From Gelidibacter salicanalis (GTDB lineage: Bacteria; Bacteroidota; Bacteroidia; Flavobacteriales; Flavobacteriaceae), in the NCBI RefSeq assembly GCF_007997285.1, contig NZ_VORX01000002.1, forward strand, positions 496,001 to 560,000: a stretch of 64,000 bases of DNA, given 5' to 3'. Below are positions 1-64,000 of this stretch, one piece after another. Position numbers and translations under genes: made by a program. The notes below the pieces were generated by a model. The model worked only from the letters and a program-made list of their open reading frames with translations. It searched no databases and had not been told where the DNA came from. The stretch's first letter is position 1. Each line of letters begins with the position of its first letter.

Positions 1-1
1 T

Positions 2-1009
2 CTTTTAAAATATTTCTCTAATGCACAGCGAGGTTATCTTGGTCTGCTGTTCATTGTTCTATTCACGTCATGTCAACAAGAACCAAAGAACACAGTTATT
101 AGCGGAGAGGTTTTTGGAACATCATATGGTGTGCAATATTATTCAGAAAGTTCTACAAGTTTTGACAAGCAGATTGATAGTCTGTTTCAAGTGATCAATA
201 AGTCAATGTCTACTTATCAAGCCGATTCTTACATTTCAAACATTAACCATAATCAAGCCTTTACGGTTGATACGCATTTTAAAACTGTGTTTAATGCTTC
301 AAAACGGATTTTCAAGGAGACTGAAGGGGTTTTTGACCCTACCATAGGGGTTTTGGTAAACGCGTGGGATTTTGGTCCTGAAGGATCTATCGTGGCCTTA
401 GATAGTCTTAAAATAGACAGTTTGATGCTTTCAGTAGGGTTGGACAAAGTGCAGCTTAACAACAATGCTATCAATAAGGAAAATCCGGAGACCTTTATTG
501 ATTTTAATGCGATTGCCAAAGGCTATGGTGTTGATGTGATTGCGGAGTTTCTTGAATCGCAAAACATCTCTAACTATATTGTAGATATTGGTGGCGAAAT
601 CAGATGTAAAGGACAAAATTTTGAAAAGCAAAAACCTTGGCGAGTGGGGGTGGAATTGCCTCACTTTGATGGGGAGCAGTCCATTTTAAAAGCCATTTCC
701 TTGTATGATGAGGCGATGGCAACCTCAGGAACCTATAGAAAATTTAAAACAGATAGTTTGGGTAATCGGTATTCGCACATCATCGATGCCAAGACGGGTT
801 ACCCTAGTAAAACCAATTTGCTAAGTATTTCAGTTATAGCAAATGATTGTATGTCCGCTGATGCGTATGCCACCGCGTTTAAAGCCATGGGAATTGAAAA
901 AGTAAAGGCTTTCACTACTCAACACCCCGAAATAAAAGTGTTTTTGATTTTTGAAAATGATCAAAAAGAATTAGAAACCTTATCATTAAATAATTTCCCA
1001 GAAGATTAA
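2..1009 (+). CDS. apbE: FAD:protein FMN transferase, ApbE family lipoprotein (5' end outside window)
   Basis: ApbE attaches FMN covalently to Thr/Ser residues of exported redox subunits such as those of Na+-NQR. The reading frame is open from base 2 with no ATG, so the true start lies left of the window. The first residues form a hydrophobic signal segment ending in FTSC, a lipobox with the Cys codon at 71-73, so the protein should be a lipoprotein facing the periplasm. Family motifs are visible: NAIAKGYGVD (near nt 508-537), a glycine-rich VDIGGEIR segment, MATSGTYR, HIIDAKTGYP and a C-terminal DAYATAFKAMG. A GTG at 131 lies inside the mature domain and is not a credible start. In flavobacteria apbE often follows the nqr genes, but that region is not visible here. 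Confidence 0.9.
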   Translation, partial: LLKYFSNAQRGYLGLLFIVLFTSCQQEPKNTVISGEVFGTSYGVQYYSESSTSFDKQIDSLFQVINKSMSTYQADSYISNINHNQAFTVDTHFKTVFNASKRIFKETEGVFDPTIGVLVNAWDFGPEGSIVALDSLKIDSLMLSVGLDKVQLNNNAINKENPETFIDFNAIAKGYGVDVIAEFLESQNISNYIVDIGGEIRCKGQNFEKQKPWRVGVELPHFDGEQSILKAISLYDEAMATSGTYRKFKTDSLGNRYSHIIDAKTGYPSKTNLLSISVIANDCMSADAYATAFKAMGIEKVKAFTTQHPEIKVFLIFENDQKELETLSLNNFPED

Positions 1010-1227
1010 CCCAGTCCTTTGTTTGTTATTTCCACTAAGAAGGAATCAACTTACCGCTGACATCATTAAGTCAATTAGTTTTGTAATTCCGTCGAAGGAA
1101 GAACCACATACCCGAGCTTTAAAAAATTCCTCTAATTAAACGACAACTCTAAAGCCAATTGTTTTGTCATTCCAACGAAGAGGAATCCCATAACCCAGAA
1201 TACCAATTTGGCTTACAACCCAACCAT
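1010..1227. repeat. Degenerate TTCC/GGAA hairpin repeats between apbE and a methyltransferase
   Basis: At least three related units of roughly 60 bp occur in direct orientation, each with a TTCC..GGAA pair: ATTTCC at about 1028 with GGAAT, ATTCC at 1086-1090 with GGAA, and ATTCC at 1169-1173 with GGAAT at 1182-1186. The spacer resembles AACGAAG. They look like decayed copies of the short palindromes common between flavobacterial genes. No coding signal is seen. Confidence 0.5.
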
Positions 1228-1992
1228 TTACTTCCGAACCACCGGTATAATCTCTCCTTCCGCCAAACAAAATTGCGTCACCTCAGATTCAGATAACGTT
1301 GATGTATAATCAACTTCCTCCACTGTAAAACCAATAGAACGCAGTTTGTCAAAATAATCCCTTCCATAAATCCGTACATGATCATACTGACCAAAAATAG
1401 TAGCACGTTCTTTCTGATCCGTGATCGTATCATCTTCAAAGGTCTCAGCTCTACTCAAATCTTGAGGAATTTGAAACACACCGTAGCCGCCAGGTTTCAT
1501 AACACGATACAACTCTTGCATTGCTTTAGTATCATCCGGAATATGTTCCAATACATGGTTGCATAAAATAACATCAAATTCATTGTCCTTAAACGGAAGA
1601 TTGCAGATATCTGCCTTAACATCTGCCAACGGCGAATTTAAATCGGTCGTCACATAATCTAAATGTTTCATTGCTCTAAAACGCTTGTAGAATGCTTGTT
1701 CAGGAGCAAAATGCAGCACTTTTTTAGGAGCGCTAAAGAAATCAGTGTCACTTTTAAGATACAACCATAACAAACGGTGACGTTCCAGACTTAATGTTGA
1801 CGGAGACAGTACATTGTTGCGTTGGGTGCCATAACCATAAGGTAAAAAAGTTTTAAAGCTCTTGCCATCTATAGGATCCGTGTACTGGTCACCTTTAAGA
1901 AAGAATGCTAAAACAGGACGTGCCACGTAGCTCAACCGGATCAGGATGGGCCTTGGGATGGTGTTGAGGATTAATTTAAAGAGTGTCTTCAA
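1228..1992 (-). CDS. Class I SAM-dependent methyltransferase
   Basis: The central part is a Methyltransf_11-like Rossmann domain: a degenerate motif I (KVLHFAPEQA, residues 91-100), an acidic strand end at TTDLNS (115-120), ADICNLPF (128-134), FDVILCNHVLEHIPDD (139-154), and a post-motif RVMKPGGYGVFQIP. The first 35 residues are basic and hydrophobic (RPILIRLSYVARP), which could be a membrane-associating helix. Motif I lacks the usual GxGxG glycines, as in several lipid- or glycan-modifying relatives. The substrate cannot be told. The next gene upstream on this strand is the GxxExxY protein, separated by repeats, so no operon is implied. Confidence 0.8.
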   Translation of the reverse strand: MKTLFKLILNTIPRPILIRLSYVARPVLAFFLKGDQYTDPIDGKSFKTFLPYGYGTQRNNVLSPSTLSLERHRLLWLYLKSDTDFFSAPKKVLHFAPEQAFYKRFRAMKHLDYVTTDLNSPLADVKADICNLPFKDNEFDVILCNHVLEHIPDDTKAMQELYRVMKPGGYGVFQIPQDLSRAETFEDDTITDQKERATIFGQYDHVRIYGRDYFDKLRSIGFTVEEVDYTSTLSESEVTQFCLAEGEIIPVVRK

Positions 1993-1998
1993 AATAGG

Positions 1999-2040
1999 TC
2001 ACAGAGATTCACAGAGATAACGCAGAGTTTCACAGAGGTG
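1999..2040. repeat. CACAGAGA-type repeat, left copy flanking the GxxExxY gene
   Basis: Three units of the type TTCACAGAG(A/G)T run in direct orientation; the stop codon of the GxxExxY gene (2030-2032) lies inside. A matching array in opposite orientation lies at 2408-2453. Confidence 0.75.
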
Positions 2041-2407
2041 AATTAATGAAGCGTTTAATGCCTGTGGTTAATAATTTGGTGTGAAAATTAATAAGCAATC
2101 CTTTAGGAAAATGCCCTAATTTTAAATAGGTTAATATTTGTGCATAATGCACATCAGTAAATTTTTCGACGGTTTTTATCTCTATGACCACTTCATTTTC
2201 GACTAATAAGTCAATACGGTAACCATGGTCAAGTTTAATATCTTTGTAAATGATGGGTAACGGAATTTCTTGCTGAACTTCGAAGCCTTGCGTCTTGAGT
2301 TCAAAAAACAAACACTTCTGATACGCGGACTCCAACAATCCAGGCCCCAACGCTTTATGAACTTCTATAGCTGCTCCAATTATCCGTTCAGTCAATTTGT
2401 CGTTCAT
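2030..2407 (-). CDS. GxxExxY protein (PD-(D/E)XK nuclease-like family)
   Basis: This 125-residue protein matches the GxxExxY family: the name motif is GLLESAY at residues 23-29, after ERIIGAAIEVHKALGPG. A nuclease-like core is visible with D66 (RIDLLVE) and E76-x-K78 (IEIK), the D..ExK arrangement of the PD-(D/E)XK superfamily. Family length is usually 120-135, so it is complete. No biochemical role is established for the family. The start ATG abuts the right repeat array and the stop lies inside the left array, so the gene and its repeats behave as one unit placed between map and a methyltransferase. It may be mobile or recently inserted; this is inference from the flanking repeats. Confidence 0.88.
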   Translation of the reverse strand: MNDKLTERIIGAAIEVHKALGPGLLESAYQKCLFFELKTQGFEVQQEIPLPIIYKDIKLDHGYRIDLLVENEVVIEIKTVEKFTDVHYAQILTYLKLGHFPKGLLINFHTKLLTTGIKRFINSPL

Positions 2408-2453
2408 ATATCTTCGTGTATCTCTGTGAAATCTCCGCGTATCTCTGTGAAAA
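2408..2453. repeat. CACAGAGA-type repeat, right copy flanking the GxxExxY gene
   Basis: Two units containing GTATCTCTGTGAAA are seen on the + strand, which is the inverse complement of the left array at 1999-2040. The array begins directly after the start codon of the GxxExxY gene and ends at the map stop codon (2456-2458). Confidence 0.75.
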
Positions 2454-2455
2454 TT

Positions 2456-3274
2456 CTACAGAACTAATGTATTTTGCCTAAACTCATCTTCCTCATCAGA
2501 CACAATCCCCAAGGCCTCATAAACATACCCAAACGTAGAGAGAATCTCCGGCTTTCCATCAATGATGGCGACATCATGCTCAAAATGTGCGCTAGGTTTA
2601 CCATCTAGAGTCACAATCGTCCAACCGTCATCCAACTGTTTGATACGATGTGTGCCTAAATTGATCATCGGTTCAATGGCTACCACCATGCCTTCAATAA
2701 ATTTCTTACCACGACCGCGTTTGCCATAATTAGGCATTTCCGGATCTTCGTGCATTTTCTTGCCCAAACCATGACCCACCAACTCTCGCACCACACCGTA
2801 ACCTTCAGCCTCGCAATAATTCTGAATGGCGTAACCAACATCACCCACACGATTGCCTAATTTCAGCTCTCTAATGCCCACATACAATGATTCCTTGGTA
2901 ATTTGCAAAAGTTTTTTTGTTTCGGGAGCTACTTCACCAATTTCGAAGGTGTAGGCATGGTCACCATAAAATTCATTCTTTATGGCTCCACAATCTATTG
3001 CTACCACGTCGCCCTCCTTTAATGGGATATCAGTTGGGAGTCCATGAACAACGGCTTCATTCGTACTACAAAGTAAGGTGGATGGACAATCATAAAGACC
3101 TAAAAATCCAGGAATAGCACCTTGTGCGCGAATAAATTCTTCCGCCATCTTATCCAATTGCATAGTGGTCACCCCAGGTTTCAATTCCTTGGCTAACATT
3201 CCTAAAGTTTTGGAAACGATGAGCGCGCTTTCTCGCATCAATTCTATCTCTTCTCGTGTTTTTTGTATGATCAT
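2456..3274 (-). CDS. map: Type I methionine aminopeptidase
   Basis: Removes the initiator methionine from nascent proteins in the cytoplasm. All five metal ligands are present: D94 (AIDCG), D105 (GDHAY), H168 (GHGLG), E201 (AIEPM) and E232 (HFEHD), plus substrate-binding H77 (VVHGLP). The ATG at 3274 (MIIQKTREE) is preferred over an upstream ATG at 3295, giving 272 residues, the usual type I length; the upstream start would lie on the predicted -7 box at 3293-3300. It is divergent from the CoA-transferase gene. The stop codon touches the right GxxExxY repeat array. Confidence 0.96.
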   Translation of the reverse strand: MIIQKTREEIELMRESALIVSKTLGMLAKELKPGVTTMQLDKMAEEFIRAQGAIPGFLGLYDCPSTLLCSTNEAVVHGLPTDIPLKEGDVVAIDCGAIKNEFYGDHAYTFEIGEVAPETKKLLQITKESLYVGIRELKLGNRVGDVGYAIQNYCEAEGYGVVRELVGHGLGKKMHEDPEMPNYGKRGRGKKFIEGMVVAIEPMINLGTHRIKQLDDGWTIVTLDGKPSAHFEHDVAIIDGKPEILSTFGYVYEALGIVSDEEDEFRQNTLVL

Positions 3275-3292
3275 TGTAGAAAAAATTAGTGG

Positions 3293-3300
3293 CAAAGATA
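3293..3300 (-). promoter_or_regulatory. Predicted -7 box (TATCTTTG) for map
   Basis: Read on the minus strand this is TATCTTTG, an exact match to the Bacteroidota TAnnTTTG element, 18 bp before the chosen map start. No clear -33 TTTG was seen. Confidence 0.5.
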
Positions 3301-3370
3301 CTTAAAATAAATAGGATGGACATTTTTTGAAAACATGACTTTCGACAGTTTTTTACTCGATTTTGTTGAA

Positions 3371-3378
3371 TAGTTTTG
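3371..3378 (+). promoter_or_regulatory. Predicted -7 box (TAGTTTTG) for the CoA-transferase gene
   Basis: Exact TAnnTTTG match ending 18 bp before the ATG at 3397. A T-rich stretch (TTTTTT) about 22 bp upstream may serve as the -33 region. Confidence 0.5.
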
Positions 3379-3396
3379 TAATTAAATTCAGGTATT

Positions 3397-4668
3397 ATGT
3401 ACAAATCTGTTTCTGCAGAAGAAGCTTTAAAGGCTGTAAAATCAAATGATCGTATTTATATTCAAGCAGCAGCCGCTGCACCGCAGTTGCTCATAAATGC
3501 TCTTGCTCACCGGCATGAGGAACTTAGAAATGTAGAAATTTGCCAATTGCATACCGAAGGCGAAGCGCCTTATGCCAACCCGGAATTCCGCGAAAGTTTT
3601 CACGTCAATTGCTTTTTTATAGGTAAGAATGTGAGGCATACCATAAAAGCCGGAAACGGATCTTATACCCCTGTATTTTTGAGTGAATTGCCCTTACTTT
3701 TTAAGCGCCGCATTTTGGAATTGGATGTGGTGCTCATTCATGTCTCAGTCCCTGACAGACATGGGTATTGTTCGCTTGGTGTATCTGTGGAAGCGACTTT
3801 GGCTGCCATTGACAATGCCAAATATGTGATTGCACAAGTGAATAAACAAATGCCTCGAACTCACGGTGCTGGTATTATTCATATGAATGAAATTGATGCG
3901 TTTGTTGATTGTGATGAGCCATTGCCAGTTCATGAACTTTCTGAGCCTACTGCTATAGAAGGAAAGATAGGCGATTTTGTTGCCAGTTTAATTGATGACA
4001 GAAGCACCTTGCAAATGGGGATTGGGAGTATTCCAAATGCGGTTTTGACCCGATTGCTCAATCATCAGGATTTAGGTTTGCATACTGAAATGTTTAGTGA
4101 TGGCGTCATTGATCTGATATTAAAGAATGTGATTAATGGCAATTATAAACACATCAATAGAGGTAGAGCCTTGGCTACATTTTTAATGGGATCCAAGCGG
4201 TTGTACGATTATGTAGATGATAATCCGTTTATAGAAATGCGCGCCTCCAATTATACTAATGATGTATCCATCATTAAACAAAATCCGCGAATGGTAGCGA
4301 TAAATTCTGCCATTGAGGTAGATGTAACGGGGCAGGTATGTGCAGATTCTATTGGCTCACAGATGTACTCAGGTGTAGGCGGACAAATGGATTTTATAAG
4401 AGGCGCCTCTTTAAGTGAAGGTGGGAAAGCCATTATTGCACTTCCTTCCCAAACCGCATCCGGAATTAGTAGAATTGTACCCAGTCTAAAACCTGGCGCT
4501 GGCGTAGTCACCACTCGCGCGCACGTCAACTATGTGGTAACCGAATATGGAATTGCAGAATTATACGGAAAAACAATCAAGAATAGAGTGAAAGCTTTGG
4601 TGGGCATCTCCCATCCCAACCATCAAGAGGCTATAGACCGGCATTATTTTGACTTATTGCGGCATTAA
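3397..4668 (+). CDS. Acetyl-CoA hydrolase/transferase family protein (4-hydroxybutyrate CoA-transferase-like)
   Basis: A family I CoA-transferase of 423 residues that would move CoA between acetyl-CoA and a carboxylic acid. The expected catalytic glutamate is E231 in HTEMFSDG, matching the HSEM..DG context of Clostridium 4-hydroxybutyrate CoA-transferase. Also visible are the glycine-rich MGIGSIPNAV segment before it and the C-terminal SGVGGQMDF and RIVPSL motifs typical of the acetyl-CoA hydrolase C-terminal domain. It stands alone, convergent with the HAD gene (3 bp apart), so the acceptor acid cannot be deduced; acetate, propionate or succinate are possible. Confidence 0.88.
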   Translation: MYKSVSAEEALKAVKSNDRIYIQAAAAAPQLLINALAHRHEELRNVEICQLHTEGEAPYANPEFRESFHVNCFFIGKNVRHTIKAGNGSYTPVFLSELPLLFKRRILELDVVLIHVSVPDRHGYCSLGVSVEATLAAIDNAKYVIAQVNKQMPRTHGAGIIHMNEIDAFVDCDEPLPVHELSEPTAIEGKIGDFVASLIDDRSTLQMGIGSIPNAVLTRLLNHQDLGLHTEMFSDGVIDLILKNVINGNYKHINRGRALATFLMGSKRLYDYVDDNPFIEMRASNYTNDVSIIKQNPRMVAINSAIEVDVTGQVCADSIGSQMYSGVGGQMDFIRGASLSEGGKAIIALPSQTASGISRIVPSLKPGAGVVTTRAHVNYVVTEYGIAELYGKTIKNRVKALVGISHPNHQEAIDRHYFDLLRH

Positions 4669-4671
4669 TCC

Positions 4672-5079
4672 TTATCTGAAAAATGCAAATAAGCCTTTTT
4701 TTCGTGGGATAGGAATATTTGGTTCCTCATCAGTAATCATTTGATAAATTTCGCCCCAACCTAGGACACCTCCGATATTGCGATCATCAATAAAAAGATC
4801 GGCATTAATTTTTCGGCTTTTTGTCTGGTCAAATTGCTCTTCAGGAAAACTGTTATTAACAGCGTAAAACGTGATACCATTGTCTTTACAGAAAGCTACG
4901 GCCTCATCCAAACTTTTGCCACACCTGTAGGTCCATAAAATTAAACGATGCCCATCTTCTTGAAGACGCTTTAGCGTTTCAAAAGCGAAAATGCGAGGTT
5001 TTCCAATCCCTGGATACCGATCTTCCACAATGGTGCCGTCAAAATCTACAGCAATGATAAGTCTGTCCTGAAAATTCAT
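4672..5079 (-). CDS. HAD-like hydrolase
   Basis: A small (135 aa) HAD-fold protein. Motif I is D12-F-D14-G-T at the N-terminus (AVDFDGTIVED); the WTYRCG segment supplies the motif II region and ADLFIDDRNIGG the acidic motif IV. It has almost no cap, like the short BT0820-type HAD proteins of Bacteroidota, some of which act on small phosphorylated substrates. The substrate is unknown. It lies 55 bp downstream of gpmI on the same strand and may be cotranscribed. Confidence 0.82.
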   Translation of the reverse strand: MNFQDRLIIAVDFDGTIVEDRYPGIGKPRIFAFETLKRLQEDGHRLILWTYRCGKSLDEAVAFCKDNGITFYAVNNSFPEEQFDQTKSRKINADLFIDDRNIGGVLGWGEIYQMITDEEPNIPIPRKKGLFAFFR

Positions 5080-5134
5080 AGGTTCATAGCTTTGGGGGTT
5101 AAAATTACAATAAATTCATTGTAAACCTAAGTGA

Positions 5135-6652
5135 TTAAACTAATGGGTGGCGCGTCATAATAGCTGGCTTTGGTACGCCCATCAGTTTTAAAATGGTGGG
5201 CGCCAAATCACCTAGAACTCCGTCGTCAATATGTTTTAATTCCTTATCAATTAAAATAATGGGCACCGGATTGGTGGTGTGTGCGGTGTTTGGAGACCCA
5301 TCTGGGTTGATCATGGTTTCACAATTTCCGTGATCCGCAATCAATAAGGTGGTGTAATTGTGGGCCAAGGCTGTAGTGACAACGTCTCGTACAACAACAT
5401 CAACAGCTTCACACGCTTTAATGGCAGCCTCCATAACGCCGGTGTGCCCAACCATATCACCGTTAGCAAAGTTGAGGCATACAAAATCAACCTCTTCACG
5501 TTCCAATTCTGGAAGTAAAGCGTCACGAAGTTCAAAAGCACTCATTTCTGGTTGTAGGTCGTAAGTAGCCACTTTGGGGGAGTTTCGTAAAATACGTTTC
5601 TCACCATCAAACGGAATTTCCCGTCCGCCAGAAAAGAAAAAGGTCACGTGCGGATATTTTTCAGTCTCTGCAATCCGAATTTGCTTTTTATGGTGTTTCT
5701 CCAATACTTCACCTAACGTTTCAGTAAGATTATCTTTTTCAAAGACGACGTTAATTCCCGTAAAGACCTCGTCATAATTAGTCATGGTAACATAATATAA
5801 ATCAAGTTTATGCATGTTTTGTTCATGAAAATCATATTGCGAAAGCGCTTCTGTTAACTGGCGTCCTCGGTCCGTTCTGAAATTGAAGAAAATTACTACG
5901 TCTCCATCCTTAATAGTCGTTTTTGGAAGTCCATTGTAATCGGTCATGACGATGGGCTGAATGAATTCATCCGTAATGTCATGGTCATAACTTTTTTGTA
6001 TCGTTTGAATGGCATCCGTTGAAGCTTCACCTATTCCATTAACCAAGGCATCATAAGCCAATTTTACACGTTCCCAGCGCTTATCGCGGTCCATGGCATA
6101 ATACCGTCCGGTCACGGTCGCCAATTCCGCTGATGATTCTTGAAGGTGATTTTGAAGTTGAGCTATATAGCCTAAACCCGATTTCGGATCGACATCACGC
6201 CCGTCAGTAAATGCATGTACATAAACATCGTCAAGATCATATGATTTTGCGGCATCAAGCAGTCCAAACAAATGCTTGATGTGAGAATGTACCCCGCCAT
6301 CACTCAACAAACCTAAAAGGTGTACAGGTTTCTTGTTCTCTTTGGCATAGGTAAAAGCATCTACTAAGGCCTTTTCCTGAGCGAGGGTATGATTCTCTAC
6401 CGCTAAATTAATTTTCACCAAATCTTGATAAACAATTCTTCCCGCACCCAAATTCATGTGACCTACTTCGCTATTTCCCATCTGACCTTCTGGCAATCCT
6501 ACATGGAGGCCATCAGTTCTTAAAGAGGCACTTGGGTAATTGTGATATAAGGAGTCGATAAAAGGTGTGTGTGCGTTATCTATGGCGGATACTTTTGGGT
6601 CTGGAGATTTTCCCCAACCGTCAAGAATCATGAGGATGACTTTCTTGTTCAT
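5135..6652 (-). CDS. gpmI: 2,3-bisphosphoglycerate-independent phosphoglycerate mutase
   Basis: Interconverts 3- and 2-phosphoglycerate in glycolysis and gluconeogenesis using two Mn ions. The 505-residue length and motifs fit iPGM: metal ligand D11 (ILDGWG), catalytic serine S61 in MGNSEVGHMNLG, YAMDRDKRW, the FFNFRTDR substrate segment and the C-terminal IADHGNCE and NTAHTTNPVP metal motifs. An ATG start with a -7 box 20 bp upstream fits well. Followed by the HAD gene. Confidence 0.97.
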   Translation of the reverse strand: MNKKVILMILDGWGKSPDPKVSAIDNAHTPFIDSLYHNYPSASLRTDGLHVGLPEGQMGNSEVGHMNLGAGRIVYQDLVKINLAVENHTLAQEKALVDAFTYAKENKKPVHLLGLLSDGGVHSHIKHLFGLLDAAKSYDLDDVYVHAFTDGRDVDPKSGLGYIAQLQNHLQESSAELATVTGRYYAMDRDKRWERVKLAYDALVNGIGEASTDAIQTIQKSYDHDITDEFIQPIVMTDYNGLPKTTIKDGDVVIFFNFRTDRGRQLTEALSQYDFHEQNMHKLDLYYVTMTNYDEVFTGINVVFEKDNLTETLGEVLEKHHKKQIRIAETEKYPHVTFFFSGGREIPFDGEKRILRNSPKVATYDLQPEMSAFELRDALLPELEREEVDFVCLNFANGDMVGHTGVMEAAIKACEAVDVVVRDVVTTALAHNYTTLLIADHGNCETMINPDGSPNTAHTTNPVPIILIDKELKHIDDGVLGDLAPTILKLMGVPKPAIMTRHPLV

Positions 6653-6671
6653 GCTGTTTAAATTTGAGGTT

Positions 6672-6679
6672 CAAAGATA
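6672..6679 (-). promoter_or_regulatory. Predicted -7 box (TATCTTTG) for gpmI
   Basis: Exact TAnnTTTG match on the minus strand, 20 bp before the gpmI ATG. A TTTG is seen about 23 bp further upstream and may be the -33 element. Confidence 0.5.
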
Positions 6680-6893
6680 AAAGTTTAAAACCTAATGGCT
6701 ATCAAAATGTCCTCAAAATCCGAAAATTAAATATTCCGAAAAGCAGTTGCTATCTCACATAATGGATGATTTATTGCATTCTTACATTAAGGTTGGTTTA
6801 ATCTTACTATGTTAAAATTAAACTGTTTAAGTAAAAATAATGTAACAGTTTGGATTGCCAATCGTCTTTTTTTAATAATCAAACTCTTTCATC

Positions 6894-7277
6894 ATGAAAA
6901 AAACAATCATTATTTCAGCAATTGCATTAGGATTTGCAATCCACACTTCTAATGCCGCAAACCACGTAAAGGAGGTTGCGTTTACAAGCTTCATCAAAAC
7001 AAAGGTTGAAGTCAATCCGTTTTGTATGTCCATTGTTAAAGGTGATGTAGCTACGGTTAAAAAATTAATTGAGTTAGGGGCTGACGTCAATGCGACATCC
7101 AATGGGATGACCCCAGCCATGTACGCCGCTAAATACAACAAGACTGAGATTTTGAAAATTTTAGTAAATCATGGCGCAAATCTCAAAAAGAAATCTGAAA
7201 AAGGATTAACCGCGGTGGACTATGCAAAACAATCAAAAGCAACAGATGCCTTAGCGTATTTAGCTACAAAATCTTAG
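6894..7277 (+). CDS. Exported ankyrin repeat protein
   Basis: A 127-residue protein with a clear signal peptide (MKKTIIISAIALGFAIHTSNA) followed by two full ankyrin repeats and partial flanking ones: SIVKGDVATVKKLIELGADVN, TPAMYAAKYNKTEILKILVNHGAN and TAVDYAKQS. Ankyrin repeats make protein contacts, here presumably in the periplasm. The gene is monocistronic with a 240-bp AT-rich leader and its own terminator. No partner can be inferred from the neighbours (gpmI divergent, a GNAT enzyme downstream). Confidence 0.85.
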   Translation: MKKTIIISAIALGFAIHTSNAANHVKEVAFTSFIKTKVEVNPFCMSIVKGDVATVKKLIELGADVNATSNGMTPAMYAAKYNKTEILKILVNHGANLKKKSEKGLTAVDYAKQSKATDALAYLATKS

Positions 7278-7298
7278 CTTCCTTAAAAGGTGCTTGCC

Positions 7299-7329
7299 AA
7301 AAGAGCTTCTTAATTTTAAGAGGCTTTTT
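7299..7329 (+). terminator. Probable rho-independent terminator after the ankyrin gene
   Basis: AAGAGCTTCTTAA pairs with TTAAGAGGCTTTTT (one G-T pair, short loop), ending in a T run. Confidence 0.6.
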
Positions 7330-7480
7330 AATTTTAGGGACTGATGTCTGATGGTATTGATATAAATGAAGTTATGATTAAGGGGAACCCACCATGCTTT
7401 TATGATCTGAGGCACAAATCAATTACGCACGAGGGCTCATGTTGAGGGAATTTATTTAATTTTACCCAAAAATGTAGAAT

Positions 7481-7906
7481 ATGCCTATTACGTTTAAAAT
7501 TATCGAGCCCGCTAATATTAATTCCATCATGCCGTTGATGTTAAAACTTACGGAACACAAGACCTCTGAAGCCGTTTTAAAACAACGTTTTGCGGAGATG
7601 GTTACCCAAAATTATGAGTGTGCCGCAATATTTGATCGTGATAAGCTCATCGGGATTGCAGGGATGTGGTTTTGTACACGTCACTATTCGGGAAGAAGTG
7701 TCGAATTGGACCATGTTTTTATAGAAGACGGCTACAGGAAAAAGGGCTTGGGCAAGCAGTTTATGAAGATTATTTATGATTATGTCACGCAAAAAGGATG
7801 TCAAGCTGTAGAACTCAATACCTATGTACAAAACTATCCATCGCACAAATTCTATTATAATGAAGGTTTTGAGATCTTAGGCTATCATTTTTTAAAGAAG
7901 ATTTAG
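7481..7906 (+). CDS. GNAT family N-acetyltransferase
   Basis: A 141-residue acetyltransferase of the Gcn5 fold. The acetyl-CoA pyrophosphate-binding motif is YRKKGLGKQF (residues 85-94), preceded by the LDHVFIEDG strand; the C-terminal KFYYNEGFEILGY forms the typical last strand pair. Family members acetylate amines on small molecules or proteins; the substrate is not evident. Flanked by noncoding stretches, it appears monocistronic. Confidence 0.88.
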   Translation: MPITFKIIEPANINSIMPLMLKLTEHKTSEAVLKQRFAEMVTQNYECAAIFDRDKLIGIAGMWFCTRHYSGRSVELDHVFIEDGYRKKGLGKQFMKIIYDYVTQKGCQAVELNTYVQNYPSHKFYYNEGFEILGYHFLKKI

Positions 7907-7928
7907 GCAGTAACCATTTTGTTTTCTG

Positions 7929-7955
7929 ACACGAATTACACGAATTAACACAAAT
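7929..7955. repeat. Short ACACGAATTA tandem repeat
   Basis: Three degenerate units of the type ACACGAATTA follow one another in the gap between the GNAT gene and pepE. Similar arrays occur between genes in many bacteria, often near GxxExxY genes; none is adjacent here. Confidence 0.5.
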
Positions 7956-8101
7956 GGTCTAAATCAAGATGCTGGCTATGTTATCTATCAAGAATAAATC
8001 TTCTAAAACAATTTCAGCTTAGTGAGGCAATTGAAATCATTCCTTTACTCAGGGGTACTGTCTGAATACTCAGTACATAATTCTAAATACTAACCCCCAA
8101 T

Positions 8102-8125
8102 CCTCACACCTCACACCTCACACCC
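8102..8125. repeat. CTCACAC heptamer repeat
   Basis: About three perfect copies of the heptamer CTCACAC lie just past the 3' end of pepE. It is too short to suggest a function beyond local slippage. Confidence 0.6.
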
Positions 8126-8135
8126 CAAACCCAAT

Positions 8136-8843
8136 CTACTTCAACCCACTCAAATCTGTCCCCGTCTTCACTTCATAAGGTGTTGTATGGTATTTAAAAA
8201 TCCGAGCATCCAATTCGCCTCTTAACACTATGGAATCGCCCTTCACTTCAAGCCAACTACCTTCGCGAAGCCCAATTACCGGTGGCGAGTTATAAGCATG
8301 AAATTCCTGAATCCGTGTCTCTCGTGTTTCTCCCATATGCTTGCTACCGGGGTCAGGATCTAAATAGTGCGGATTGATATTAAAAGGCACCATAGCTAAA
8401 ACCTTAAAACTCGGCGGGTAAACAATGGGCATATCGTTGGTGGTGTTAATTGTAAGACCGCAAATATTGCTCCCTGCACTTGTGCCTAAATAAGGTGTTC
8501 CGTTTTGAATTACTTCTTGCAGTGTGCCAATCAAATCATTCTTGTAAAGCTGATTGACCAACACAAAGGTATTACCTCCACCAACAAAAATGCCTTTCGC
8601 TTGTTTTAAGGCTCCCTTCGGATTATCAAATTCATGAATGCCTTTAACCTCTTTTCCAATTTGTGAAAAGGCATCTTTAGCGATTTGGGTATAATCATCG
8701 TGGCTAATTCCGCCCGGTCGGGCATAGGGAATAAAAAGAATGGCTCCCGTGTCCTTAAAAAAAGAGGAGAGCGTGTCTAAAAGGTAACTCAAGTATCCGC
8801 TGCCATGAACGGTGGACGTACTAGCAATCATCATCTGTTTCAT
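8136..8843 (-). CDS. pepE: Peptidase E (alpha-aspartyl dipeptidase)
   Basis: Cleaves dipeptides with N-terminal aspartate (family S51). The Ser-His-Asp set is visible: nucleophile S122 in GTSAGSN, D137 and H159 in INPHYLDP. The GGGNTF segment (residues 88-93) forms the nucleophile-side loop. Length 235 matches the family (about 230). It is a cytoplasmic enzyme with no signal peptide. Alone on its strand, divergent from the next operon. Confidence 0.95.
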   Translation of the reverse strand: MKQMMIASTSTVHGSGYLSYLLDTLSSFFKDTGAILFIPYARPGGISHDDYTQIAKDAFSQIGKEVKGIHEFDNPKGALKQAKGIFVGGGNTFVLVNQLYKNDLIGTLQEVIQNGTPYLGTSAGSNICGLTINTTNDMPIVYPPSFKVLAMVPFNINPHYLDPDPGSKHMGETRETRIQEFHAYNSPPVIGLREGSWLEVKGDSIVLRGELDARIFKYHTTPYEVKTGTDLSGLK

Positions 8844-9051
8844 ATTTTGAATTTTTTAGGAGATTTAGTGGGTATATAATAGTGGAAAATTCGTCACTAA
8901 AAGTACCATTACATTGCGATTAGGTCAACAATCTCAAATATTTTGTTGTAAATTTAAGTAATCTACTACTTTAACAAAAGTTTAAACAGGTTTTACACTT
9001 TAATTAAGAGAGTTCAAACTTTCTTTATAATCCTAACTAAACAATCAACTT

Positions 9052-9864
9052 ATGAAAACAGCTTTACTGTACCTTCTTCTTATCATGCCACTATTCATGG
9101 TGACTGCCCAAACTATTAAACGCGTTGAGATCTCAGGTAAGATTGTAGTAGAAAATAGCGACTTAGAGAATATTACCATATACAATTCGTCGTCCAAAAA
9201 AGGGACGCTCACAGATGAATCGGGAATGTTTACAATCAATGTTGCTCTAAACGACATCATTGAGGTGCGCGCTTTGTTGTTTCAAGATTTTACCGTGACT
9301 ATAGATGACAACATTATAAAGACGAGAAGCATGACCGTGTTTTTAGTGGAAAAAGTGAATAAATTGGACGAAATTATTATTCTGCCTTATGACCTGACGG
9401 GAAATTTACTGGTAGATATTGAAAGTGTCAAAACATTCAATCCAGATTTAGATGCTATTTACTTCGGTTTGGCCAATATGAACGATTATGAATTTCCTGA
9501 TGATTATAAATCGAAGGTGGTCAATATCGCGATGCCCGGAACCGGAAATAATATCCAGTATGGTTTTGATGTCATTGGAATCGTAGAATTATTTCTACGG
9601 CCAATTTTTAAGACAAAAAAGAAAGACACTAGGGAAGAAGCTCTAAACGAAATGTCTTATGACGACTTTACTGAACTTTATAGCACCAAGTTTTTAGTGG
9701 AAAATTTTAATATTCCAGAGCCTAAAGTAGAGGAATTTATTAAGTATGTTGAAGAGGAAGGTTTAGATTATTCCCTCCTAAATTCAGGAAAGGAATTTCA
9801 ATTTCTAGAATTTATCAGCCAAAAGAGTAAAGAATTTTTAGCAAAAAATGATACAGAGGAGTAA
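9052..9864 (+). CDS. Exported carboxypeptidase-like regulatory domain protein (first copy)
   Basis: The signal peptide (residues 1-20, ending VTAQ) is followed by a CarboxypepD_reg-like beta domain (about 25-110): VEISGKIVVENSDLENITIYN, then SKKGTLTDESGMFTINV and a LDEIII end, the same fold that starts many TonB receptors. The C-terminal 150 residues are acidic and helical with no family I recognise. It overlaps the next gene by 17 bp, and the next gene has the same architecture, so the two are probably an old tandem duplication. The function is unknown. Confidence 0.75.
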   Translation: MKTALLYLLLIMPLFMVTAQTIKRVEISGKIVVENSDLENITIYNSSSKKGTLTDESGMFTINVALNDIIEVRALLFQDFTVTIDDNIIKTRSMTVFLVEKVNKLDEIIILPYDLTGNLLVDIESVKTFNPDLDAIYFGLANMNDYEFPDDYKSKVVNIAMPGTGNNIQYGFDVIGIVELFLRPIFKTKKKDTREEALNEMSYDDFTELYSTKFLVENFNIPEPKVEEFIKYVEEEGLDYSLLNSGKEFQFLEFISQKSKEFLAKNDTEE

Positions 9865-10624
9865 GTGTTTAGTCCTTTTTCTAACCCTTTTTTATTTTCA
9901 ATTTTCTTTTGGTCAATTGGTCGATTTTAAGGGACAGATCGTGGCACCGGGTGACGTTGATGGTATTCATGTTATCAATACATCAGCCAGTAGGTTTAAC
10001 ATATCAAATAGTACTGGACAATTTACAATTTCGGCCAAATTGAATGATACCATCCTTTTTTCAGGAATTTCTTACCAGCCTAAAGAAATAGTAATTACTA
10101 AAGTTATAGCTGATTCGCAGAATCTTACGGTATACTTAGAAGAATTGGTAACTATTTTAGATGAGGTCGTGGTCGGAAAAATACTTACTGGAGATTTGAT
10201 TTTCGATTTGAAAAATACACCGATAAAGCCAGAAGTAAATTTTTTTAATTTAGGCATTCCTGGGTATACAGGAAAACCAAAAACACAATCAGAAAGACGC
10301 TTGTATGAAGCTACTTCTGGTGGTGGTTTTATTCCTTTAAATCCGATCTTAAATGCTATTTCTGGGCGTACGAATGAACTTAAGAATCAAGTAAGCTTGG
10401 AAAGGCTGGATAATTGCCTTGATAAATTAAAATCTCAATTTTCGGAAATTCTTTTCGCCAAATCTAATTTAGATGAAAGTTTGAGAATAGAATTTTTCTA
10501 TTATTGTCAAGATGACTTAAGATTTGAACGTGTTTGTAAAGTGAATAATGGCTTGGAGACATTTGAATTTCTGGAGGCTAAATTAAAATCTTATAAAGAT
10601 ATTTTACGTTCTCAAAAAAATTGA
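9848..10624 (+). CDS. Exported carboxypeptidase-like regulatory domain protein (second copy)
   Basis: Signal peptide (about residues 1-22, ending FSFGQ), then a CarboxypepD_reg-like domain (VDFKGQIVAPGDVDGIHVIN, TGQFTISAKLNDTI, LDEVVVG at 104-110). The C-terminal half differs from the first copy and contains IPLNPILNAI and a helix-rich end. The ATG lies inside the 3' end of the preceding gene, so translation is probably coupled. With the DUF6702 and M1 peptidase genes that follow, it forms a four-gene exported-protein operon. No enzymatic motif is seen. Confidence 0.75.
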   Translation: MIQRSKCLVLFLTLFYFQFSFGQLVDFKGQIVAPGDVDGIHVINTSASRFNISNSTGQFTISAKLNDTILFSGISYQPKEIVITKVIADSQNLTVYLEELVTILDEVVVGKILTGDLIFDLKNTPIKPEVNFFNLGIPGYTGKPKTQSERRLYEATSGGGFIPLNPILNAISGRTNELKNQVSLERLDNCLDKLKSQFSEILFAKSNLDESLRIEFFYYCQDDLRFERVCKVNNGLETFEFLEAKLKSYKDILRSQKN

Positions 10625-10684
10625 ATTGATTATTTGACTGTTTTTTGCAAGCGAAACCTTTATTTTTGGAAATTGAAATATCCT

Positions 10685-11185
10685 ATGAAAACTATTAAAT
10701 TACTTGTTTTAGCCTTTGTTTTACCCGTTTTAATGTCCGTGAGTGTACATAAATTTTATGTCAGTGTCACTGAAGTGGAATATGTAAAGGAACAAGAGTC
10801 TATACAGATTATCTCCCGAATTTTTATAGATGATCTGGAAAATACCCTCCGCAAACGCTTTGAAAAGAGACTGACATTTTCTCCTAAAAACGAAGCCGAA
10901 GAGGTAGAGGTGTATTTGCAACGCTATTTAAAGAATAAAATAACCATCACTATTAACGGCAAACCTGTGGAATTTAAATTTATCGGAAAAGAGTATGATA
11001 ACGATATCCTTTTTTGCTATTTGGAGGTAACTGGAATTAGGGACATTAAAACATTTGAAATTTCTAATGCTTTACTATTTGATAGTTTTACTGACCAACA
11101 AAACATCGTAAAACTCAATATTAACAATGAAAAAAAGAGTTTCATCCTCATGCAACAGAATAATAAAGCTATGTTAAAATTTTAA
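10685..11185 (+). CDS. DUF6702 family exported protein
   Basis: The ATG at 10685 begins MKTIKLLVLAF, a signal peptide; an earlier in-frame start at 10634 would place hydrophilic residues before it and is not favoured. The mature 145 residues contain the DUF6702 signature HKFYVSVTEVEYVKEQESIQIISRIF and FIDDLENTLR, near the mature N-terminus, followed by beta strands (ITITINGKPVEFKFIGKE). The family is Bacteroidota-specific with no known role, and it often sits directly before an M1 peptidase, as here (69 bp gap). Confidence 0.82.
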   Translation: MKTIKLLVLAFVLPVLMSVSVHKFYVSVTEVEYVKEQESIQIISRIFIDDLENTLRKRFEKRLTFSPKNEAEEVEVYLQRYLKNKITITINGKPVEFKFIGKEYDNDILFCYLEVTGIRDIKTFEISNALLFDSFTDQQNIVKLNINNEKKSFILMQQNNKAMLKF

Positions 11186-11253
11186 CAAACCTTATCAGAT
11201 CGTTTCAAATTAATTACATTTCAAACTTATTATCATACACATAATTCTTACTG

Positions 11254-13560
11254 ATGAAATCATTTAATCTATTGTGCCTCTTCCTATTGTCTATCACCGT
11301 GCAGACGTTTGCGCAGAATGACACCAAACAAGAACGAAAACCCGGACATGTCAATACCAATAAATTCCGTCAATTATATACTGAATTCTCAACGCCTAAT
11401 ATGTACCGAGCTGCTTCGGGAGCTCCTGGTCATGCATATTACCAACAACAGGCCGATTATAAGATGAATATTGAATTGGATGATGAAACCGCAAAAATCC
11501 ATGGGGATGAGGTGATAACCTATACTAATAATTCTCCCGATGTGCTGACGTATTTGTGGGTGCAGTTAGATCAAAATCAGCGTGCAAAAGATTCAAAATC
11601 GCCACTAATTGAAAGTAGTGGTGTGGCCAAAGCGGCGACAACTGAGCAATTTGCTTCAGCGTATTTAGAGGATCCTTTTGACGGTGGATTCCATATTTTA
11701 GAAGTCAAAGAAACAAATGGTAAGCCGTTGCAGCACACCATCAACCAAACGATGATGCGGGTTGAATTGCCACAAGCTTTAAAATCTGGAGAGCAATTCT
11801 CATTTGGTATTAAGTGGTGGTATAATATCAATAATCACGTTAAAGATGGTGGCCGTTCAGGTTACGAATATTTTCCTGAAGATGGGAATAGAGCTTACGT
11901 CATTGCACAATTTTACCCGCGCATGGCCGTCTATAATGATGTTGAAGGATGGCAAAATTCTCAATTTTGGGGTCGTGACGAGTTTGCATTGCCATTTGGA
12001 AATTTTGAAGTAAATATTACGGTTCCTGCAGATCATATTTTGGATGCCACCGGAAAATTGATGAATAGAAAGGAAATGTTTTCAAAAACAATGTTGGAGC
12101 GCTACGAAAAGGCTAAAAAATCCTACGATACACCGGTGATGATTGTGACACAGGCTGAAGCGGAAAAGGCAGAAAAAAGCCGATCTAAAGCTAAAAAGAC
12201 TTGGAAGTTATATGCTGAAAATGTGCGTGATTTTGGTTTTGCTTCTTCACGAAAATATATCTGGGATATGATGGCCGTTAAAGTAGGCGATAAAGACGTT
12301 ATGGCCGTGTCCTTATACGCTAAAGAAGGGAATCCGTTATGGGAAGAATGGTCTACGAAAGCTGTAGCAAGCACCTTAAAATCCTATTCACGAATGACTT
12401 TTGATTATCCTTATCATAAAGCCATATCAGTACATGCCCAAAGACAGGGTATGGAATACCCAATGATTTGTTGGAATTATGGACGTCCCGAAAAAGACGG
12501 CACGTATAGTGACCGTGTAAAATACGGGATGATGGGAGTCATCATTCATGAAGTGGGGCATAACTTTTTTCCGATGATCGTTAACAGCGATGAGCGTCAA
12601 TGGACGTGGATGGACGAAGGTTTAAATACGTTTTTACAGTATGTTGCAGAACAGGATTTTGGCGAATGGTATCCGGATGCGTTGTCGCCAGAGCATAAAA
12701 CCTTTCCGTCACGTCGTGGGCCTGCTGCAAACATCATTCCTTACATGGAAGGCAATCAAGATTATATTGCGCCCATTATGAGCAAAGGTTTAAATACCTA
12801 CCAATTTGGAAATAATGCTTATGGAAAACCTGCGACTGCCCTCAATATTCTAAGAGAAACGGTTATGGGCCGTGAGTTGTTTGACTATGCCTTTAAAGAA
12901 TATGCACACCGATGGAAGTTTAAACACCCCACTCCAGAAGATTTTTTCCGCACTATGGAAGATGCCTCGGCAATAGATTTGGATTGGTATTGGAGAGGTT
13001 GGTTTTATACTACAGATTGGGTAGATATAGGCATAAAGGAAGTGACCAAATTTTATGTATCCTCAGAACCTAACCAATATATAAGGGATGTAGCGAAAAG
13101 GAGAAATTTGGATATGGATACTTTAGAACCAATGGTGTATATGGTTGAAGATGGTAGTGATGAGTTAACAGAAGCTATGAGAAATGGGATTCAAGCGAAA
13201 GATATTCCCTCACTTCAAGAATATTTGATGGATAATTTTACGGAAGCAGAACGCAAAAACATTCAAACACCTAAGTATTTTTATAACGTCACATTCGAAA
13301 AACCAGGAGGCTTGGTAATGCCAATTATAGTTGAATATAATTATGTTGATGGCACTTCAAAAACAGAAACCTATCCAGCAGAGGTTTGGAGATTAAATGA
13401 TAAGCAAGTCAGCAAGGCCATTGCATCACAAAAGGAAATTGCCTCAATAGTGGTTGATCCTCGTGCGGAAACTGCAGACATTGATCCTTCTAATAACACT
13501 TGGCCACAAAAAGCTGAAACTAGTCAGTTTGATAGTTTCAAAAGCAAAGTTCAAGAGTAA
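11254..13560 (+). CDS. Secreted M1 family (aminopeptidase N-like) zinc metallopeptidase
   Basis: A 768-residue exported peptidase with a signal peptide (residues 1-21, ending TFAQ). The zinc site is H432-E-V-G-H436 with third ligand E455 (WTWMDEG), the spacing of family M1. The exopeptidase-type GxMEN motif is replaced by QGMEYPM, common in the Bacteroidota branch. A beta-sandwich precedes it (MNIELDDETAKIHGDEVITY), and the C-terminal 180 residues are outside the catalytic core. As the last gene of the operon with the two regulatory-domain proteins and DUF6702, it is the likely effector; the others may be accessory. A strong terminator follows. Confidence 0.93.
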   Translation: MKSFNLLCLFLLSITVQTFAQNDTKQERKPGHVNTNKFRQLYTEFSTPNMYRAASGAPGHAYYQQQADYKMNIELDDETAKIHGDEVITYTNNSPDVLTYLWVQLDQNQRAKDSKSPLIESSGVAKAATTEQFASAYLEDPFDGGFHILEVKETNGKPLQHTINQTMMRVELPQALKSGEQFSFGIKWWYNINNHVKDGGRSGYEYFPEDGNRAYVIAQFYPRMAVYNDVEGWQNSQFWGRDEFALPFGNFEVNITVPADHILDATGKLMNRKEMFSKTMLERYEKAKKSYDTPVMIVTQAEAEKAEKSRSKAKKTWKLYAENVRDFGFASSRKYIWDMMAVKVGDKDVMAVSLYAKEGNPLWEEWSTKAVASTLKSYSRMTFDYPYHKAISVHAQRQGMEYPMICWNYGRPEKDGTYSDRVKYGMMGVIIHEVGHNFFPMIVNSDERQWTWMDEGLNTFLQYVAEQDFGEWYPDALSPEHKTFPSRRGPAANIIPYMEGNQDYIAPIMSKGLNTYQFGNNAYGKPATALNILRETVMGRELFDYAFKEYAHRWKFKHPTPEDFFRTMEDASAIDLDWYWRGWFYTTDWVDIGIKEVTKFYVSSEPNQYIRDVAKRRNLDMDTLEPMVYMVEDGSDELTEAMRNGIQAKDIPSLQEYLMDNFTEAERKNIQTPKYFYNVTFEKPGGLVMPIIVEYNYVDGTSKTETYPAEVWRLNDKQVSKAIASQKEIASIVVDPRAETADIDPSNNTWPQKAETSQFDSFKSKVQE

Positions 13561-13582
13561 CATTCAAAACTTTAACTAAAAC

Positions 13583-13612
13583 AGCCGACGAATTTACAGT
13601 CGGCTTTTTTAT
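13583..13612 (+). terminator. Rho-independent terminator after the M1 peptidase operon
   Basis: Perfect AGCCGAC/GTCGGCT stem with a 9-nt loop and six T residues. Confidence 0.9.
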
Positions 13613-13631
13613 TCTATTCAAAACAAGTCAC

Positions 13632-13639
13632 TATATTTG
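13632..13639 (+). promoter_or_regulatory. Predicted -7 box (TATATTTG) for tatA
   Basis: Exact TAnnTTTG match. It ends only 4 bp before the GTG start of tatA, so transcription from it would begin at or just past the start codon. Confidence 0.45.
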
Positions 13640-13643
13640 CATT

Positions 13644-13934
13644 GTGATACTACATACAACATTTTTATTTATTGGGACCACTGAGATCATGTTCATCCTA
13701 TTTATAGTGGTGATGGTTTTTGGTGCTGATAAAGTTCCTGATATCGCAAAGGGTATGGGTAAAGGCATGCGCTCACTGAGAGATGCTACAAATGACCTAA
13801 AATCTGAGATTACTAAAACCTCAGAAAAGCATGGCATCGATCCTTCCGAATATTCCAAATCTATTACTGATGAAATTCAGAAAGTTAAGGATGAGGTTGA
13901 GGATAGTGTAGGCTCCATAAAACGAAAGCTGTAA
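13644..13934 (+). CDS. tatA: Twin-arginine translocase subunit TatA/TatE
   Basis: Pore-forming subunit of the Tat system, which exports folded proteins. One N-terminal transmembrane helix (TEIMFILFIVVMVFGAD, about residues 13-29) with the conserved FG hinge, then the amphipathic helix KVPDIAKGMGKGMRSLRDATN and an acidic, charged tail. The GTG start gives the short periplasmic N-terminus with the typical Glu before the helix; an internal ATG at 13689 would lose it. TatB-like function cannot be excluded, since Bacteroidota use a single TatA-type protein. tatC is not in this window. Confidence 0.9.
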   Translation: MILHTTFLFIGTTEIMFILFIVVMVFGADKVPDIAKGMGKGMRSLRDATNDLKSEITKTSEKHGIDPSEYSKSITDEIQKVKDEVEDSVGSIKRKL

Positions 13935-14291
13935 TTCGTTTCCAATAAAAATTTACTAAAATTTTAGTATGAATCTATAAAAAGATTCATTTCGCTGTGA
14001 TTATTTATCATTTTTAGACGGCTAGTCCATTTTAATTAAATATCCAAGGTATCTTCACTGTCTGCATTCTTAAATTTTTAAATTGGGCTCAAGGATAAGT
14101 GAAAAGAAGATTAAAATAAGCTTTCACTATAATTCTCGTATGTTAGCAGTTCTAGCTATGGTCATAGTGCTGGCTTATGCGTTCTAATAGAATTGAAAAT
14201 TAATTAGAAGTTTATGTAGATAATGGAGGACTTCAAAATTTAGAAAAATGGATCTGCGGACTCCTAAAGCTTTGCGGTTGACAAAATTCTA
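13935..14291. other. Noncoding stretch between tatA and the channel gene
   Basis: 357 bp of AT-rich DNA between the 3' ends of tatA and the channel gene. No terminator with a good stem was found. A 15-codon open frame at 14140-14187 encodes a hydrophobic peptide but lacks any support. No RNA gene is recognised. Confidence 0.5.
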
Positions 14292-15398
14292 TTATTCATC
14301 CCGGTCTAAATAGTAGTCTACAAGTTTTGAAATTTGTTGCGCTTCTGCCAATTCCAGTAAAGCTCTATTGGTATCATAGGTTAGATTTGAATTCATAGGA
14401 AACGCAAACCCATAGCCTTGTTTAAAATATTCAGCCTTTGCGAGGTACAAACCGTCATCTTTATGGTTTTTTAAATAATACAACAATTGCGGACGATCAT
14501 ACACAACGGCATCTACATCTTTATTGATTAAACGCTCCATAGCTTCATTTAGGGTGTTCGTACTTGTAATTTTAACCTTGTGGGATGTCAAAAAATTGAC
14601 TGATGGTGAAGCAGCCAGAGTGGCCACCTTACGTCCTGATAACTGTTCAATGTTGGAAACTGTCGATGTGCCAAGTGAAGAGAGTGTTAGTGTACTGGCA
14701 ATTCCCGCCACCATAGATGACGCAAAAATTATTGAAATAATCATCCAACTTCCAGCAATAATGCGGCCCCAGAGAGTTATGGGTGCTTTGTCGCCATACC
14801 CTGTAGTGCTCATAGTAACAATAGCGAGCCACATCCCGGTTCCAATACCATCTATAGGTTTTTGAGAAAATTGATCGGGAGATTTTTTTCGTTCTGCCAC
14901 CCATAATAGCGCACCAACTAGGGCTAAAATAATTAGAAAAACCCCAACGGCCAGCAATAGTTTGATGCTGAAAAGCGGTTTCATTTTTTGCCAAATGCTC
15001 AAATGATCCTCACGAGAAATGATGGCTAAACTTGAGTTGTAAAATGGTTGTGAAAAACGGATATTCTCCAATCGTTTAGAAGTAATGCTAATTGGGCCGA
15101 CAACGACATCTAAATCGCCGCTATTTAAGGCATCAAGTGCATTTTCAACAGATTCAAAATTTTTGGAAGTATAATTCCACGATTCCTTTGTTGCCAAATC
15201 ATCCCATATTTCTACAGCAATCCCTTTAGAGGCTGAATTTGATTTAAATACGAAAGGTTCGTTTCCAGCAATTCCAACCCTAATTGGAACTGTTTTAAAC
15301 GTGGGCTCCGTTTGTGCAGACAGTGATGAATTGAATAATAATAATAATAATAATCCGGCCCAAATAAGTAAGGCTATCAATCGTAAAATAATTGTCAT
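14292..15398 (-). CDS. Prokaryotic ionotropic glutamate receptor-like potassium channel (GluR0 type)
   Basis: The order is signal peptide (1-29), ligand-binding lobe S1 (about 36-130), a channel block and lobe S2 (about 245-368). The channel has a transmembrane helix (146-167), a re-entrant pore with the potassium filter T198-T-G-Y-G-D203 and a last helix (about 208-232). This interrupted periplasmic-binding domain is the iGluR arrangement, and the filter is that of K+ channels, as in Synechocystis GluR0. Amino acid-binding residues are likely R109 (TSKRLENIRFSQPF) and D301 (VVYDRPQL). It would gate K+ on binding an amino acid outside the inner membrane. A run of six TTA leucine codons lies in the signal peptide. 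Monocistronic. Confidence 0.9.
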   Translation of the reverse strand: MTIILRLIALLIWAGLLLLLLFNSSLSAQTEPTFKTVPIRVGIAGNEPFVFKSNSASKGIAVEIWDDLATKESWNYTSKNFESVENALDALNSGDLDVVVGPISITSKRLENIRFSQPFYNSSLAIISREDHLSIWQKMKPLFSIKLLLAVGVFLIILALVGALLWVAERKKSPDQFSQKPIDGIGTGMWLAIVTMSTTGYGDKAPITLWGRIIAGSWMIISIIFASSMVAGIASTLTLSSLGTSTVSNIEQLSGRKVATLAASPSVNFLTSHKVKITSTNTLNEAMERLINKDVDAVVYDRPQLLYYLKNHKDDGLYLAKAEYFKQGYGFAFPMNSNLTYDTNRALLELAEAQQISKLVDYYLDRDE

Positions 15399-15526
15399 GA
15401 AACAAAATAAGTGTTTTTCATGTGATATAACAGCAAAGTTTTTAATTTAAAAAAGATCTAAGCGTGAAATATACCTTTCTTTAAGATGTGAACTTGTTGA
15501 TTAGACTACCGTTAGTAGCACCAAAT

Positions 15527-16168
15527 TCATATTTTTCGATTAATGGTTAACCCATCACGAATTGGCAACATGAGAGTTTCAACCCGAGTATCTTCTTTAA
15601 GCAGCGTGTTGTAGGCAATTAGAGCTTCTGTAGACACATCGTCCTTCTTTATAGGCTCTAGCACCTTTCCGCTCCAAAGCACATTATCTGACAGGATAAT
15701 GCCCCCTGATTTTAATTTGTCAATCACTAAATGAAAGTAGTTGGCATAATTCTCTTTATCGGCATCAATAAACACCAAGTCAAAGGCTGTATCCAACTTT
15801 GGGATAATTTCTAAGGCATTGCCTAAATGCTGCTGGATTTGATTTCCATAATCAGATTTTTCAAAATATTTGCGCTGAAAATCGATGAGTTCTTCGTTAA
15901 CGTCAATAGTGTGTAAAATCCCATCTTTTTGAAGTCCCTCAGCCAAACATAAAGCCGAGTAGCCAGTATAGGTTCCAATTTCCAAAATCGTTTTTGGATT
16001 TACCAATTTAGATAGCATACTCAATACGCGACCTTGATAGTGTCCACTGAGCATGCGTGGTTGTAAAATCTTTTGAAAGGTTTCTCGAGAGAGTTGTTGT
16101 AATATTTTTGGTTCATCTTCAGAATGTGCCGTAATGTAGCGCTCTAAAGGTTCCGGTATAAAATCCAT
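15527..16168 (-). CDS. O-methyltransferase (class I SAM, family 3)
   Basis: A 213-residue catechol/caffeoyl-CoA-type O-methyltransferase: motif I EIGTYTGYSA (63-72), DV at 89-90 for the ribose hydroxyls, divalent metal ligands D135 and D137 (FIDADKENY), and D161-N162 (ILSDNVLWSG). Such enzymes methylate catechols or related hydroxyls. It lies 86 bp beyond the last kynurenine gene on the same strand; a catechol-like substrate such as 3-hydroxyanthranilate is conceivable but unproved, since many flavobacteria carry this gene elsewhere. Confidence 0.9.
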   Translation of the reverse strand: MDFIPEPLERYITAHSEDEPKILQQLSRETFQKILQPRMLSGHYQGRVLSMLSKLVNPKTILEIGTYTGYSALCLAEGLQKDGILHTIDVNEELIDFQRKYFEKSDYGNQIQQHLGNALEIIPKLDTAFDLVFIDADKENYANYFHLVIDKLKSGGIILSDNVLWSGKVLEPIKKDDVSTEALIAYNTLLKEDTRVETLMLPIRDGLTINRKI

Positions 16169-16254
16169 AATAGTAATCTTAATTAATTAAAACGTCAGTC
16201 TAATTCTCAGATGCGTTTCTAAAGGTGGTAGAAATTGAACATAATTGTATACAG

Positions 16255-17343
16255 CTAAAGGCCTAAAATACGGTTTACTAATCTTTTCTTTGCCACTTCA
16301 TCATCACCGCACAACCATCGGACCACGTTATCTTCCCAAATGGCATCGCGTTCGGTTTCAGTAATAATTTCGCGTTCCATGGCGAGATCTAAAATTTTGC
16401 CTGGGTAGGACGATTGTTGCGCACTTTCCATTTCTCCCAAAGGATACGGATCATCCAAGCCCATCAGCACTTGTTTGGAGCCCTGGTTTTTAATCAGTAA
16501 TTGCAAACCTCCGGTGTCATGTACCAAAGTGTCAAAGAATATATTTTTGTGACCCACAGCTTTTCTCGGATGACTCTTACCTTCAAATAAATCTGGTCTA
16601 CCGTCAAAACCTTGAATACGGCGCCCTAAATTAATTTGTGCCAGTTGGCCACCATGGGCAAAACAGGTACGCATATTTGGGTATTTGTCTTGATACCCAT
16701 TTAAAGTCAAGAAATGATAGGCATCAGCACATTGCGCCAACATCCAAATCAAGTGAAAACGCCATGACGTATTTTCAAGTTTTATGAATTTTTCACCATC
16801 ATAGGGGTGAATTTCAACAGCCAAATTATATTTACTTGCCAGCTCAAATAGGGGTTCATTTTCTTCATCAAAAATACAACGCCAAGTCCCAATGGTATCC
16901 ATGTAATGCGTAGGTAAACACATCAGTTGCATTCCCAATTCTTCTACACAGCGTTCCATTTCCCACATGGCGCCACGAACAAAACCTGGGTGCACTACAA
17001 AACCGGAGGTGAATTTACTCGGATTTTCACGTTGAATTTTCGCATTAAAATCATTTTGAAATCGCAAGGCTTGCTTCATTTCTTCCACTCGCAATCCATT
17101 ACCGTATAATTGGGACAGATTTAAAACCACCGCATGGTCGATTTTAAAACGTTCCATCCAAGCTAATTTTTCATCTAAAAAGAAGCTTGAATCCGTGACG
17201 GGACGGCTCCAATCTTTTTGAAGCATGAATTTTCGGTCTTTATCAACCCAAAATATCCCTTTATCCTTCATGAATTGAGGAATTTCCTCAGGGTAAGGCA
17301 ATAAATGTGAGTGTCCGTTAATGCGTAGTTTGCGTTTTTCCAT
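16255..17343 (-). CDS. 2-amino-3-carboxymuconate-6-semialdehyde decarboxylase (amidohydrolase superfamily)
   Basis: Takes the unstable ring-cleavage product ACMS to 2-aminomuconate-6-semialdehyde, diverting it from quinolinate formation. The metal site of the ACMSD branch is complete: H11-x-H13, H179 (VEIHPYDGE), H230 (FAHGGQ) and D297 (GLDDPYPLGE). Length 362 compares with about 335 in Pseudomonas and human enzymes; the extra residues are in the N-terminal third. It lies next to the dioxygenase that makes ACMS, which supports the assignment over other amidohydrolases. A small hairpin stands 6 nt before its ATG. Confidence 0.9.
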   Translation of the reverse strand: MEKRKLRINGHSHLLPYPEEIPQFMKDKGIFWVDKDRKFMLQKDWSRPVTDSSFFLDEKLAWMERFKIDHAVVLNLSQLYGNGLRVEEMKQALRFQNDFNAKIQRENPSKFTSGFVVHPGFVRGAMWEMERCVEELGMQLMCLPTHYMDTIGTWRCIFDEENEPLFELASKYNLAVEIHPYDGEKFIKLENTSWRFHLIWMLAQCADAYHFLTLNGYQDKYPNMRTCFAHGGQLAQINLGRRIQGFDGRPDLFEGKSHPRKAVGHKNIFFDTLVHDTGGLQLLIKNQGSKQVLMGLDDPYPLGEMESAQQSSYPGKILDLAMEREIITETERDAIWEDNVVRWLCGDDEVAKKRLVNRILGL

Positions 17344-17349
17344 ACCAAT

Positions 17350-17367
17350 TTCCCACCAAAGTGGGAA
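17350..17367 (-). repeat. TTCCCAC hairpin directly upstream of the ACMS decarboxylase start
   Basis: TTCCCAC/GTGGGAA with a 4-nt loop, 6 nt from the start codon. It resembles the hairpins at 19135-19155 and 22673-22691 in position and TTCC/GGAA content. Confidence 0.65.
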
Positions 17368-17449
17368 TCTTATTTTTTTTCAATTATTAAAAGGAGCTTT
17401 GAGATGAGCGCCTTCAAATTTATTCCTTGATCCTGTTACAATAATAACA

Positions 17450-17983
17450 TTACTCAATCTTGACCTTTTTAGGCGGTTCCATCAACTCACCACAATTGGG
17501 ACATTTGCGTTTATCCTTGTCCTGGTAATATTTGTCGAAAATCTTTGGCATATCAGTTTCAATATTTTCCACCGTAAAGTCTTCTTCATAGAGTTTTGTG
17601 GTGCAATTTTCACAAAACCATAGTAAGGCGTCACGCATGCCTTCGGGACGTTTGTATTCGATAACCAATCCAACAGTATTGGCTTCGCGTTGCGGGGAAT
17701 GTGGGACTTTAGGTGGTAATAAATAAATATCACCTTCTTTAATATGCACATCTTTTGATGTGCCGTTATCAATAATTTTTAAAATCATATCCCCTTCCAC
17801 TTGATAGAAGAATTCTGGGGTCTCGTTGTAATGATAATCCTTTCGATTGTTCGGCCCACCAACGACCATCACAATAAAATCGCCATCCTTCCAGACCACT
17901 TTATTACCCACAGGTGGTTTTAGAAGATGTCTGTTTTCTTCAATCCATTCCTTGAAATTTATAGGAGAAACTAATTTGCTCAT
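17450..17983 (-). CDS. nbaC: 3-hydroxyanthranilate 3,4-dioxygenase
   Basis: Opens the aromatic ring of 3-hydroxyanthranilate with O2 to give ACMS. This 177-residue cupin has the Fe(II) ligands H51, E57 and H95 and substrate residues R47, R99 and E109. It also has the rubredoxin-like second site of bacterial enzymes: C124-E-N-C127 and C161-P-N-C164. All numbers agree closely with the characterised Cupriavidus enzyme. Cytoplasmic. It lies between the SDR and ACMSD genes on the same strand. Confidence 0.96.
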   Translation of the reverse strand: MSKLVSPINFKEWIEENRHLLKPPVGNKVVWKDGDFIVMVVGGPNNRKDYHYNETPEFFYQVEGDMILKIIDNGTSKDVHIKEGDIYLLPPKVPHSPQREANTVGLVIEYKRPEGMRDALLWFCENCTTKLYEEDFTVENIETDMPKIFDKYYQDKDKRKCPNCGELMEPPKKVKIE

Positions 17984-18348
17984 GGTTTTAGTTTTTGTTG
18001 GCGTTAATGAAACTTCAGGTTTTCCTGGTGAAAGCTATCTTGACCTCCATCCTTAACGCAGATTTCGATCTTAAAATTAAGTATAAAACTGCAGAACAAA
18101 AAGACTTTGTTGATGCTTATTTTGTCCTAATTTTATTGGTTGTCCGCCACATATCATAAAGCTCTTAGTTATGTCATTATGGCAACATATTTATGTTGGC
18201 ACTAATAACGAACTTTTGCTTTTATTCTGCGATAATCCTCCTGATCTGCGGGATAACCTTTCACATGCTCATGGTTTTGTATCCCGCTGATTTCGCAGAT
18301 ATTCGCAGATTTTTTACGCGTATGACAAAAAAGGGATATACAATCATT
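17984..18348. other. Noncoding stretch inside the kynurenine cluster
   Basis: 365 bp between the SDR gene and nbaC. The part next to the SDR gene is a large imperfect inverted repeat (18226-18309). The part next to nbaC has an imperfect CAGG/CCTG hairpin at about 18015-18035. No exact TAnnTTTG box was found on the minus strand, so it is unclear where nbaC transcription starts. Confidence 0.5.
18226..18309. repeat. Imperfect inverted repeat with TCTGCG arms
   Basis: Arms 18226-18254 and 18281-18309 are 29 bases each and match at about 21 positions in reverse complement; the ends TCTGCG and GCGGGAT match exactly. It resembles the CGCAGATT intergenic repeats of Bacteroidota. Confidence 0.65.
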
Positions 18349-19131
18349 TTATAACGATTTGGTGCGGCCACCATCAACTGGGAGATTAACGCCGTTGATA
18401 TATCCCGCTTTTTCACTTGCTAAAAACGTCACCGCATACGCCAGCTCTTCTGGTTGCGCGAAGCGTTTGGCAGGGACTGTGTTTTTCATGGCATCGGCGG
18501 CTTCTTCTTCCGTCTGACCAGATTTATCCGATTTATTTTTGATAATATCCGTTAAACGTTCTGTTTCGGTGGCGCCAGGAAGTACGTTATTCACGGTAAT
18601 TCCGAATTGACCAAGCTCATTGGCCAAAGTTTTACTCCAATTGGCAACGGCCCCACGAATGGTGTTGCTCACTCCAAGACCATCCAAAGGCTGCTTCACT
18701 GAAGTAGAAATAATATTGATAATACGCCCGTAGTTTTGTTCTTTCATAAAAGGAACAACCACTTGCACCAAAACATGGTTACATTTTAGATGTTGGGTAA
18801 AGGCATTTCCAAATTCTTCCAATTTTGCCGAAAAAATAGGTCCTCCGGCAGGTCCACCAGTATTATTTAAGAGAATGTGGAACCCATGATGTTTAGAAAT
18901 GAACTCAGATACTTTACGTTCCAACTCCTCGGGCTTAGAAAAGTCTGCCACAATATAACTGTGGTTTTCAGGATTGCAAAGTTCTGAAATGGTTTGCTTC
19001 AATTTTTCTTCATTTCGCGCTACCAAAGTCACCTTCGCACCTTCAGCGGCTAATGAAATAGCTGTTGCTTTCCCTATTCCTGCAGTGCTCCCGCACACTA
19101 ATGCGTATTTATTGTTTAGTTTTAAATCCAT
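18349..19131 (-). CDS. SDR-fold protein with altered catalytic residues, kynurenine cluster
   Basis: A 260-residue short-chain dehydrogenase fold with an intact NAD(P) motif (GSTAGIGKA, 14-22) and NNTGGPAGG (89-97). An ungapped comparison with FabG from GRII onward keeps Ser142 but puts Ser155 and Arg159 where Tyr and Lys of YxxxK belong (segment GVSNTIRGAVANW). The C-terminal NNVLPGATETERL and VDGG motifs are normal. Such SNxxR proteins form a known divergent SDR branch of unclear activity. It sits between the semialdehyde dehydrogenase and the dioxygenase, so a role in the pathway is likely but not defined. Confidence 0.85.
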   Translation of the reverse strand: MDLKLNNKYALVCGSTAGIGKATAISLAAEGAKVTLVARNEEKLKQTISELCNPENHSYIVADFSKPEELERKVSEFISKHHGFHILLNNTGGPAGGPIFSAKLEEFGNAFTQHLKCNHVLVQVVVPFMKEQNYGRIINIISTSVKQPLDGLGVSNTIRGAVANWSKTLANELGQFGITVNNVLPGATETERLTDIIKNKSDKSGQTEEEAADAMKNTVPAKRFAQPEELAYAVTFLASEKAGYINGVNLPVDGGRTKSL

Positions 19132-19134
19132 AGT

Positions 19135-19155
19135 ATTCCCTGTCGAGACAGGAAT
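19135..19155 (-). repeat. ATTCC hairpin directly upstream of the SDR start
   Basis: ATTCCCTGTC pairs with GACAGGAAT (one bulged C, loop GA), 3 nt from the SDR start codon. It has the same layout as the hairpins at 17350-17367 and 22673-22691. Confidence 0.7.
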
Positions 19156-19186
19156 CTTTTTAAAGGTTATTCTATATCATTTGATC

Positions 19187-19271
19187 AGAGAAAAGAGAGA
19201 AGAGAAAAGAGACGCTAATTGTGATGAAAATTTCATACTTCTCTGTTCTATATTCTCTTTTCTATATTCTT
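19187..19271. repeat. Purine/pyrimidine-biased inverted element
   Basis: An AGAGAAAAGAGA-type purine run (19187-19212) is followed by a TCTATATTCTCTTTTC-type pyrimidine run (19237-19271) that can pair with it. A related TTCTCTTCTCGCTTTTCTC stretch lies at 20817-20836, at the ridA-like gene end. Confidence 0.5.
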
Positions 19272-19343
19272 ATTAAGTATTCATTTTCAAGAAGCAAACG
19301 TTACCCGTCTTGGCTCTTGACTCTATTAATCTTGGCTCTCTTT

Positions 19344-20783
19344 CTAGTATTTTATACAAACATTCTTCGCTTCCGTAAAAAAGCGCAAAGCTTCGAATCC
19401 GCCTTCTCTGCCAACTCCGGAAGCTTTTATGCCTCCAAAAGGCGTGCGTAAATCGCGCATCATCCAAGTATTTACCCAAACGATTCCGGCTTGTAGTTGA
19501 TTGCTCATGCGCATGGTGCGTTTTAAATCATTCGTCCATAATGTTGCGGACAAACCGTATTTAACTGCATTGGCCATTTTTAAAACCTCATCTTCAGTTT
19601 CAAATGGCATAATAGTTACTACTGGGCCGAAAATTTCTTCTTGATTAACGCGACAATCGTTCGACGCCACTTCAATAACTGTGGGCTCCAAATAATAGCC
19701 GTTTTTATAATCTTTAATAATTAATTTATTGCCACCACAAAGGATATTCCCATGTTCTGACTTAGCAATTTCAATATAATTCAAGACTTTTTCTAAATGC
19801 GCTTTAGATACTAATGCCCCAATATTTGTTTCTGCTTTTGAAGGATGACCAACTTTAAGTGCTTTAACTCTAGCGACAAAATCTAACTTGAATTTTTCAT
19901 ATATGGACGCTTCCACAAAAATCCGACTGCCACACAAACAAATCTGCCCTTGATTGGCAAACGAAGAGCGCACTGTAGTTCCTAGCATGTCATTATAATC
20001 GCAGTCAGCAAAAATGATGTTCGGATTTTTGCCACCCAATTCTAAAGATAATTTCTTGAACATTGGCGCCGCTACTTTGGCGATATGCGCCCCAGTTGCA
20101 GTGCCTCCCGTAAAACTGATCGCTTTAATGTCTGGATGCTCAACAATGGCTTGCCCTGCGGTAGTTCCTAAGCCGTGAACAATGTTCAATACCCCATTTG
20201 GCAATCCCGCTTCTGTACAAATTTCGCCTAATAAATAGGCAGTCATAGGCGTGACTTCACTAGGTTTGGCAACGACGCAGTTTCCCGCGGCTATGGCTGG
20301 TGCGATTTTCCAAGTAAAAAGATAGAGTGGGAGGTTCCATGGCGAAATACATCCCACCACACCAATGGGTTGGCGTAAGGTGTAATTAATGGCATTTTGA
20401 CCAACACTCTCGTGACTTTCACTACCGAATTGGGTAATTGCATTGCCGAAAAATCGAAAATTACTGGCCGCTCTCGGAATATCCACAGCTTTGGCTAACG
20501 AAATTGGTTTCCCATTGTCTTTACTTTCTGCTTCAGCAAAGCGCTGTAAGTTCGCTTCAAGGAGTTCTGAGATTTTAATGAGAATTCTACTGCGTTCTTC
20601 CAAAGTCGTTTGAGACCAGCTTGGAAACGCCGATTTCGCAGCGCTATAGGCATTCTCTACATCCTCAGTTGACGAATTTGGAATTTGTCCATAAACCTCG
20701 CCATTGGCAGGGCAATAATTATCAATCCACTCGTCAGCAACTGGAGGTAAATATTGACCGTTGATGTAGTTTTGTATCTTCAT
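19344..20783 (-). CDS. 2-aminomuconate-6-semialdehyde dehydrogenase (aldehyde dehydrogenase family)
   Basis: NAD-dependent oxidation of 2-aminomuconate semialdehyde to 2-aminomuconate. Catalytic residues: N150 (SPWNLP), E248 (LELGGKNP) and C282 (NQGQICLCGS). Length 479 fits the family, and the C-terminal PFGGIKASGVGREGG is present. The C282-x-C284 pair and the placement beside ACMSD and the deaminase support this rather than a general aldehyde role. It stands 54 bp after the deaminase gene, so the two are probably cotranscribed. Confidence 0.9.
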   Translation of the reverse strand: MKIQNYINGQYLPPVADEWIDNYCPANGEVYGQIPNSSTEDVENAYSAAKSAFPSWSQTTLEERSRILIKISELLEANLQRFAEAESKDNGKPISLAKAVDIPRAASNFRFFGNAITQFGSESHESVGQNAINYTLRQPIGVVGCISPWNLPLYLFTWKIAPAIAAGNCVVAKPSEVTPMTAYLLGEICTEAGLPNGVLNIVHGLGTTAGQAIVEHPDIKAISFTGGTATGAHIAKVAAPMFKKLSLELGGKNPNIIFADCDYNDMLGTTVRSSFANQGQICLCGSRIFVEASIYEKFKLDFVARVKALKVGHPSKAETNIGALVSKAHLEKVLNYIEIAKSEHGNILCGGNKLIIKDYKNGYYLEPTVIEVASNDCRVNQEEIFGPVVTIMPFETEDEVLKMANAVKYGLSATLWTNDLKRTMRMSNQLQAGIVWVNTWMMRDLRTPFGGIKASGVGREGGFEALRFFTEAKNVCIKY

Positions 20784-20836
20784 AATGCCTAATTCAGTTG
20801 ATGTTAAAGAGCTAAATTTTCTCTTCTCGCTTTTCT

Positions 20837-21247
20837 CTACTCTATATTCTTTTTATAAGCCATCACCTTAATCTCCACCACCAGATCGGGATGTGGCAAT
20901 TGATGCACCGCTACTGTAGTTCTAGTAGGCCCAGTTTCTTTGTCAAAAAACTCGGCATAAGCTTTATTGTACCCAGCAAAATCATTCATGTTGACTAAAA
21001 ATGTAGTAACATCGACGACGTCTTTTAGGGTTGCACCTTCTTTGGCTAGATTTTTCTCAATATTTTTGATGACCTCACGCGTTTGAACTTCAGCATTTAA
21101 ATGTTTGGTGCCCATGACGTCAATAATGTCTACGCCTGCAATACTATTGTCGGCACGCCGGGAACTTGTGCCCGATACAAATATAAAATCGCCTACACGT
21201 TTGGTATGTGGGTAGGCGCCCCTAGGGGTTACTATTTCTTTGCTCAT
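20837..21247 (-). CDS. RidA family protein, probable 2-aminomuconate deaminase
   Basis: A 136-residue YjgF/RidA protein with the family arginine R109 ([16 protein letters not shown]) and E125 (VVEIKVMA). In the 3-hydroxyanthranilate pathway of Pseudomonas, RidA-family AmnD/NbaF removes the amino group of 2-aminomuconate to give 4-oxalocrotonate; position between kmo and the dehydrogenase supports this. A housekeeping RidA role (enamine hydrolysis) is the alternative. Only 4 bp separate it from the kmo stop. Confidence 0.87.
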
Positions 21248-21251
21248 AGGT

Positions 21252-22667
21252 TTAGTGTTTAAAATTTTTCGCTACATGATCATCTTCCAAAATCTCCTCA
21301 GTAGCACGATTTACTTTTTCTAAATTAGTTTTTAAATCAGCATCGATATTAAGTTCCCTGTCGGCAAGCATATTCAAGATGGCTTTATCTTGTGCACGAC
21401 CTCTTAACATGGCTTCTCTATAGCCAATATCTTCATTAAAGGTAACCAATGAATATTTTGACGAATAGTCATCGGGGAAATTCTTTTCAAAGGCCATTTC
21501 TAAATTGCGTTTTTCTCTAAAAATCGCATTGTTGACGTGACCTTTCATCTCATGGAAATTGTCAATAGCCAAATCAGCAATAGCGTCAGTGTCCATTTTT
21601 CGGTTTTTTTCATAGGCCTTAAAAATGGCTTCCCATCCTGCTTCGCTATTTGGTTCTCCCTCTTCTAATGCCTTGTCGAATACAACAACATCCTCAAAAG
21701 ACGCATTCATTCCTTGTCCGTAGAAAGGCACAATGGCATGAGCAGCATCACCCATCAATAAGGTGTTTCCTTTATAATGCCATGGCGAACATTTTACGGT
21801 GCCTAAAGGTGATGTTGGATTGGTGAAAAAGTCATCTACCAAGTTTGGCAACAATTCTAAGGCGTCTTTAAAATATTTTTCAAAAAACTCAAGCACCTTT
21901 TCAGGGGTATTCAAATTTCCAAAATTGTAGTCGCCGTCATCAAAACTTAAAAATAAGGTAACGGTAAAACTGCCATCTAAATTGGGTAAGGCAATCAGCA
22001 TAAAACTATCGCGTCCCCAAATATGTAGTGCATTTTTATAAGTTTGGTAGCCGCCATTTTTAGCAGGAAGTATGCTTAACTCTTTGTAACCATGAGTTAA
22101 CCAATCCTGTGAAAAACTGAATAAAAACTTCTTTCCTAAAAAATAACTTTTCCGCAATGCTGATCCAGCGCCATCTGTAGCGAAAATAATGTCAGCGTCT
22201 TCAACAAAATTTTCCTTTGTTTCATAATCTTCAAAAAGGGCTGTCGTATTTTCGAAATCGACAGATTTACACTTTTTGTTGAAATGAATATTTACATTTT
22301 GATGTTTCTCGGCTTCATTCAATAGTAAAGCATTCAAATCGCCACGAGAAATAGAATTGATAAATTCATGTTCACGTCCGCTATAAGGTGCTAGTACCGT
22401 ATTCCCTTCCAAATCGTGCAACAATCGTCCGTTCATTGGGATGCAGAGTTCTTTCACTTGTTCTTCCACACCAGCAAGTCGCATCGCTTTTAGGCCTCTA
22501 TCAGAAAGCGCTAAGTTGATGGAGCGCCCTGCACTGATGTCAACCTTACGTAAATCAGGACGCATTTCATAAAGATTTATATTAAAGCCGCGTTGACCCA
22601 ATCGTAAAGCGAGTAAGCTTCCACAAAGACCAGCGCCGATGATAAGTATATTTTGTTGTTTTTTCAT
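21252..22667 (-). CDS. kmo: Kynurenine 3-monooxygenase
   Basis: FAD- and NADPH-dependent hydroxylation of L-kynurenine to 3-hydroxykynurenine. The 471-residue chain has the FAD motif GAGLCG (11-16), the [12 protein letters not shown] segment (48-60) specific to KMO, the DG motif (FATDGAGSA) and the [14 protein letters not shown] motif (306-319). The C-terminal region has no strong membrane helix, unlike eukaryotic KMO. It is followed closely by the deaminase gene, and a hairpin stands 5 nt before its ATG. Confidence 0.95.
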
Positions 22668-22672
22668 AATAT

Positions 22673-22691
22673 GTTCTGCGAAGGCAGGAAC
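22673..22691 (-). repeat. GTTC/GGAAC hairpin directly upstream of the kmo start
   Basis: GTTC.TGC pairs with GCAGGAAC (one bulge, loop GAAG), 5 nt from the kmo start codon. Third member of the set in this cluster. Confidence 0.7.
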
Positions 22692-22798
22692 CTTTTGTTT
22701 TTAATTTCAATATAAGATTGAAAACTCTTCAAAATTGAAGCACTAACCAGAGCTTTAATCCACCTTCCTTTAAAAATGGAAGAAATTTTTAAGCATTT

Positions 22799-24094
22799 TT
22801 AATTCAAAATCTCCTTTAATTTTTCTACCAAATGATATACATCCTCAAATGAGTTGTATAATGGCGTAGGCGCACAGCGAATCACGTCGGGTTCACGCCA
22901 ATCCGAAATGACACCTGCTTGCGTTAATTTGTTGTTCAATGTCTTGTCTGCATTTTTAACTTGAATAGAGAGTTGACACCCACGTTCGTCAGGATTTGAT
23001 GGCGTGATAATTTTAATGCTGTCGTTCCCTAATTGAAGCAATAGAAACTCGAAATAACCCGTGAGTTCCTTCGATTTTGCAGTTAGTCTTTCCATGCCAA
23101 CTTCTGCGAAAATGTCTAATGAAGCTCTAATGGCTGCCATTGATAAAATAGGTGGATTGCTCAATTGCCACCCTTCTGCACCAGCAAGTTGATCAAATTC
23201 GTCGCGCATCTTAAATCGGGTGGCTTTATTATGGCTCCACCAACCTGCAAAACGGTTGAGGTCTTTATTATGTGCGTGGCGTTCATGAACAAAAGCGCCA
23301 CCTAAACTTCCGGGACCCGAATTTAAATATTTATAAGTACACCAAGCGGCAAAATCCGCACCTGAATCGTGAAGATTCAAAGCCACGTTACCTGCACCAT
23401 GTGCACAATCAAAACCAACTAAACAGCCATGTTTATGACCGAGTTGGGCGATCCGTTTAAAATCGAAAAATTGTCCTGTATAGTAATTAACACCACCAAT
23501 CATAATTAAGGCAATCTCATCGCCCTGCGTTTCCATGATGGCTTCCAAATCTTCATAATTTGCTAATTCTTCACCTTTTCTGGCTTTCCACAGAACAACA
23601 CCATCTTTCGGATCAAAACCGTGGTGCTTCAGTTGGGATTCAACGGCATATTTATCAGAAGGAAATGCATCCGCTTCAATAAGTATTTTATATCGTTTTA
23701 GTGTCGGCTTGTAAAAAGAAACCATCATCAAATGTAGATTGACCGTCAAGGTATTCATGACAATCACTTCAATGGGTTTTGCACCGACCACTTTTGCCAT
23801 GTTTTCCGTTAGCAATTCGTGATAGTGCAACCACGGGTTTTTTGCTTCAGTATGCCCTTCAACCCCTAAATTTGCCCAATCTTCCAATTCTTGATTGATA
23901 TAGTCTTTGGTTGATTTAGGTTGGAGGCCGAGAGAATTCCCGGTCATATAAATCAAGTCATTTCCATTTTTATCCTTTGGAATATGGAAGCGGTCTCTAT
24001 AAGATGCCAATGCATCGGATTGATCTAGTAGTTGCGCGTATGCTAAGCCTAATTTTTGATGTGACAAGGTGTATTTATTTTCGGTTGTACACAA
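22799..24094 (-). CDS. kynU: Kynureninase
   Basis: PLP enzyme that cleaves 3-hydroxykynurenine (or kynurenine) to 3-hydroxyanthranilate (anthranilate) and alanine. The PLP lysine is K255 (WCTYKYLNSGPG), with D229 (GFDCAH) facing the pyridine nitrogen, and TGNSLGL (51-57) and MNTLTVNLH (113-121) as family motifs. The start used here is a TTG at 24094; no ATG lies before residue 50, and another TTG in the same frame at about 24067 is possible, so the N-terminus is uncertain. First gene of the kynurenine set; no tryptophan dioxygenase or formamidase is in the window. Confidence 0.94.
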   Translation of the reverse strand: MCTTENKYTLSHQKLGLAYAQLLDQSDALASYRDRFHIPKDKNGNDLIYMTGNSLGLQPKSTKDYINQELEDWANLGVEGHTEAKNPWLHYHELLTENMAKVVGAKPIEVIVMNTLTVNLHLMMVSFYKPTLKRYKILIEADAFPSDKYAVESQLKHHGFDPKDGVVLWKARKGEELANYEDLEAIMETQGDEIALIMIGGVNYYTGQFFDFKRIAQLGHKHGCLVGFDCAHGAGNVALNLHDSGADFAAWCTYKYLNSGPGSLGGAFVHERHAHNKDLNRFAGWWSHNKATRFKMRDEFDQLAGAEGWQLSNPPILSMAAIRASLDIFAEVGMERLTAKSKELTGYFEFLLLQLGNDSIKIITPSNPDERGCQLSIQVKNADKTLNNKLTQAGVISDWREPDVIRCAPTPLYNSFEDVYHLVEKLKEILN

Positions 24095-24199
24095 AAATAA
24101 GAATTATAAGCTTAGTAAGAAGTCCTAAAAAGAGAGTTTATAAGAAGGTAAAGTGCATTTTTTTGACATTTTGTAGTGGAGGAGAATGAGGTCAAAAAA

Positions 24200-24232
24200 A
24201 AAGAGCTTCAACTTTTTAAGTGGAAGCTCTTT
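24200..24232 (-). terminator. Rho-independent terminator for the lipoprotein gene
   Basis: AAAGAGCTTC(C/A)ACTT hairpin with a nearly perfect stem. Read on the minus strand it ends in nine T residues, so it should stop transcription from 24345-25010 before kynU. Confidence 0.85.
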
Positions 24233-24344
24233 GAATATATAGAGACGCATTGCTGCGGAATATTTTTTTGATACACTATATATACGTGTTCTTTACCTGT
24301 TTTGGATGTCTGAAAGTGGCGTTTTAGCAATAGTTTAACAAATC

Positions 24345-25010
24345 TTATTGGATGACCTTGATGTTTGTAAAGTGCAGCGTCCAATCAACCTCTGGACGTT
24401 TGTGTGTTTTACTGATTTTAATGCCACTGAAATCTTCAAAATCCTCCCATGTCGTCATCATAGAAGGTTCTTTGGAATTTCCTTTGCGATATACCCATTC
24501 TTTCAGCATAAAGTCATCTCCATAATAAAAGTCGTATGCATCGCCTGGTGTATAGCCGCCTTCATTAGTATAAGTAATTGTGATCTTATTGAGTTGTGTT
24601 TTGCTGATTGGAGCCTCGGCTGCAGAAACTTCGGAAATGCTTGCTGAGGTATCCCAAACCAATTGAAAAGGTGCTAATAACCAGTATTTGTCGTTAATAA
24701 AGCTTTTATCTGCATTTAAAGAAATACTGTCGATAGATTTTCTGTTGTAAGCAACCGTGTCCTTCCCGGAAATCATCACCACGTCTTCTGACTTTGGATT
24801 CCAGATCCATGAACGTTCAAAATGAATCGTATCTCTGTCAACATTAAAAGTGAACTGTAGTTCAGATACATTTTTCCAATTTTCTAAACCATGGGCATTG
24901 GCAATTTTTTCGGCGGTGGACCATTCTTTTTCTATGACTTTAGCTTCTTCCTTTTGTTTACAGGATAACGAGAACGTGACTAATAGGACTAACAATATTG
25001 ATTTTTTCAT
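24345..25010 (-). CDS. Hypothetical lipoprotein
   Basis: The signal peptide ends in the lipobox SLSC (Cys17), so this is a lipoprotein. The 205-residue mature part is rich in beta strands and aromatic residues (FERSWIWNPKSEDVVM, YWLLAPFQLVW, DAYDFYYGDD). That resembles a LolA/LolB-type half barrel, but I do not recognise the family with certainty; similar proteins are widespread in Bacteroidota. It is monocistronic, with its own terminator downstream, and divergent from the methyltransferase. Confidence 0.75.
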   Translation of the reverse strand: MKKSILLVLLVTFSLSCKQKEEAKVIEKEWSTAEKIANAHGLENWKNVSELQFTFNVDRDTIHFERSWIWNPKSEDVVMISGKDTVAYNRKSIDSISLNADKSFINDKYWLLAPFQLVWDTSASISEVSAAEAPISKTQLNKITITYTNEGGYTPGDAYDFYYGDDFMLKEWVYRKGNSKEPSMMTTWEDFEDFSGIKISKTHKRPEVDWTLHFTNIKVIQ

Positions 25011-25080
25011 CTTTTAATTTTTTATAAAGATAAACAAGAATGCACTAGAAGGATTATATTTAAATATCAGAACAGGATAT

Positions 25081-25884
25081 ATGGATACAAATGATCATTA
25101 TTTCAACACCAATAGAGATACGTGGAACACCAAAGTGGGTGTTCACGCTGAAAGTGACATGTATAATATGGAAGCTTTCAAAAGCGGTATATCGTCATTA
25201 ATGCCTTATGAATTGGAAGCGCTTGCCGATGTTAATGGAAAAACCTTGCTGCACTTGCAGTGTCATTTTGGGCAAGATACCTTGAGTTGGAGTAGGATGG
25301 GAGCAAAGTGCGTGGGTGTCGATTTGAGCGATAAAGGCATTGTCTTAGCGCAGCAGCTCAATGAAGAACTACAACTTGATGCCAAGTTTGTGTGTTGCAA
25401 TGTTCTGGAAACCTCTAAACACATTGCTGAAACTTTTGATATTGTCTTCACAAGCTATGGCGTCATTGGTTGGTTGCCCGATTTAAATCCTTGGGGACGA
25501 ATGATTGCAGAGCGCTTAAAGCCAGGAGGCATCTTCTTTATGGCCGAGTTTCACCCAATTGTGTGGATGTTCGATTATTTGGATGGCAAACCTAAGCTGC
25601 AGTATGGGTATATGCAGGAGGATGCTATTTACGAAGCCTATGAAGGTACCTATGCAAATCCGAATTCAAAAATGAAGAGTAAGGAATATGGTTGGAATCA
25701 TGGATTGGGCGAAGTGGTGTCTGCATTATCAGAAGCAGGATTGCATATTGAATATCTCAAAGAACATGATGAAAGTCCGTACAATGTATTTCCCGATTTA
25801 GTAGAAACTGATTCAGGAATGTTTGTAACAAAGGACAAGCTGTATCCTTTGATTTTTACCTTGAAAGCAAGCAAAGAGGCATAA
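25081..25884 (+). CDS. Class I SAM-dependent methyltransferase
   Basis: A 267-residue methyltransferase with motif I LLHLQCHFGQDTL (about 56-68; HFGQD in place of GxGxG), the acidic strand end CVGVDLSDKG, and motif GIFFMAEFHP after the KPGG turn. This LQCHFGQD type is a common Bacteroidota and proteobacterial subfamily of unknown substrate. The ATG start is preceded by TATATTTA, one base off the -7 consensus. It stands alone; the following hairpin serves mainly the convergent msrA. Confidence 0.83.
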   Translation: MDTNDHYFNTNRDTWNTKVGVHAESDMYNMEAFKSGISSLMPYELEALADVNGKTLLHLQCHFGQDTLSWSRMGAKCVGVDLSDKGIVLAQQLNEELQLDAKFVCCNVLETSKHIAETFDIVFTSYGVIGWLPDLNPWGRMIAERLKPGGIFFMAEFHPIVWMFDYLDGKPKLQYGYMQEDAIYEAYEGTYANPNSKMKSKEYGWNHGLGEVVSALSEAGLHIEYLKEHDESPYNVFPDLVETDSGMFVTKDKLYPLIFTLKASKEA

Positions 25885-25918
25885 AAAAACCTCACAGGTT
25901 TTGAAAACCTTTGAGGTT
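25883..25918 (-). terminator. Hairpin terminator between the methyltransferase and msrA
   Basis: AACCTCA/TGAGGTT with an inner AGG/CCT pair. On the minus strand it ends in seven T residues, so it should terminate msrA; on the + strand there is no T run. Confidence 0.75.
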
Positions 25919-25951
25919 GAAATCATATTATTAAGAGGATTTGACTAGATC

Positions 25952-26602
25952 TTATTGCTTAATCAACTCTGGAAATTTAGCTTTAAAACGTTCATATCTA
26001 GGGATGGATACGTTTTGAATATATGGATTTTGTGGATTGTGTTTTTCGTAATCTTGATGGTAGTCTTCTGCAATCCAAAATTTCTGAAACGGATACACTT
26101 CCGCAGCCACTTTTTGATTCAATTTTTTAGCCAAGGCCGCTTTCTTCTCATTAATTATTTTTTTTTGAGCATCATTCTGATAAAAAATAATAGAGCGGTA
26201 CTGTGACCCTCTGTCGCCACCTTGCCCATTGACTTGTGTCGGATTTTGAGATCCAAAATACACATCCACTAACGTCGCAAAACTCACCACATTCGGATCG
26301 TAAGTAACTTCTACAGCTTCTGCGTGCCCTGTTCGGCCTGTGTTACTTGACTCGTAGGTAGGATTCTTAGTATGGCCTCCAGCATAGCCGCTGATTACTT
26401 CATCAACACCGTTTACATGTTCATAGATGTTTTCAACACACCAAAAACAGCCACTTGCAAAATAGGCTTTGGCTTTGCCATTAAGCATGGCAACTTCAAC
26501 AGGATCGGCATTTGTAACTGCGTCTTGTTTTGGACTATTTTGAGCCGTGTTTTGACAGCTAAATAAGACGATAAGTGATAGGGATAAAAGTATAGATTTC
26601 AT
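25952..26602 (-). CDS. msrA: Peptide methionine sulfoxide reductase MsrA, lipoprotein form
   Basis: Reduces methionine-S-sulfoxide in proteins. The catalytic motif is G51-C52-F-W-C55; YAGGHTKNPTYE and HAEAVEVTYDP follow as usual. A signal peptide with lipobox LFSC (Cys16) makes it a lipoprotein, so it protects envelope proteins rather than cytoplasmic ones. The usual resolving cysteines near the C-terminus are absent, so C55 may resolve. Total length 216 is normal once the leader is counted. Monocistronic. Confidence 0.96.
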   Translation of the reverse strand: MKSILLSLSLIVLFSCQNTAQNSPKQDAVTNADPVEVAMLNGKAKAYFASGCFWCVENIYEHVNGVDEVISGYAGGHTKNPTYESSNTGRTGHAEAVEVTYDPNVVSFATLVDVYFGSQNPTQVNGQGGDRGSQYRSIIFYQNDAQKKIINEKKAALAKKLNQKVAAEVYPFQKFWIAEDYHQDYEKHNPQNPYIQNVSIPRYERFKAKFPELIKQ

Positions 26603-26670
26603 TGGAACTATTTTATAGGTAGTCGCTAAGTTATTTAAAACCTTAGTCTCATACTGTGAAAGTTATCCCA

Positions 26671-26706
26671 AAAAAAAAAGCCTTCACAGATCTTGTAAAG
26701 GCTTTT
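26671..26706 (-). terminator. Terminator of the nif3-like/coiled-coil operon
   Basis: AAAAGCCTTCAC pairs with GTAAAGGCTTTT; on the minus strand it is followed by about ten T residues. Confidence 0.85.
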
Positions 26707-26726
26707 AAATATATAGAGGAAGTTGT

Positions 26727-27509
26727 TTAGCTCAATTTAGCGAACAATTTTTCCATTTTCTCTTTTTGCTCTTCAGCTAATTGTGCATCAACCAAAATAC
26801 GACCACTATGCTCATCTGTAATTACTTTCTTACGAGAAGCAATCTCTACTTGAACTTGTGGTGGAATAGTGAAGAAAGAACCACCTGAGGCACCTCTTTC
26901 AATAGCAACAACTGCTAAGCCATTCTTTACATTTGCTCTAATTCTGCGATATGCATTCACCAAACGCTCATCGATAGTGTCTTGATACTCCTCAGATTTT
27001 TTAATTAAAGCTGTTTCTTCTTTTTCAGTTTCAGAAAGGATAGCATTCAATTCACTTTTCTTGTGTTTTAAATGCGCTTGACGGTCTTTTAAACGGTCTT
27101 TAGTTTCAGAAATAATCTCTTTTTTCTGCTCAATTTGTACTTTGAATTCTTTAATGTGCTTTTCAGCCAATTCTATTTCTAATTCCTGAAATTCCATTTC
27201 CTTGGTAATAGAATTGAATTCTCTGTTATTTCTAACATTTTCTTGCTGTTCAGCGTATTTTTTAATCAACGATTTAGCCTCTTCAATCAAATTCTTTTTT
27301 GATTTGATTTCGTCGTCAACTAGTGCTAAGCCACCGTTTAATTTTTCAAGTCTAGTATTAAGTCCTTCAACTTCATCTTCTAAATCTCTTACTTCTAAAG
27401 GAAGTTCCCCTCGAATATTTCTGATTTCGTCAACTCTTGAATCAATTAGTTGTAAATCATACAACGCTCTTAATCGGTCTTCAACAGAAAGTTCAGCTTT
27501 TTTTGCCAT
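26727..27509 (-). CDS. Zinc-ribbon family (CT398-like) coiled-coil protein lacking its zinc ligands
   Basis: A 260-residue protein with a long antiparallel coiled coil (about 30-190) and a C-terminal domain of the C4-type zinc ribbon family. The family normally has two Cys-x2-Cys pairs; here the four positions are S208, S211 (GASGGS) and D232, S235 (TDEHSG), while the surrounding IPPQVQVEI and GRILVD residues are conserved. Metal binding there should be lost. Cotranscribed with the Nif3 homologue (2 bp apart), a pairing seen across bacteria. Relatives have been linked to RNA and sigma-54 functions in Chlamydia; the role here is unknown. Confidence 0.88.
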   Translation of the reverse strand: MAKKAELSVEDRLRALYDLQLIDSRVDEIRNIRGELPLEVRDLEDEVEGLNTRLEKLNGGLALVDDEIKSKKNLIEEAKSLIKKYAEQQENVRNNREFNSITKEMEFQELEIELAEKHIKEFKVQIEQKKEIISETKDRLKDRQAHLKHKKSELNAILSETEKEETALIKKSEEYQDTIDERLVNAYRRIRANVKNGLAVVAIERGASGGSFFTIPPQVQVEIASRKKVITDEHSGRILVDAQLAEEQKEKMEKLFAKLS

Positions 27510-27511
27510 AA

Positions 27512-28606
27512 TTATAAATACTTTACAGGATTGGTGTTTATCGTCGATAAAACGACTGCAAAATTAGTAATTTTTTTTGATAGATAGTCAGCTAAATAGG
27601 TTTTTGTGAACTGTTCACTTTCATAATGTCCTATATCTGCTAAAATTATTTGATTTTCTGCAGAAAAAAAGTCATGATATTTAAGATCTGCGGTAATATA
27701 AACATCTGCCTGTGCCGCCTTCGCAGCAGCAATGCCAAAACTGCCCGACCCCCCAAGCACAGCTATCCGTTGCACTTTATCGGTATGGAGTTGTGAATGT
27801 CTGATGCAAAAGACTTTCATTTTTTCTTTTACAAACAGTAGAAAATCGTTAGTAGCCATTGCTTCATGTAAGTCTCCTACCATACCAATCCCAATGTGTT
27901 GGTTGTAATTGTCTAAGGTGGTCACTTCAAAAGCAACTTCCTCATAAGGATGATGCTCCTTAAGCGCTTTTAATAGTGCTTTTTCTAAATGTTTTTGGAA
28001 GGTTACAGAAATTTGAGTTTCATCTTCCTGGCGGTATTCAAAACGCTCCCCAACTTTTGGGTCTGATGCTTCATTACCTCTAAACGTGCCAACACCTTCC
28101 GTGTTAAAACTGCAATCATCATAATTTCCTATTTGACCAGCACCAGCTTTAAAGAGCTCCGCACGTAAACCGTCAGCATTGGCTTGGGGGACGTAGGTGG
28201 TCAGTTTTTTAATGGTCCCTTTTTGCGGTAAGAGTATTTTCTTATTTTCTAGGCCCAAGGTATTGCAGATAATGTCATTCACGCCTTGTAGCGCATTGTC
28301 TAAAGCGGTATGAATGGCGAAAATGGCAATATCATGCTTAATCGCCTTCAAAACAACACGTTCCACATAGCTGTTACCGTTCAACTTTTTTAAACCTTTA
28401 AAGATGATCGGATGAAAACTGACAATTAAATTGCAGTTTTTTTCAATAGCTTCGTCAACAACATCTTCTAAGGTGTCCAAAGTGACCAAAACACCCTTAA
28501 GTTCATTATTTTTGTCGCCCACCAACAACCCTACATTGTCAAACTCTTCAGCATATGCTAAAGGTGCTAACTTTTCGAGATGATCAATGACCTCTTGGAT
28601 AATCAT
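27512..28606 (-). CDS. Nif3-like dinuclear metal centre protein (YqfO/YbgI family)
   Basis: A Nif3 family protein of 364 residues with the inserted PII-like domain of the long (YqfO) form. Metal ligands appear in FHPIIFKG and FAIHTALDN in the first half and DIGHYESE near the end; the NNVGLLVG-type NVGLLVGD start motif is present. The ATG at 28606 (MIIQEVIDHL) is preferred over one at 28630 that lies next to the -7 box. A role in GTP cyclohydrolase-like or metal chemistry is debated; it is first in a two-gene operon with the zinc-ribbon family protein and divergent from lpxK. Confidence 0.92.
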   Translation of the reverse strand: MIIQEVIDHLEKLAPLAYAEEFDNVGLLVGDKNNELKGVLVTLDTLEDVVDEAIEKNCNLIVSFHPIIFKGLKKLNGNSYVERVVLKAIKHDIAIFAIHTALDNALQGVNDIICNTLGLENKKILLPQKGTIKKLTTYVPQANADGLRAELFKAGAGQIGNYDDCSFNTEGVGTFRGNEASDPKVGERFEYRQEDETQISVTFQKHLEKALLKALKEHHPYEEVAFEVTTLDNYNQHIGIGMVGDLHEAMATNDFLLFVKEKMKVFCIRHSQLHTDKVQRIAVLGGSGSFGIAAAKAAQADVYITADLKYHDFFSAENQIILADIGHYESEQFTKTYLADYLSKKITNFAVVLSTINTNPVKYL

Positions 28607-28632
28607 ATGTTTTTTTGGTTTTAGGTTCAAAG

Positions 28633-28640
28633 CAAAGATA
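28633..28640 (-). promoter_or_regulatory. Predicted -7 box (TATCTTTG) for the nif3-like gene
   Basis: Exact TAnnTTTG match on the minus strand, 27 bp before the chosen start. It lies in the 55-bp divergent gap with lpxK. Confidence 0.5.
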
Positions 28641-28661
28641 AAATATTATATTTTCGTTCTG

Positions 28662-29666
28662 ATGAAATTACTTAGGTATCTCCTTATTCCGGTCGTTCCC
28701 ATATACTATGGGGTTACTTGGTTACGCAATAAATTATATGACTTGGGTATAAAAAAGTCTACCGCTTATCACTTTCCCGTCATCTGTGTGGGGAATTTAA
28801 GTGTTGGTGGCACGGGTAAAACGCCCATGATTGAGTATTTAATTCGGCTTTTACATTCGGAATTTCAACTTGCCACGCTGAGTAGAGGCTATAAAAGACA
28901 AACAAAGGGTTTTATTATTGCAGATCATACGGCCACAGCGAACAGTATTGGCGATGAACCTTTTCAATTTTACCAAAAATTTGATGACGTAATTGTGAGT
29001 GTAGACGCAAATCGGGTGCACGGTATTTCTCAACTAACCGCATTGCAAAATCCTCCAGAAGTTATTTTATTAGATGATGCTTTTCAGCACAGAAAGGTGC
29101 GTGCTGGTTTCAATATTTTGTTGACGCCTTATGATGATCTTTATGTAGATGATATATTGTTGCCTACGGGGAATTTAAGGGAACCCCAGCGAGGTGCACA
29201 GCGTGCTGACATCATTGTAGTAACCAAATGTCCAGAAACGCTCTCAAATCAACGAAAAGAAGAAATTACCAATCGCATACAACCCTTAGCACATCAGGAG
29301 GTGTTTTTTGCAAGTATTGCTTATTCGAGCACATTAAAAAACGCCAACGAGACGATTGCTTTGTCCACGCTTAAGAATGAAAAATTTACTTTGGTGACTG
29401 GAATAGCCAATCCGAAACCATTACTTTCTTACTTACAGGAGCGAGGACTTGAATTTGAGCATTTAAAATTTAAGGACCATCACGAGTTTAGCAGTAGTGA
29501 ACTAGACAATTTGAAAACGAGAGGTCTTATAGTTACTACGGAAAAGGACATGGTACGGTTGGCACCTCATTTTACTCAAGCTGAAAAACTATATTATTTG
29601 CCTATTGAAATGAAAGTGAATAGACCAGTAGATTTTGATCAACTTATCCTTGGCTTTGTCAAATAG
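28662..29666 (+). CDS. lpxK: Tetraacyldisaccharide 4'-kinase
   Basis: Phosphorylates the 4' position of the lipid A precursor disaccharide at the inner membrane. The ATG at 28662 (MKLLRYLLIP) gives 334 residues and a normal N-terminal membrane-associating helix; earlier in-frame codons overlap the nif3-like gene. The Walker A is GGTGKTP (49-55), preceded by VGNLSVG, and the LSRGYKR and LDDAFQHRKV motifs of LpxK follow. The 3' end overlaps the histidine kinase gene (convergent) by 8 bp. Confidence 0.96.
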   Translation: MKLLRYLLIPVVPIYYGVTWLRNKLYDLGIKKSTAYHFPVICVGNLSVGGTGKTPMIEYLIRLLHSEFQLATLSRGYKRQTKGFIIADHTATANSIGDEPFQFYQKFDDVIVSVDANRVHGISQLTALQNPPEVILLDDAFQHRKVRAGFNILLTPYDDLYVDDILLPTGNLREPQRGAQRADIIVVTKCPETLSNQRKEEITNRIQPLAHQEVFFASIAYSSTLKNANETIALSTLKNEKFTLVTGIANPKPLLSYLQERGLEFEHLKFKDHHEFSSSELDNLKTRGLIVTTEKDMVRLAPHFTQAEKLYYLPIEMKVNRPVDFDQLILGFVK

Positions 29667-31890
29667 AAGCGGATGACTTTTGATTGATTTTTAACGCATT
29701 GTACAATTTCTTTTCGAAATCGTCTTGTTTAAAAGGTTTGGAGATAATGTCATCAAAGCCCGCTTCATCAAATTCGTGCATTTTGTCTTCGATGGTGACT
29801 GCTGTTAATGCGAAAATTGTCAATTCCTTATCAAATGTTCTGATAATCTTAGTGGCTTCAAGACCACTGATTCCAGGCATATGAATGTCCATGAGTACGA
29901 CATCATAGTGTACCTCCTTAACGCGCTCCACCGCATCTTCCCCATTCTCTACAACATCGCAATAGAGATTCATTTTGTTTAGAATCTTCCGGGTTATCAT
30001 TTGATTGATCTTGTTATCTTCAACAACCAAAATTTTGATATTTGTCAAGTCCAAAGTATTAATTTTGTTAAGTTGTTTAGGTTTTTCACTTATAGTTGGC
30101 TCTGGAGCGTAGGTCATAGGAATTTCAAAGAAAAAGCTCGAGCCTTTTCCGAGCTCACTTTTTAAATAAATTTTACCTTTTAAGATTTCAATTAGCCCTT
30201 TAACTATGGACAAGCCTAAACCAGTGCCGCCGTATTTTCTATTAATTTGGATGGAGCCTTGGGAGAAACTTTCAAACATATGTTCTTGTTTCTCTTTTGT
30301 AATTCCAATGCCGTTGTCTTGAATTTCGAATCTTACGGTATAGGTGTTGTTTTCTTGATTTATCTTTTTCAATTTCACCCAGATATCACCATCCTTAGTA
30401 AACTTGATGGCGTTACCCACAAGATTGATTAAAATTTGGGATATCTTGAGTTGGTCAGCCGTAAATGTAGTTGGCAGGTCATTGTCATATTCATAATGCA
30501 ATTTGGTATGGTTATCTATTGCCGAGTTACTCAATGCTGAAAGGACATTTTCAACTTTTTTCTTGAGATTGAACACTTCCGGATCCAATTCCACTTTATT
30601 CGCTTCAATTTTGTTGATTTGAAGAATATCATTTATAAAGGTCAATAAATAGTCCCCAGAAAATTTTAAGGATCTTAAATGCGGAATCTGATCCGGTTTA
30701 GGATCTTCGTCCAAGAGCATGTTCGTTAAGCCTGTTACGGCATATAATGGTGTTCTAAGTTCGTGAGTTACGGTAGACAAAAAGTTGGCCTTGGTTTTGG
30801 AAGCAAGTTCTGCTTTTTCTTTTGCAACAATAAGTTCATCATTTTTTTTATGAAGCATGTTGTTGGTCTTGAGTCTGATATTATTGTTTTTATACAAGGA
30901 TAAGGTAAGGAGAGACAAAATGGTAATCAGGGCAATACTTAAGATAGTGGTAATCCTGGTTAAATTGTTGGAAGCATCAGCCTCTTCCAACTTAATTTCC
31001 ATTTGTTTACGCTCAGAATCTTTATAATCATTAATAAACTGTGCTTTTTTTTCTGGAGAAAGGTTTTTGCGCTTAATATCCATCAAAGCATCTGACAGTT
31101 GAAGATGTTTTCTTAAATATTCAACGGAAAGTTTATAGTTACCATTGCTTTCATAAATATCACTTAAGGTTAAATAACTATCATTAATGTATTCCGGTAT
31201 GTTATTCTTTTCGGCTAATTCCATACCTTCTTTCGCCATAGACAGAGCTAATTCATCATTTCCCATGGCTTGGTAAACTTTTCCGCTGTTGATGAAAGCG
31301 CTGCTTAAAACACCCATCTGATCGTGTTTTTTAGCAAGGATGATGGTTTTTTCGAGCTTTGATTTGGCGGTTTTGTAATCTTCTAGCGCAATGTAAACCT
31401 TAGCTTCGTTCAAATTAACGTCTGAAATATAGCGTTCTAATCCTTCTTCTTCAAATTTAGTGCGGGCAGAGTTGAAGTAATCCAGGGCGATTTGATATTC
31501 CTTTTTACTGCTGTGCAAAATGCCTCTAAGATTGTAGGTAGTGGCTAAATTTAAATAATCATTTGTTTCCCGTTGCAGTTCAGCAGCTTTCGTTAAAGAA
31601 ACTAATGCATTTTCTGGCTCCTCTATAATAAACTGCATCTTAGCAATTTGCGTATAAATACTGCCTTCAGTTTTTTTGTCCGCAATTTTGTGGGCAATGA
31701 CCAAAGCTTTATCTAAATTGTCCTTAGCGTTGTAATATTCCCCCCGTTCCATTTCAAAACCAGATTGAGTAATGTAATTTTGAACTCGCATTTTAAGAAC
31801 CTCTGCATCTTCATCAGCAGCGTTTTGTGAGAATAACGTTACAGATAGGAGGATAAGAAAAGCAACTATATAATACTTTGGTTGGGACAT
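29659..31890 (-). CDS. TPR-containing hybrid sensor histidine kinase/response regulator
   Basis: A 743-residue membrane sensor: signal peptide (1-22), about six tetratricopeptide repeats in the periplasm (about 40-270), one transmembrane helix (312-333), a HisKA domain with phosphorylated H377 (STVTHELRTPL), an HATPase domain with N493 (LVGNAIKF), DNGIGI and GGTGLGLSI boxes, and a receiver domain (618-735) with D668 (VLMDIHMPG) and K718 (SKPF). There is no output domain, so it must pass phosphate to an unlinked phosphotransfer protein. No partner lies next to it. A -7 box directly upstream suggests its own promoter. Confidence 0.94.
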   Translation of the reverse strand: MSQPKYYIVAFLILLSVTLFSQNAADEDAEVLKMRVQNYITQSGFEMERGEYYNAKDNLDKALVIAHKIADKKTEGSIYTQIAKMQFIIEEPENALVSLTKAAELQRETNDYLNLATTYNLRGILHSSKKEYQIALDYFNSARTKFEEEGLERYISDVNLNEAKVYIALEDYKTAKSKLEKTIILAKKHDQMGVLSSAFINSGKVYQAMGNDELALSMAKEGMELAEKNNIPEYINDSYLTLSDIYESNGNYKLSVEYLRKHLQLSDALMDIKRKNLSPEKKAQFINDYKDSERKQMEIKLEEADASNNLTRITTILSIALITILSLLTLSLYKNNNIRLKTNNMLHKKNDELIVAKEKAELASKTKANFLSTVTHELRTPLYAVTGLTNMLLDEDPKPDQIPHLRSLKFSGDYLLTFINDILQINKIEANKVELDPEVFNLKKKVENVLSALSNSAIDNHTKLHYEYDNDLPTTFTADQLKISQILINLVGNAIKFTKDGDIWVKLKKINQENNTYTVRFEIQDNGIGITKEKQEHMFESFSQGSIQINRKYGGTGLGLSIVKGLIEILKGKIYLKSELGKGSSFFFEIPMTYAPEPTISEKPKQLNKINTLDLTNIKILVVEDNKINQMITRKILNKMNLYCDVVENGEDAVERVKEVHYDVVLMDIHMPGISGLEATKIIRTFDKELTIFALTAVTIEDKMHEFDEAGFDDIISKPFKQDDFEKKLYNALKINQKSSASI

Positions 31891-31911
31891 TTTTGGTCAC
31901 TTTATGGAAAA

Positions 31912-31919
31912 CAAATATA
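31912..31919 (-). promoter_or_regulatory. Predicted -7 box (TATATTTG) for the hybrid kinase
   Basis: Exact TAnnTTTG match on the minus strand in the 30-bp gap after the gap gene, 21 bp before the kinase ATG. Confidence 0.45.
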
Positions 31920-31920
31920 A

Positions 31921-32937
31921 TTATTTATTCGATAAAAGTGTGGTTTTCATCGTTATATTGCTGATTAAATCTAGAATTCTGCTAGAATATCCAGTTTCGT
32001 TATCGTACCATCCAACAATTTTTATCATATTACCAATCACAGATGTCATCTGCGAATCAAAAATGCAGGAATGAGGATTGCCCACAATGTCAATTGAAAC
32101 TATAGGATCTTCCGTGTATTCCAATATATTTTTCAAATATGTTTCGGAGGCCTCTTTAAAAGCTTGGTTAATGTCTTCAATGGATACTGTCTTTTCCACA
32201 TTTAGAGTGATGTCTGTCAAAGATCCATTGGGCACAGGAACTCTGATGCCACACCCACCAATCACATCGTTGAGTTTTGGGAAGATTTTAGTTAGGGCTT
32301 TGGCGGCACCGGTTGTAGTTGGGACGATAGATTGTCCTGCTGCCCGTGCCCGTCTTAAGTCCTTATGGGGTTGATCATGTAAGCTCTGATCTGTAGTATA
32401 CGAATGCACCGTGGTGATATAGGCCTGTTTGATGCCACATAAGTCATTAATGACGGCAATCATTGGTGCAGCGTTATTTGTGGTACATGAAGCGTTAGAA
32501 ATGATGGTTTCATCACCATTCAGAATCCCGTCATTTACACCCAAAACAATGGTTTTAATGTCGTCATCAACAGGAGGCACGGATAAGATGACTTTTTTAG
32601 CCCCGTTTTTAATGTGATGTTCTAAAGCGGCGCTGGTTTTAAATTTTCCGGTAGCTTCAATTACAAAATCAACTTTATAAGGTTTCCAGTCTATGTTTTC
32701 AATGTCTTTAGAGTTCAATAAAGGAATCTGTTGATCTTCAAAAATTAAATGATGCTCGTCAAAAGAAAGCTTGGATTTTAATACACCGTGGATGCTGTCG
32801 TATTTTAACAGATGACTTAGGGTACGTGCATCCGCCAAATCGTTTATGGCCACCACATGCATGTCATCACGGTCTTGGATAAGTCGGAACACACGACGGC
32901 CAATACGTCCAAATCCATTAATCGCTACTCTAATCAT
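31921..32937 (-). CDS. gap: Type I glyceraldehyde-3-phosphate dehydrogenase
   Basis: NAD-dependent oxidation of glyceraldehyde-3-phosphate in central metabolism. Catalytic C151 (SNASCTTN) and H178 (TTVHSYT) are present, with D33 (AINDL) favouring NAD over NADP, and the family end motif WYDNETGYSSR. Length 338 is normal. The ATG overlaps the lipA stop by one base (TAATG), so translation is probably coupled. Whether it is the only GAPDH in the genome cannot be told; flavobacteria often have two. Confidence 0.95.
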   Translation of the reverse strand: MIRVAINGFGRIGRRVFRLIQDRDDMHVVAINDLADARTLSHLLKYDSIHGVLKSKLSFDEHHLIFEDQQIPLLNSKDIENIDWKPYKVDFVIEATGKFKTSAALEHHIKNGAKKVILSVPPVDDDIKTIVLGVNDGILNGDETIISNASCTTNNAAPMIAVINDLCGIKQAYITTVHSYTTDQSLHDQPHKDLRRARAAGQSIVPTTTGAAKALTKIFPKLNDVIGGCGIRVPVPNGSLTDITLNVEKTVSIEDINQAFKEASETYLKNILEYTEDPIVSIDIVGNPHSCIFDSQMTSVIGNMIKIVGWYDNETGYSSRILDLISNITMKTTLLSNK

Positions 32938-33815
32938 TAATTGATATGTTTTTGAGCTTTATAGGATGATCGCACTAAAGCACTACTTTCCACATGTCTA
33001 AACCCAAGGTCTAGTCCAATCTCTTCATATTCCTTAAACTGATCAGGAAGTATAAATTGTTTTACTGGGAGATGCTTCTTACTCGGTTGTAGGTATTGCC
33101 CAATGGTCACCACATCGACATTATGTGCTCTTAAATCGTGAAGTGTTTCAATAACTTCTTCTCGTTTTTCGCCAAGACCTAACATGATGCCAGATTTTGT
33201 ACGTCGTTGCCCTTGGTCTTTTAAATACTTAAGTACGCCTAAACTGCGGTCGTATTTCGCTTGGATTCTGACTTCTCGGGTCAATCGTCTGACCGTTTCG
33301 ATATTGTGAGAGACCACTTCAGGCGCTACACCAATAATTCTGTCAATATGTTGCTCGATACCTTGAAAATCGGGGATCAGCGTTTCTAAGGTTGTTTCAG
33401 GATTCATACGGCGGACAGCCTTCACTGTTTCAGCCCACATGATGCTTCCCATATCTTTTATATCGTCGCGATCAACACTCGTTAATACGGCGTGTTTAAT
33501 GCCCATTAGCTTAATGGAGCGCGCTACTTTTTCAGGTTCATCCCAATCTAAAACTTCAGGACGACCTGTCTTAACGCCGCAAAAACCGCAAGACCGGGTA
33601 CAGATATTTCCAAGAATCATAAACGTTGCCGTTCCTTCACCCCAACATTCGCCCATATTAGGACAGCTCCCCGAGGTGCATATCGTATTTAAACTGTATT
33701 TATCCACCAAGGTGCGAAGCTCTGTGTATTTTTTACCAGTAGGTAATTTTACTCGGAGCCATTTGGGTTTAGGTTGGCGTTCTGGGATTACTTTTGAAAT
33801 GGTTTCTGTACTCAT
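32937..33815 (-). CDS. lipA: Lipoyl synthase
   Basis: A radical SAM enzyme that inserts two sulfurs into protein-bound octanoyl groups. Both iron-sulfur motifs are seen: the auxiliary cluster C46, C51, C57 ([12 protein letters not shown]) and the radical SAM C72-x3-C76-x2-C79 (CTRSCGFC), plus the C-terminal ALVRSSYKA serine that binds the auxiliary cluster. The ATG at 33815 (MSTETISK) is chosen; an earlier in-frame TTG at 33839 lies on the -7 box. Translationally coupled to gap. Confidence 0.96.
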
Positions 33816-33836
33816 AGATTCGGAAATTTTCAATGA

Positions 33837-33844
33837 CAAATATA
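33837..33844 (-). promoter_or_regulatory. Predicted -7 box (TATATTTG) for lipA-gap
   Basis: Exact TAnnTTTG match on the minus strand, 22 bp before the chosen lipA ATG. Confidence 0.5.
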
Positions 33845-33898
33845 CAAAGTATAATCGTAAAACTATAGGGTAGCAGGCGCAGATCCTACTGGCTAAAA

Positions 33899-34021
33899 AT
33901 GCGGTTTAAAATGCTGATTGCGCATTTGAGTGACCACAATTCACTAGAATATATTAAGCATTTAGTACAGAAGGATGTGATTAAACATGTAATGATACCG
34001 TTTGGACATACAGTATGTTAA
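33899..34021 (+). CDS. Doubtful 40-codon open frame
   Basis: An ATG-started frame encoding [20 protein letters not shown]-like sequence with balanced composition lies alone between lipA and the ECF sigma gene. It has no clear promoter box and I recognise no family. It could be a gene remnant or chance. Confidence 0.15.
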
Positions 34022-34028
34022 CGAGTAA

Positions 34029-34574
34029 TTATTTGGTAATCACTTCCGCTAATAGTTTTTTAGCTCTCAAAAGTTTTACTTTTACATTGTTGATAGGCTC
34101 GTTGAGTTCTTCCGAAATTTCTTTATAACTCAATTCTTGAAAGTATCTTAAATTGATGACTTGCTGATAATGGGGTTTTAGCTTCTTAATATCACGGAGG
34201 AGTTTGGCTAAATTTTGTTCTGTGATCAATTTGTCTTCAGGAGAAGGCGATTCATCTATGATGTCATTAAAATCATCAGAACTGGTATGACGAGACCTGG
34301 TTTGAAAAGAGGATTTGCGCTTTCTTAAAAGATCAATATGAATGTTTTTGGAAATGGTAATCAGCCAAGTTTTAAACTCGTAGGCGTCATTATAGGTGTC
34401 AATTTTATCAAAAGCTTTTGAAAAGGTTTGGATGGTAATATCCTCTGCATCATTTTCGTTTTCGGTACGTTTCAATTGAAAACCATACACATCATTCCAA
34501 AAAGCATCCAGTAAAACCTTAAATGCGGTTTGATCATTACTCTTGGCTTTTGCAATAATTAATTTTATTTCCAA
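34029..34574 (-). CDS. ECF-type RNA polymerase sigma factor
   Basis: A 181-residue sigma-70 family protein with region 2 (FKVLLDAFWNDVYGF, DAEDITIQTFSKAF, FKTWLITISKNIHIDLLR) and region 4 (QQVINLRYFQELSYKEIS, VKVKLLRAKKLL). The linker has a phosphosite-like acidic DDFNDIIDESPSPEDK stretch. The start is a TTG inside the end of the glycosyltransferase gene (10-bp overlap), so it depends on that operon. No anti-sigma gene is adjacent, unlike the second ECF factor at 36839-37369. Confidence 0.9.
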   Translation of the reverse strand: MEIKLIIAKAKSNDQTAFKVLLDAFWNDVYGFQLKRTENENDAEDITIQTFSKAFDKIDTYNDAYEFKTWLITISKNIHIDLLRKRKSSFQTRSRHTSSDDFNDIIDESPSPEDKLITEQNLAKLLRDIKKLKPHYQQVINLRYFQELSYKEISEELNEPINNVKVKLLRAKKLLAEVITK

Positions 34575-35677
34575 CGATTCTGCTTTGATAAAAGATTTTT
34601 TATAAAGATAGAGAATTGTGTAACAATAAGAAATATTTCCAAAAGTGGGAAATAAGGAATCAAATCCTTTTCATTCAATTTTTTAGAAGCTAAGCTTAAA
34701 TTGATGAATAACGCCAAATATCGAGCGACAATCAATCCCAAAACAATTTGCCAAAAGAAACCTGTGCTGATCAAAATTAACCCAATAGCAAAAAACAGGA
34801 ATTGCGAAACAAAAAACATTCCCAAAGCCGATTTATGTTTGGTTTTATAGTTTTTGGCAGTTGTGATATGACGGCGCTTTTGAACGATCCATTCACTGTA
34901 AGTTTCTTTTGCAATAGATTCAGTAAAGCTGTTTTTTGACAGACAAATAGTGGTGTTTCTGGAATCTCCAATCTGATTGACAAATAAATCATCATCACCA
35001 GATTTAATGTTCATATGGTCCATAAACCCTCGTGCTTCAAAAAAGAGTTCTTTGGTATAAGCCATGTTTCGTCCAACGCCCATATAGGGGTTTCCTAATT
35101 TGGTGTAGGAGAAATACTGAACAGCCGTCATAAAGGTTTCAAAACGGATTAGTTTATTTAATACAGATTTTTTGACTTTAGCATAGGCGCCATAACCTAA
35201 AATCAATTGATGTTCTCTAGTAAAATGACTGCTCATCTCACTGATCCATTGCCGGGAGACAGGTTGACAATCAGCGTCGGTAAATAATAGGCGGTTATGG
35301 GTAGCCGCTTTAATACCCAGAGTTAGTGCATATTTCTTATTGCCCCAAAATGCTTCAATGTTTTTCACATTGACAATCTTAATATTGCTGTGGTTAACCT
35401 TAAATTGCTCCATAACTTGAAGTGTGGCGTCAGTGGAGCTGTCATTAATTAAGACCACTTCAAAATTTGGATACTCTTGATCTAGAATGCTGGGCAAAAA
35501 TGCAGTTAGATTTTTAGCCTCATTTTTTGCGCAAATTAGTACGGAAACGGGGAATGTTTGTTGTGGAGAGGCGGTGCGTCTTTTCTGTTTAACACTGGAG
35601 AAAACGTAACCGTAAAAAAATAATTGGACAAAGGTAACTACTACAAAAATGTAGAACAGCACATGTAATATAACCAT
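34565..35677 (-). CDS. Membrane glycosyltransferase family 2 protein
   Basis: Order: an N-terminal transmembrane helix (about 3-26), a GT-A domain with VSVLICAKNEAKNL (44-57), LINDSSTD (76-83), D134-A-D136 (metal and nucleotide sugar), the acceptor-site GDDDLF and a QKRRH motif matching the QxxRW signature of processive enzymes, then two to three C-terminal helices. It would transfer a sugar from a nucleotide donor at the inner membrane. The acceptor is unknown. It lies between a small four-cysteine protein and an ECF sigma gene, all probably cotranscribed. Confidence 0.9.
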   Translation of the reverse strand: MVILHVLFYIFVVVTFVQLFFYGYVFSSVKQKRRTASPQQTFPVSVLICAKNEAKNLTAFLPSILDQEYPNFEVVLINDSSTDATLQVMEQFKVNHSNIKIVNVKNIEAFWGNKKYALTLGIKAATHNRLLFTDADCQPVSRQWISEMSSHFTREHQLILGYGAYAKVKKSVLNKLIRFETFMTAVQYFSYTKLGNPYMGVGRNMAYTKELFFEARGFMDHMNIKSGDDDLFVNQIGDSRNTTICLSKNSFTESIAKETYSEWIVQKRRHITTAKNYKTKHKSALGMFFVSQFLFFAIGLILISTGFFWQIVLGLIVARYLALFINLSLASKKLNEKDLIPYFPLLEIFLIVTQFSIFIKNLLSKQNRWK

Positions 35678-35683
35678 TAACCT

Positions 35684-35887
35684 TTATGAATGTTGAGGTT
35701 CACTACAATTTTCATACTGGTCTGGAGACTTCCCGCAGAACCCGCAAGCTTCTCCTTCTTTATTAAGCATAGGATTTTGGCTAGCACAAGTGCCGGCAAA
35801 TTTACCATCTTTTTTTGCCCAGATTTTAATGGCAATACCAGCAACTCCGAGGCCTAATAGGATTAATGTGATAAGTAAAAGTTTCAT
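35684..35887 (-). CDS. Small membrane-anchored protein with four cysteines
   Basis: A 67-residue protein: one N-terminal hydrophobic helix (3-22, possibly uncleaved) and a short soluble tail with C34, C48, C51 and C61 in the arrangement C-x13-C-x2-C-x9-C (GTCASQN, ACGFCGKSPDQY). The pattern could bind a metal or form two disulfides outside the membrane. Similar 'membrane or secreted' small proteins occur across flavobacteria without known function. It is first in the operon with the glycosyltransferase (6 bp gap) and the ECF sigma gene. Confidence 0.8.
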   Translation of the reverse strand: MKLLLITLILLGLGVAGIAIKIWAKKDGKFAGTCASQNPMLNKEGEACGFCGKSPDQYENCSEPQHS

Positions 35888-35903
35888 GCGTATAGAATTT
35901 ATG

Positions 35904-35911
35904 CAAAGATA
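35904..35911 (-). promoter_or_regulatory. Predicted -7 box (TATCTTTG) for the small protein/glycosyltransferase/sigma operon
   Basis: Exact TAnnTTTG match on the minus strand, 16 bp before the start of the small four-cysteine protein. Confidence 0.5.
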
Positions 35912-35970
35912 ATGCTTTTAAACAATTTAATAACATATTAGCGCAAGAGTTCATCAGGAAATATGCCACC

Positions 35971-35997
35971 AAAAAACCACCCTTTCGAGGTGGTTTA
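35971..35997 (-). terminator. Terminator of the sigma/anti-sigma operon
   Basis: AACCACC/GGTGGTT stem with a 6-nt loop; six T residues follow on the minus strand. Confidence 0.88.
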
Positions 35998-36021
35998 GAA
36001 TGTTGATTTTGTAAAAAAATA

Positions 36022-36825
36022 TTATTTATTATTCTTCAAAACGATTTCAGCAACGGAATTTTCATTGTTACCAGAATTCATTTGAGATCCTGCTTTAGGT
36101 TCAATGGTAATACTCAATCCTAAAGCATTTTCCATATAAGGTATGGTCTTCAATTTGCGCTCAGATTCATCCAAAATCCCTAAATTTACCATACGATCTT
36201 GAAGTTCTGCCCATATTTGGAAGGACTGATCTTCAGGTAATTTAGGTAAGGATACCACATCAATCATAGATGTTTTATCCACCGCATTAATGTAGGCTAC
36301 CGTTTTTAAATTCTTTGCTCTGGAGTTTCCTCTTAGGACATACTTTTCCGTTTCAGGGTTGTTCAACTTCATAAATTGAAGCATGACATTTTCCAACTTA
36401 TTATTGTTCTCTTCAATATCACTTCTAAGATCAAAAATTTCCTCTACCACAACTTGGTTTTCATTGCTCAATGTTATGTTTTTATCATTCAAGAAAAAGG
36501 AAGCGCCGGCAAATATAAATGCTGCAATACTTGCTGCGATGCTAAACCACGGAGTTCGTCTTTCTGGTCGTAAATTCATTTTTAAGACCGGTGTTTCTTC
36601 CGAGATCTCTTTAAAAACATCGTTCAAAATGTATTTAGGTGCTTCCACGATGTTTGCCTTTGCCAAAATTTCAAGATTTTCCTGAAGCCGGTCATATTCA
36701 GCGGCAACTTCAGGAAATTCAGCAATAAAGCTCTCAACTTCTAGATTCTCATCTATCGTTGTAGTCCCTAAGATATAACTATCTAAAAGGCCCGAATTCA
36801 TAAAATGTTGTAATTTTTTTTCCAT
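36022..36825 (-). CDS. Anti-sigma factor (RskA-type C-terminal domain)
   Basis: A 267-residue single-pass membrane protein: a cytoplasmic anti-sigma domain (1-90; LLDSYILGTT, EVESFIAEFPEVAAEYDRL), a transmembrane helix (93-112), and a periplasmic RskA domain (LKTVAYINAVDKT, LPKLPEDQSFQIWAELQD, LGLSITIEPKAGS). No HxxxCxxC zinc motif is seen, so it is of the zinc-free type. It should bind and silence the ECF sigma factor encoded 13 bp upstream in the same operon, releasing it after an envelope signal. Confidence 0.9.
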   Translation of the reverse strand: MEKKLQHFMNSGLLDSYILGTTTIDENLEVESFIAEFPEVAAEYDRLQENLEILAKANIVEAPKYILNDVFKEISEETPVLKMNLRPERRTPWFSIAASIAAFIFAGASFFLNDKNITLSNENQVVVEEIFDLRSDIEENNNKLENVMLQFMKLNNPETEKYVLRGNSRAKNLKTVAYINAVDKTSMIDVVSLPKLPEDQSFQIWAELQDRMVNLGILDESERKLKTIPYMENALGLSITIEPKAGSQMNSGNNENSVAEIVLKNNK

Positions 36826-36838
36826 TATTTCTAAACTT

Positions 36839-37369
36839 TTAATGGTTAAAAAGTTTTCGTAAATCTCTCAAACCAATTTTCAATCGCGACTTTATTGTGC
36901 CCAAAGGAATATCTAGTTCGTCACTAGCTTCTTGTTGTGTCATGCCTTCAAAAAATAAAGCATTTAGTACAACTTGGTATTTTTCATCCAATTTGGTAAC
37001 ATGATCTCTTAAATCAATAACATCTTGATTTAAACTTGCGGTTGGTAAAATATATACGTTGGATTTATCAATTTGGACTTCCTTTTCGAAACGATTATTG
37101 AAACTTCTTAATTTATCAATAGCCGTATTTCGCGCTATTCTGTAGAGCCATGTAAAAAGTCTTGCCTTTTTGGAATCGTATTTTTTGGAGTTCTTCCAAA
37201 TTTTTATAAAACTTTCCTGCAAAGCGTCTTGGGCGAGTTCTTCATTATTGGTTATTTTTAAAATGACCCCATAAAGACTGTCAGAATAATTTTCATAAAG
37301 TAAATTAAGCGCAGCTTTATCTCCTTTTTCAAGAAGTTCGACAATATGTTCTTCTAATGAGTAACTCAA
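36839..37369 (-). CDS. ECF-type RNA polymerase sigma factor (paired with anti-sigma)
   Basis: A 176-residue ECF sigma factor with region 2 (YENYSDSLYGVILKIT, AQDALQESFIKIWKN, RLFTWLYRIARNTAIDKLR) and region 4 (VVLNALFFEGMTQQEAS, IPLGTIKSRLKIGL). The pairing with an RskA-type regulator places it in the SigK-like group controlled by membrane anti-sigma factors. A 226-bp gap separates it from murB; no exact TAnnTTTG box is seen there on the minus strand, which would fit self-regulated transcription. Confidence 0.93.
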   Translation of the reverse strand: MSYSLEEHIVELLEKGDKAALNLLYENYSDSLYGVILKITNNEELAQDALQESFIKIWKNSKKYDSKKARLFTWLYRIARNTAIDKLRSFNNRFEKEVQIDKSNVYILPTASLNQDVIDLRDHVTKLDEKYQVVLNALFFEGMTQQEASDELDIPLGTIKSRLKIGLRDLRKLFNH

Positions 37370-37565
37370 AAGTTAAATTTTAATTTAATATTTTGTGATT
37401 AAAGTCCGAATACATCTTTTAAGCGTATATCAACTATAGGGTGGTAAAATTACAAATAAACTACCTTATAATTCTAATATAGTTTTTATATCTCTAGCGT
37501 TATATATTCTTCTATTTAAGGAATATGATTAATAGCTTTTTCATTAACTTTGCAGGGATTTTAAG

Positions 37566-37597
37566 AAGGCCTCAATTTATAGATTTGAAGCCTTTTT
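37566..37597. terminator. Hairpin at the murB stop codon
   Basis: AAGGCCTCAA pairs with TTTGAAGCCTT. The T run is on the + strand side (TTTTTA) and overlaps the murB stop (37596-37598); on the minus strand the following sequence is only moderately T-rich. Confidence 0.55.
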
Positions 37598-38609
37598 ATA
37601 TGATGTTGACTTCCATTTCTATGGAAATCCCGAAGAGTTGTTGTATGGTTTTCTGGATAAGTTTAGCCAGGTTATAAATTTCTAAGCCACGAGCGTTGCC
37701 ATAATTTACCAGTACTAAGGCCTGTTTTTTATGCACGCCGTACTGATCAAATGTTTTACCCTTAAATCCAGACTTTTCTATCAGCCAACCCGCTGGTACT
37801 TTTACTTCGTTAGGAGATACGGTATAACTTGGAATTTCAGGGAAATTCTCCCTTAGTTTTTCAAAATGACCTTTAGAAATTATAGGGTTTTTGAAGAAAC
37901 TTCCGCTATTTCCGATGTCTTTAGGATTTGGTAATTTGCTCTCTCGAATTGCAATGACTGCTTTTGAAATATCCTGAATGGTTGGGGCCTTTACCTGCAT
38001 CATTTCCAATTGGGAAGTGATCGCACCGTAATCCATATGCAATTGATGATTAGAGGTTGTCAATTTAAAAGTCGCACTTACTAAGACGTAAGCATGCTTT
38101 TTCTCTTGCTTAAAGATAGATTCTCGATAATCAAATTTGCATTCCGCATTTGTGAATGTTTCAATTGTTTTGGTGGCGATATTTAAAGCCTCACAAGACT
38201 CTAAAGTATCTTTAATTTCAACCCCATAGGCGCCTATATTTTGGATTGGTGCAGTACCTACATTGCCTGGAATTAGGGATAGGTTCTCAATACCTCCAAA
38301 ATCATGGGCCAAACACCACAACACAAATTCATGCCAATTTTCACCTGCACTGGCTTTGACCCATACGCAATTTTCTTTTTGCTCAATAATTTCGACACCC
38401 TTAATGGCTACTTGAATTACTAAACAATCCAAATCCTTGGTGAGTAGCATGTTACTGCCACCACCAAGGATGAATTTATTGGGATACTGATCTAAACTTA
38501 GCGCCTCAATTAATTGTTGAACACTTTCAACCTTAATAAAATATCTTGCCTGAGCGTTTAGCCCAAAAGTATTGTAAGGCTTGAGTGATATATGCTCTTG
38601 GATAGTCAC
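37596..38609 (-). CDS. murB: UDP-N-acetylenolpyruvoylglucosamine reductase
   Basis: Reduces the enolpyruvyl group to give UDP-MurNAc, using FAD and NADPH, in peptidoglycan synthesis. FAD motif GGGSNM (49-54), LIPGNVGTAPIQNIGAYG (112-129), the catalytic serine S237 (GNSGSFFKNP) and the E. coli-type C-terminal LAKLIQKTIQQLFG are present; length 337 fits the type I enzyme. The GTG start overlaps the aminotransferase stop by one base (TAGTG), so the two are translationally coupled. Confidence 0.96.
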   Translation of the reverse strand: MTIQEHISLKPYNTFGLNAQARYFIKVESVQQLIEALSLDQYPNKFILGGGSNMLLTKDLDCLVIQVAIKGVEIIEQKENCVWVKASAGENWHEFVLWCLAHDFGGIENLSLIPGNVGTAPIQNIGAYGVEIKDTLESCEALNIATKTIETFTNAECKFDYRESIFKQEKKHAYVLVSATFKLTTSNHQLHMDYGAITSQLEMMQVKAPTIQDISKAVIAIRESKLPNPKDIGNSGSFFKNPIISKGHFEKLRENFPEIPSYTVSPNEVKVPAGWLIEKSGFKGKTFDQYGVHKKQALVLVNYGNARGLEIYNLAKLIQKTIQQLFGISIEMEVNII

Positions 38610-39802
38610 TACGGGTTAGGATATACTTTTAAAGCTTCTTTCAGTATGTGTACAGCTCTGATCAAACTTTCTTCGTTTAATACGTAAGCAATTCTGATTT
38701 GGTTTAAACCAACGCCGGGAGTTGAGTAAAAACCAGCTGCAGGAGCTACCATCACAGTTTCTTTCTCATAGTCATAACTTTCTAGCAGCCATTGTGCAAA
38801 ATGATCGGCACTTTTTACCGGTAATTCTACTATGCAATAAAAGGCGCCTTTTGGTTCGGCAATTTTAAGGCCGTCGATGGTTTTTAACTCTCTGATGAGC
38901 GTGTTGCGGCGTTTGACATATTCTACAATAACGTCATCAAAATAACTTTGTGGAGTGTCTAATGCGGCTTCACTGGCAATTTGGGCCAAAGTTGGCGGGC
39001 TCAAGCGGGCTTGCGCAAACTTTAGTGCGGTTTGGATCACTTCTTTATTACGCGACACAAAATACCCAATTCTGGCACCACACATGCTGTAGCGCTTAGA
39101 AACAGAATCGATCATGATGGCATAGTCTTCCAAACCGTCTTCTTGCATGATGGAGTAAAATTCATTTCCATCGTACACAAACTCTCTATACACTTCATCT
39201 GCAATTAAAAACAGGTCATGTTTTTTTACCAAGGCAGCTAATTGTTTTATTTCTTCTTTAGAGTACAGGTATCCCGTAGGATTCCCAGGGTTGCAAATTA
39301 AGATGGCCTTAGTTTTATCGGTAATCAGTGCTTCAAATTCTTCAATAGGAGGTAAGGCAAAGTTATTTTCTATTTTGGAAATAACCGGCACTACTTTAAT
39401 GTCTGAGGCTGTAGAGAATCCGTTGTAATTAGCGTAAAATGGTTCAGGAATAATGATTTCATCGCCAGAATCCATGACACTACCAAAAGCAAATAACAAA
39501 GCTTCACTACCCCCGGTAGTCACAATAATGTCACTATGGGTAACATTAATATCGTTCTTAGAGTAATACTGGGCTATTTTTTTGCGGTAGTCTTCAGAAC
39601 CTTCAGAGCGTGTGTAAGCCAAAATATCTAAGGAATGTACCTTTACGGCATCCAATGCCACTTCTGGAGTTTTGATATCAGGTTGCCCAATGTTTAAATG
39701 ATAAACAGTTTTACCTTCTTTATAAGCTTGTTCCGCATAAGGAACTAATTTTCTAATTGGAGATGAAGGCATCAACTGCCCTTTCTGTGAAATTTTTGGC
39801 AT
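38609..39802 (-). CDS. PLP-dependent aminotransferase (class I/II, aspartate aminotransferase-like)
   Basis: A 397-residue fold type I aminotransferase. PLP lysine K236 (IDSVSKRYSMCGARIGY), D202 (IADEVYREF), NPGNPTG (171-177 region) and the C-terminal arginine in NQIRIAYVL are visible. The ATG at 39802 (MPKISQKG) is taken; an earlier TTG at 39811 falls on the -7 box. It probably transfers amino groups of aspartate or similar amino acids. Coupled to murB, though no link in function is evident. Confidence 0.92.
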   Translation of the reverse strand: MPKISQKGQLMPSSPIRKLVPYAEQAYKEGKTVYHLNIGQPDIKTPEVALDAVKVHSLDILAYTRSEGSEDYRKKIAQYYSKNDINVTHSDIIVTTGGSEALLFAFGSVMDSGDEIIIPEPFYANYNGFSTASDIKVVPVISKIENNFALPPIEEFEALITDKTKAILICNPGNPTGYLYSKEEIKQLAALVKKHDLFLIADEVYREFVYDGNEFYSIMQEDGLEDYAIMIDSVSKRYSMCGARIGYFVSRNKEVIQTALKFAQARLSPPTLAQIASEAALDTPQSYFDDVIVEYVKRRNTLIRELKTIDGLKIAEPKGAFYCIVELPVKSADHFAQWLLESYDYEKETVMVAPAAGFYSTPGVGLNQIRIAYVLNEESLIRAVHILKEALKVYPNP

Positions 39803-39808
39803 GAGTTT

Positions 39809-39816
39809 CAAATTTA
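39809..39816 (-). promoter_or_regulatory. Predicted -7 box (TAAATTTG) for the aminotransferase-murB operon
   Basis: Exact TAnnTTTG match on the minus strand, but only 6 bp before the chosen ATG, so the transcript would have almost no leader. Confidence 0.35.
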
Positions 39817-39922
39817 AGGGGTAAAGTTCTGAAAATTATCTCAAAGAATTTTGAAATTATCCAGGTAATAAACGAATGAGAAGTTAAAGTATTGTAAATT
39901 GGTAGAACGCTACCTTTTATAT

Positions 39923-41239
39923 ATGTCTAAAAGATTTTCATTAGCGATAATTCTTTTCCTTTTTTGCGAACTCGCCAATTCGCAAAGCAACTTCATTTTA
40001 CCTAACGTTGAACGGACTAGGATCAATTTTCAGCTGATTGATAACCTCATTATTCTTCCAGTTGAAATTAATGGCGTAACGCTTTCATTTTTGTTGGATT
40101 CTGGCGTAAGCAAGCCCATTTTGTTTAATATTATTGATTCTGCGGATTCCTTAAAATTGAAAAATATTGAAAGCATTTATCTTAGAGGATTAGGTGATGG
40201 CGATTTTGTAGTCGCTTTAAAGTCTGAGAAGAATGTCTTTAAAATTGGCCAAGCCCTGAACGTCAATCAAGATGTGTATATCATAACTGACGAGTCTATC
40301 AATTTTACCCCCAGATTAGGTGTGCAAGTACACGGCATTATTGGCTACGATATTTTTAAGGATTTTATTGTTGAAATCAACTACGGGTCTAAGTTTATAA
40401 GGTTGAATGACCCAAAGACCTACACCTATAAAAATTGCAAGAAATGTGAAACAGTCCCGCTCACATTAGTAAACAACAAACCTTACATTGATGCCACGGT
40501 TATGACCACTACAAAAAATGTTCCTGTAAAACTGTTGATGGATTCAGGAGGCAGTGATGCTTTGTGGCTTTTTGAAAATGATTCCCTAGGGTTGGTTCCT
40601 AGAGAAGATGCATACTTCATTGATTATTTAGGGAAAGGTTTAAGTGGCAGCGTGTATGGCAAACGGGCTAAACTTGCACAATTCTCCATTAAAAGTTTTC
40701 ATCTTAATGATTTGAATGTGGCTTATCCTGACTCGGCAGCCATAAGTTTTGCTAGAAAATTTAAAGAACGCAGTGGGAGTATGGCCGGAGAGTTATTGAA
40801 GCGTTTTAATATTATTATGGATTATAGTAATGCCCAAGTCACCTTTAAAAAAAACAAATTTTTTAATTCCCCCTTTACCTACGATAAAAGTGGAATTATT
40901 TTAGAACAGTCAGGAAGTAGAGTCATAAAAGAGGTCAAAAATTCGTCGCAATTAAAAACTGATCAGGCTGCAGGTGGGATCATGGTACTTGAGGCATATA
41001 GATATCAATTAAAACCTGCTTTTAATATTGCAGAATTGAGGCCTAACTCACCGGGCGCGAAAGTCGGCTTAATGGTGGGTGATTTGGTGATTTCAGTTAA
41101 CGGCAGACAAACACACGCCCTAAAATTGCAAGAAGTAAACTCTTTTTTCAGAGGTGCAGAAGGCCGGTTTATAAAATTAGTCATTGACAGAAATGGCGTG
41201 ATCATGACCTTTCGTTTTAAATTGGAAAGTTTATTATAA
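39923..41239 (+). CDS. Exported aspartyl protease family protein with PDZ domain
   Basis: The ATG at 39923 (MSKRFSLAII) opens a signal peptide (1-21). Two retropepsin-like half domains follow, each with the DSG motif: D59 (FLLDSGVSKP) and D207 (LLMDSGGSDALW), then a C-terminal PDZ domain (about 367-432; ELRPNSPGAKVGLMVGDLVISVNG). Having both half-sites in one chain resembles pepsin-like pseudosymmetry. It probably acts as an envelope protease, but no substrate is known. Convergent with the DUF1573 gene. Confidence 0.9.
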   Translation: MSKRFSLAIILFLFCELANSQSNFILPNVERTRINFQLIDNLIILPVEINGVTLSFLLDSGVSKPILFNIIDSADSLKLKNIESIYLRGLGDGDFVVALKSEKNVFKIGQALNVNQDVYIITDESINFTPRLGVQVHGIIGYDIFKDFIVEINYGSKFIRLNDPKTYTYKNCKKCETVPLTLVNNKPYIDATVMTTTKNVPVKLLMDSGGSDALWLFENDSLGLVPREDAYFIDYLGKGLSGSVYGKRAKLAQFSIKSFHLNDLNVAYPDSAAISFARKFKERSGSMAGELLKRFNIIMDYSNAQVTFKKNKFFNSPFTYDKSGIILEQSGSRVIKEVKNSSQLKTDQAAGGIMVLEAYRYQLKPAFNIAELRPNSPGAKVGLMVGDLVISVNGRQTHALKLQEVNSFFRGAEGRFIKLVIDRNGVIMTFRFKLESLL

Positions 41240-41240
41240 A

Positions 41241-41267
41241 AAAAAGCTCTCAATTTTGAGAGCTTCA
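41241..41267 (-). terminator. Terminator between the protease and the DUF1573 gene
   Basis: AAGCTCTCAA/TTGAGAGCTT stem; eight T residues follow on the minus strand, so it mainly serves the DUF1573 gene. Confidence 0.8.
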
Positions 41268-41319
41268 GTTTTATATAACCTTAGGACAATTTAATGGTGC
41301 CTGGAGGATTGATATGATG

Positions 41320-41718
41320 TTATTTTGAACTGGTTTTATTGGAATCTACAACCTCACCTTTAATCTTAAGTGCTACTGTTGGGGTTTCAGCATTCGAAAT
41401 TACCGTAATGGTCTTTCTAATTGGGTTGACAATATCGGTATTATATTTAACCTGAATTTCACCTTTGTCTCCAGGAAGGATAGGACCTTCCGGCTTTTTA
41501 GGGATGGTGCAACCGCACGTTGAAGATACTCTAGAAATAATTAACGGGGCATTTCCTGTATTGGTAAATTCAAAAACCCGAACGCCGTCAGCACCTTTTT
41601 CAATGGTACCATAGTCAATCATATCAGTCTTAAATTCAATCTTCGCTACTTTGTTCTGTGCAAACGCAGAAACACTTAGCATTCCTACAAATAAAATTGC
41701 AAATAAATTTTTCATCAT
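41320..41718 (-). CDS. DUF1573 domain-containing exported protein
   Basis: A signal peptide (MMKNLFAILFVGMLSVSAFA) is followed by a single immunoglobulin-like DUF1573 domain: IDYGTIEKGADGVRVFEFTN, the conserved STCGCTIPKKPEGPILPGDKG cysteine turn and VKYNTDIVNPIRKTITV. These short proteins are abundant in Bacteroidota and of unknown function. A second ATG three bases in (41715) is an equally good start. It is monocistronic, divergent from valS, with its own -7 box and terminator. Confidence 0.9.
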   Translation of the reverse strand: MMKNLFAILFVGMLSVSAFAQNKVAKIEFKTDMIDYGTIEKGADGVRVFEFTNTGNAPLIISRVSSTCGCTIPKKPEGPILPGDKGEIQVKYNTDIVNPIRKTITVISNAETPTVALKIKGEVVDSNKTSSK

Positions 41719-41740
41719 TTTATATTTAAATTGATCATTA

Positions 41741-41748
41741 CAAAATTA
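41741..41748 (-). promoter_or_regulatory. Predicted -7 box (TAATTTTG) for the DUF1573 gene
   Basis: Exact TAnnTTTG match on the minus strand, 22 bp before the ATG. Confidence 0.5.
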
Positions 41749-41865
41749 CTTACATTTAATCGTTTCGCAAAATTTATTAGACGTATGACACGCTTCGTAA
41801 GGAAAATGACACCTATTTTAAGGTGAATTATTGTTTTTATAATTTCACAAAAACAGAAATATAAG

Positions 41866-41873
41866 TAACTTTG
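41866..41873 (+). promoter_or_regulatory. Predicted -7 box (TAACTTTG) for valS
   Basis: Exact TAnnTTTG match, 38 bp before the valS ATG; TTTC about 23 bp upstream may act as the -33 region. Confidence 0.5.
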
Positions 41874-41911
41874 TCTGTTATTATCTATATATACAAAAAC
41901 AGTACCAAAGT

Positions 41912-44542
41912 ATGACAATTCCAACAAAATATGCCGCCTCCAACGTAGAAGATAAATGGTATTCCTATTGGATGGAACACAAGTATTTCAAGTCCGTTCC
42001 AGATGAGCGTGAGCCGTATACTATTGTGATTCCGCCGCCAAACGTCACTGGAGTTTTGCACATGGGGCACATGTTAAATAATACCATTCAGGATGTGCTC
42101 ATAAGGAGAGCCCGACTGCAAGGCAAAAACGCCTGTTGGGTGCCAGGTACCGATCATGCTTCTATAGCAACCGAAGCGAAAGTTGTCGCGAGATTAAAGG
42201 AGCAAGGCATTGATAAAAACAAACTGTCTCGTGAAGAGTTTTTAAGCCATGCTTGGGATTGGACGTATGAATATGGCGGGGTTATTCTTGAACAATTAAA
42301 AAAACTGGGCTGTTCTTGTGATTGGGACCGTACAAAATTCACCATGGATGAGGACATGAGCGAATCAGTAATTAAAGTTTTTGTTGATTTGTATAACAAA
42401 GGTTTAATCTACCGAGGCTACCGCATGGTCAATTGGGATCCCGAAGCAAAAACGACATTGTCAGATGAAGAGGTGATTCATGTGGAGCGCACTGACAAAT
42501 TGTATTATGTCAATTATCAAATTGAGGGTCAGGAAGATTATATAACGATTGCTACCACCCGTCCTGAAACCATTTTAGGAGATACTGCGGTGTGTGTGAA
42601 TCCTAATGATGAGCGTTTCCAGCATCTAATCGGTAAAAACGTCATTGTGCCCATCTGTAATAGAATCGTGCCGATCATAGCGGATGATTATGTGGATATG
42701 GAATTTGGTACAGGCTGTTTAAAAATCACCCCTGCACACGACGTAAACGATAAAGAAATTGGAGATAGACACGGTTTGGAAGTGCTGGACATCCTTAATG
42801 ATGATGCTACTTTAAATAGTTTTGGTCTACATCATCAAGGAAAAGATAGAGTAGTAGCGCGAAAAGACGTTACCCAAGAGCTTAAAGATTTGGGCCTTCT
42901 TTCAAAAACGGAAGACATCACCCATAAGGTAGGCACGAGTGAACGTACTAAGGCGGTCATTGAACCAAGACTTTCTGATCAGTGGTTCTTAAAAATGCAA
43001 GATCTTGCTCAACCTGCCATAAAAGCAGTATTGGAAGATGAAGAGGTGAAATTGTTTCCAAAACGATTCAACAATACCTACCGACATTGGATGGAAAATA
43101 TTCGCGATTGGAATATTTCACGTCAATTATTATGGGGACAGCAAATTCCAGCATATTTCTATGGTGACGGTAAAGAAGATTTTGTAGTGGCAGAAACTAT
43201 TAAAGATGCGGTAAAACTAGCACAAGACAGGACAAGCAATAGCCAACTTACGGCGTCTAATTTAACCCAGGATAAAGATGCGTTAGACACTTGGTTTTCC
43301 TCCTGGTTATGGCCAATTAGTGTTTTTGATGGCATACGCAACCCTGATAACCCGGAAATTGGATACTATTACCCAACCAATGATTTGGTAACCGGCCCGG
43401 ATATCCTATTCTTTTGGGTGGCACGAATGATTGTTGCTGGATACGAATATAGAGACGAGAAACCTTTTGAAAATGTTTATTTAACGGGATTGGTACGCGA
43501 TAAGCAACGCCGCAAGATGAGTAAGTCTTTAGGGAATTCGCCTGATGCCCTAAAACTGATTGAAGACTATGGGGCTGATGGAGTTCGTGTAGGTTTACTA
43601 TTAAGTTCTGCTGCGGGTAACGACTTGATGTTTGATGAAGACTTATGTAATCAAGGAAAAGGCTTTGCCAATAAAATTTGGAATGCTTTTAGGTTGGTAA
43701 CTGGATGGGAAGTTTCAGAGATTGAACAACCTGCAGCCTCAAAAATTGCGGTAGAATGGTACCAGTCCAGATTTCAGCAAGCCTTGGTAGAGATTGAAGA
43801 TCATTATAGTAAATACAGACTTTCTGATGCCCTGATGGGGATCTATAAGTTGATTTGGGACGATTTCTGTTCTTGGTTATTAGAGATGATCAAACCAGAA
43901 TACCAACAGCCTATCGATTCAAAAACATTCAAAAGTGTGATTGCTATTTTTGAATCTAACTTAAAGCTATTGCATCCGTTTATGCCCTTCTTGACCGAAG
44001 AAATTTGGCATTTTATTGCCGAGAGAACTCCTGAAGAAGCTTTAATCGTGGCGCAGTATCCAAAAATTGAATTGTTTGATGCGTCATTGATATCCGAATT
44101 TGAAGTGGTGAAAGAAATCATCTCTGGCATTAGAACCATTAGAAAGAATAAAAACATATCGTTTAAAGACAGCATTGAATTATCTTTTATCAATAACGAA
44201 AAGTTACCCGAACGTTACAATTCGGTTATTGAAAAAATGGGAAATATTTCAAAGATGAATGCAGTGACTGATGCTGTAGAAGGTGCTTTAAGTTTTAGAG
44301 TGCAATCCAACGAGTATTTTATCCCGATTTCTGGCGCTATAAACGTAGAAGAAGAAATCAAGAAATTGACGGATGAGTTAAACTATACGGAAGGGTTTTT
44401 GAAATCCGTGCAAAAGAAATTATCCAATGAGCGATTTGTTAATAATGCCCCAGAGCAAGTGTTGCAAAACGAACGCAATAAAGAAGCTGATGCTTTAGCG
44501 AAGATTGAAACTATAAAATCGAGTTTGGCGAGTTTGAAATAA
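41912..44542 (+). CDS. valS: Valyl-tRNA synthetase
   Basis: Charges tRNA-Val. Class I signatures: H50-M-G-H53 after PPPNVTGVL, and K535-M-S-K-S539 ([10 protein letters not shown]). The editing domain ([26 protein letters not shown]) and the C-terminal coiled-coil arm (about 810-876, [16 protein letters not shown]) are present; 876 residues is the usual length. Monocistronic with its own promoter and terminator. Confidence 0.98.
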
Positions 44543-44566
44543 ATTGGCTACTCTTTATAAGTACTG

Positions 44567-44598
44567 AAAACCTGTCTGATATGGACAGGTTTTTTTTT
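44567..44598 (+). terminator. Rho-independent terminator of valS
   Basis: AAACCTGTC/GACAGGTTT stem with a 7-nt loop and eight T residues. Confidence 0.92.
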
Positions 44599-44647
44599 AT
44601 TTATAAGTAGATGATCTTAAATAAGTATTAGGTACATACTCTAAAGT

Positions 44648-45925
44648 TTACCACTCATTGATCCGGTTCGAATCGAGTTTGACAAAAATAAATAGAAGGA
44701 TGGTGTAGGCCCAAAGTCCGGAACCACCATAACTAAAAAATGGCAGCGGAATTCCAATGGTAGGGATCAACCCCATCACCATCCCGATATTGATCAAAAA
44801 ATGAATGAATAATATCGAGGCCACACAATAGCCATACACTCTACTGAAAGTTGATTTCTGTAACTCCGCTAAAAACAATATGCGTAATAATAGGCCCACA
44901 AAAAGTATGACCACCAAGGCACTTCCTAAAAAGCCCCATTCTTCTCCTACGGTGCTAAAAATATAATCCGTATGTTGTTCTGGGACAAACTTTCCGGTGG
45001 TTCTTGTTCCTTGTAAAAATCCTTTGCCGGTAAGGCCTCCTGAACTAATTGCTTTTTCAGATTCGTTGAGGTTGTATAGGATGGTTTGCTTCATTTCATG
45101 AAGTTTTACCGGATCATTTTCCAGTCTCAGCCATAAACTAATACGGTCCTTTTGATGCGATTGTAATACCGAGTTGTAAAAGTACTTTATGCCAAACGAT
45201 ACGGCGACACAGGCAATAACGATAACAATGGGTTGGATGAGTTGCGGACGCTTTCTCAGAATGAAAAAATGATGCCCAAAAATAATAAGCGTGGAAATCA
45301 AACTGGCCACAACCACGTTAAATTTGAGTGCTAAGATGGAGAGCCCTATCAAAAATACTACAATAACCAAATAGATTTGCTGTAAGCCTTCCCGATAAAA
45401 TACAAAAAAGAATGCGGCATACACTACGGTGCTTCCAGCATCATTTTGTAACAAAATCAAGATGGCAGGCAGTACGATTAAGGCCATGGTTTTAGCCTGA
45501 TCCCTAAACGTCTTCATGTTGGTTTGAAGATCACTCATGTATTTGGCTACCGCCAAAGAGGTGGCAAATTTTGCAAACTCACTGGGTTGTAAAGTCATGC
45601 CCCCAATACCATACCATGCTGTAGCACCATTAACATTCTTTCCAAATATGAATAATCCCAGCAAGGATAGGATAGATACCACATAAATGATACTGGCAAA
45701 CCGTTCGTAAAATTTTGCATCAAGGGCCAGAATAATGACTATTAGTGCTAAGGTAAATAAGATAAATACCGACTGTTTCCCGTAAGGCTGGGACATATCA
45801 AAATAGCTATTGATTTCTCCATTGTGGGAAGCAGACATGATGTTCAGCCAGCCAAAAATTACTAGGAGCAAAAATAGGCCAATGGTTATCCAGTCAAAAT
45901 TTAATAATTTATATTCTCTTTGCAT
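44648..45925 (-). CDS. rodA: Rod shape-determining peptidoglycan polymerase RodA
   Basis: The SEDS-family glycosyltransferase of the elongasome, which polymerises lipid II. About ten transmembrane helices; signature segments GGMTLQPSEFAKFATSLA (SEDS), a periplasmic loop between LQSHQKDRISLWL and TGKGFLQGTRTTGKFVPEQHTDYIF with the catalytic-type acidic residue, and the C-terminal GIPLPFFSYGGSGL. It overlaps the end of mrdA by one base at 45925, so translation is coupled to its partner. Confidence 0.96.
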   Translation of the reverse strand: MQREYKLLNFDWITIGLFLLLVIFGWLNIMSASHNGEINSYFDMSQPYGKQSVFILFTLALIVIILALDAKFYERFASIIYVVSILSLLGLFIFGKNVNGATAWYGIGGMTLQPSEFAKFATSLAVAKYMSDLQTNMKTFRDQAKTMALIVLPAILILLQNDAGSTVVYAAFFFVFYREGLQQIYLVIVVFLIGLSILALKFNVVVASLISTLIIFGHHFFILRKRPQLIQPIVIVIACVAVSFGIKYFYNSVLQSHQKDRISLWLRLENDPVKLHEMKQTILYNLNESEKAISSGGLTGKGFLQGTRTTGKFVPEQHTDYIFSTVGEEWGFLGSALVVILFVGLLLRILFLAELQKSTFSRVYGYCVASILFIHFLINIGMVMGLIPTIGIPLPFFSYGGSGLWAYTILLFIFVKLDSNRINEW

Positions 45926-47868
45926 TACTGATTGAATGTAGATGTGCGTGTGGTCGTAGGATTAACAACAGTATCTTTAGTAATTTTATCAATTACTTGC
46001 AATGCGGATTGCCTATTGATTCCAAACTCTTTTCCAGAATATGGTTTTGCATATTCGTTTTCCAAACTGTGGGTTAAAATCCAATTTTCCATAGAAGTCA
46101 TGCTGACTTCGCCTTTAATATATTTTTCAATCATTAAACTCGCAATACGGCCGGCAAATCGGCTTCCCCAATAGCCATTTTCTACAAAAACGGCAATGGC
46201 AATTTTAGGGTTGTCTTTAGGTGCAAACGCTACAAATATGGAATGATCCGTCAATTGCACATGCTTGCCATCAATCTTCATGAAGTTTTCTGCAGTTCCC
46301 GTTTTTCCGCAAATTTCGATTCCCGGAACTTGAAGGCTGTAAGCCGTACCCGTATTGTAAACATCAAACATACCCTGAACTACAGGTTCAAAATGCTCCT
46401 TGTCAATGGTGGTGTGATTTTTGGTGGTATACTTTTCGTCTATGGGCTCGCCTTCAATATTTTTGATGATATGAGGTGTATAATAATACCCGCGATTGGC
46501 GATGGCAGCCACCATATTTGCCAATTGGATTGGTGTGGTTTCAACCTCACCTTGGCCAATAGCGTTTGAAATGTTATAGGTAGATGACCATCGATTTTTG
46601 CCGTACCATTTGTCATAAAATGCACCGTCAGGGATACGGCCTTTGTTTCCGATTTTAAGATCATATCCTAGATAGTCGCCAAGCCCAAAACTCTTCACAT
46701 GATTACTCCAAACATCCATTCCATCAGCAGCCTTATCGTACTTGTCGATTATTCGTCGATAAACATTTACAAAATAAGCATTGCACGATTGTGCAATACC
46801 TTGATTCATGGATAGTGGGCTCGCATGGCTGTGACAGCCGGTTAAACGTCTGTTGCCTAAATAGTAGCCATGACGGCAGGTAAATTGATCTTCAGTAGTG
46901 ACTACCTTTTCTTGTAGTCCAATTAAAGCACTTAATACTTTAAATGGTGATCCTGGTGCGTATTGTGCTTTTAAGCTCCGATCGAACAACGGCTTTGCGA
47001 TGGTATCCGTATACAACTTCGAAAAGTTTCTTGAACGTTGTCTGCCCACCAAAAGATTCGGGTTATAAGACGGTGCAGAAACCATTGAAATAATTTCACC
47101 ACTGCTCGGTTCTATCGCAATAATTCCTCCGTGCTTGTGGCGCATAAGCAATTCGCCATATTTTTGGAGTTCTGAATCTATGGTGATGGTGATGTCTTTT
47201 CCAGGTTGAGGTAAGGTATCATATACCTTATCTTTATACGGGCCAATATCTCTATTAAAACGGTCTTTTTGAATAAATTTTATACCCTTAACACCGCGTA
47301 GCACTTCTTCATACGACAATTCTACGCCCTGTTTACCAATTAAATCGCCACTTTTATAGTATGGATCATTTTCAATGATGTAGTTGTTTACTTCACCAAT
47401 ATCGCCTAAAACATTGGCACCAATGGTTGTTTGATAATCTCTTAATGAGCGCTTTTGAATATAAAAACCTTCGTATTTTCTAATTTTTTCCTGTAAAACG
47501 GCATATTCCATTCTAGAGAGTTGCGGAATGAATACAGAAGGAAGTCTCGGGGAATAGCGGTAGGCTTTTTCGTAAAATTTAATGAAGTCTTCTTTGGTAA
47601 TTTTTAAAAGATTGCAAAATTCTAAAGTGTCCAAAGGTTTTACTTCACGAGGAATGAACATGACATCATAAGACGGCTGATTGGCCACCAATAGCCTTCC
47701 GTGTCTGTCAAAGATGTAGCCGCGTTTAGGATAGTCAAATACCTTTCTAATGGCATTGTCTTCGTACAAACTGTATGGATCTTCATTATACACCTGAAGG
47801 TAGAATAAGCGAGCAATAAATACAAAACCTACAAGAACAATAAGTGAAAGAAGTAATAATTTTCTCAT
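45925..47868 (-). CDS. mrdA: Penicillin-binding protein 2 (elongasome transpeptidase)
   Basis: Crosslinks new peptidoglycan strands in the cylindrical wall together with RodA. One N-terminal transmembrane helix (about 4-24), a pedestal domain (RGYIFDRHGRLLVANQP, about 49-65), then the transpeptidase with S307-P-F-K310 (nucleophile), S361-C-N363 and K-T-G in CGKTGTAEN. Length 647 is typical. It sits between mreD (4-bp overlap) and rodA (1-bp overlap) in the five-gene rod operon. Confidence 0.97.
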   Translation of the reverse strand: MRKLLLLSLIVLVGFVFIARLFYLQVYNEDPYSLYEDNAIRKVFDYPKRGYIFDRHGRLLVANQPSYDVMFIPREVKPLDTLEFCNLLKITKEDFIKFYEKAYRYSPRLPSVFIPQLSRMEYAVLQEKIRKYEGFYIQKRSLRDYQTTIGANVLGDIGEVNNYIIENDPYYKSGDLIGKQGVELSYEEVLRGVKGIKFIQKDRFNRDIGPYKDKVYDTLPQPGKDITITIDSELQKYGELLMRHKHGGIIAIEPSSGEIISMVSAPSYNPNLLVGRQRSRNFSKLYTDTIAKPLFDRSLKAQYAPGSPFKVLSALIGLQEKVVTTEDQFTCRHGYYLGNRRLTGCHSHASPLSMNQGIAQSCNAYFVNVYRRIIDKYDKAADGMDVWSNHVKSFGLGDYLGYDLKIGNKGRIPDGAFYDKWYGKNRWSSTYNISNAIGQGEVETTPIQLANMVAAIANRGYYYTPHIIKNIEGEPIDEKYTTKNHTTIDKEHFEPVVQGMFDVYNTGTAYSLQVPGIEICGKTGTAENFMKIDGKHVQLTDHSIFVAFAPKDNPKIAIAVFVENGYWGSRFAGRIASLMIEKYIKGEVSMTSMENWILTHSLENEYAKPYSGKEFGINRQSALQVIDKITKDTVVNPTTTRTSTFNQ

Positions 47869-48371
47869 TTACGTTTTTGGCTAAAAAGGATGGTTATAAG
47901 CATACAAAGGATAATAGTGAAAATCCCTGAGAATAACGTTTTTTGAAGGATTAAAAGTATTTTGGAAATGTTAAAGATTTCTAAAGCGTACATGATCAAA
48001 TGATGGATGAAGATCAGGGCTGAAAAATAAGTCAATTTACTCCCAAAATCTATTTGATTAAATTTGATGGATTGGTAATCATACACGGTTCCAAAGGTGA
48101 ATTTTAAAAATATCGGTCGTATGTAGGCTATGGTAACGCAAGCTGCGGCATGCACCCCTCCTGAATCCGAAAATATATCAACACAGAATCCCAGTAGAAA
48201 GGCTAAAAACACAAATAAGGTACGGTTGTTATTTGCCGGAAAAAGAATGATGAATATGATGTAAATATAGGGATTGATGTATCCCATAAAATTGATGTGA
48301 TTAAAAATCAACACCTGCACCAAAATCAAAACTACAAACCTTGCGGCGATATTTAAAGTTTCCTTAGTCAT
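47865..48371 (-). CDS. mreD: Rod shape-determining protein MreD
   Basis: A 168-residue membrane protein with about five transmembrane helices and few polar residues. Sequence conservation is low in this family; the identity rests on length, hydropathy, the FCVDIFSDSGGVHAAAC segment typical of MreD, and the position between mreC and mrdA. It links MreC and the synthesis enzymes at the inner membrane. The start overlaps the end of mreC by 8 bp. Confidence 0.9.
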   Translation of the reverse strand: MTKETLNIAARFVVLILVQVLIFNHINFMGYINPYIYIIFIILFPANNNRTLFVFLAFLLGFCVDIFSDSGGVHAAACVTIAYIRPIFLKFTFGTVYDYQSIKFNQIDFGSKLTYFSALIFIHHLIMYALEIFNISKILLILQKTLFSGIFTIILCMLITILFSQKRK

Positions 48372-49185
48372 CCTTTGGTTTTTGTAGTGATTTTATTTCC
48401 GTAGCTTGTAAGTTTTCAACTACGTAAACGTGACCAATATTAGTCATGTCATTAAATAATTTCACATTAACCACATAGTTGTCTCCACCGGAATCAATTT
48501 TATAGGAATTCACCGTACCGATCAATACGCCTTTAGGAAAAATTGTAGACTGTCCGCCCGTAACAATGGTGTCGCCAATGGCCAAAGGTGCAAATTTTGA
48601 AATGTCTATAAGCTGCGCAAACTCGGCAGATTCCGTGTTCCATACTAAAGAGCCAATATGGTTGGTCTTTTTGAGTTGTGCGTTGATACGGCTACGGGTG
48701 TTTAAAATAGACAATACCGAAGAGAAATTTTGAGAGGTGTTCTCAACAATCCCAACAATACCCTTTGAGGTAATTACACCGTAATCTATTTTTATACTGT
48801 CCCTTTTACCTTTATTAATGGTCAGATAATTAGTGGAGTGCGAATAGCTATTTTTAAAAACTTGAGCCGTCCTGAATTTATAGGCGGAATCTAATTTAAT
48901 ACTGTCTATTTGGATGTTTACGGTGTCGAGATCTAAATTGTACACAATAGATTTCAACATCCGATTCTCCTCCAGCAAGGCTTTGTTTTCATTGGTCAAA
49001 TTAAAGTACTGTCCTATGCCATTGGCAACTTGGTAAACACCGCCAGTCACCAGATTGGAGGAGTGGATGTACTTGCTTTTGTGGTAGGAGTGCGACTGAA
49101 TTGTAAAAAACAAAGACAGACCAAAGAGCAACAAAAACACCAAGAAGGTTTTGTTCCGAAGTACAAAATTTATGATTTGTTGCAT
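48364..49185 (-). CDS. mreC: Rod shape-determining protein MreC
   Basis: A 273-residue bitopic protein: one transmembrane helix (about 11-29), a coiled coil (about 60-85), then the paired beta-barrel MreC domain (DYGVITSKGIVGIVENTSQNFSSVLSI, IGSLVWNT, GDTIVTGGQSTIFPKGVLIGTV). It forms periplasmic assemblies that link MreB to PBP2 and RodA. It lies 9 bp after mreB, which makes cotranscription certain in practice. Confidence 0.96.
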   Translation of the reverse strand: MQQIINFVLRNKTFLVFLLLFGLSLFFTIQSHSYHKSKYIHSSNLVTGGVYQVANGIGQYFNLTNENKALLEENRMLKSIVYNLDLDTVNIQIDSIKLDSAYKFRTAQVFKNSYSHSTNYLTINKGKRDSIKIDYGVITSKGIVGIVENTSQNFSSVLSILNTRSRINAQLKKTNHIGSLVWNTESAEFAQLIDISKFAPLAIGDTIVTGGQSTIFPKGVLIGTVNSYKIDSGGDNYVVNVKLFNDMTNIGHVYVVENLQATEIKSLQKPKDD

Positions 49186-49194
49186 TTGGGCTTA

Positions 49195-50223
49195 CTATTT
49201 AATCAATATGCTTTTGAATTTAGGAAGATTTTTCAATACAATTCCCGTCCCTCTAACTACAGCGCGTAAAGGATCTTCAGCAATGTACACCGGTAAATCT
49301 GTTTTCTGTGACAAACGTTTATCCAAGCCTCTCAGCATTGATCCTCCACCGGCTAAATAAATACCAGTATTGTAAATGTCTGCCGCCAATTCAGGAGGGG
49401 TTTGAGATAAGGTTTCCATGACAGAATCCTCGATACGTAAAATAGATTTATCTAAAGCTTTTGCAATTTCACGGTAAGAAATTTGAACTTGCTTAGGTTT
49501 TCCAGTCAATAAATCACGTCCTTGAACGCTCATTTCTTCTGGAGGCAATTCTAAATCTTCAGTGGCTGCACCAATTTGGATTTTAATTTTTTCAGCAGTA
49601 CGCTCACCTACGTACAAGTTGTGTTGCGTTCGCATATAGTAAACGATGTCATTGGTAAATACATCGCCCGCCACTTTAACTGATTTATCGCAAACGATAC
49701 CACCTAATGCAATAACTGCAATTTCTGTAGTACCACCTCCTATATCCACAATCATGTTTCCTTTAGGCTGCATGATGTCTATACCAATACCAATAGCCGC
49801 GGCCATTGGTTCATGAATCAAATACACTTCTTTACCATTTACCCGCTCACAGGACTCTTTTACCGCACGCATCTCTACTTCGGTTATACCGGAAGGGATA
49901 CATACCACCATACGTAGCGCTGGTGTAAAAAGTTTCTTTTTTAATGCAGGAATATTTTTGATAAACAAACTGATCATTTGCTCGGACGCATCAAAATCAG
50001 CAATAACCCCATCTTTTAAGGGACGTATTGTTTTAATATTCTCGTGTGTTTTTCCTTGCATCATATTGGCTTCTTGGCCAACGGCTATAATTTTTCCTGA
50101 AATTCGGTCTCTAGCAACTATTGATGGACTATCAACCACAACTTTGTCATTATGGATGATTAAGGTGTTTGCGGTTCCTAAGTCAATGGCTATTTCTTCT
50201 GTTAAGAAATCAAAAAATCCCAT
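49195..50223 (-). CDS. mreB: Rod shape-determining protein MreB
   Basis: Bacterial actin homologue that orients the elongasome. ATP-binding motifs: DLGTANTLI (phosphate 1, about 15-23), IVDIGGGTTEIAV (phosphate 2), and AGGGSMLRG (adenosine). The N-terminal MGFFDFLTEEIAI supplies the membrane-binding amphipathic helix. 342 residues, normal. First gene of the rod operon; a near-consensus box TACATTTA lies about 50 bp upstream on the minus strand with TTGA some 20 bp before it. Confidence 0.98.
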   Translation of the reverse strand: MGFFDFLTEEIAIDLGTANTLIIHNDKVVVDSPSIVARDRISGKIIAVGQEANMMQGKTHENIKTIRPLKDGVIADFDASEQMISLFIKNIPALKKKLFTPALRMVVCIPSGITEVEMRAVKESCERVNGKEVYLIHEPMAAAIGIGIDIMQPKGNMIVDIGGGTTEIAVIALGGIVCDKSVKVAGDVFTNDIVYYMRTQHNLYVGERTAEKIKIQIGAATEDLELPPEEMSVQGRDLLTGKPKQVQISYREIAKALDKSILRIEDSVMETLSQTPPELAADIYNTGIYLAGGGSMLRGLDKRLSQKTDLPVYIAEDPLRAVVRGTGIVLKNLPKFKSILIK

Positions 50224-50390
50224 GTGCTATTATTGATTGTAAATGTTGATATTAGGTTGTTTGTCAGTGTTGATGTAAATGTAATAAAAGATCATAAATA
50301 TCAACGATTTTATTATATACGTGTTTGCTTCGGTTTTAGTTGAGTAACGGCTAAATTTATCCTAAATAAATCAGCAGTTTAAATACGCTT

Positions 50391-51920
50391 TTAGTGTTTA
50401 AAATGACGTGTCCCTGTAAATACCATGGACACGTTATTTTCATTGCAATAAGCAATGCTCAATTCGTCTTTAATTGATCCTCCTGGTTGAATTACCGCCG
50501 TAACACCAGCGTTATTAGCGATTTCTACACAGTCCGGAAATGGGAAAAAAGCGTCGCTTGCCATAACAGCACCACTTAAATCAAAATTAAAGGATTGTGC
50601 TTTGTGAATTGCTTGATTAAGGGCGTCTACACGACTCGTTTGTCCGGTTCCACTGGCATACAATTGCTTGTTTTTTGCCAGTACGATGGTGTTCGATTTG
50701 GTATGCTTGCAAATTTTGGAAGCAAATATCAAGTCTTCTAACTCATTTTGAGTTGGTTTATTGTTGGTGGCCTGAGTTAAATCCTCCAAGGCATCCGTTT
50801 TATGGTCTTTATCTTGAACCAAAACGCCATTCAGACAAGTTCTTACTGTTGTTTGAGGCAGTGCAGCATCCTTTTGAATTAAAAGAATACGATTTTTCTT
50901 GCCTTCTAAAATGGCTTGCGCTTCCGCAGAAAATGAAGGTGCGATGACCACTTCACAGAATAAATTGTGAATTTCTTCCGCGGTAACCTTATCAATTTCA
51001 GTATTGGCAATTAAGACGCCACCAAAGGCAGAGACTGGGTCGCCCGCTAACGCATCAAGATAAGCTTGGTGTAAGGTTTCCCTTTGGGCAAAACCACAAG
51101 CGTTGTTGTGTTTTAAAATGGCAAACGTTGGCGCCTCACCTTTAAATTCATTCATCAGATTAACCGAAGCATCAACATCTAAAAGGTTGTTATAGCTTAA
51201 TTCTTTGCCGTGGAGTTGGGTAAACATGGCTTCAAAATCGCCGTAGAAATATCCCTTTTGATGTGGGTTTTCTCCATAACGCAATGCTTTTCCGTTGGTT
51301 TCGCTAATTTTGAAAACGGTTTCTTCTTGATCTTTATTGAAGTAATTAAAGATGGCGGTATCATAATGTGAAGATACATTAAAAGCTTTGCCAGCAAAAC
51401 GTTTACGGTCTGCTTCTGTTGTTTCTCCTTTTTTAGATTCTAATAATTCTAAAAATTCACTGTAATCATCCATAGACGAAACACAAATAACATCTGCATA
51501 ATTTTTGGCTGCAGCTCTGATCAAAGAGATGCCTCCAATATCAATTTTTTCAATGATGTCTTCATGGCTGGAGCCTGAGGCAACTGTCTTTTCAAAAGGG
51601 TATAAATCTACAATGACCAAATCTATCTGTGGAATGTCATATTCTCCCAATTCTTTGACATCTTGAGCGTTGCTCTGTCTGTTTAAAATACCACCAAATA
51701 CCTTAGGATGTAAAGTTTTTACCCGTCCACCCAAAATGGAAGGGTAAGACGTTACGTCTTCAACAGGAACGACATCAATTCCTAAATCTTTTATATACTT
51801 TTCAGTGCCACCAGTAGAGTAAATTGTAACGCCCAATTGGTTTAATTGTTTTACGATGGGTTCTAATCCGTCTTTGCTAAAAACAGAAATTAAGGCAGAA
51901 GAAATAGTTTTGTTGTGCAT
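50391..51920 (-). CDS. purH: Bifunctional AICAR formyltransferase/IMP cyclohydrolase
   Basis: Catalyses the last two steps of IMP synthesis. The N-terminal IMP cyclohydrolase (MGS-like) domain has ISTGGTEKYIK-type YSTGGTEKY, LGGRVKTLHPKVFGGIL and the IDIGGISLIRAAAKN loop; the C-terminal formyltransferase domain has AILKHNNACG with the catalytic Lys and His, SAFGGVL and the FFPFPDCVE end. The second ATG (51920, MHNKTISSAL) fits the family N-terminus; one at 51947 adds nine residues and is possible. 167 bp upstream of mreB on the same strand. Confidence 0.97.
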   Translation of the reverse strand: MHNKTISSALISVFSKDGLEPIVKQLNQLGVTIYSTGGTEKYIKDLGIDVVPVEDVTSYPSILGGRVKTLHPKVFGGILNRQSNAQDVKELGEYDIPQIDLVIVDLYPFEKTVASGSSHEDIIEKIDIGGISLIRAAAKNYADVICVSSMDDYSEFLELLESKKGETTEADRKRFAGKAFNVSSHYDTAIFNYFNKDQEETVFKISETNGKALRYGENPHQKGYFYGDFEAMFTQLHGKELSYNNLLDVDASVNLMNEFKGEAPTFAILKHNNACGFAQRETLHQAYLDALAGDPVSAFGGVLIANTEIDKVTAEEIHNLFCEVVIAPSFSAEAQAILEGKKNRILLIQKDAALPQTTVRTCLNGVLVQDKDHKTDALEDLTQATNNKPTQNELEDLIFASKICKHTKSNTIVLAKNKQLYASGTGQTSRVDALNQAIHKAQSFNFDLSGAVMASDAFFPFPDCVEIANNAGVTAVIQPGGSIKDELSIAYCNENNVSMVFTGTRHFKH

Positions 51921-52003
51921 GGTGTTGTGTGTCTGGTTTGGCTTCATTTTTCAATGAAAGCAGTGGAATAATTAGATTTTGATAGATTATATATTTTAAA
52001 GCG

Positions 52004-52011
52004 CAAAAGTA
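52004..52011 (-). promoter_or_regulatory. Predicted -7 box (TACTTTTG) for purH
   Basis: Exact TAnnTTTG match on the minus strand, about 83 bp before the chosen start, leaving a leader of some 75 nt. Confidence 0.45.
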
Positions 52012-52096
52012 CAATTTATCAGAGACAATTTCGATTAACCCGCAGCAGTTTATTTCCGATTTTTGTAACAAAAAATTGTTGGGAACGTCCTATCTT

Positions 52097-52104
52097 TAAA
52101 TTTG
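52097..52104 (+). promoter_or_regulatory. Predicted -7 box (TAAATTTG) for the ABC permease
   Basis: Exact TAnnTTTG match with TTG about 18 bp upstream as -33, 20 bp before the ATG at 52125. Confidence 0.55.
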
Positions 52105-52124
52105 TTTAAAACCACCCAACACAC

Positions 52125-53375
52125 ATGTTGCTTTACTTACGCTTATTTAAAGAAAGTTTCTCCTTTGCTATAAATGCACTTACTAACAATAAGCTGCGCA
52201 CCTTTTTATCTCTTTTGGGCGTTACCATTGGTATTTTCTCAATTATTGCGGTGTTAGCAGCTGTTGATTCTCTCGATCGGAACATTCAAAATCAATTGTC
52301 AGGCTTGGATAAAAACACCATGTATTTGACTAAGTTTTCGTTCGGGCCAACTGAAGTCCCTCGTTGGCAGCGTGATAATTTTCCTCAAACTGATTATGAT
52401 GATTTTGAGTTTATCCGCAGAAATGTGCCCGATATTCAATCCTCAGCTTACGTCATATTTGGTACTCCTCAGACCGTGAAATACGGAGCAGAAACCATAT
52501 CCGGTGTAAATGTTACGCCTGTTTCCAATGAGATTTCAGATATTGAAGATGTAAAGATTGCCGAAGGGCGTTTTTATACAGAATCAGAATCCATTACAGG
52601 ATCTGCTGTAATTGTTTTAGGCCACGGTGTTGCTGAAAATTTATTTGGAAATGTAAATCCGTTAGGAAAACAAATACGAATTTACGGAAGGCGACTTACG
52701 GTGATTGGCGTGATGAAAAAAATGGGAAACAGCTTAGGGGGCAATCCGGATGATAAAGCATTTGTGCCGGCAAATTTCGTGAGACGTTTTCAGTCTGGAG
52801 GCGTAAACGGCATTGCTGGCGCTGTAATAATAAAACCCAAAAAAGGCGTTGATATGGGGGCGTTTGAAGGCGTTTTAAAACAAAAATTTAGAGCTTATCG
52901 AGCTTTGAAAGCAGGAGAGCCCGACAATTTTTTCGTCAATAAAATGTCAGGAATGACTGATGCCATTGACGGTATTATTGGTACAATGAACCTTATGGGG
53001 TGGATTATTAGTGGCTTTTCTTTATTGGTGGGAGGCTTCGGGATTGCAAACATCATGTTTGTGAGTGTAAAGGAACGGACCAACCTTATTGGTATTCAGA
53101 AATCTCTGGGAGCTAAAAATAGATTTATTCTTTTTCAATTCTTATTTGAAGCCGTCATTTTAGCCGTCATAGGTGGATTGGTAGGGCTGTTCTTAGTCTG
53201 GATTGTATCGTTAATAGCTTCTCAGTTTACGGGCGATTTCGAGTTTGTATTGTCGGCCGGGAATATGTTTTTAGGTTTTATATTGTCGACCATTATTGGG
53301 TTGATTTCAGGCGTGATTCCCGCCATATCAGCTTCTAAGCTAGATCCTGTTGAAGCGATTAGAACGGGGATGTAG
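52125..53375 (+). CDS. ABC transporter permease (MacB/FtsX family)
   Basis: A 416-residue type VII ABC permease: transmembrane helix 1 (about 24-48, TFLSLLGVTIGIFSIIAVLAA), a large periplasmic MacB domain (about 50-275), then three helices around 285-410 with the conserved GGFGIANIMFVSVKERT and GLISGVIPAISASKLDPVEAIRTGM end. Such proteins use mechanotransmission to move substrates or lipoproteins. No ATPase or adaptor gene lies next to it, so the partner must be encoded elsewhere, which is common in Bacteroidota. Confidence 0.92.
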   Translation: MLLYLRLFKESFSFAINALTNNKLRTFLSLLGVTIGIFSIIAVLAAVDSLDRNIQNQLSGLDKNTMYLTKFSFGPTEVPRWQRDNFPQTDYDDFEFIRRNVPDIQSSAYVIFGTPQTVKYGAETISGVNVTPVSNEISDIEDVKIAEGRFYTESESITGSAVIVLGHGVAENLFGNVNPLGKQIRIYGRRLTVIGVMKKMGNSLGGNPDDKAFVPANFVRRFQSGGVNGIAGAVIIKPKKGVDMGAFEGVLKQKFRAYRALKAGEPDNFFVNKMSGMTDAIDGIIGTMNLMGWIISGFSLLVGGFGIANIMFVSVKERTNLIGIQKSLGAKNRFILFQFLFEAVILAVIGGLVGLFLVWIVSLIASQFTGDFEFVLSAGNMFLGFILSTIIGLISGVIPAISASKLDPVEAIRTGM

Positions 53376-53400
53376 ATCTCGGTTTGAATAACCATAAAAT

Positions 53401-53449
53401 CAAAATGCCAATAGATAAGACTATGTATCGGCATTTGGATTTTTATTTA
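53401..53449 (+). terminator. Probable terminator of the ABC permease
   Basis: CAAAATGCC pairs with GGCATTTG (one bulge), followed by GATTTTTATTTAT. Confidence 0.5.
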
Positions 53450-53461
53450 TAGGATCTTTAG

Positions 53462-53666
53462 TGTCCGATAAAATATAAATTAACAAACTCATTTAAAGCA
53501 AGGGAGATTAGAAGATTTCCGAAATGAGACCTTGCATTTTAGAAACTGTTTCTACCGAGAGCGAATGTGCGATTTTAATTTAAATGAACGTCGTTTGTCA
53601 GTTAGTTGCAAATAAGTCTTTATTCATTATTCTTACAGCGCAGCGGTCTTGATTCTTTATCGGACA
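53462..53666. repeat. 205-bp segment bounded by an 11-bp perfect inverted repeat
   Basis: TGTCCGATAAA at 53462-53472 and its exact complement TTTATCGGACA at 53656-53666. There is no transposase inside and no obvious direct repeat outside. It may be a MITE or insertion sequence remnant. Confidence 0.45.
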
Positions 53667-53683
53667 ACAATGATATAGGATGT

Positions 53684-54142
53684 TTATTCTAAAATCGTGG
53701 CGACTTGGGCACATACAAATTCTAAAAAGCGCTCATCTGCTTCCGTAAACGGGTCTGGCGTGTTGGAATCGATGTCAATCTGCCCTATGTTTTCGCCTTT
53801 AACAAAAATAGGAATTACAATTTCAGCTTTTACCGTAATGCTACAGGCAATATAATTATCTTGTGCGGATACATCAGGAACTACAAAGTTTTGATTGCTT
53901 ACGGCGACTTGGCCACAAATACCTTTCCCAAAAGGAATAATGGTATGATCTGTTGGTGCGCCTACGTAAGGACCTAATTTTAATTCTTCCTTAGTGCCGT
54001 TTCTAAAATAAAATCCAACCCAATTGTAATGCGGCACATGTGATTCTAAAACCTCACAGATGGAAAGCAAACGCTCATCAACAGTATGGTTGTTATTAAT
54101 AATGATGGTAGTTATTTGTGGTTTAAGTTGCTCTAAATTCAT
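53684..54142 (-). CDS. GAF domain protein, free methionine-R-sulfoxide reductase-like
   Basis: A 152-residue single GAF domain matching the fRMsr family (HYNWVGFYF, GPYVGAPTDHTIIPFGKGICGQVA, IACSITVKAEIVIPIF, IGQIDIDSN). Two of the three family cysteines are present: C76 (corresponding to Cys94 of E. coli) and C100 (Cys118). The third (Cys84) is replaced by H66. It may still work through C76/C100 or may only bind a ligand. Monocistronic and convergent with the permease. Confidence 0.85.
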   Translation of the reverse strand: MNLEQLKPQITTIIINNNHTVDERLLSICEVLESHVPHYNWVGFYFRNGTKEELKLGPYVGAPTDHTIIPFGKGICGQVAVSNQNFVVPDVSAQDNYIACSITVKAEIVIPIFVKGENIGQIDIDSNTPDPFTEADERFLEFVCAQVATILE

Positions 54143-54233
54143 TGTTTAAAAGTTTTTGTAAAAGTATCTAAAATGGCCATCTTCAATTCTTCTTTTTGTA
54201 TATTTTTAACACACTAGAAACAAACTGCTGCTT

Positions 54234-54782
54234 TTGAAGGATTTGCTGGTAAAATACAAATTGGTACTTAAATTTATCCTGACGTTTTTGTTGGTTTATG
54301 GCACTTTGACATTTGCCTATAAATTTTATCTGGATAATGCCAACATCAATAACAAGACAGATGATCTTACATATTTGGTCGCGAAACAAACGGACGTATT
54401 GTTAGAAAATTTGGGCTATGATTCTGTTATCGAAAAGCATCCTGATGAACCATCTATGAAACTCATCATTAATGGCAAATATGTGGCAAGGGTAGTGGAA
54501 GGCTGTAATTCGGTAAGTATACTTATTTTATTTACCTCCTTCGTGCTGGCCTTCGTGGGGAAATTTAAAACAACCTTCCTATATATTCTGGCCGGAAGCG
54601 TACTGTTATATGTGGTGAACCTCTTTAGAATCGTAATTTTGTCTATAGGTTTGTATCATTATCCTTGGCGAAGTGAAGAGTTGCATACCGTTGTATTTCC
54701 ATTAATCATCTACGGCATGGTGTTTCTCCTTTGGATGCTTTGGGTCAATAAATTTTCGAACTTAACAAAAACCGATGATTAA
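54234..54782 (+). CDS. xrtF: Exosortase family protein XrtF
   Basis: A membrane protease-transpeptidase of the exosortase group, expected to cut C-terminal sorting signals of exported proteins. The 182 residues form about five helices with the catalytic residues C91 (VVEGCNSVSI), R132 (NLFRIVILS) and H151 (ELHTVVFP). The start codon is TTG (54234), giving MKDLLVKYKL, the usual XrtF N-terminus. The gene overlaps its dedicated partner by 8 bp. No substrate with a sorting tail is seen in the window. Confidence 0.93.
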   Translation: MKDLLVKYKLVLKFILTFLLVYGTLTFAYKFYLDNANINNKTDDLTYLVAKQTDVLLENLGYDSVIEKHPDEPSMKLIINGKYVARVVEGCNSVSILILFTSFVLAFVGKFKTTFLYILAGSVLLYVVNLFRIVILSIGLYHYPWRSEELHTVVFPLIIYGMVFLLWMLWVNKFSNLTKTDD

Positions 54783-55212
54783 AGTGGTTAACTTAATGTT
54801 GCTATTGTTGCTTTTTGGGATGTTAATTCTGATTCGAGCCTTTGAACACGATTTGTTTTATGACCCATACCTCACGTTTTTTGAGAATGATTATCTTTAT
54901 ATAGACAATCCGCGTCGGGAAGTTTTGAAATTGACTTTGTTTACTACCTTGAGATTTTTACTCAACTCATTAATTTCATTAGGCATACTTTTTGTCTTTT
55001 TTGATGATCGGAGCGTGGTAAAGTTTTCAGCACTCATCTATACTGCTGCTTTTATCGTGCTGCTGGTGCTGTACCTTTATTTTGTTATAAATCCGAATAA
55101 GGAAGATTATTACATCTTTTTTAATATCAGACGTTTCTTAATCCAACCATTATTGCTCTTGTTGCTGCTGCCCGCTTTTTACTATAACCAACTCAAATCT
55201 GAAAAAAGTTAA
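54775..55212 (+). CDS. Exosortase F system-associated membrane protein
   Basis: A 145-residue protein with about four transmembrane helices (7-24, 55-75, 80-100, 125-140) that always accompanies XrtF in flavobacteria. Conserved-looking RAFEHDLFYDPY and NIRRFLIQP segments flank the helices. Its role is unknown; an assembly or membrane partner of XrtF is likely because of the invariable linkage and the 8-bp overlap. Confidence 0.9.
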   Translation: MIKVVNLMLLLLLFGMLILIRAFEHDLFYDPYLTFFENDYLYIDNPRREVLKLTLFTTLRFLLNSLISLGILFVFFDDRSVVKFSALIYTAAFIVLLVLYLYFVINPNKEDYYIFFNIRRFLIQPLLLLLLLPAFYYNQLKSEKS

Positions 55213-55248
55213 GGTTTAAAATTTGTAGGTGATACTGGCAATATTTTG

Positions 55249-55256
55249 TAATTTTG
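55249..55256 (+). promoter_or_regulatory. Predicted -7 box (TAATTTTG) for the HYC_CC_PP gene
   Basis: Exact TAnnTTTG match only 5 bp before the ATG at 55262; TTTG lies 23 bp further upstream as -33. Confidence 0.45.
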
Positions 55257-55261
55257 CAGCG

Positions 55262-55672
55262 ATGGCTCATAAAATCAATCATAAAATTGTCTCAGTAGTA
55301 CTAGCGCTTCTAGTATTGCTCTCAACTGTGTCCATTGCTTTGGAAAAGCATTTTTGTGGAGATGTATTGATTGATGTGGCTATTTTTTCCCATCCTGATT
55401 CTTGCGGCACGGATATGTCTACAACGGCTTTGAATTCTGAGGATAAAGCCTGTTGTCAGGATGTCTTAGAAATTGTGAAAGGTCAGGACCAATTAAAAAA
55501 AGCGTCATTTGAAGACTATAGTCTTGAGCAGCACGTGTTCGTTACCGCTTTAATTTATTCATATAGTCACTTGTTTGAGGAACTAACTCCTCAGGCTATA
55601 TCACACCAAGAGTATTCTTCACCTCATTTGATTGCGGACATCCAAGTTCGGAATCAAGTCTTCATTATTTGA
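55262..55672 (+). CDS. HYC_CC_PP family exported cysteine protein
   Basis: A 136-residue protein with a signal or anchor helix (8-27) and the family's cysteine pattern: H30-F-C32, C48 (HPDSCGT) and C64-C65 (KACCQD). The ATG at 55262 is used; an upstream in-frame start at 55229 would put a poor extra segment before the helix. Family members lie before TonB receptors and HMA proteins in Bacteroidota, as here. The vicinal Cys-Cys and His-Cys pairs suggest binding of a soft metal such as copper (inference). Confidence 0.82.
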   Translation: MAHKINHKIVSVVLALLVLLSTVSIALEKHFCGDVLIDVAIFSHPDSCGTDMSTTALNSEDKACCQDVLEIVKGQDQLKKASFEDYSLEQHVFVTALIYSYSHLFEELTPQAISHQEYSSPHLIADIQVRNQVFII

Positions 55673-55834
55673 TGTATTTGTTAAAGTAATCTTTGATTAC
55701 TTACCTATTTTTCGGAAAAGCTGCCATGCCCAATAATCTGTTAAGAGATTGCTACGGGTTGCATAGTTCCAAACCTACTTTCTGTACTGTACTCATCAGT
55801 ACGCTAAAACGAATTCACTTATATAAAATCAATA

Positions 55835-58087
55835 ATGAAAAACATAGTTTACCTCCTTTTGCTTCTCCCGACGCTAATTTTTTCTCAAGAAAAAATTGAC
55901 GGCGTTATCGTAGAGCTTACGGAACAAAAAAAGACCTTCCCACTTCCGGGAGCCAATGTATATTGGTTGGATTCCACCATCGGGTCAACTACTGACATCG
56001 ACGGAAAATTCAGTATTCCCTTTTATAAAGAGTACAACAAATTAGTCATTAGTTATGTGGGTTATAAAACCGATACAATTACGGTCAACTCAGCAAGATC
56101 TATCAAACACACGCTTCGAGCCACTGGAGAGCTCAGTGAAATTACCGTGACCTCGCGCAAGCAAGCCACATCAAAATCATATTTACAATCCGCAAATGTG
56201 ATGTTTGTCAGCAGCGATGAATTATTGAAAGCGGCGTGTTGCAATCTTTCGGAAAGTTTTGAAACCAATCCCTCTATTGATGTCAATTTTGCGGATGCGG
56301 TTACTGGAACACGACAAATAAAAATGTTGGGTTTAACCAGTCCATACATCTTAATCACTTCAGAAAATATTCCAACCATACGTGGCGCATCTCAAGCTTA
56401 CGGCCTCAGTTTTACACCCGGTACTTGGGTAGAAAGCATTCAAATAACCAAAGGTGCGGGAAGCGTAGTGAATGGTTTTGAAAGCATTGCAGGACAAATT
56501 AATACCGAATTGGTGAAACCCACCACGGACAACGCTCTGTTTGTAAATCTTTACGGCGCCAGCAGTGCGCGTTTAGAGGCGAATGTGCATATGAACACTC
56601 AGGTGAGCGACAAATGGAGTACAGGCTTGTATCTACACGGCAACACCCACAATCAGAAGCATGATGTCAATGACGATGGCTTTATGGACATGCCTATTTA
56701 CAATCAAATTAACTTGATGAACCGCTGGCAATATACCAATGCTGAAAAGGGTTTTGTGAGTTTTATCAACCTTAGTTATTTAGATGATACCAAGCAGACG
56801 GGGCAGGTCAATTTTAATCCGGGTACGGATAAGCTCACCACTAATGCCTGGGGCAGTGAGATTGATACTAGAAGGTTTGATGTATCCTTAAAGTCTGGCT
56901 ATGTCAATCCTGATATTCCTTGGCAGACGCTAGGGTTTCAATCGGCGTTTAGCAGCCATAAACAAGAATCTTATTTCGGCCTGCGTCAATATGATATTTT
57001 GCATAATAGTTTATATGTTAACGGTATCTATAACACCATTATCAGCGATTCTAGACATAAGATAAAAACTGGTGTTAGTTACACTTACGATCATTATGAT
57101 GAACTGGTGCTCACCGAAGATTTTGAACGTACAGAAAACTCTATTGGTGCATTTTTGGAGTACAATTTTGATAATTTAGAGCAATTGAATCTGACCGCAG
57201 GGATCCGCATTGATCGGCGCAATCTTTTGGGAACCTTTGTAACACCACGCCTGCATGCGCGTTATACGCCATGGGAAAAATCGGCTTTACGGGTTTCCTT
57301 TGGAAGGGGCAAGCGCAGTGCGAGCATCTTTGCTGAAAACCAAAATATTTTTGCGACGTCAAGAGCACTATTGATTAATGGTGGCGCTCCTTTGGGGAGT
57401 TCTAAAGGTGCTTACGGCTTGGACCCAGAAATAGCTTGGAACTATGGCGTGTCATTTTTACAAGGGTTTAATTTGTTTGGCAACAAGGCTGATGTCACTG
57501 TAGATTACTACAGGACAGATTTCCAAAATCAAATTGTGGTCGATTATGAAAATCCGCTTCAACTGAATTTTTATAACCTCGATGGTGAAAGTTATGCTAA
57601 CAGTTTTCAACTCGAATTCAATTATAATGTATTTGAAGGTTTCGATTTTAGAACCGCTTACAAGTATTACGACATTAAAACACAATACAATTCCGGGAAG
57701 TTAGAAAAGCCTTTAACTCCTAAACATCGCGTTTTCGGAAATGTATCTTACCAAACAAAACTTAAGGAAAATTTGGCGCAATGGAAATTTGATGCGACTT
57801 ATAATTGGTTGGGCGAACAACGTTTTTCCTCTACCGCTAGCAACCCTGTGCAATACCAATTACCTGAATATTCTGAGACAGTAGGGACGCTGAACGTGCA
57901 GGTTACCAAGGTGTTTTCCGAAAAATTTGAAGTATATTTAGGAGGCGAAAACATTACGGACGTACGCCAGAATAATCCAATTTTAGGAGCAGATGACCCT
58001 TTTGGAGCAAATTTTGATACAACCTTTGTCTATGGGCCAATTTATGGCAGTATGTATTACGCCGGATTGCGATTTAAAATTAAATAA
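55835..58087 (+). CDS. TonB-dependent receptor, probable metal or metallophore transporter
   Basis: A 750-residue outer membrane receptor: signal peptide (1-18), carboxypeptidase-regulatory-like domain (about 20-95, LPGANVYWLDSTIGSTTDIDGKFS), plug (about 105-225) and a 22-strand barrel ending in the aromatic residue pattern YYAGLRFKIK. The plug carries the vicinal C135-C136 (KAACCNLSES), unusual in this compartment. It is followed 8 bp later by an exported HMA protein and preceded by the HYC_CC_PP protein. A role in copper or other soft-metal uptake is the best guess. Confidence 0.92.
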   Translation: MKNIVYLLLLLPTLIFSQEKIDGVIVELTEQKKTFPLPGANVYWLDSTIGSTTDIDGKFSIPFYKEYNKLVISYVGYKTDTITVNSARSIKHTLRATGELSEITVTSRKQATSKSYLQSANVMFVSSDELLKAACCNLSESFETNPSIDVNFADAVTGTRQIKMLGLTSPYILITSENIPTIRGASQAYGLSFTPGTWVESIQITKGAGSVVNGFESIAGQINTELVKPTTDNALFVNLYGASSARLEANVHMNTQVSDKWSTGLYLHGNTHNQKHDVNDDGFMDMPIYNQINLMNRWQYTNAEKGFVSFINLSYLDDTKQTGQVNFNPGTDKLTTNAWGSEIDTRRFDVSLKSGYVNPDIPWQTLGFQSAFSSHKQESYFGLRQYDILHNSLYVNGIYNTIISDSRHKIKTGVSYTYDHYDELVLTEDFERTENSIGAFLEYNFDNLEQLNLTAGIRIDRRNLLGTFVTPRLHARYTPWEKSALRVSFGRGKRSASIFAENQNIFATSRALLINGGAPLGSSKGAYGLDPEIAWNYGVSFLQGFNLFGNKADVTVDYYRTDFQNQIVVDYENPLQLNFYNLDGESYANSFQLEFNYNVFEGFDFRTAYKYYDIKTQYNSGKLEKPLTPKHRVFGNVSYQTKLKENLAQWKFDATYNWLGEQRFSSTASNPVQYQLPEYSETVGTLNVQVTKVFSEKFEVYLGGENITDVRQNNPILGADDPFGANFDTTFVYGPIYGSMYYAGLRFKIK

Positions 58088-58095
58088 ATAAAATT

Positions 58096-58461
58096 ATGAA
58101 AAGAATAGTATTAGTAGTAGCCTTATTGATCGGAACGGTCAGCATGGCACAAAACAAAAACGCCAAAGCGAGCATTGAAGTAGACGGGGTTTGTATGATG
58201 TGTAAAGAGCGCATTGAAAAAGCGGCCATAAAAGCCAAAGGCGTAAAAATTGCCACTTGGGATGTCAATACCCATGAATTGAAATTAATTTTTGATGAGC
58301 GCAAAACCAGTTTAAAGGCCATACAACAAAGTATCGCTGATGTTGGCCATGACACCAAAGAAATTAAAGCGACGGATGAAGCTTATAATAGTTTACATGC
58401 CTGTTGTTATTATAGAGATGAGGCCGTTAAGGACGATCATAAGGATGATAAACAACAATAG
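58096..58461 (+). CDS. Exported heavy-metal-associated (HMA) domain protein
   Basis: A 121-residue protein with a signal peptide (1-19), a ferredoxin-like HMA domain with the metal-binding motif C33-M-M-C36 (VDGVCMMCKERIEKAA), and a C-terminal tail with H101-A-C103-C104 and a His/Asp/Lys-rich end (DDHKDDKQQ). Exported HMA proteins may carry Cu(I) or related ions to or from the receptor encoded immediately upstream. The CC-plus-His tail adds a second possible site. The following terminator ends the cassette. Confidence 0.9.
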   Translation: MKRIVLVVALLIGTVSMAQNKNAKASIEVDGVCMMCKERIEKAAIKAKGVKIATWDVNTHELKLIFDERKTSLKAIQQSIADVGHDTKEIKATDEAYNSLHACCYYRDEAVKDDHKDDKQQ

Positions 58462-58504
58462 GGGTTTATCATATAGTTTCACAAAGTGTGAAGATCACAT
58501 AAAG

Positions 58505-58536
58505 AAAATGCCCCAATAAATTTGGGGCATTTTTTA
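58505..58536. terminator. Bidirectional terminator between the HMA gene and groL
   Basis: AAAATGCCCCAA/TTGGGGCATTTT stem with a short loop and T runs on both strands, stronger on the + strand. Confidence 0.9.
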
Positions 58537-58562
58537 TGAATTTAAGTTTGATGTTATTAAAA

Positions 58563-60197
<1,635 letters not shown>

Positions 60198-60319
60198 TTA
60201 TTTAAAATTTTAAACTTTCAAAAATCAATCATAAAATTTCAGAGTATGATAGCTGATCAGGTTGAAAGTCTTAATAATTTATGTTTTATTTTATTGTCCG
60301 ATGGTTATCGGGATTGCAA

Positions 60320-60595
60320 TTAAATAATTGCCAGGACATCACTTTCACGCATGATCAAATAATCTTTGCCTTCAAGTTTTAATTCTGTTCCTGCATATTT
60401 TCCGTAAAGAACAGTTTCACCAACCTTTACAGTAATTGGATTTTTTTTGGTTCCAGCACCAACGGCAACAACTTTACCTTTTTGAGGCTTTTCTTTAGCG
60501 TTGTCTGGAATGATAATTCCTGAAGCAGTTTTGGTTTCAGCTTCTACAGGTTCAATAAGAACACGGTCTGCCAATGGTTTAATGTTTAATCCCAT
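60320..60595 (-). CDS. groS: Co-chaperonin GroES
   Basis: The 10-kDa lid of the chaperonin. The 91-residue chain has the [14 protein letters not shown] start, the mobile loop ([19 protein letters not shown]) that contacts GroEL, and [26 protein letters not shown]. First gene of the groS-groL pair. No CIRCE inverted repeat (TTAGCACTC-type) and no exact TAnnTTTG box is seen upstream; a -24/-12-like element is noted at 60666-60680. Confidence 0.98.
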
Positions 60596-60665
60596 AGTTT
60601 TATTATAGTTTTAGTCACGATACACGTGACAGGTTAATTAAATTTGTTTAATGGATTATGTAGTT

Positions 60666-60680
60666 GCGAAAAATGTGCCA
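60666..60680 (-). promoter_or_regulatory. Sigma-54 (-24/-12)-like element upstream of groS
   Basis: Read on the minus strand: TGGCACATTTTTCGC. It keeps the spacing GG-N10-GC and the TGGCAC half of the sigma-54 consensus; the -12 half is TCGC instead of TTGC. It lies 71 bp before the groS ATG. This could be chance. Confidence 0.3.
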
Positions 60681-60714
60681 TGGACACTGAACTGACAAAG
60701 TTTCAGTAACAAAA

Positions 60715-60745
60715 AATGCCAACAAATTTTGTTGGCATCTTTTTA
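60715..60745 (-). terminator. Rho-independent terminator of the lptE-TPR-secG run
   Basis: ATGCCAACAAA/TTTGTTGGCAT hairpin followed by six T residues on the minus strand; it separates secG from groS. Confidence 0.9.
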
Positions 60746-60769
60746 TATTTTGTAAGGTATTACAAATAT

Positions 60770-61123
60770 TTAATTTGTAGTATCAATTGGGGTAGTAGTA
60801 TTAACCGCAGGAGCTGCTGGAGTTACAGGCGCAGGCATGCTGGTAGACGTGTTAGGATCTAATGCTTTAGATTCAGTAGTTCCAGTGGCACCATCAATAG
60901 CAACATTAGAAACCAAGATCAGGGCTAATAATACTGTAGCTAAAATCCAGGTACTTTTATCTAAAAAGTCAGTTGTTTTCTTAACACCACCTAATTGCTG
61001 AGAGCCACCACCTCCAAATGATGAAGACAAGCCGCCTCCTTTTGGATTTTGAACCATAATGACAACCACCAATAGAAAAGATACAATGATGATAAGGACT
61101 AAAAATATTGTAAATGTACTCAT
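60770..61123 (-). CDS. secG: Preprotein translocase subunit SecG
   Basis: Small inner-membrane subunit of SecYEG. Two transmembrane helices (about 4-24 and 58-78) flank the conserved QNPKGGGLSSSFGGGG loop. The 117 residues include a Thr/Pro/Ala-rich C-terminal tail (VTPAAPAVNTTTP) typical of Bacteroidota SecG. It lies 3 bp after the TPR protein gene. Confidence 0.96.
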   Translation of the reverse strand: MSTFTIFLVLIIIVSFLLVVVIMVQNPKGGGLSSSFGGGGSQQLGGVKKTTDFLDKSTWILATVLLALILVSNVAIDGATGTTESKALDPNTSTSMPAPVTPAAPAVNTTTPIDTTN

Positions 61124-61126
61124 GCG

Positions 61127-62068
61127 CTATTTGGTATTATTTGCTTGTATTTGTTTTACCGCTTTAATTTGGTCTGCAAAGAAACCACTTTTTTCTGGAT
61201 ATTTCAAAATTAAAATTTTATAAGATTGAATTGCTTTATCGTAGTTTTTTTGCTCTAAATAAATGCGCGCCAAAGTCTCCGTCATGAAGTTATCATTCTG
61301 AACCAGTTGACTTTGTGCGAGATTAACTGTAGGTTTTGTTTCCTTTATCGGCGCAATTTTTGGATTGGTAGTGATGAATTTGTCGATTAAATCTAATTTT
61401 TTTTCTAAAGCCGACTCGATTTTAGGCTCTGGAATTGACGCTTTTTCAGAGCTTTTAATTTGAGGTTTAGTACCCTCTTCTTCACGTTCAATGGGTTTAA
61501 AACTTGTAATTTTTAACCAATGGGCAAAAGAATGGGTTTCATTTTTATCAAAGAGCAATGGCTTGCCTATCTGCAGCTGTTCTTCGGGCGAGGGTTGGAT
61601 GTTTTTGACATCGACCGCTATATTCGGTTCTTTAGGAAGAGTTGTTGCTGAGTGCTCTTTTTCTTCGAATAAATCCGGATCTAAAACCCGCTCGCTATCT
61701 TTTACTTGCTGTTTTAAAGTATCATCCAAGGTGACACTTTTATGCACGGAAATATCATCCGCATCCGTAACCTCAATATTCTTTAAAAGTTCTGTATTCT
61801 GTTTGATGAGTTTAGAAATCTCATTCTGATTGAACGCTTCCGAAGTGATAAAATCGAACAAAATACTTCGGTCGGTGGTATAGGCGGCGGTGATTCTCAG
61901 TTCTTGATTGTAAGCCGCGCTTTCCTTTGTCTTTAATCCTTTTAGATACAAGGCTCGTGCGGCCTGAAAATAAGGATAATCGGCTACAATATCGCCCACG
62001 TTTGAGGTGTGTACCGCGTTTAACTCTTCAGGATGACTGAGTAAATATGTAAAGTCTTGTGTGTTCAC
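61127..62068 (-). CDS. Tetratricopeptide repeat protein
   Basis: A 313-residue soluble protein: the N-terminus (FTYLLSHPEELNAVHTSNVGDIVADYPYFQAARALYLKGL, about 5-45) resembles a helical repeat unit, the middle is acidic and low in structure (about 110-230), and one clear TPR stands near the end (TLARIYLEQKNYDKAIQSYKILILKYP). It has no signal peptide. Position between lptE and secG is common in flavobacteria, but no function is known. Confidence 0.8.
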   Translation of the reverse strand: MNTQDFTYLLSHPEELNAVHTSNVGDIVADYPYFQAARALYLKGLKTKESAAYNQELRITAAYTTDRSILFDFITSEAFNQNEISKLIKQNTELLKNIEVTDADDISVHKSVTLDDTLKQQVKDSERVLDPDLFEEKEHSATTLPKEPNIAVDVKNIQPSPEEQLQIGKPLLFDKNETHSFAHWLKITSFKPIEREEEGTKPQIKSSEKASIPEPKIESALEKKLDLIDKFITTNPKIAPIKETKPTVNLAQSQLVQNDNFMTETLARIYLEQKNYDKAIQSYKILILKYPEKSGFFADQIKAVKQIQANNTK

Positions 62069-62077
62069 GTTATAAGA

Positions 62078-62584
62078 TTACCATTTGCCTAAAGTAGCAT
62101 TTAAAATATCTTGGGTGATTCGTTCTAAAATTTCAGAAATAGCTGCGTCTTTCTGGGCGCCCACCAATTGTGCATTTCCGGGATAATCATAAAAGAACGA
62201 AAATGTTTGGTTGACGTCTCCGTCCGGGTTGTTTTTATCAAAAAATCGCACTCGTACGCTAATGGTTAATCTGTTTTGAGCAGCCGTAATGTCAGCCGTT
62301 GCCGTAGTAGGAGAGATGCGATACTCCACAATTTCACCTTCATAAGTAATGTCACCTCCTGAAGTTACCAATTGTAAACTGGTTTGATTTTGAATTAAAT
62401 CGGCCAAGGAGTTGGTAAACGTGCGCTCCAGTCCTGGTTCAATCAGCGGGGCATCATTTTGAAAATAGTTAACTTGATAGGTGGTCGTACCTGCAGGTAA
62501 AGAGATGCCTGTAAATCCGTAATTGCCACAGCTTGTTGCTAAACAGAAGCTGAAGGCGACTGTTAAAGTTTTTAAATAGTTCAT
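62078..62584 (-). CDS. lptE: LPS assembly lipoprotein LptE
   Basis: Outer membrane lipoprotein that plugs LptD and helps deliver LPS to the surface. The signal peptide ends in the lipobox ATSC (Cys19), followed by the family start NYGFTGISLP; the two-layer alpha/beta domain is indicated by LERTFTNSLADLIQNQTSLQL and the beta hairpin EGEIVEYRISP. Length 168 is typical of Bacteroidota LptE. It lies 23 bp after the sigma-54 activator and 9 bp before the TPR gene. Confidence 0.9.
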   Translation of the reverse strand: MNYLKTLTVAFSFCLATSCGNYGFTGISLPAGTTTYQVNYFQNDAPLIEPGLERTFTNSLADLIQNQTSLQLVTSGGDITYEGEIVEYRISPTTATADITAAQNRLTISVRVRFFDKNNPDGDVNQTFSFFYDYPGNAQLVGAQKDAAISEILERITQDILNATLGKW

Positions 62585-62607
62585 AGTCGTTATTCTGTGC
62601 GTACGGA

Positions 62608-63876
62608 TTATAAATCGTATTGTTTAATCTTTCTATACAAGGTGCGTTCGCTTATACCCAATTCAGCAGCAGCTAATTTGCGTTTGCCTTGATGACGTTC
62701 CAGCGATTTCTTGATCAATTCCAATTCTTTATCATGTAAAGACAGGGTTTCTTCCTCTTCAACTTCTTCCGCAAAATAATATTTATCGTTCGATTCGTCA
62801 ATCGCTTCTGAAAGTTGATTCATTTTTTCAGGAATGGAAAGCACTTCTAAATCTTCAACGGATTCTTCGTAATTTTCTTCATCCTCTTCGTCGCCATAGA
62901 TTTTCTGAATCAAGCCTTCATTTTTCTTTTGAACATCATGAGTCGTCCCATTTTTCATCAATTCCATGGTGAGTTTCTTCAGGTCATTCAAATCGCCTTT
63001 CATATCAAACAACACTTTATATAGAATTTCACGCTCACTACTAAAATCACTTTCACTTTTAGAATTTTTAATAACAGCAGGAAGATTGCCTTCATAGTTT
63101 GGTAAGTAACCTTTTAATGTAGGGGCATTAATGGTACGGGTTTGTTCTAAAACCGAAATTTGCTCAGCTGCATTTCGCAACTGTCTGATATTTCCGTTCC
63201 ATCTATTTTTTAAGAGTACCTCAACAGCCTCATCGGTTAATTTGATGGTGGGCATTTTGTATTTTAACGCAAAATCACTGGCAAACTTCCGGAACAACAA
63301 GTGGATATCCTCTTTGCGTTCGCGAAGAGGTGGTAAGTGAATGTCTATTGTGCTCAGTCGGTAGTATAAATCTTCTCTAAATTTTTCCTTTTTTATGGCT
63401 TCGAACATGTTCACGTTGGTCGCAGCTACAATGCGGACATTGGTTTTTTGAACTTTGCTTGATCCAACCTTAATAAACTCTCCATTTTCTAAAACACGCA
63501 GCAAACGTACTTGGGTGGTTAAGGGTAATTCACCCACTTCATCCAGAAAAATTGTGCCGCCGTCTGCTACTTCAAAATAACCCTCACGGGTTTGGGTGGC
63601 TCCGGTAAATGCGCCTTTTTCGTGACCAAACAATTCACTGTCAATCGTCCCTTCTGGAATGGCGCCACAGTTTACGGCAATATATTTACCGTGCTTACGG
63701 TGGGATAATTGATGGATGATTTTTGGAATACTTTCCTTACCAACACCACTTTCGCCAGTAACCAGCACTGAGATGTCTGTAGGCGCAACTTGAATGGCTT
63801 TTTCTATAGAACGGTTGAGTTTTGGGTCATTCCCAATAATTCCGAAACGTTGTTTTATGGCTTGAATTGATTCCAT
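62608..63876 (-). CDS. Sigma-54-dependent transcriptional activator without a receiver domain
   Basis: A 422-residue AAA+ activator of sigma-54 RNA polymerase: Walker A G41-E-S-G-V-G-K-E48, the sigma-contacting loop G88-A-F-T-G-A93, Walker B GGTIFLDEVGEL, the arginine-finger region and a C-terminal Fis-type helix-turn-helix (RKLAAAELGISERTLYRKIKQY). Only about 12 residues precede the AAA+ domain, so no phosphorylation or ligand-sensing domain controls it; the acidic stretch at about 330-375 is unusual. It heads the run with lptE, TPR and secG and follows miaB, a flavobacterial arrangement. Confidence 0.95.
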   Translation of the reverse strand: MESIQAIKQRFGIIGNDPKLNRSIEKAIQVAPTDISVLVTGESGVGKESIPKIIHQLSHRKHGKYIAVNCGAIPEGTIDSELFGHEKGAFTGATQTREGYFEVADGGTIFLDEVGELPLTTQVRLLRVLENGEFIKVGSSKVQKTNVRIVAATNVNMFEAIKKEKFREDLYYRLSTIDIHLPPLRERKEDIHLLFRKFASDFALKYKMPTIKLTDEAVEVLLKNRWNGNIRQLRNAAEQISVLEQTRTINAPTLKGYLPNYEGNLPAVIKNSKSESDFSSEREILYKVLFDMKGDLNDLKKLTMELMKNGTTHDVQKKNEGLIQKIYGDEEDEENYEESVEDLEVLSIPEKMNQLSEAIDESNDKYYFAEEVEEEETLSLHDKELELIKKSLERHQGKRKLAAAELGISERTLYRKIKQYDL

Positions 63877-63942
63877 TTAATAAAATTATGAATAAATACT
63901 GTACACTATATATGAGGTAATGTTTCGATAAGTAATTTTGGA

Positions 63943-64000
63943 TTAGTCATTATATGCATAGCCAATAGCTTCCCCAATGAGGGTGGCGCTCGTGCAATCC
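63943..64000 (-). CDS. miaB: 3' end of tRNA-2-methylthio-N6-dimethylallyladenosine synthase (partial)
   Basis: The minus-strand frame from the window edge reads DCTSATLIGEAIGYAYND and stops at 63943-63945. The CTSATLIGE motif is typical of the C-terminal TRAM end of MiaB, and miaB commonly precedes the sigma-54 activator in flavobacteria. Only 18 residues are seen, so identity rests on this motif and gene order. Confidence 0.6.
   Translation of the reverse strand, partial: DCTSATLIGEAIGYAYND

Follow-up and report, generated by a model that had tools for sequence, protein, structure and literature searches.

Background

Pathway charts show 2-aminomuconate being reduced to 2-oxoadipate, but we know of no gene for this step; nor, to our knowledge, has the mammalian gene for "oxalocrotonate reductase" or "aminomuconate reductase" been identified. 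PMC7842363 gives the reduction step and names no gene at that point, and a figure legend in PMC12899273 lists an "oxalocrotonate reductase", likewise with no gene named there. The bacterial route known from 2-oxo-3-hexenedioate consists, in the part of PMC10470539 that treats it, of decarboxylation, hydration, aldol cleavage and acetaldehyde dehydrogenase. An SDR gene of Aspergillus, ATEG_10008, is syntenic with a 3-HAO/ACMSD/AMSDH cluster and upregulated by salicylate, as a section of PMC7842363 reports. Neither "aminomuconate reductase" nor two variants of the term were found in the literature that we searched, the scope of which left most subscription journals outside, and within the same scope aminomuconate, deaminase, kynurenine and Bacteroidetes were not found together.

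Two SDR-fold enzymes of biosynthetic pathways offer a chemical precedent. The BacG reaction of bacilysin biosynthesis can be read as a C=C reduction in which hydride adds to a conjugated 2-oxo acid. The relevant part of PMC9147277 describes it as the conversion of epoxy-3E-H2HPP to epoxy-4S-H4HPP, and AerF, a reported reductase, has a structure determined with NADPH (PMC10143770, in the portion concerned with it).

Here we describe an SDR gene of Gelidibacter salicanalis that lies in a 64,000-nucleotide stretch of contig NZ_VORX01000002.1 (the window), and we propose the clade to which it belongs, found across Bacteroidota and sharply marked in sequence, as a candidate for the reduction of 2-aminomuconate to 2-oxoadipate.

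The kynurenine gene cluster

The SDR gene (18349..19131, minus strand) encodes 260 amino acids from an ATG start and is part of a co-directional series which, in transcript order, runs kynureninase, KMO-type flavoprotein, RidA-type protein, AMSDH-type ALDH, SDR, 3-HAO, ACMSD and O-methyltransferase, all on the minus strand. The kynureninase (22799..24094) scores 462 bits against TIGR01814, over the cut-off. The kynurenine 3-monooxygenase-type flavoprotein (21252..22667; PF01494) is named by its cluster context, its best NCBIfam match being VioC at 200 bits, far under the VioC cut-off. The RidA-family protein (20837..21247; PF01042) is a probable 2-aminomuconate deaminase, a role suggested by its place in the cluster and by the known nba/amn clusters. 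The AMSDH-type ALDH (19344..20783), the next gene upstream of the SDR, was assigned by PF00171 and our own AMSDH profile and has 565 bits against TIGR03216, where the cut-off of 693.25 is not reached. Downstream of the SDR are 3-HAO (17450..17983; TIGR03037 255 bits and PRK13264 275 bits, both over cut-off) and an ACMSD of amidohydrolase fold (16255..17343; PF04909), whose best PDB relatives are ACMSDs (E 4.5e-25).

An earlier note, made from the DNA letters and giving no strand for the gene, had correctly placed the SDR between the dehydrogenase and dioxygenase genes, here AMSDH and 3-HAO. It had also called the SDR the one cluster member with no assigned step, which overlooks the O-methyltransferase at the cluster end (15527..16168; PF01596); this gene, likewise with no assigned step, is present in 72 of the 80 loci of close relatives examined below.

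Two further features of the window may be mentioned. Its ACMSD has 24-30% identity to the ACMSDs that neighbour 3-HAO in other families of Bacteroidota, and it scores 91-92 bits against 4igm, 4ofc, 2wm1 and 4ign, which we take to be human ACMSD structures, and at most 47 bits against the remaining ACMSD entries; by sequence, two ACMSD types appear to occur within one pathway. Adjoining the cluster, positions 14292-15398 encode a periplasmic solute-binding domain split by an ion-channel domain (PF00497, PF00060, PF07885), a protein that resembles a bacterial ionotropic glutamate-receptor-type channel.

Active-site residues of the SDR

Membership of the SDR superfamily is indicated by PF13561 (150.5 bits against 27), by the nucleotide motif GSTAGIG, intact as the earlier note had claimed, and by an AF2 model with Z up to 36.1 to SDRs. 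The protein falls outside the FabG equivalog, with 137.6 bits against TIGR01830 (cut-off 297.75), and does not have the classical N-S-Y-K tetrad, of which S142 is the sole residue left. Ser-Asn-x-x-Arg replaces Tyr-x-x-x-Lys in the stretch GLGVSNTIRG, which places the protein in a Ser..Arg branch of the superfamily. The same note was therefore right about S142, which is kept, and about the replacement of Tyr and Lys by S155 and R159; its alignment to FabG, on the other hand, does contain gaps at full length (query 6-256 against 4-241 of the E. coli FabG chain). At column 114, which we take to be the site of the catalytic tetrad Asn, the window SDR has His, so that beyond Tyr and Lys the Asn is swapped as well and the tetrad-equivalent residues are H114/S142/S155/R159, or H-S-S-R.

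R39, H114, S142, S155, N156 and R159 are invariant in the SDRs of all 80 close relatives, as well as in all 27 rows of an alignment that spans the phylum at identities down to 49%; the cofactor glycines are invariant in those 27 rows too. Because the residue swap is kept throughout both sets, it is not a matter of chance. A protein in which the tetrad Asn, Tyr and Lys are all swapped might be catalytically dead and serve as a scaffold or binding protein for unstable intermediates. We consider this alternative, raised in the earlier note, most improbable: the cofactor glycines, Arg39 and Ser142/Ser155/Arg159 are invariant in those 27 rows, and AerF, in which Ser likewise replaces Tyr and Lys is missing, is a reported reductase whose structure includes NADPH.

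The Ser..Arg swap itself is not what ties the gene to the pathway, since SNxxR belongs to a wider SDR branch. The Ser/Arg pair is found in 14 of 14 paralog rows from the same phylum and in the solved SDRs 5va8, TM1169 (1o5i) and APE0912 (2z1n), and SNxxR was accordingly dropped as a pathway marker. These three uncharacterised SDRs share Ser-Asn-x-x-Arg with the window SDR and differ from it in the printed alignments by a residue other than His at 114, which in 5va8 is Asn. The signature of the pathway clade is instead His114, Thr143 and Gly153-Val154; His114 is present in 41 of 41 core rows, one of seven basal rows and none of the 14 paralog rows. The SDRs of five pathway genomes (G204, G220, G247, G043 and G212) are more divergent and carry Leu at this position.

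Linkage to AMSDH and 3-HAO

Gene order around the SDR is strongly conserved among close relatives, defined here by an identity of at least 77% and bearing titles mostly of Flavobacteriaceae genera (80 loci, of which L033 and L035 are two places on one contig with identical matches). All 80 loci have the SDR on the strand of AMSDH and downstream of it, at a gap of 9-1831 bp that holds no ORF of at least 90 aa in 49 loci and such an ORF in 31. It lies upstream of 3-HAO in all 78 loci that reach 3-HAO; here the gap is 28-2559 bp, and an ORF of at least 90 aa is absent from it in 74 of the 78.

The association extends well beyond these relatives. Among 67 phylum-wide regions of up to 20 kb round 3-HAO, 24 (in addition to the window) have an SDR with S142/S155/R159 within 10 kb of 3-HAO, and these 24 proteins have 48-82% identity and come from seven families with several gene orders. 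In two further families (G109 and G271) the SDR adjoins AMSDH or is at most 1.2 kb from it, elsewhere in the genome. Linkage that outlasts gene rearrangement argues for a shared function.

Co-occurrence across Bacteroidota

We sampled 296 Bacteroidota genomes, including that of the window (G000). A profile built from 27 SDRs found the SDR in 50 of them at 321.8 bits or more, the next score being 300.3; this cut was set after viewing the score list, and the SDR tree, which left out two of the 50 SDR genomes (G105 and G030), has a matching break between a 48-row SDR clade and 14 other rows. 3-HAO is over its cut-off in 68 of the 296 genomes; 120 genomes had matches, and the 52 with sub-cut-off matches only (G150 included) were scored as without 3-HAO. 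Kynureninase, over its cut-off in 98 of the 296 genomes, occurs in 48 of the 50 SDR genomes, and 3-HAO in 41 of the 50 (Fisher 1.8e-23).

Within the 68 genomes with 3-HAO, the SDR is present in 39 of 42 that have AMSDH versus 2 of 26 that do not (Fisher 5.5e-13). Counted by genus, the one way in which the co-occurrence tests account for kinship, the SDR is present in 28 of 31 with AMSDH versus 1 of 8 without (p 5.7e-5). Where His114 is required as well, the count among AMSDH genomes drops from 39 to 34 of 42. Two genomes, G275 and G283, have the SDR and 3-HAO without ACMSD or AMSDH.

ACMSD and AMSDH were followed in a set of 77 genomes, namely the 68 with 3-HAO and nine SDR genomes without it; the nine were added by choice, and rates among the 77 are therefore not phylum rates. 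The ACMSD set nearly equals the AMSDH set there (42 of 77 genomes, 41 shared), and in G192, where no ACMSD match was found, AMSDH stands at a contig start. The earlier note had asked whether SNxxR SDR genes co-occur with ACMSD. In that form the idea stands in part: the SDR clade tracks AMSDH and ACMSD, while the SNxxR motif itself, shared with paralogs, is unspecific.

The nine SDR genomes without 3-HAO over cut-off also have no ACMSD, AMSDH or KMO, and seven of them have kynureninase; their SDRs fall inside or basal to the pathway clade and keep S142/S155/R159. They tell against the pathway role and favour the view that the SDR is a bystander with an unrelated housekeeping reaction; this view is also favoured by the abundance of such genes, with 9 to 108 SDR candidates per genome among the genomes listed. 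Linkage in seven families with differing gene orders, together with the AMSDH association, speaks against that view, which we hold to be very unlikely. Random co-occurrence, one outcome that would have told against a pathway role, thus finds a mixed answer: nine of 50 SDR genomes are without the pathway, yet the association with AMSDH is strong. Taken together, the observations indicate that the SDR genuinely belongs to the oxidative kynurenine pathway of Bacteroidota and is conserved there.

Genomes that depart from the pattern

In three of the pathway-less genomes (G253, G126 and G033; loci L216, L219 and L222), the SDR stands beside kynureninase, and KMO, 3-HAO, ACMSD and AMSDH are gone. 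Their SDR flanks largely match the full cluster of G115 (L150), and in the tree their SDRs nest with those of the pathway members G115 and G017. From these sequence comparisons it looks as if the rest of the cluster was lost and the SDR retained, which would imply either another use or a relic in these genomes.

One such use can be imagined. Loss of ammonia from kynurenine gives a carboxyketoalkene, and the SDR might reduce a reactive enone side product of this kind and so protect the cell, its link to the main route being indirect. This would explain the SDR beside kynureninase in the three genomes that have neither KMO nor 3-HAO, ACMSD or AMSDH, and it fits the kinship of the SDR with double-bond reductases. 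Against it, among genomes with kynureninase the SDR occurs in only 2 of the 26 in which 3-HAO is present and AMSDH absent, and in 7 of the 30 that have no 3-HAO. The SDR thus tracks AMSDH far better than kynureninase, and we regard protection against a side product as unlikely.

The opposite exception, loss of the SDR despite an intact pathway, had likewise been named in advance as evidence against a pathway role. The outcome is again divided, with the SDR missing in three of the 42 genomes that have 3-HAO and AMSDH and one of the three explained. G085 (L148) and G293 (L151), which belong to one family, have 3-HAO, ACMSD, AMSDH and RidA and neither the clade SDR nor the classical branch; a different reductase may serve there. 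The neighbour c71, common to G128, G085 and G293, was considered as the missing reductase and rejected, as the two of its three members that were run match PF04199 (putative cyclase), presumably the family of kynurenine formamidase, and no reductase.

The classical branch and a proposed glutaryl-CoA route

Homologs of the decarboxylase/hydratase kind (TIGR03218, above 250 bits) were found in one of the 77 genomes, G128, which has two copies, one of them beside 3-HAO. None of the 77 genomes reaches the TIGR03218 cut-off of 350.55; the copy beside 3-HAO has 257 bits with this decarboxylase model versus 185 with the hydratase model, and G030 has a weak match of 56 bits. G128 is also the only one of the 77 with a TIGR03217 aldolase match over cut-off. 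In the window's genome TIGR03218 has no match at E<=0.001, and TIGR03217 has none over cut-off. G128 has 3-HAO, ACMSD and AMSDH and is without the clade SDR, its best SDR (260.9 bits) belonging to the paralog clade. These sequence assignments support the view that the clade SDR and the classical 4-oxalocrotonate branch are mutually exclusive, with one genome of the phylum as the basis.

A plasmid stretch of Caballeronia, with genes for RidA, 3-HAO, an ACMSD-type protein, a hydratase, a fumarylacetoacetate-hydrolase-family protein and acetaldehyde dehydrogenase, contains no related SDR and adds no more than a second example. An SDR of the Caballeronia nba cluster was considered as a counterpart and rejected, its best local match covering 65 residues at 28%. 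A plasmid tblastn search returned 1504 records, all below 60% identity, with 40.1% the best among the matches listed; 9 of the 30 matches listed overlap a DHDPS-family gene as well. In L258 and L260 (Ruegeria and Ensifer plasmids), stretches with 3-HAO and no ACMSD match, 3-HAO is accompanied by a dihydrodipicolinate-synthase-family protein, an aspartate dehydrogenase and a succinate-semialdehyde-type dehydrogenase, gene sets that by their composition possibly represent another 3-hydroxyanthranilate route.

Glutaryl-CoA dehydrogenase is found in 77 of 77 genomes (in the window's genome at G000:C15:83666-84871), and its presence in every one means that it does not discriminate. In G115, G253, G033 and G037 its distance from the SDR is about 5-20 kb, and in G115 and G253 a 3-hydroxyacyl-CoA (3-hydroxybutyryl-CoA-type) dehydrogenase is also near the SDR; this dehydrogenase cluster, c27, flanks paralog SDRs too (G236, G267 and G031). 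By gene inventory, the window's genome thus has the enzymes that lead to 2-oxo-3-hexenedioate and one that follows 2-oxoadipate, and its cluster includes a single oxidoreductase with no assignment.

The exclusion also bears on which intermediate the SDR would meet. It could act on ACMS or 2-aminomuconate semialdehyde, or as an isomerase or tautomerase of an intermediate, and form no 2-oxoadipate at all; its closeness to AMSDH and 3-HAO in many families would suit such roles, and the loss of Tyr and Lys makes ordinary carbonyl chemistry doubtful. ACMSD, AMSDH and the RidA deaminase, however, already cover those steps, and G128, with the classical later branch, does without the SDR although it needs the same early steps. 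We judge these roles quite unlikely. The earlier note's suggestion of a mechanism other than the classical one, with a pathway intermediate as substrate, is itself supported by the linkage, by the co-occurrence with AMSDH and ACMSD and by the exclusion with the classical branch.

Structural relatives and the proposed reaction

The AF2 model of the SDR has a pLDDT of 92. Foldseek placed AerF at rank 1 (6jha, E 5.8e-27, 34% identity) and BacG/YwfH at rank 15 (28% identity). The VIA-align Z is 36.1 for both 5va8 and AerF, and sorbose reductase, FabG and others follow within 1-2 units; the near-equal values for ordinary SDRs mean that the fold alone leaves the function unfixed. Judged from the model, the closest characterised structural relatives appear to be the C=C reductases AerF and BacG. 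AerF (6jh7/6jha/6jhb) is like the window SDR in having Ser at the Tyr place and no Lys; unlike it, AerF shows Lys, Gly and Asn at columns 114, 142 and 159 of the printed alignment. The resemblance is therefore partial, as AerF is without Ser142 and Arg159, and AerF serves aeruginosin biosynthesis in Microcystis, in the formation of the Choi part of the peptide, not amino acid breakdown. BacG/YwfH (3u49, 3u4c) of bacilysin biosynthesis has the same fold and differs in its ring substrate, its antibiotic pathway and its low identity.

With the classical next step missing and AerF and BacG as kin, the step that follows the dehydrogenase is a likelier place for the SDR than the semialdehydes, and BacG-type chemistry applied to 2-oxo-3-hexenedioate would give 2-oxoadipate. 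We think it rather probable that the SDR is an NADPH-dependent C=C reductase that converts 2-oxo-3-hexenedioate (4-oxalocrotonate) or 2-aminomuconate to 2-oxoadipate. AMSDH would yield 2-aminomuconate, which a RidA-type deaminase or spontaneous hydrolysis would turn into 2-oxo-3-hexenedioate. The SDR would then deliver a hydride from NADPH to C4 of the conjugated 2-oxo acid (or of 2-aminomuconate or its imine form), C3 would be protonated, and the resulting 2-oxoadipate would pass through a 2-oxoadipate (2-oxoglutarate-type) dehydrogenase and glutaryl-CoA dehydrogenase to crotonyl-CoA. In such a conjugate reduction the classical Tyr-Lys acid would be dispensable, and the dicarboxylate could be held and polarised by Ser142, Ser155, Arg159, His114 and Arg192. 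We infer the substrate, the preference for NADPH (from Arg39), the atom-level mechanism and the 2-oxoadipate dehydrogenase.

Comparison with known systems

If the proposed reduction is true, tryptophan degradation in Bacteroidota would bypass the known bacterial meta-cleavage branch, which would explain how the pathway is completed without the decarboxylase branch in most Bacteroidota with 3-HAO, ACMSD and AMSDH. It would also give a function to part of the Ser..Arg SDR branch, known by structure but uncharacterised, and provide a lead towards the mammalian enzyme, as the mammalian "oxalocrotonate reductase" or "aminomuconate reductase" carries out the same step as that proposed for the SDR. 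We give about even chances to the fuller statement that the SDR clade is the first gene candidate for this orphan reductase, within a Bacteroidota glutaryl-CoA route and by H-S-S-R conjugate reduction of a dicarboxylic 2-oxo acid. The SDR fold and the double-bond-reductase mechanism are already known; the substrate, the place in the pathway and the H-S-S-R signature would be new. The nearest bacterial comparison is the nba/amn-type lower pathway, which, in the account given in part of PMC10470539, takes the same intermediate after AMSDH and a deaminase. Where that pathway decarboxylates it, the route proposed here would reduce it.
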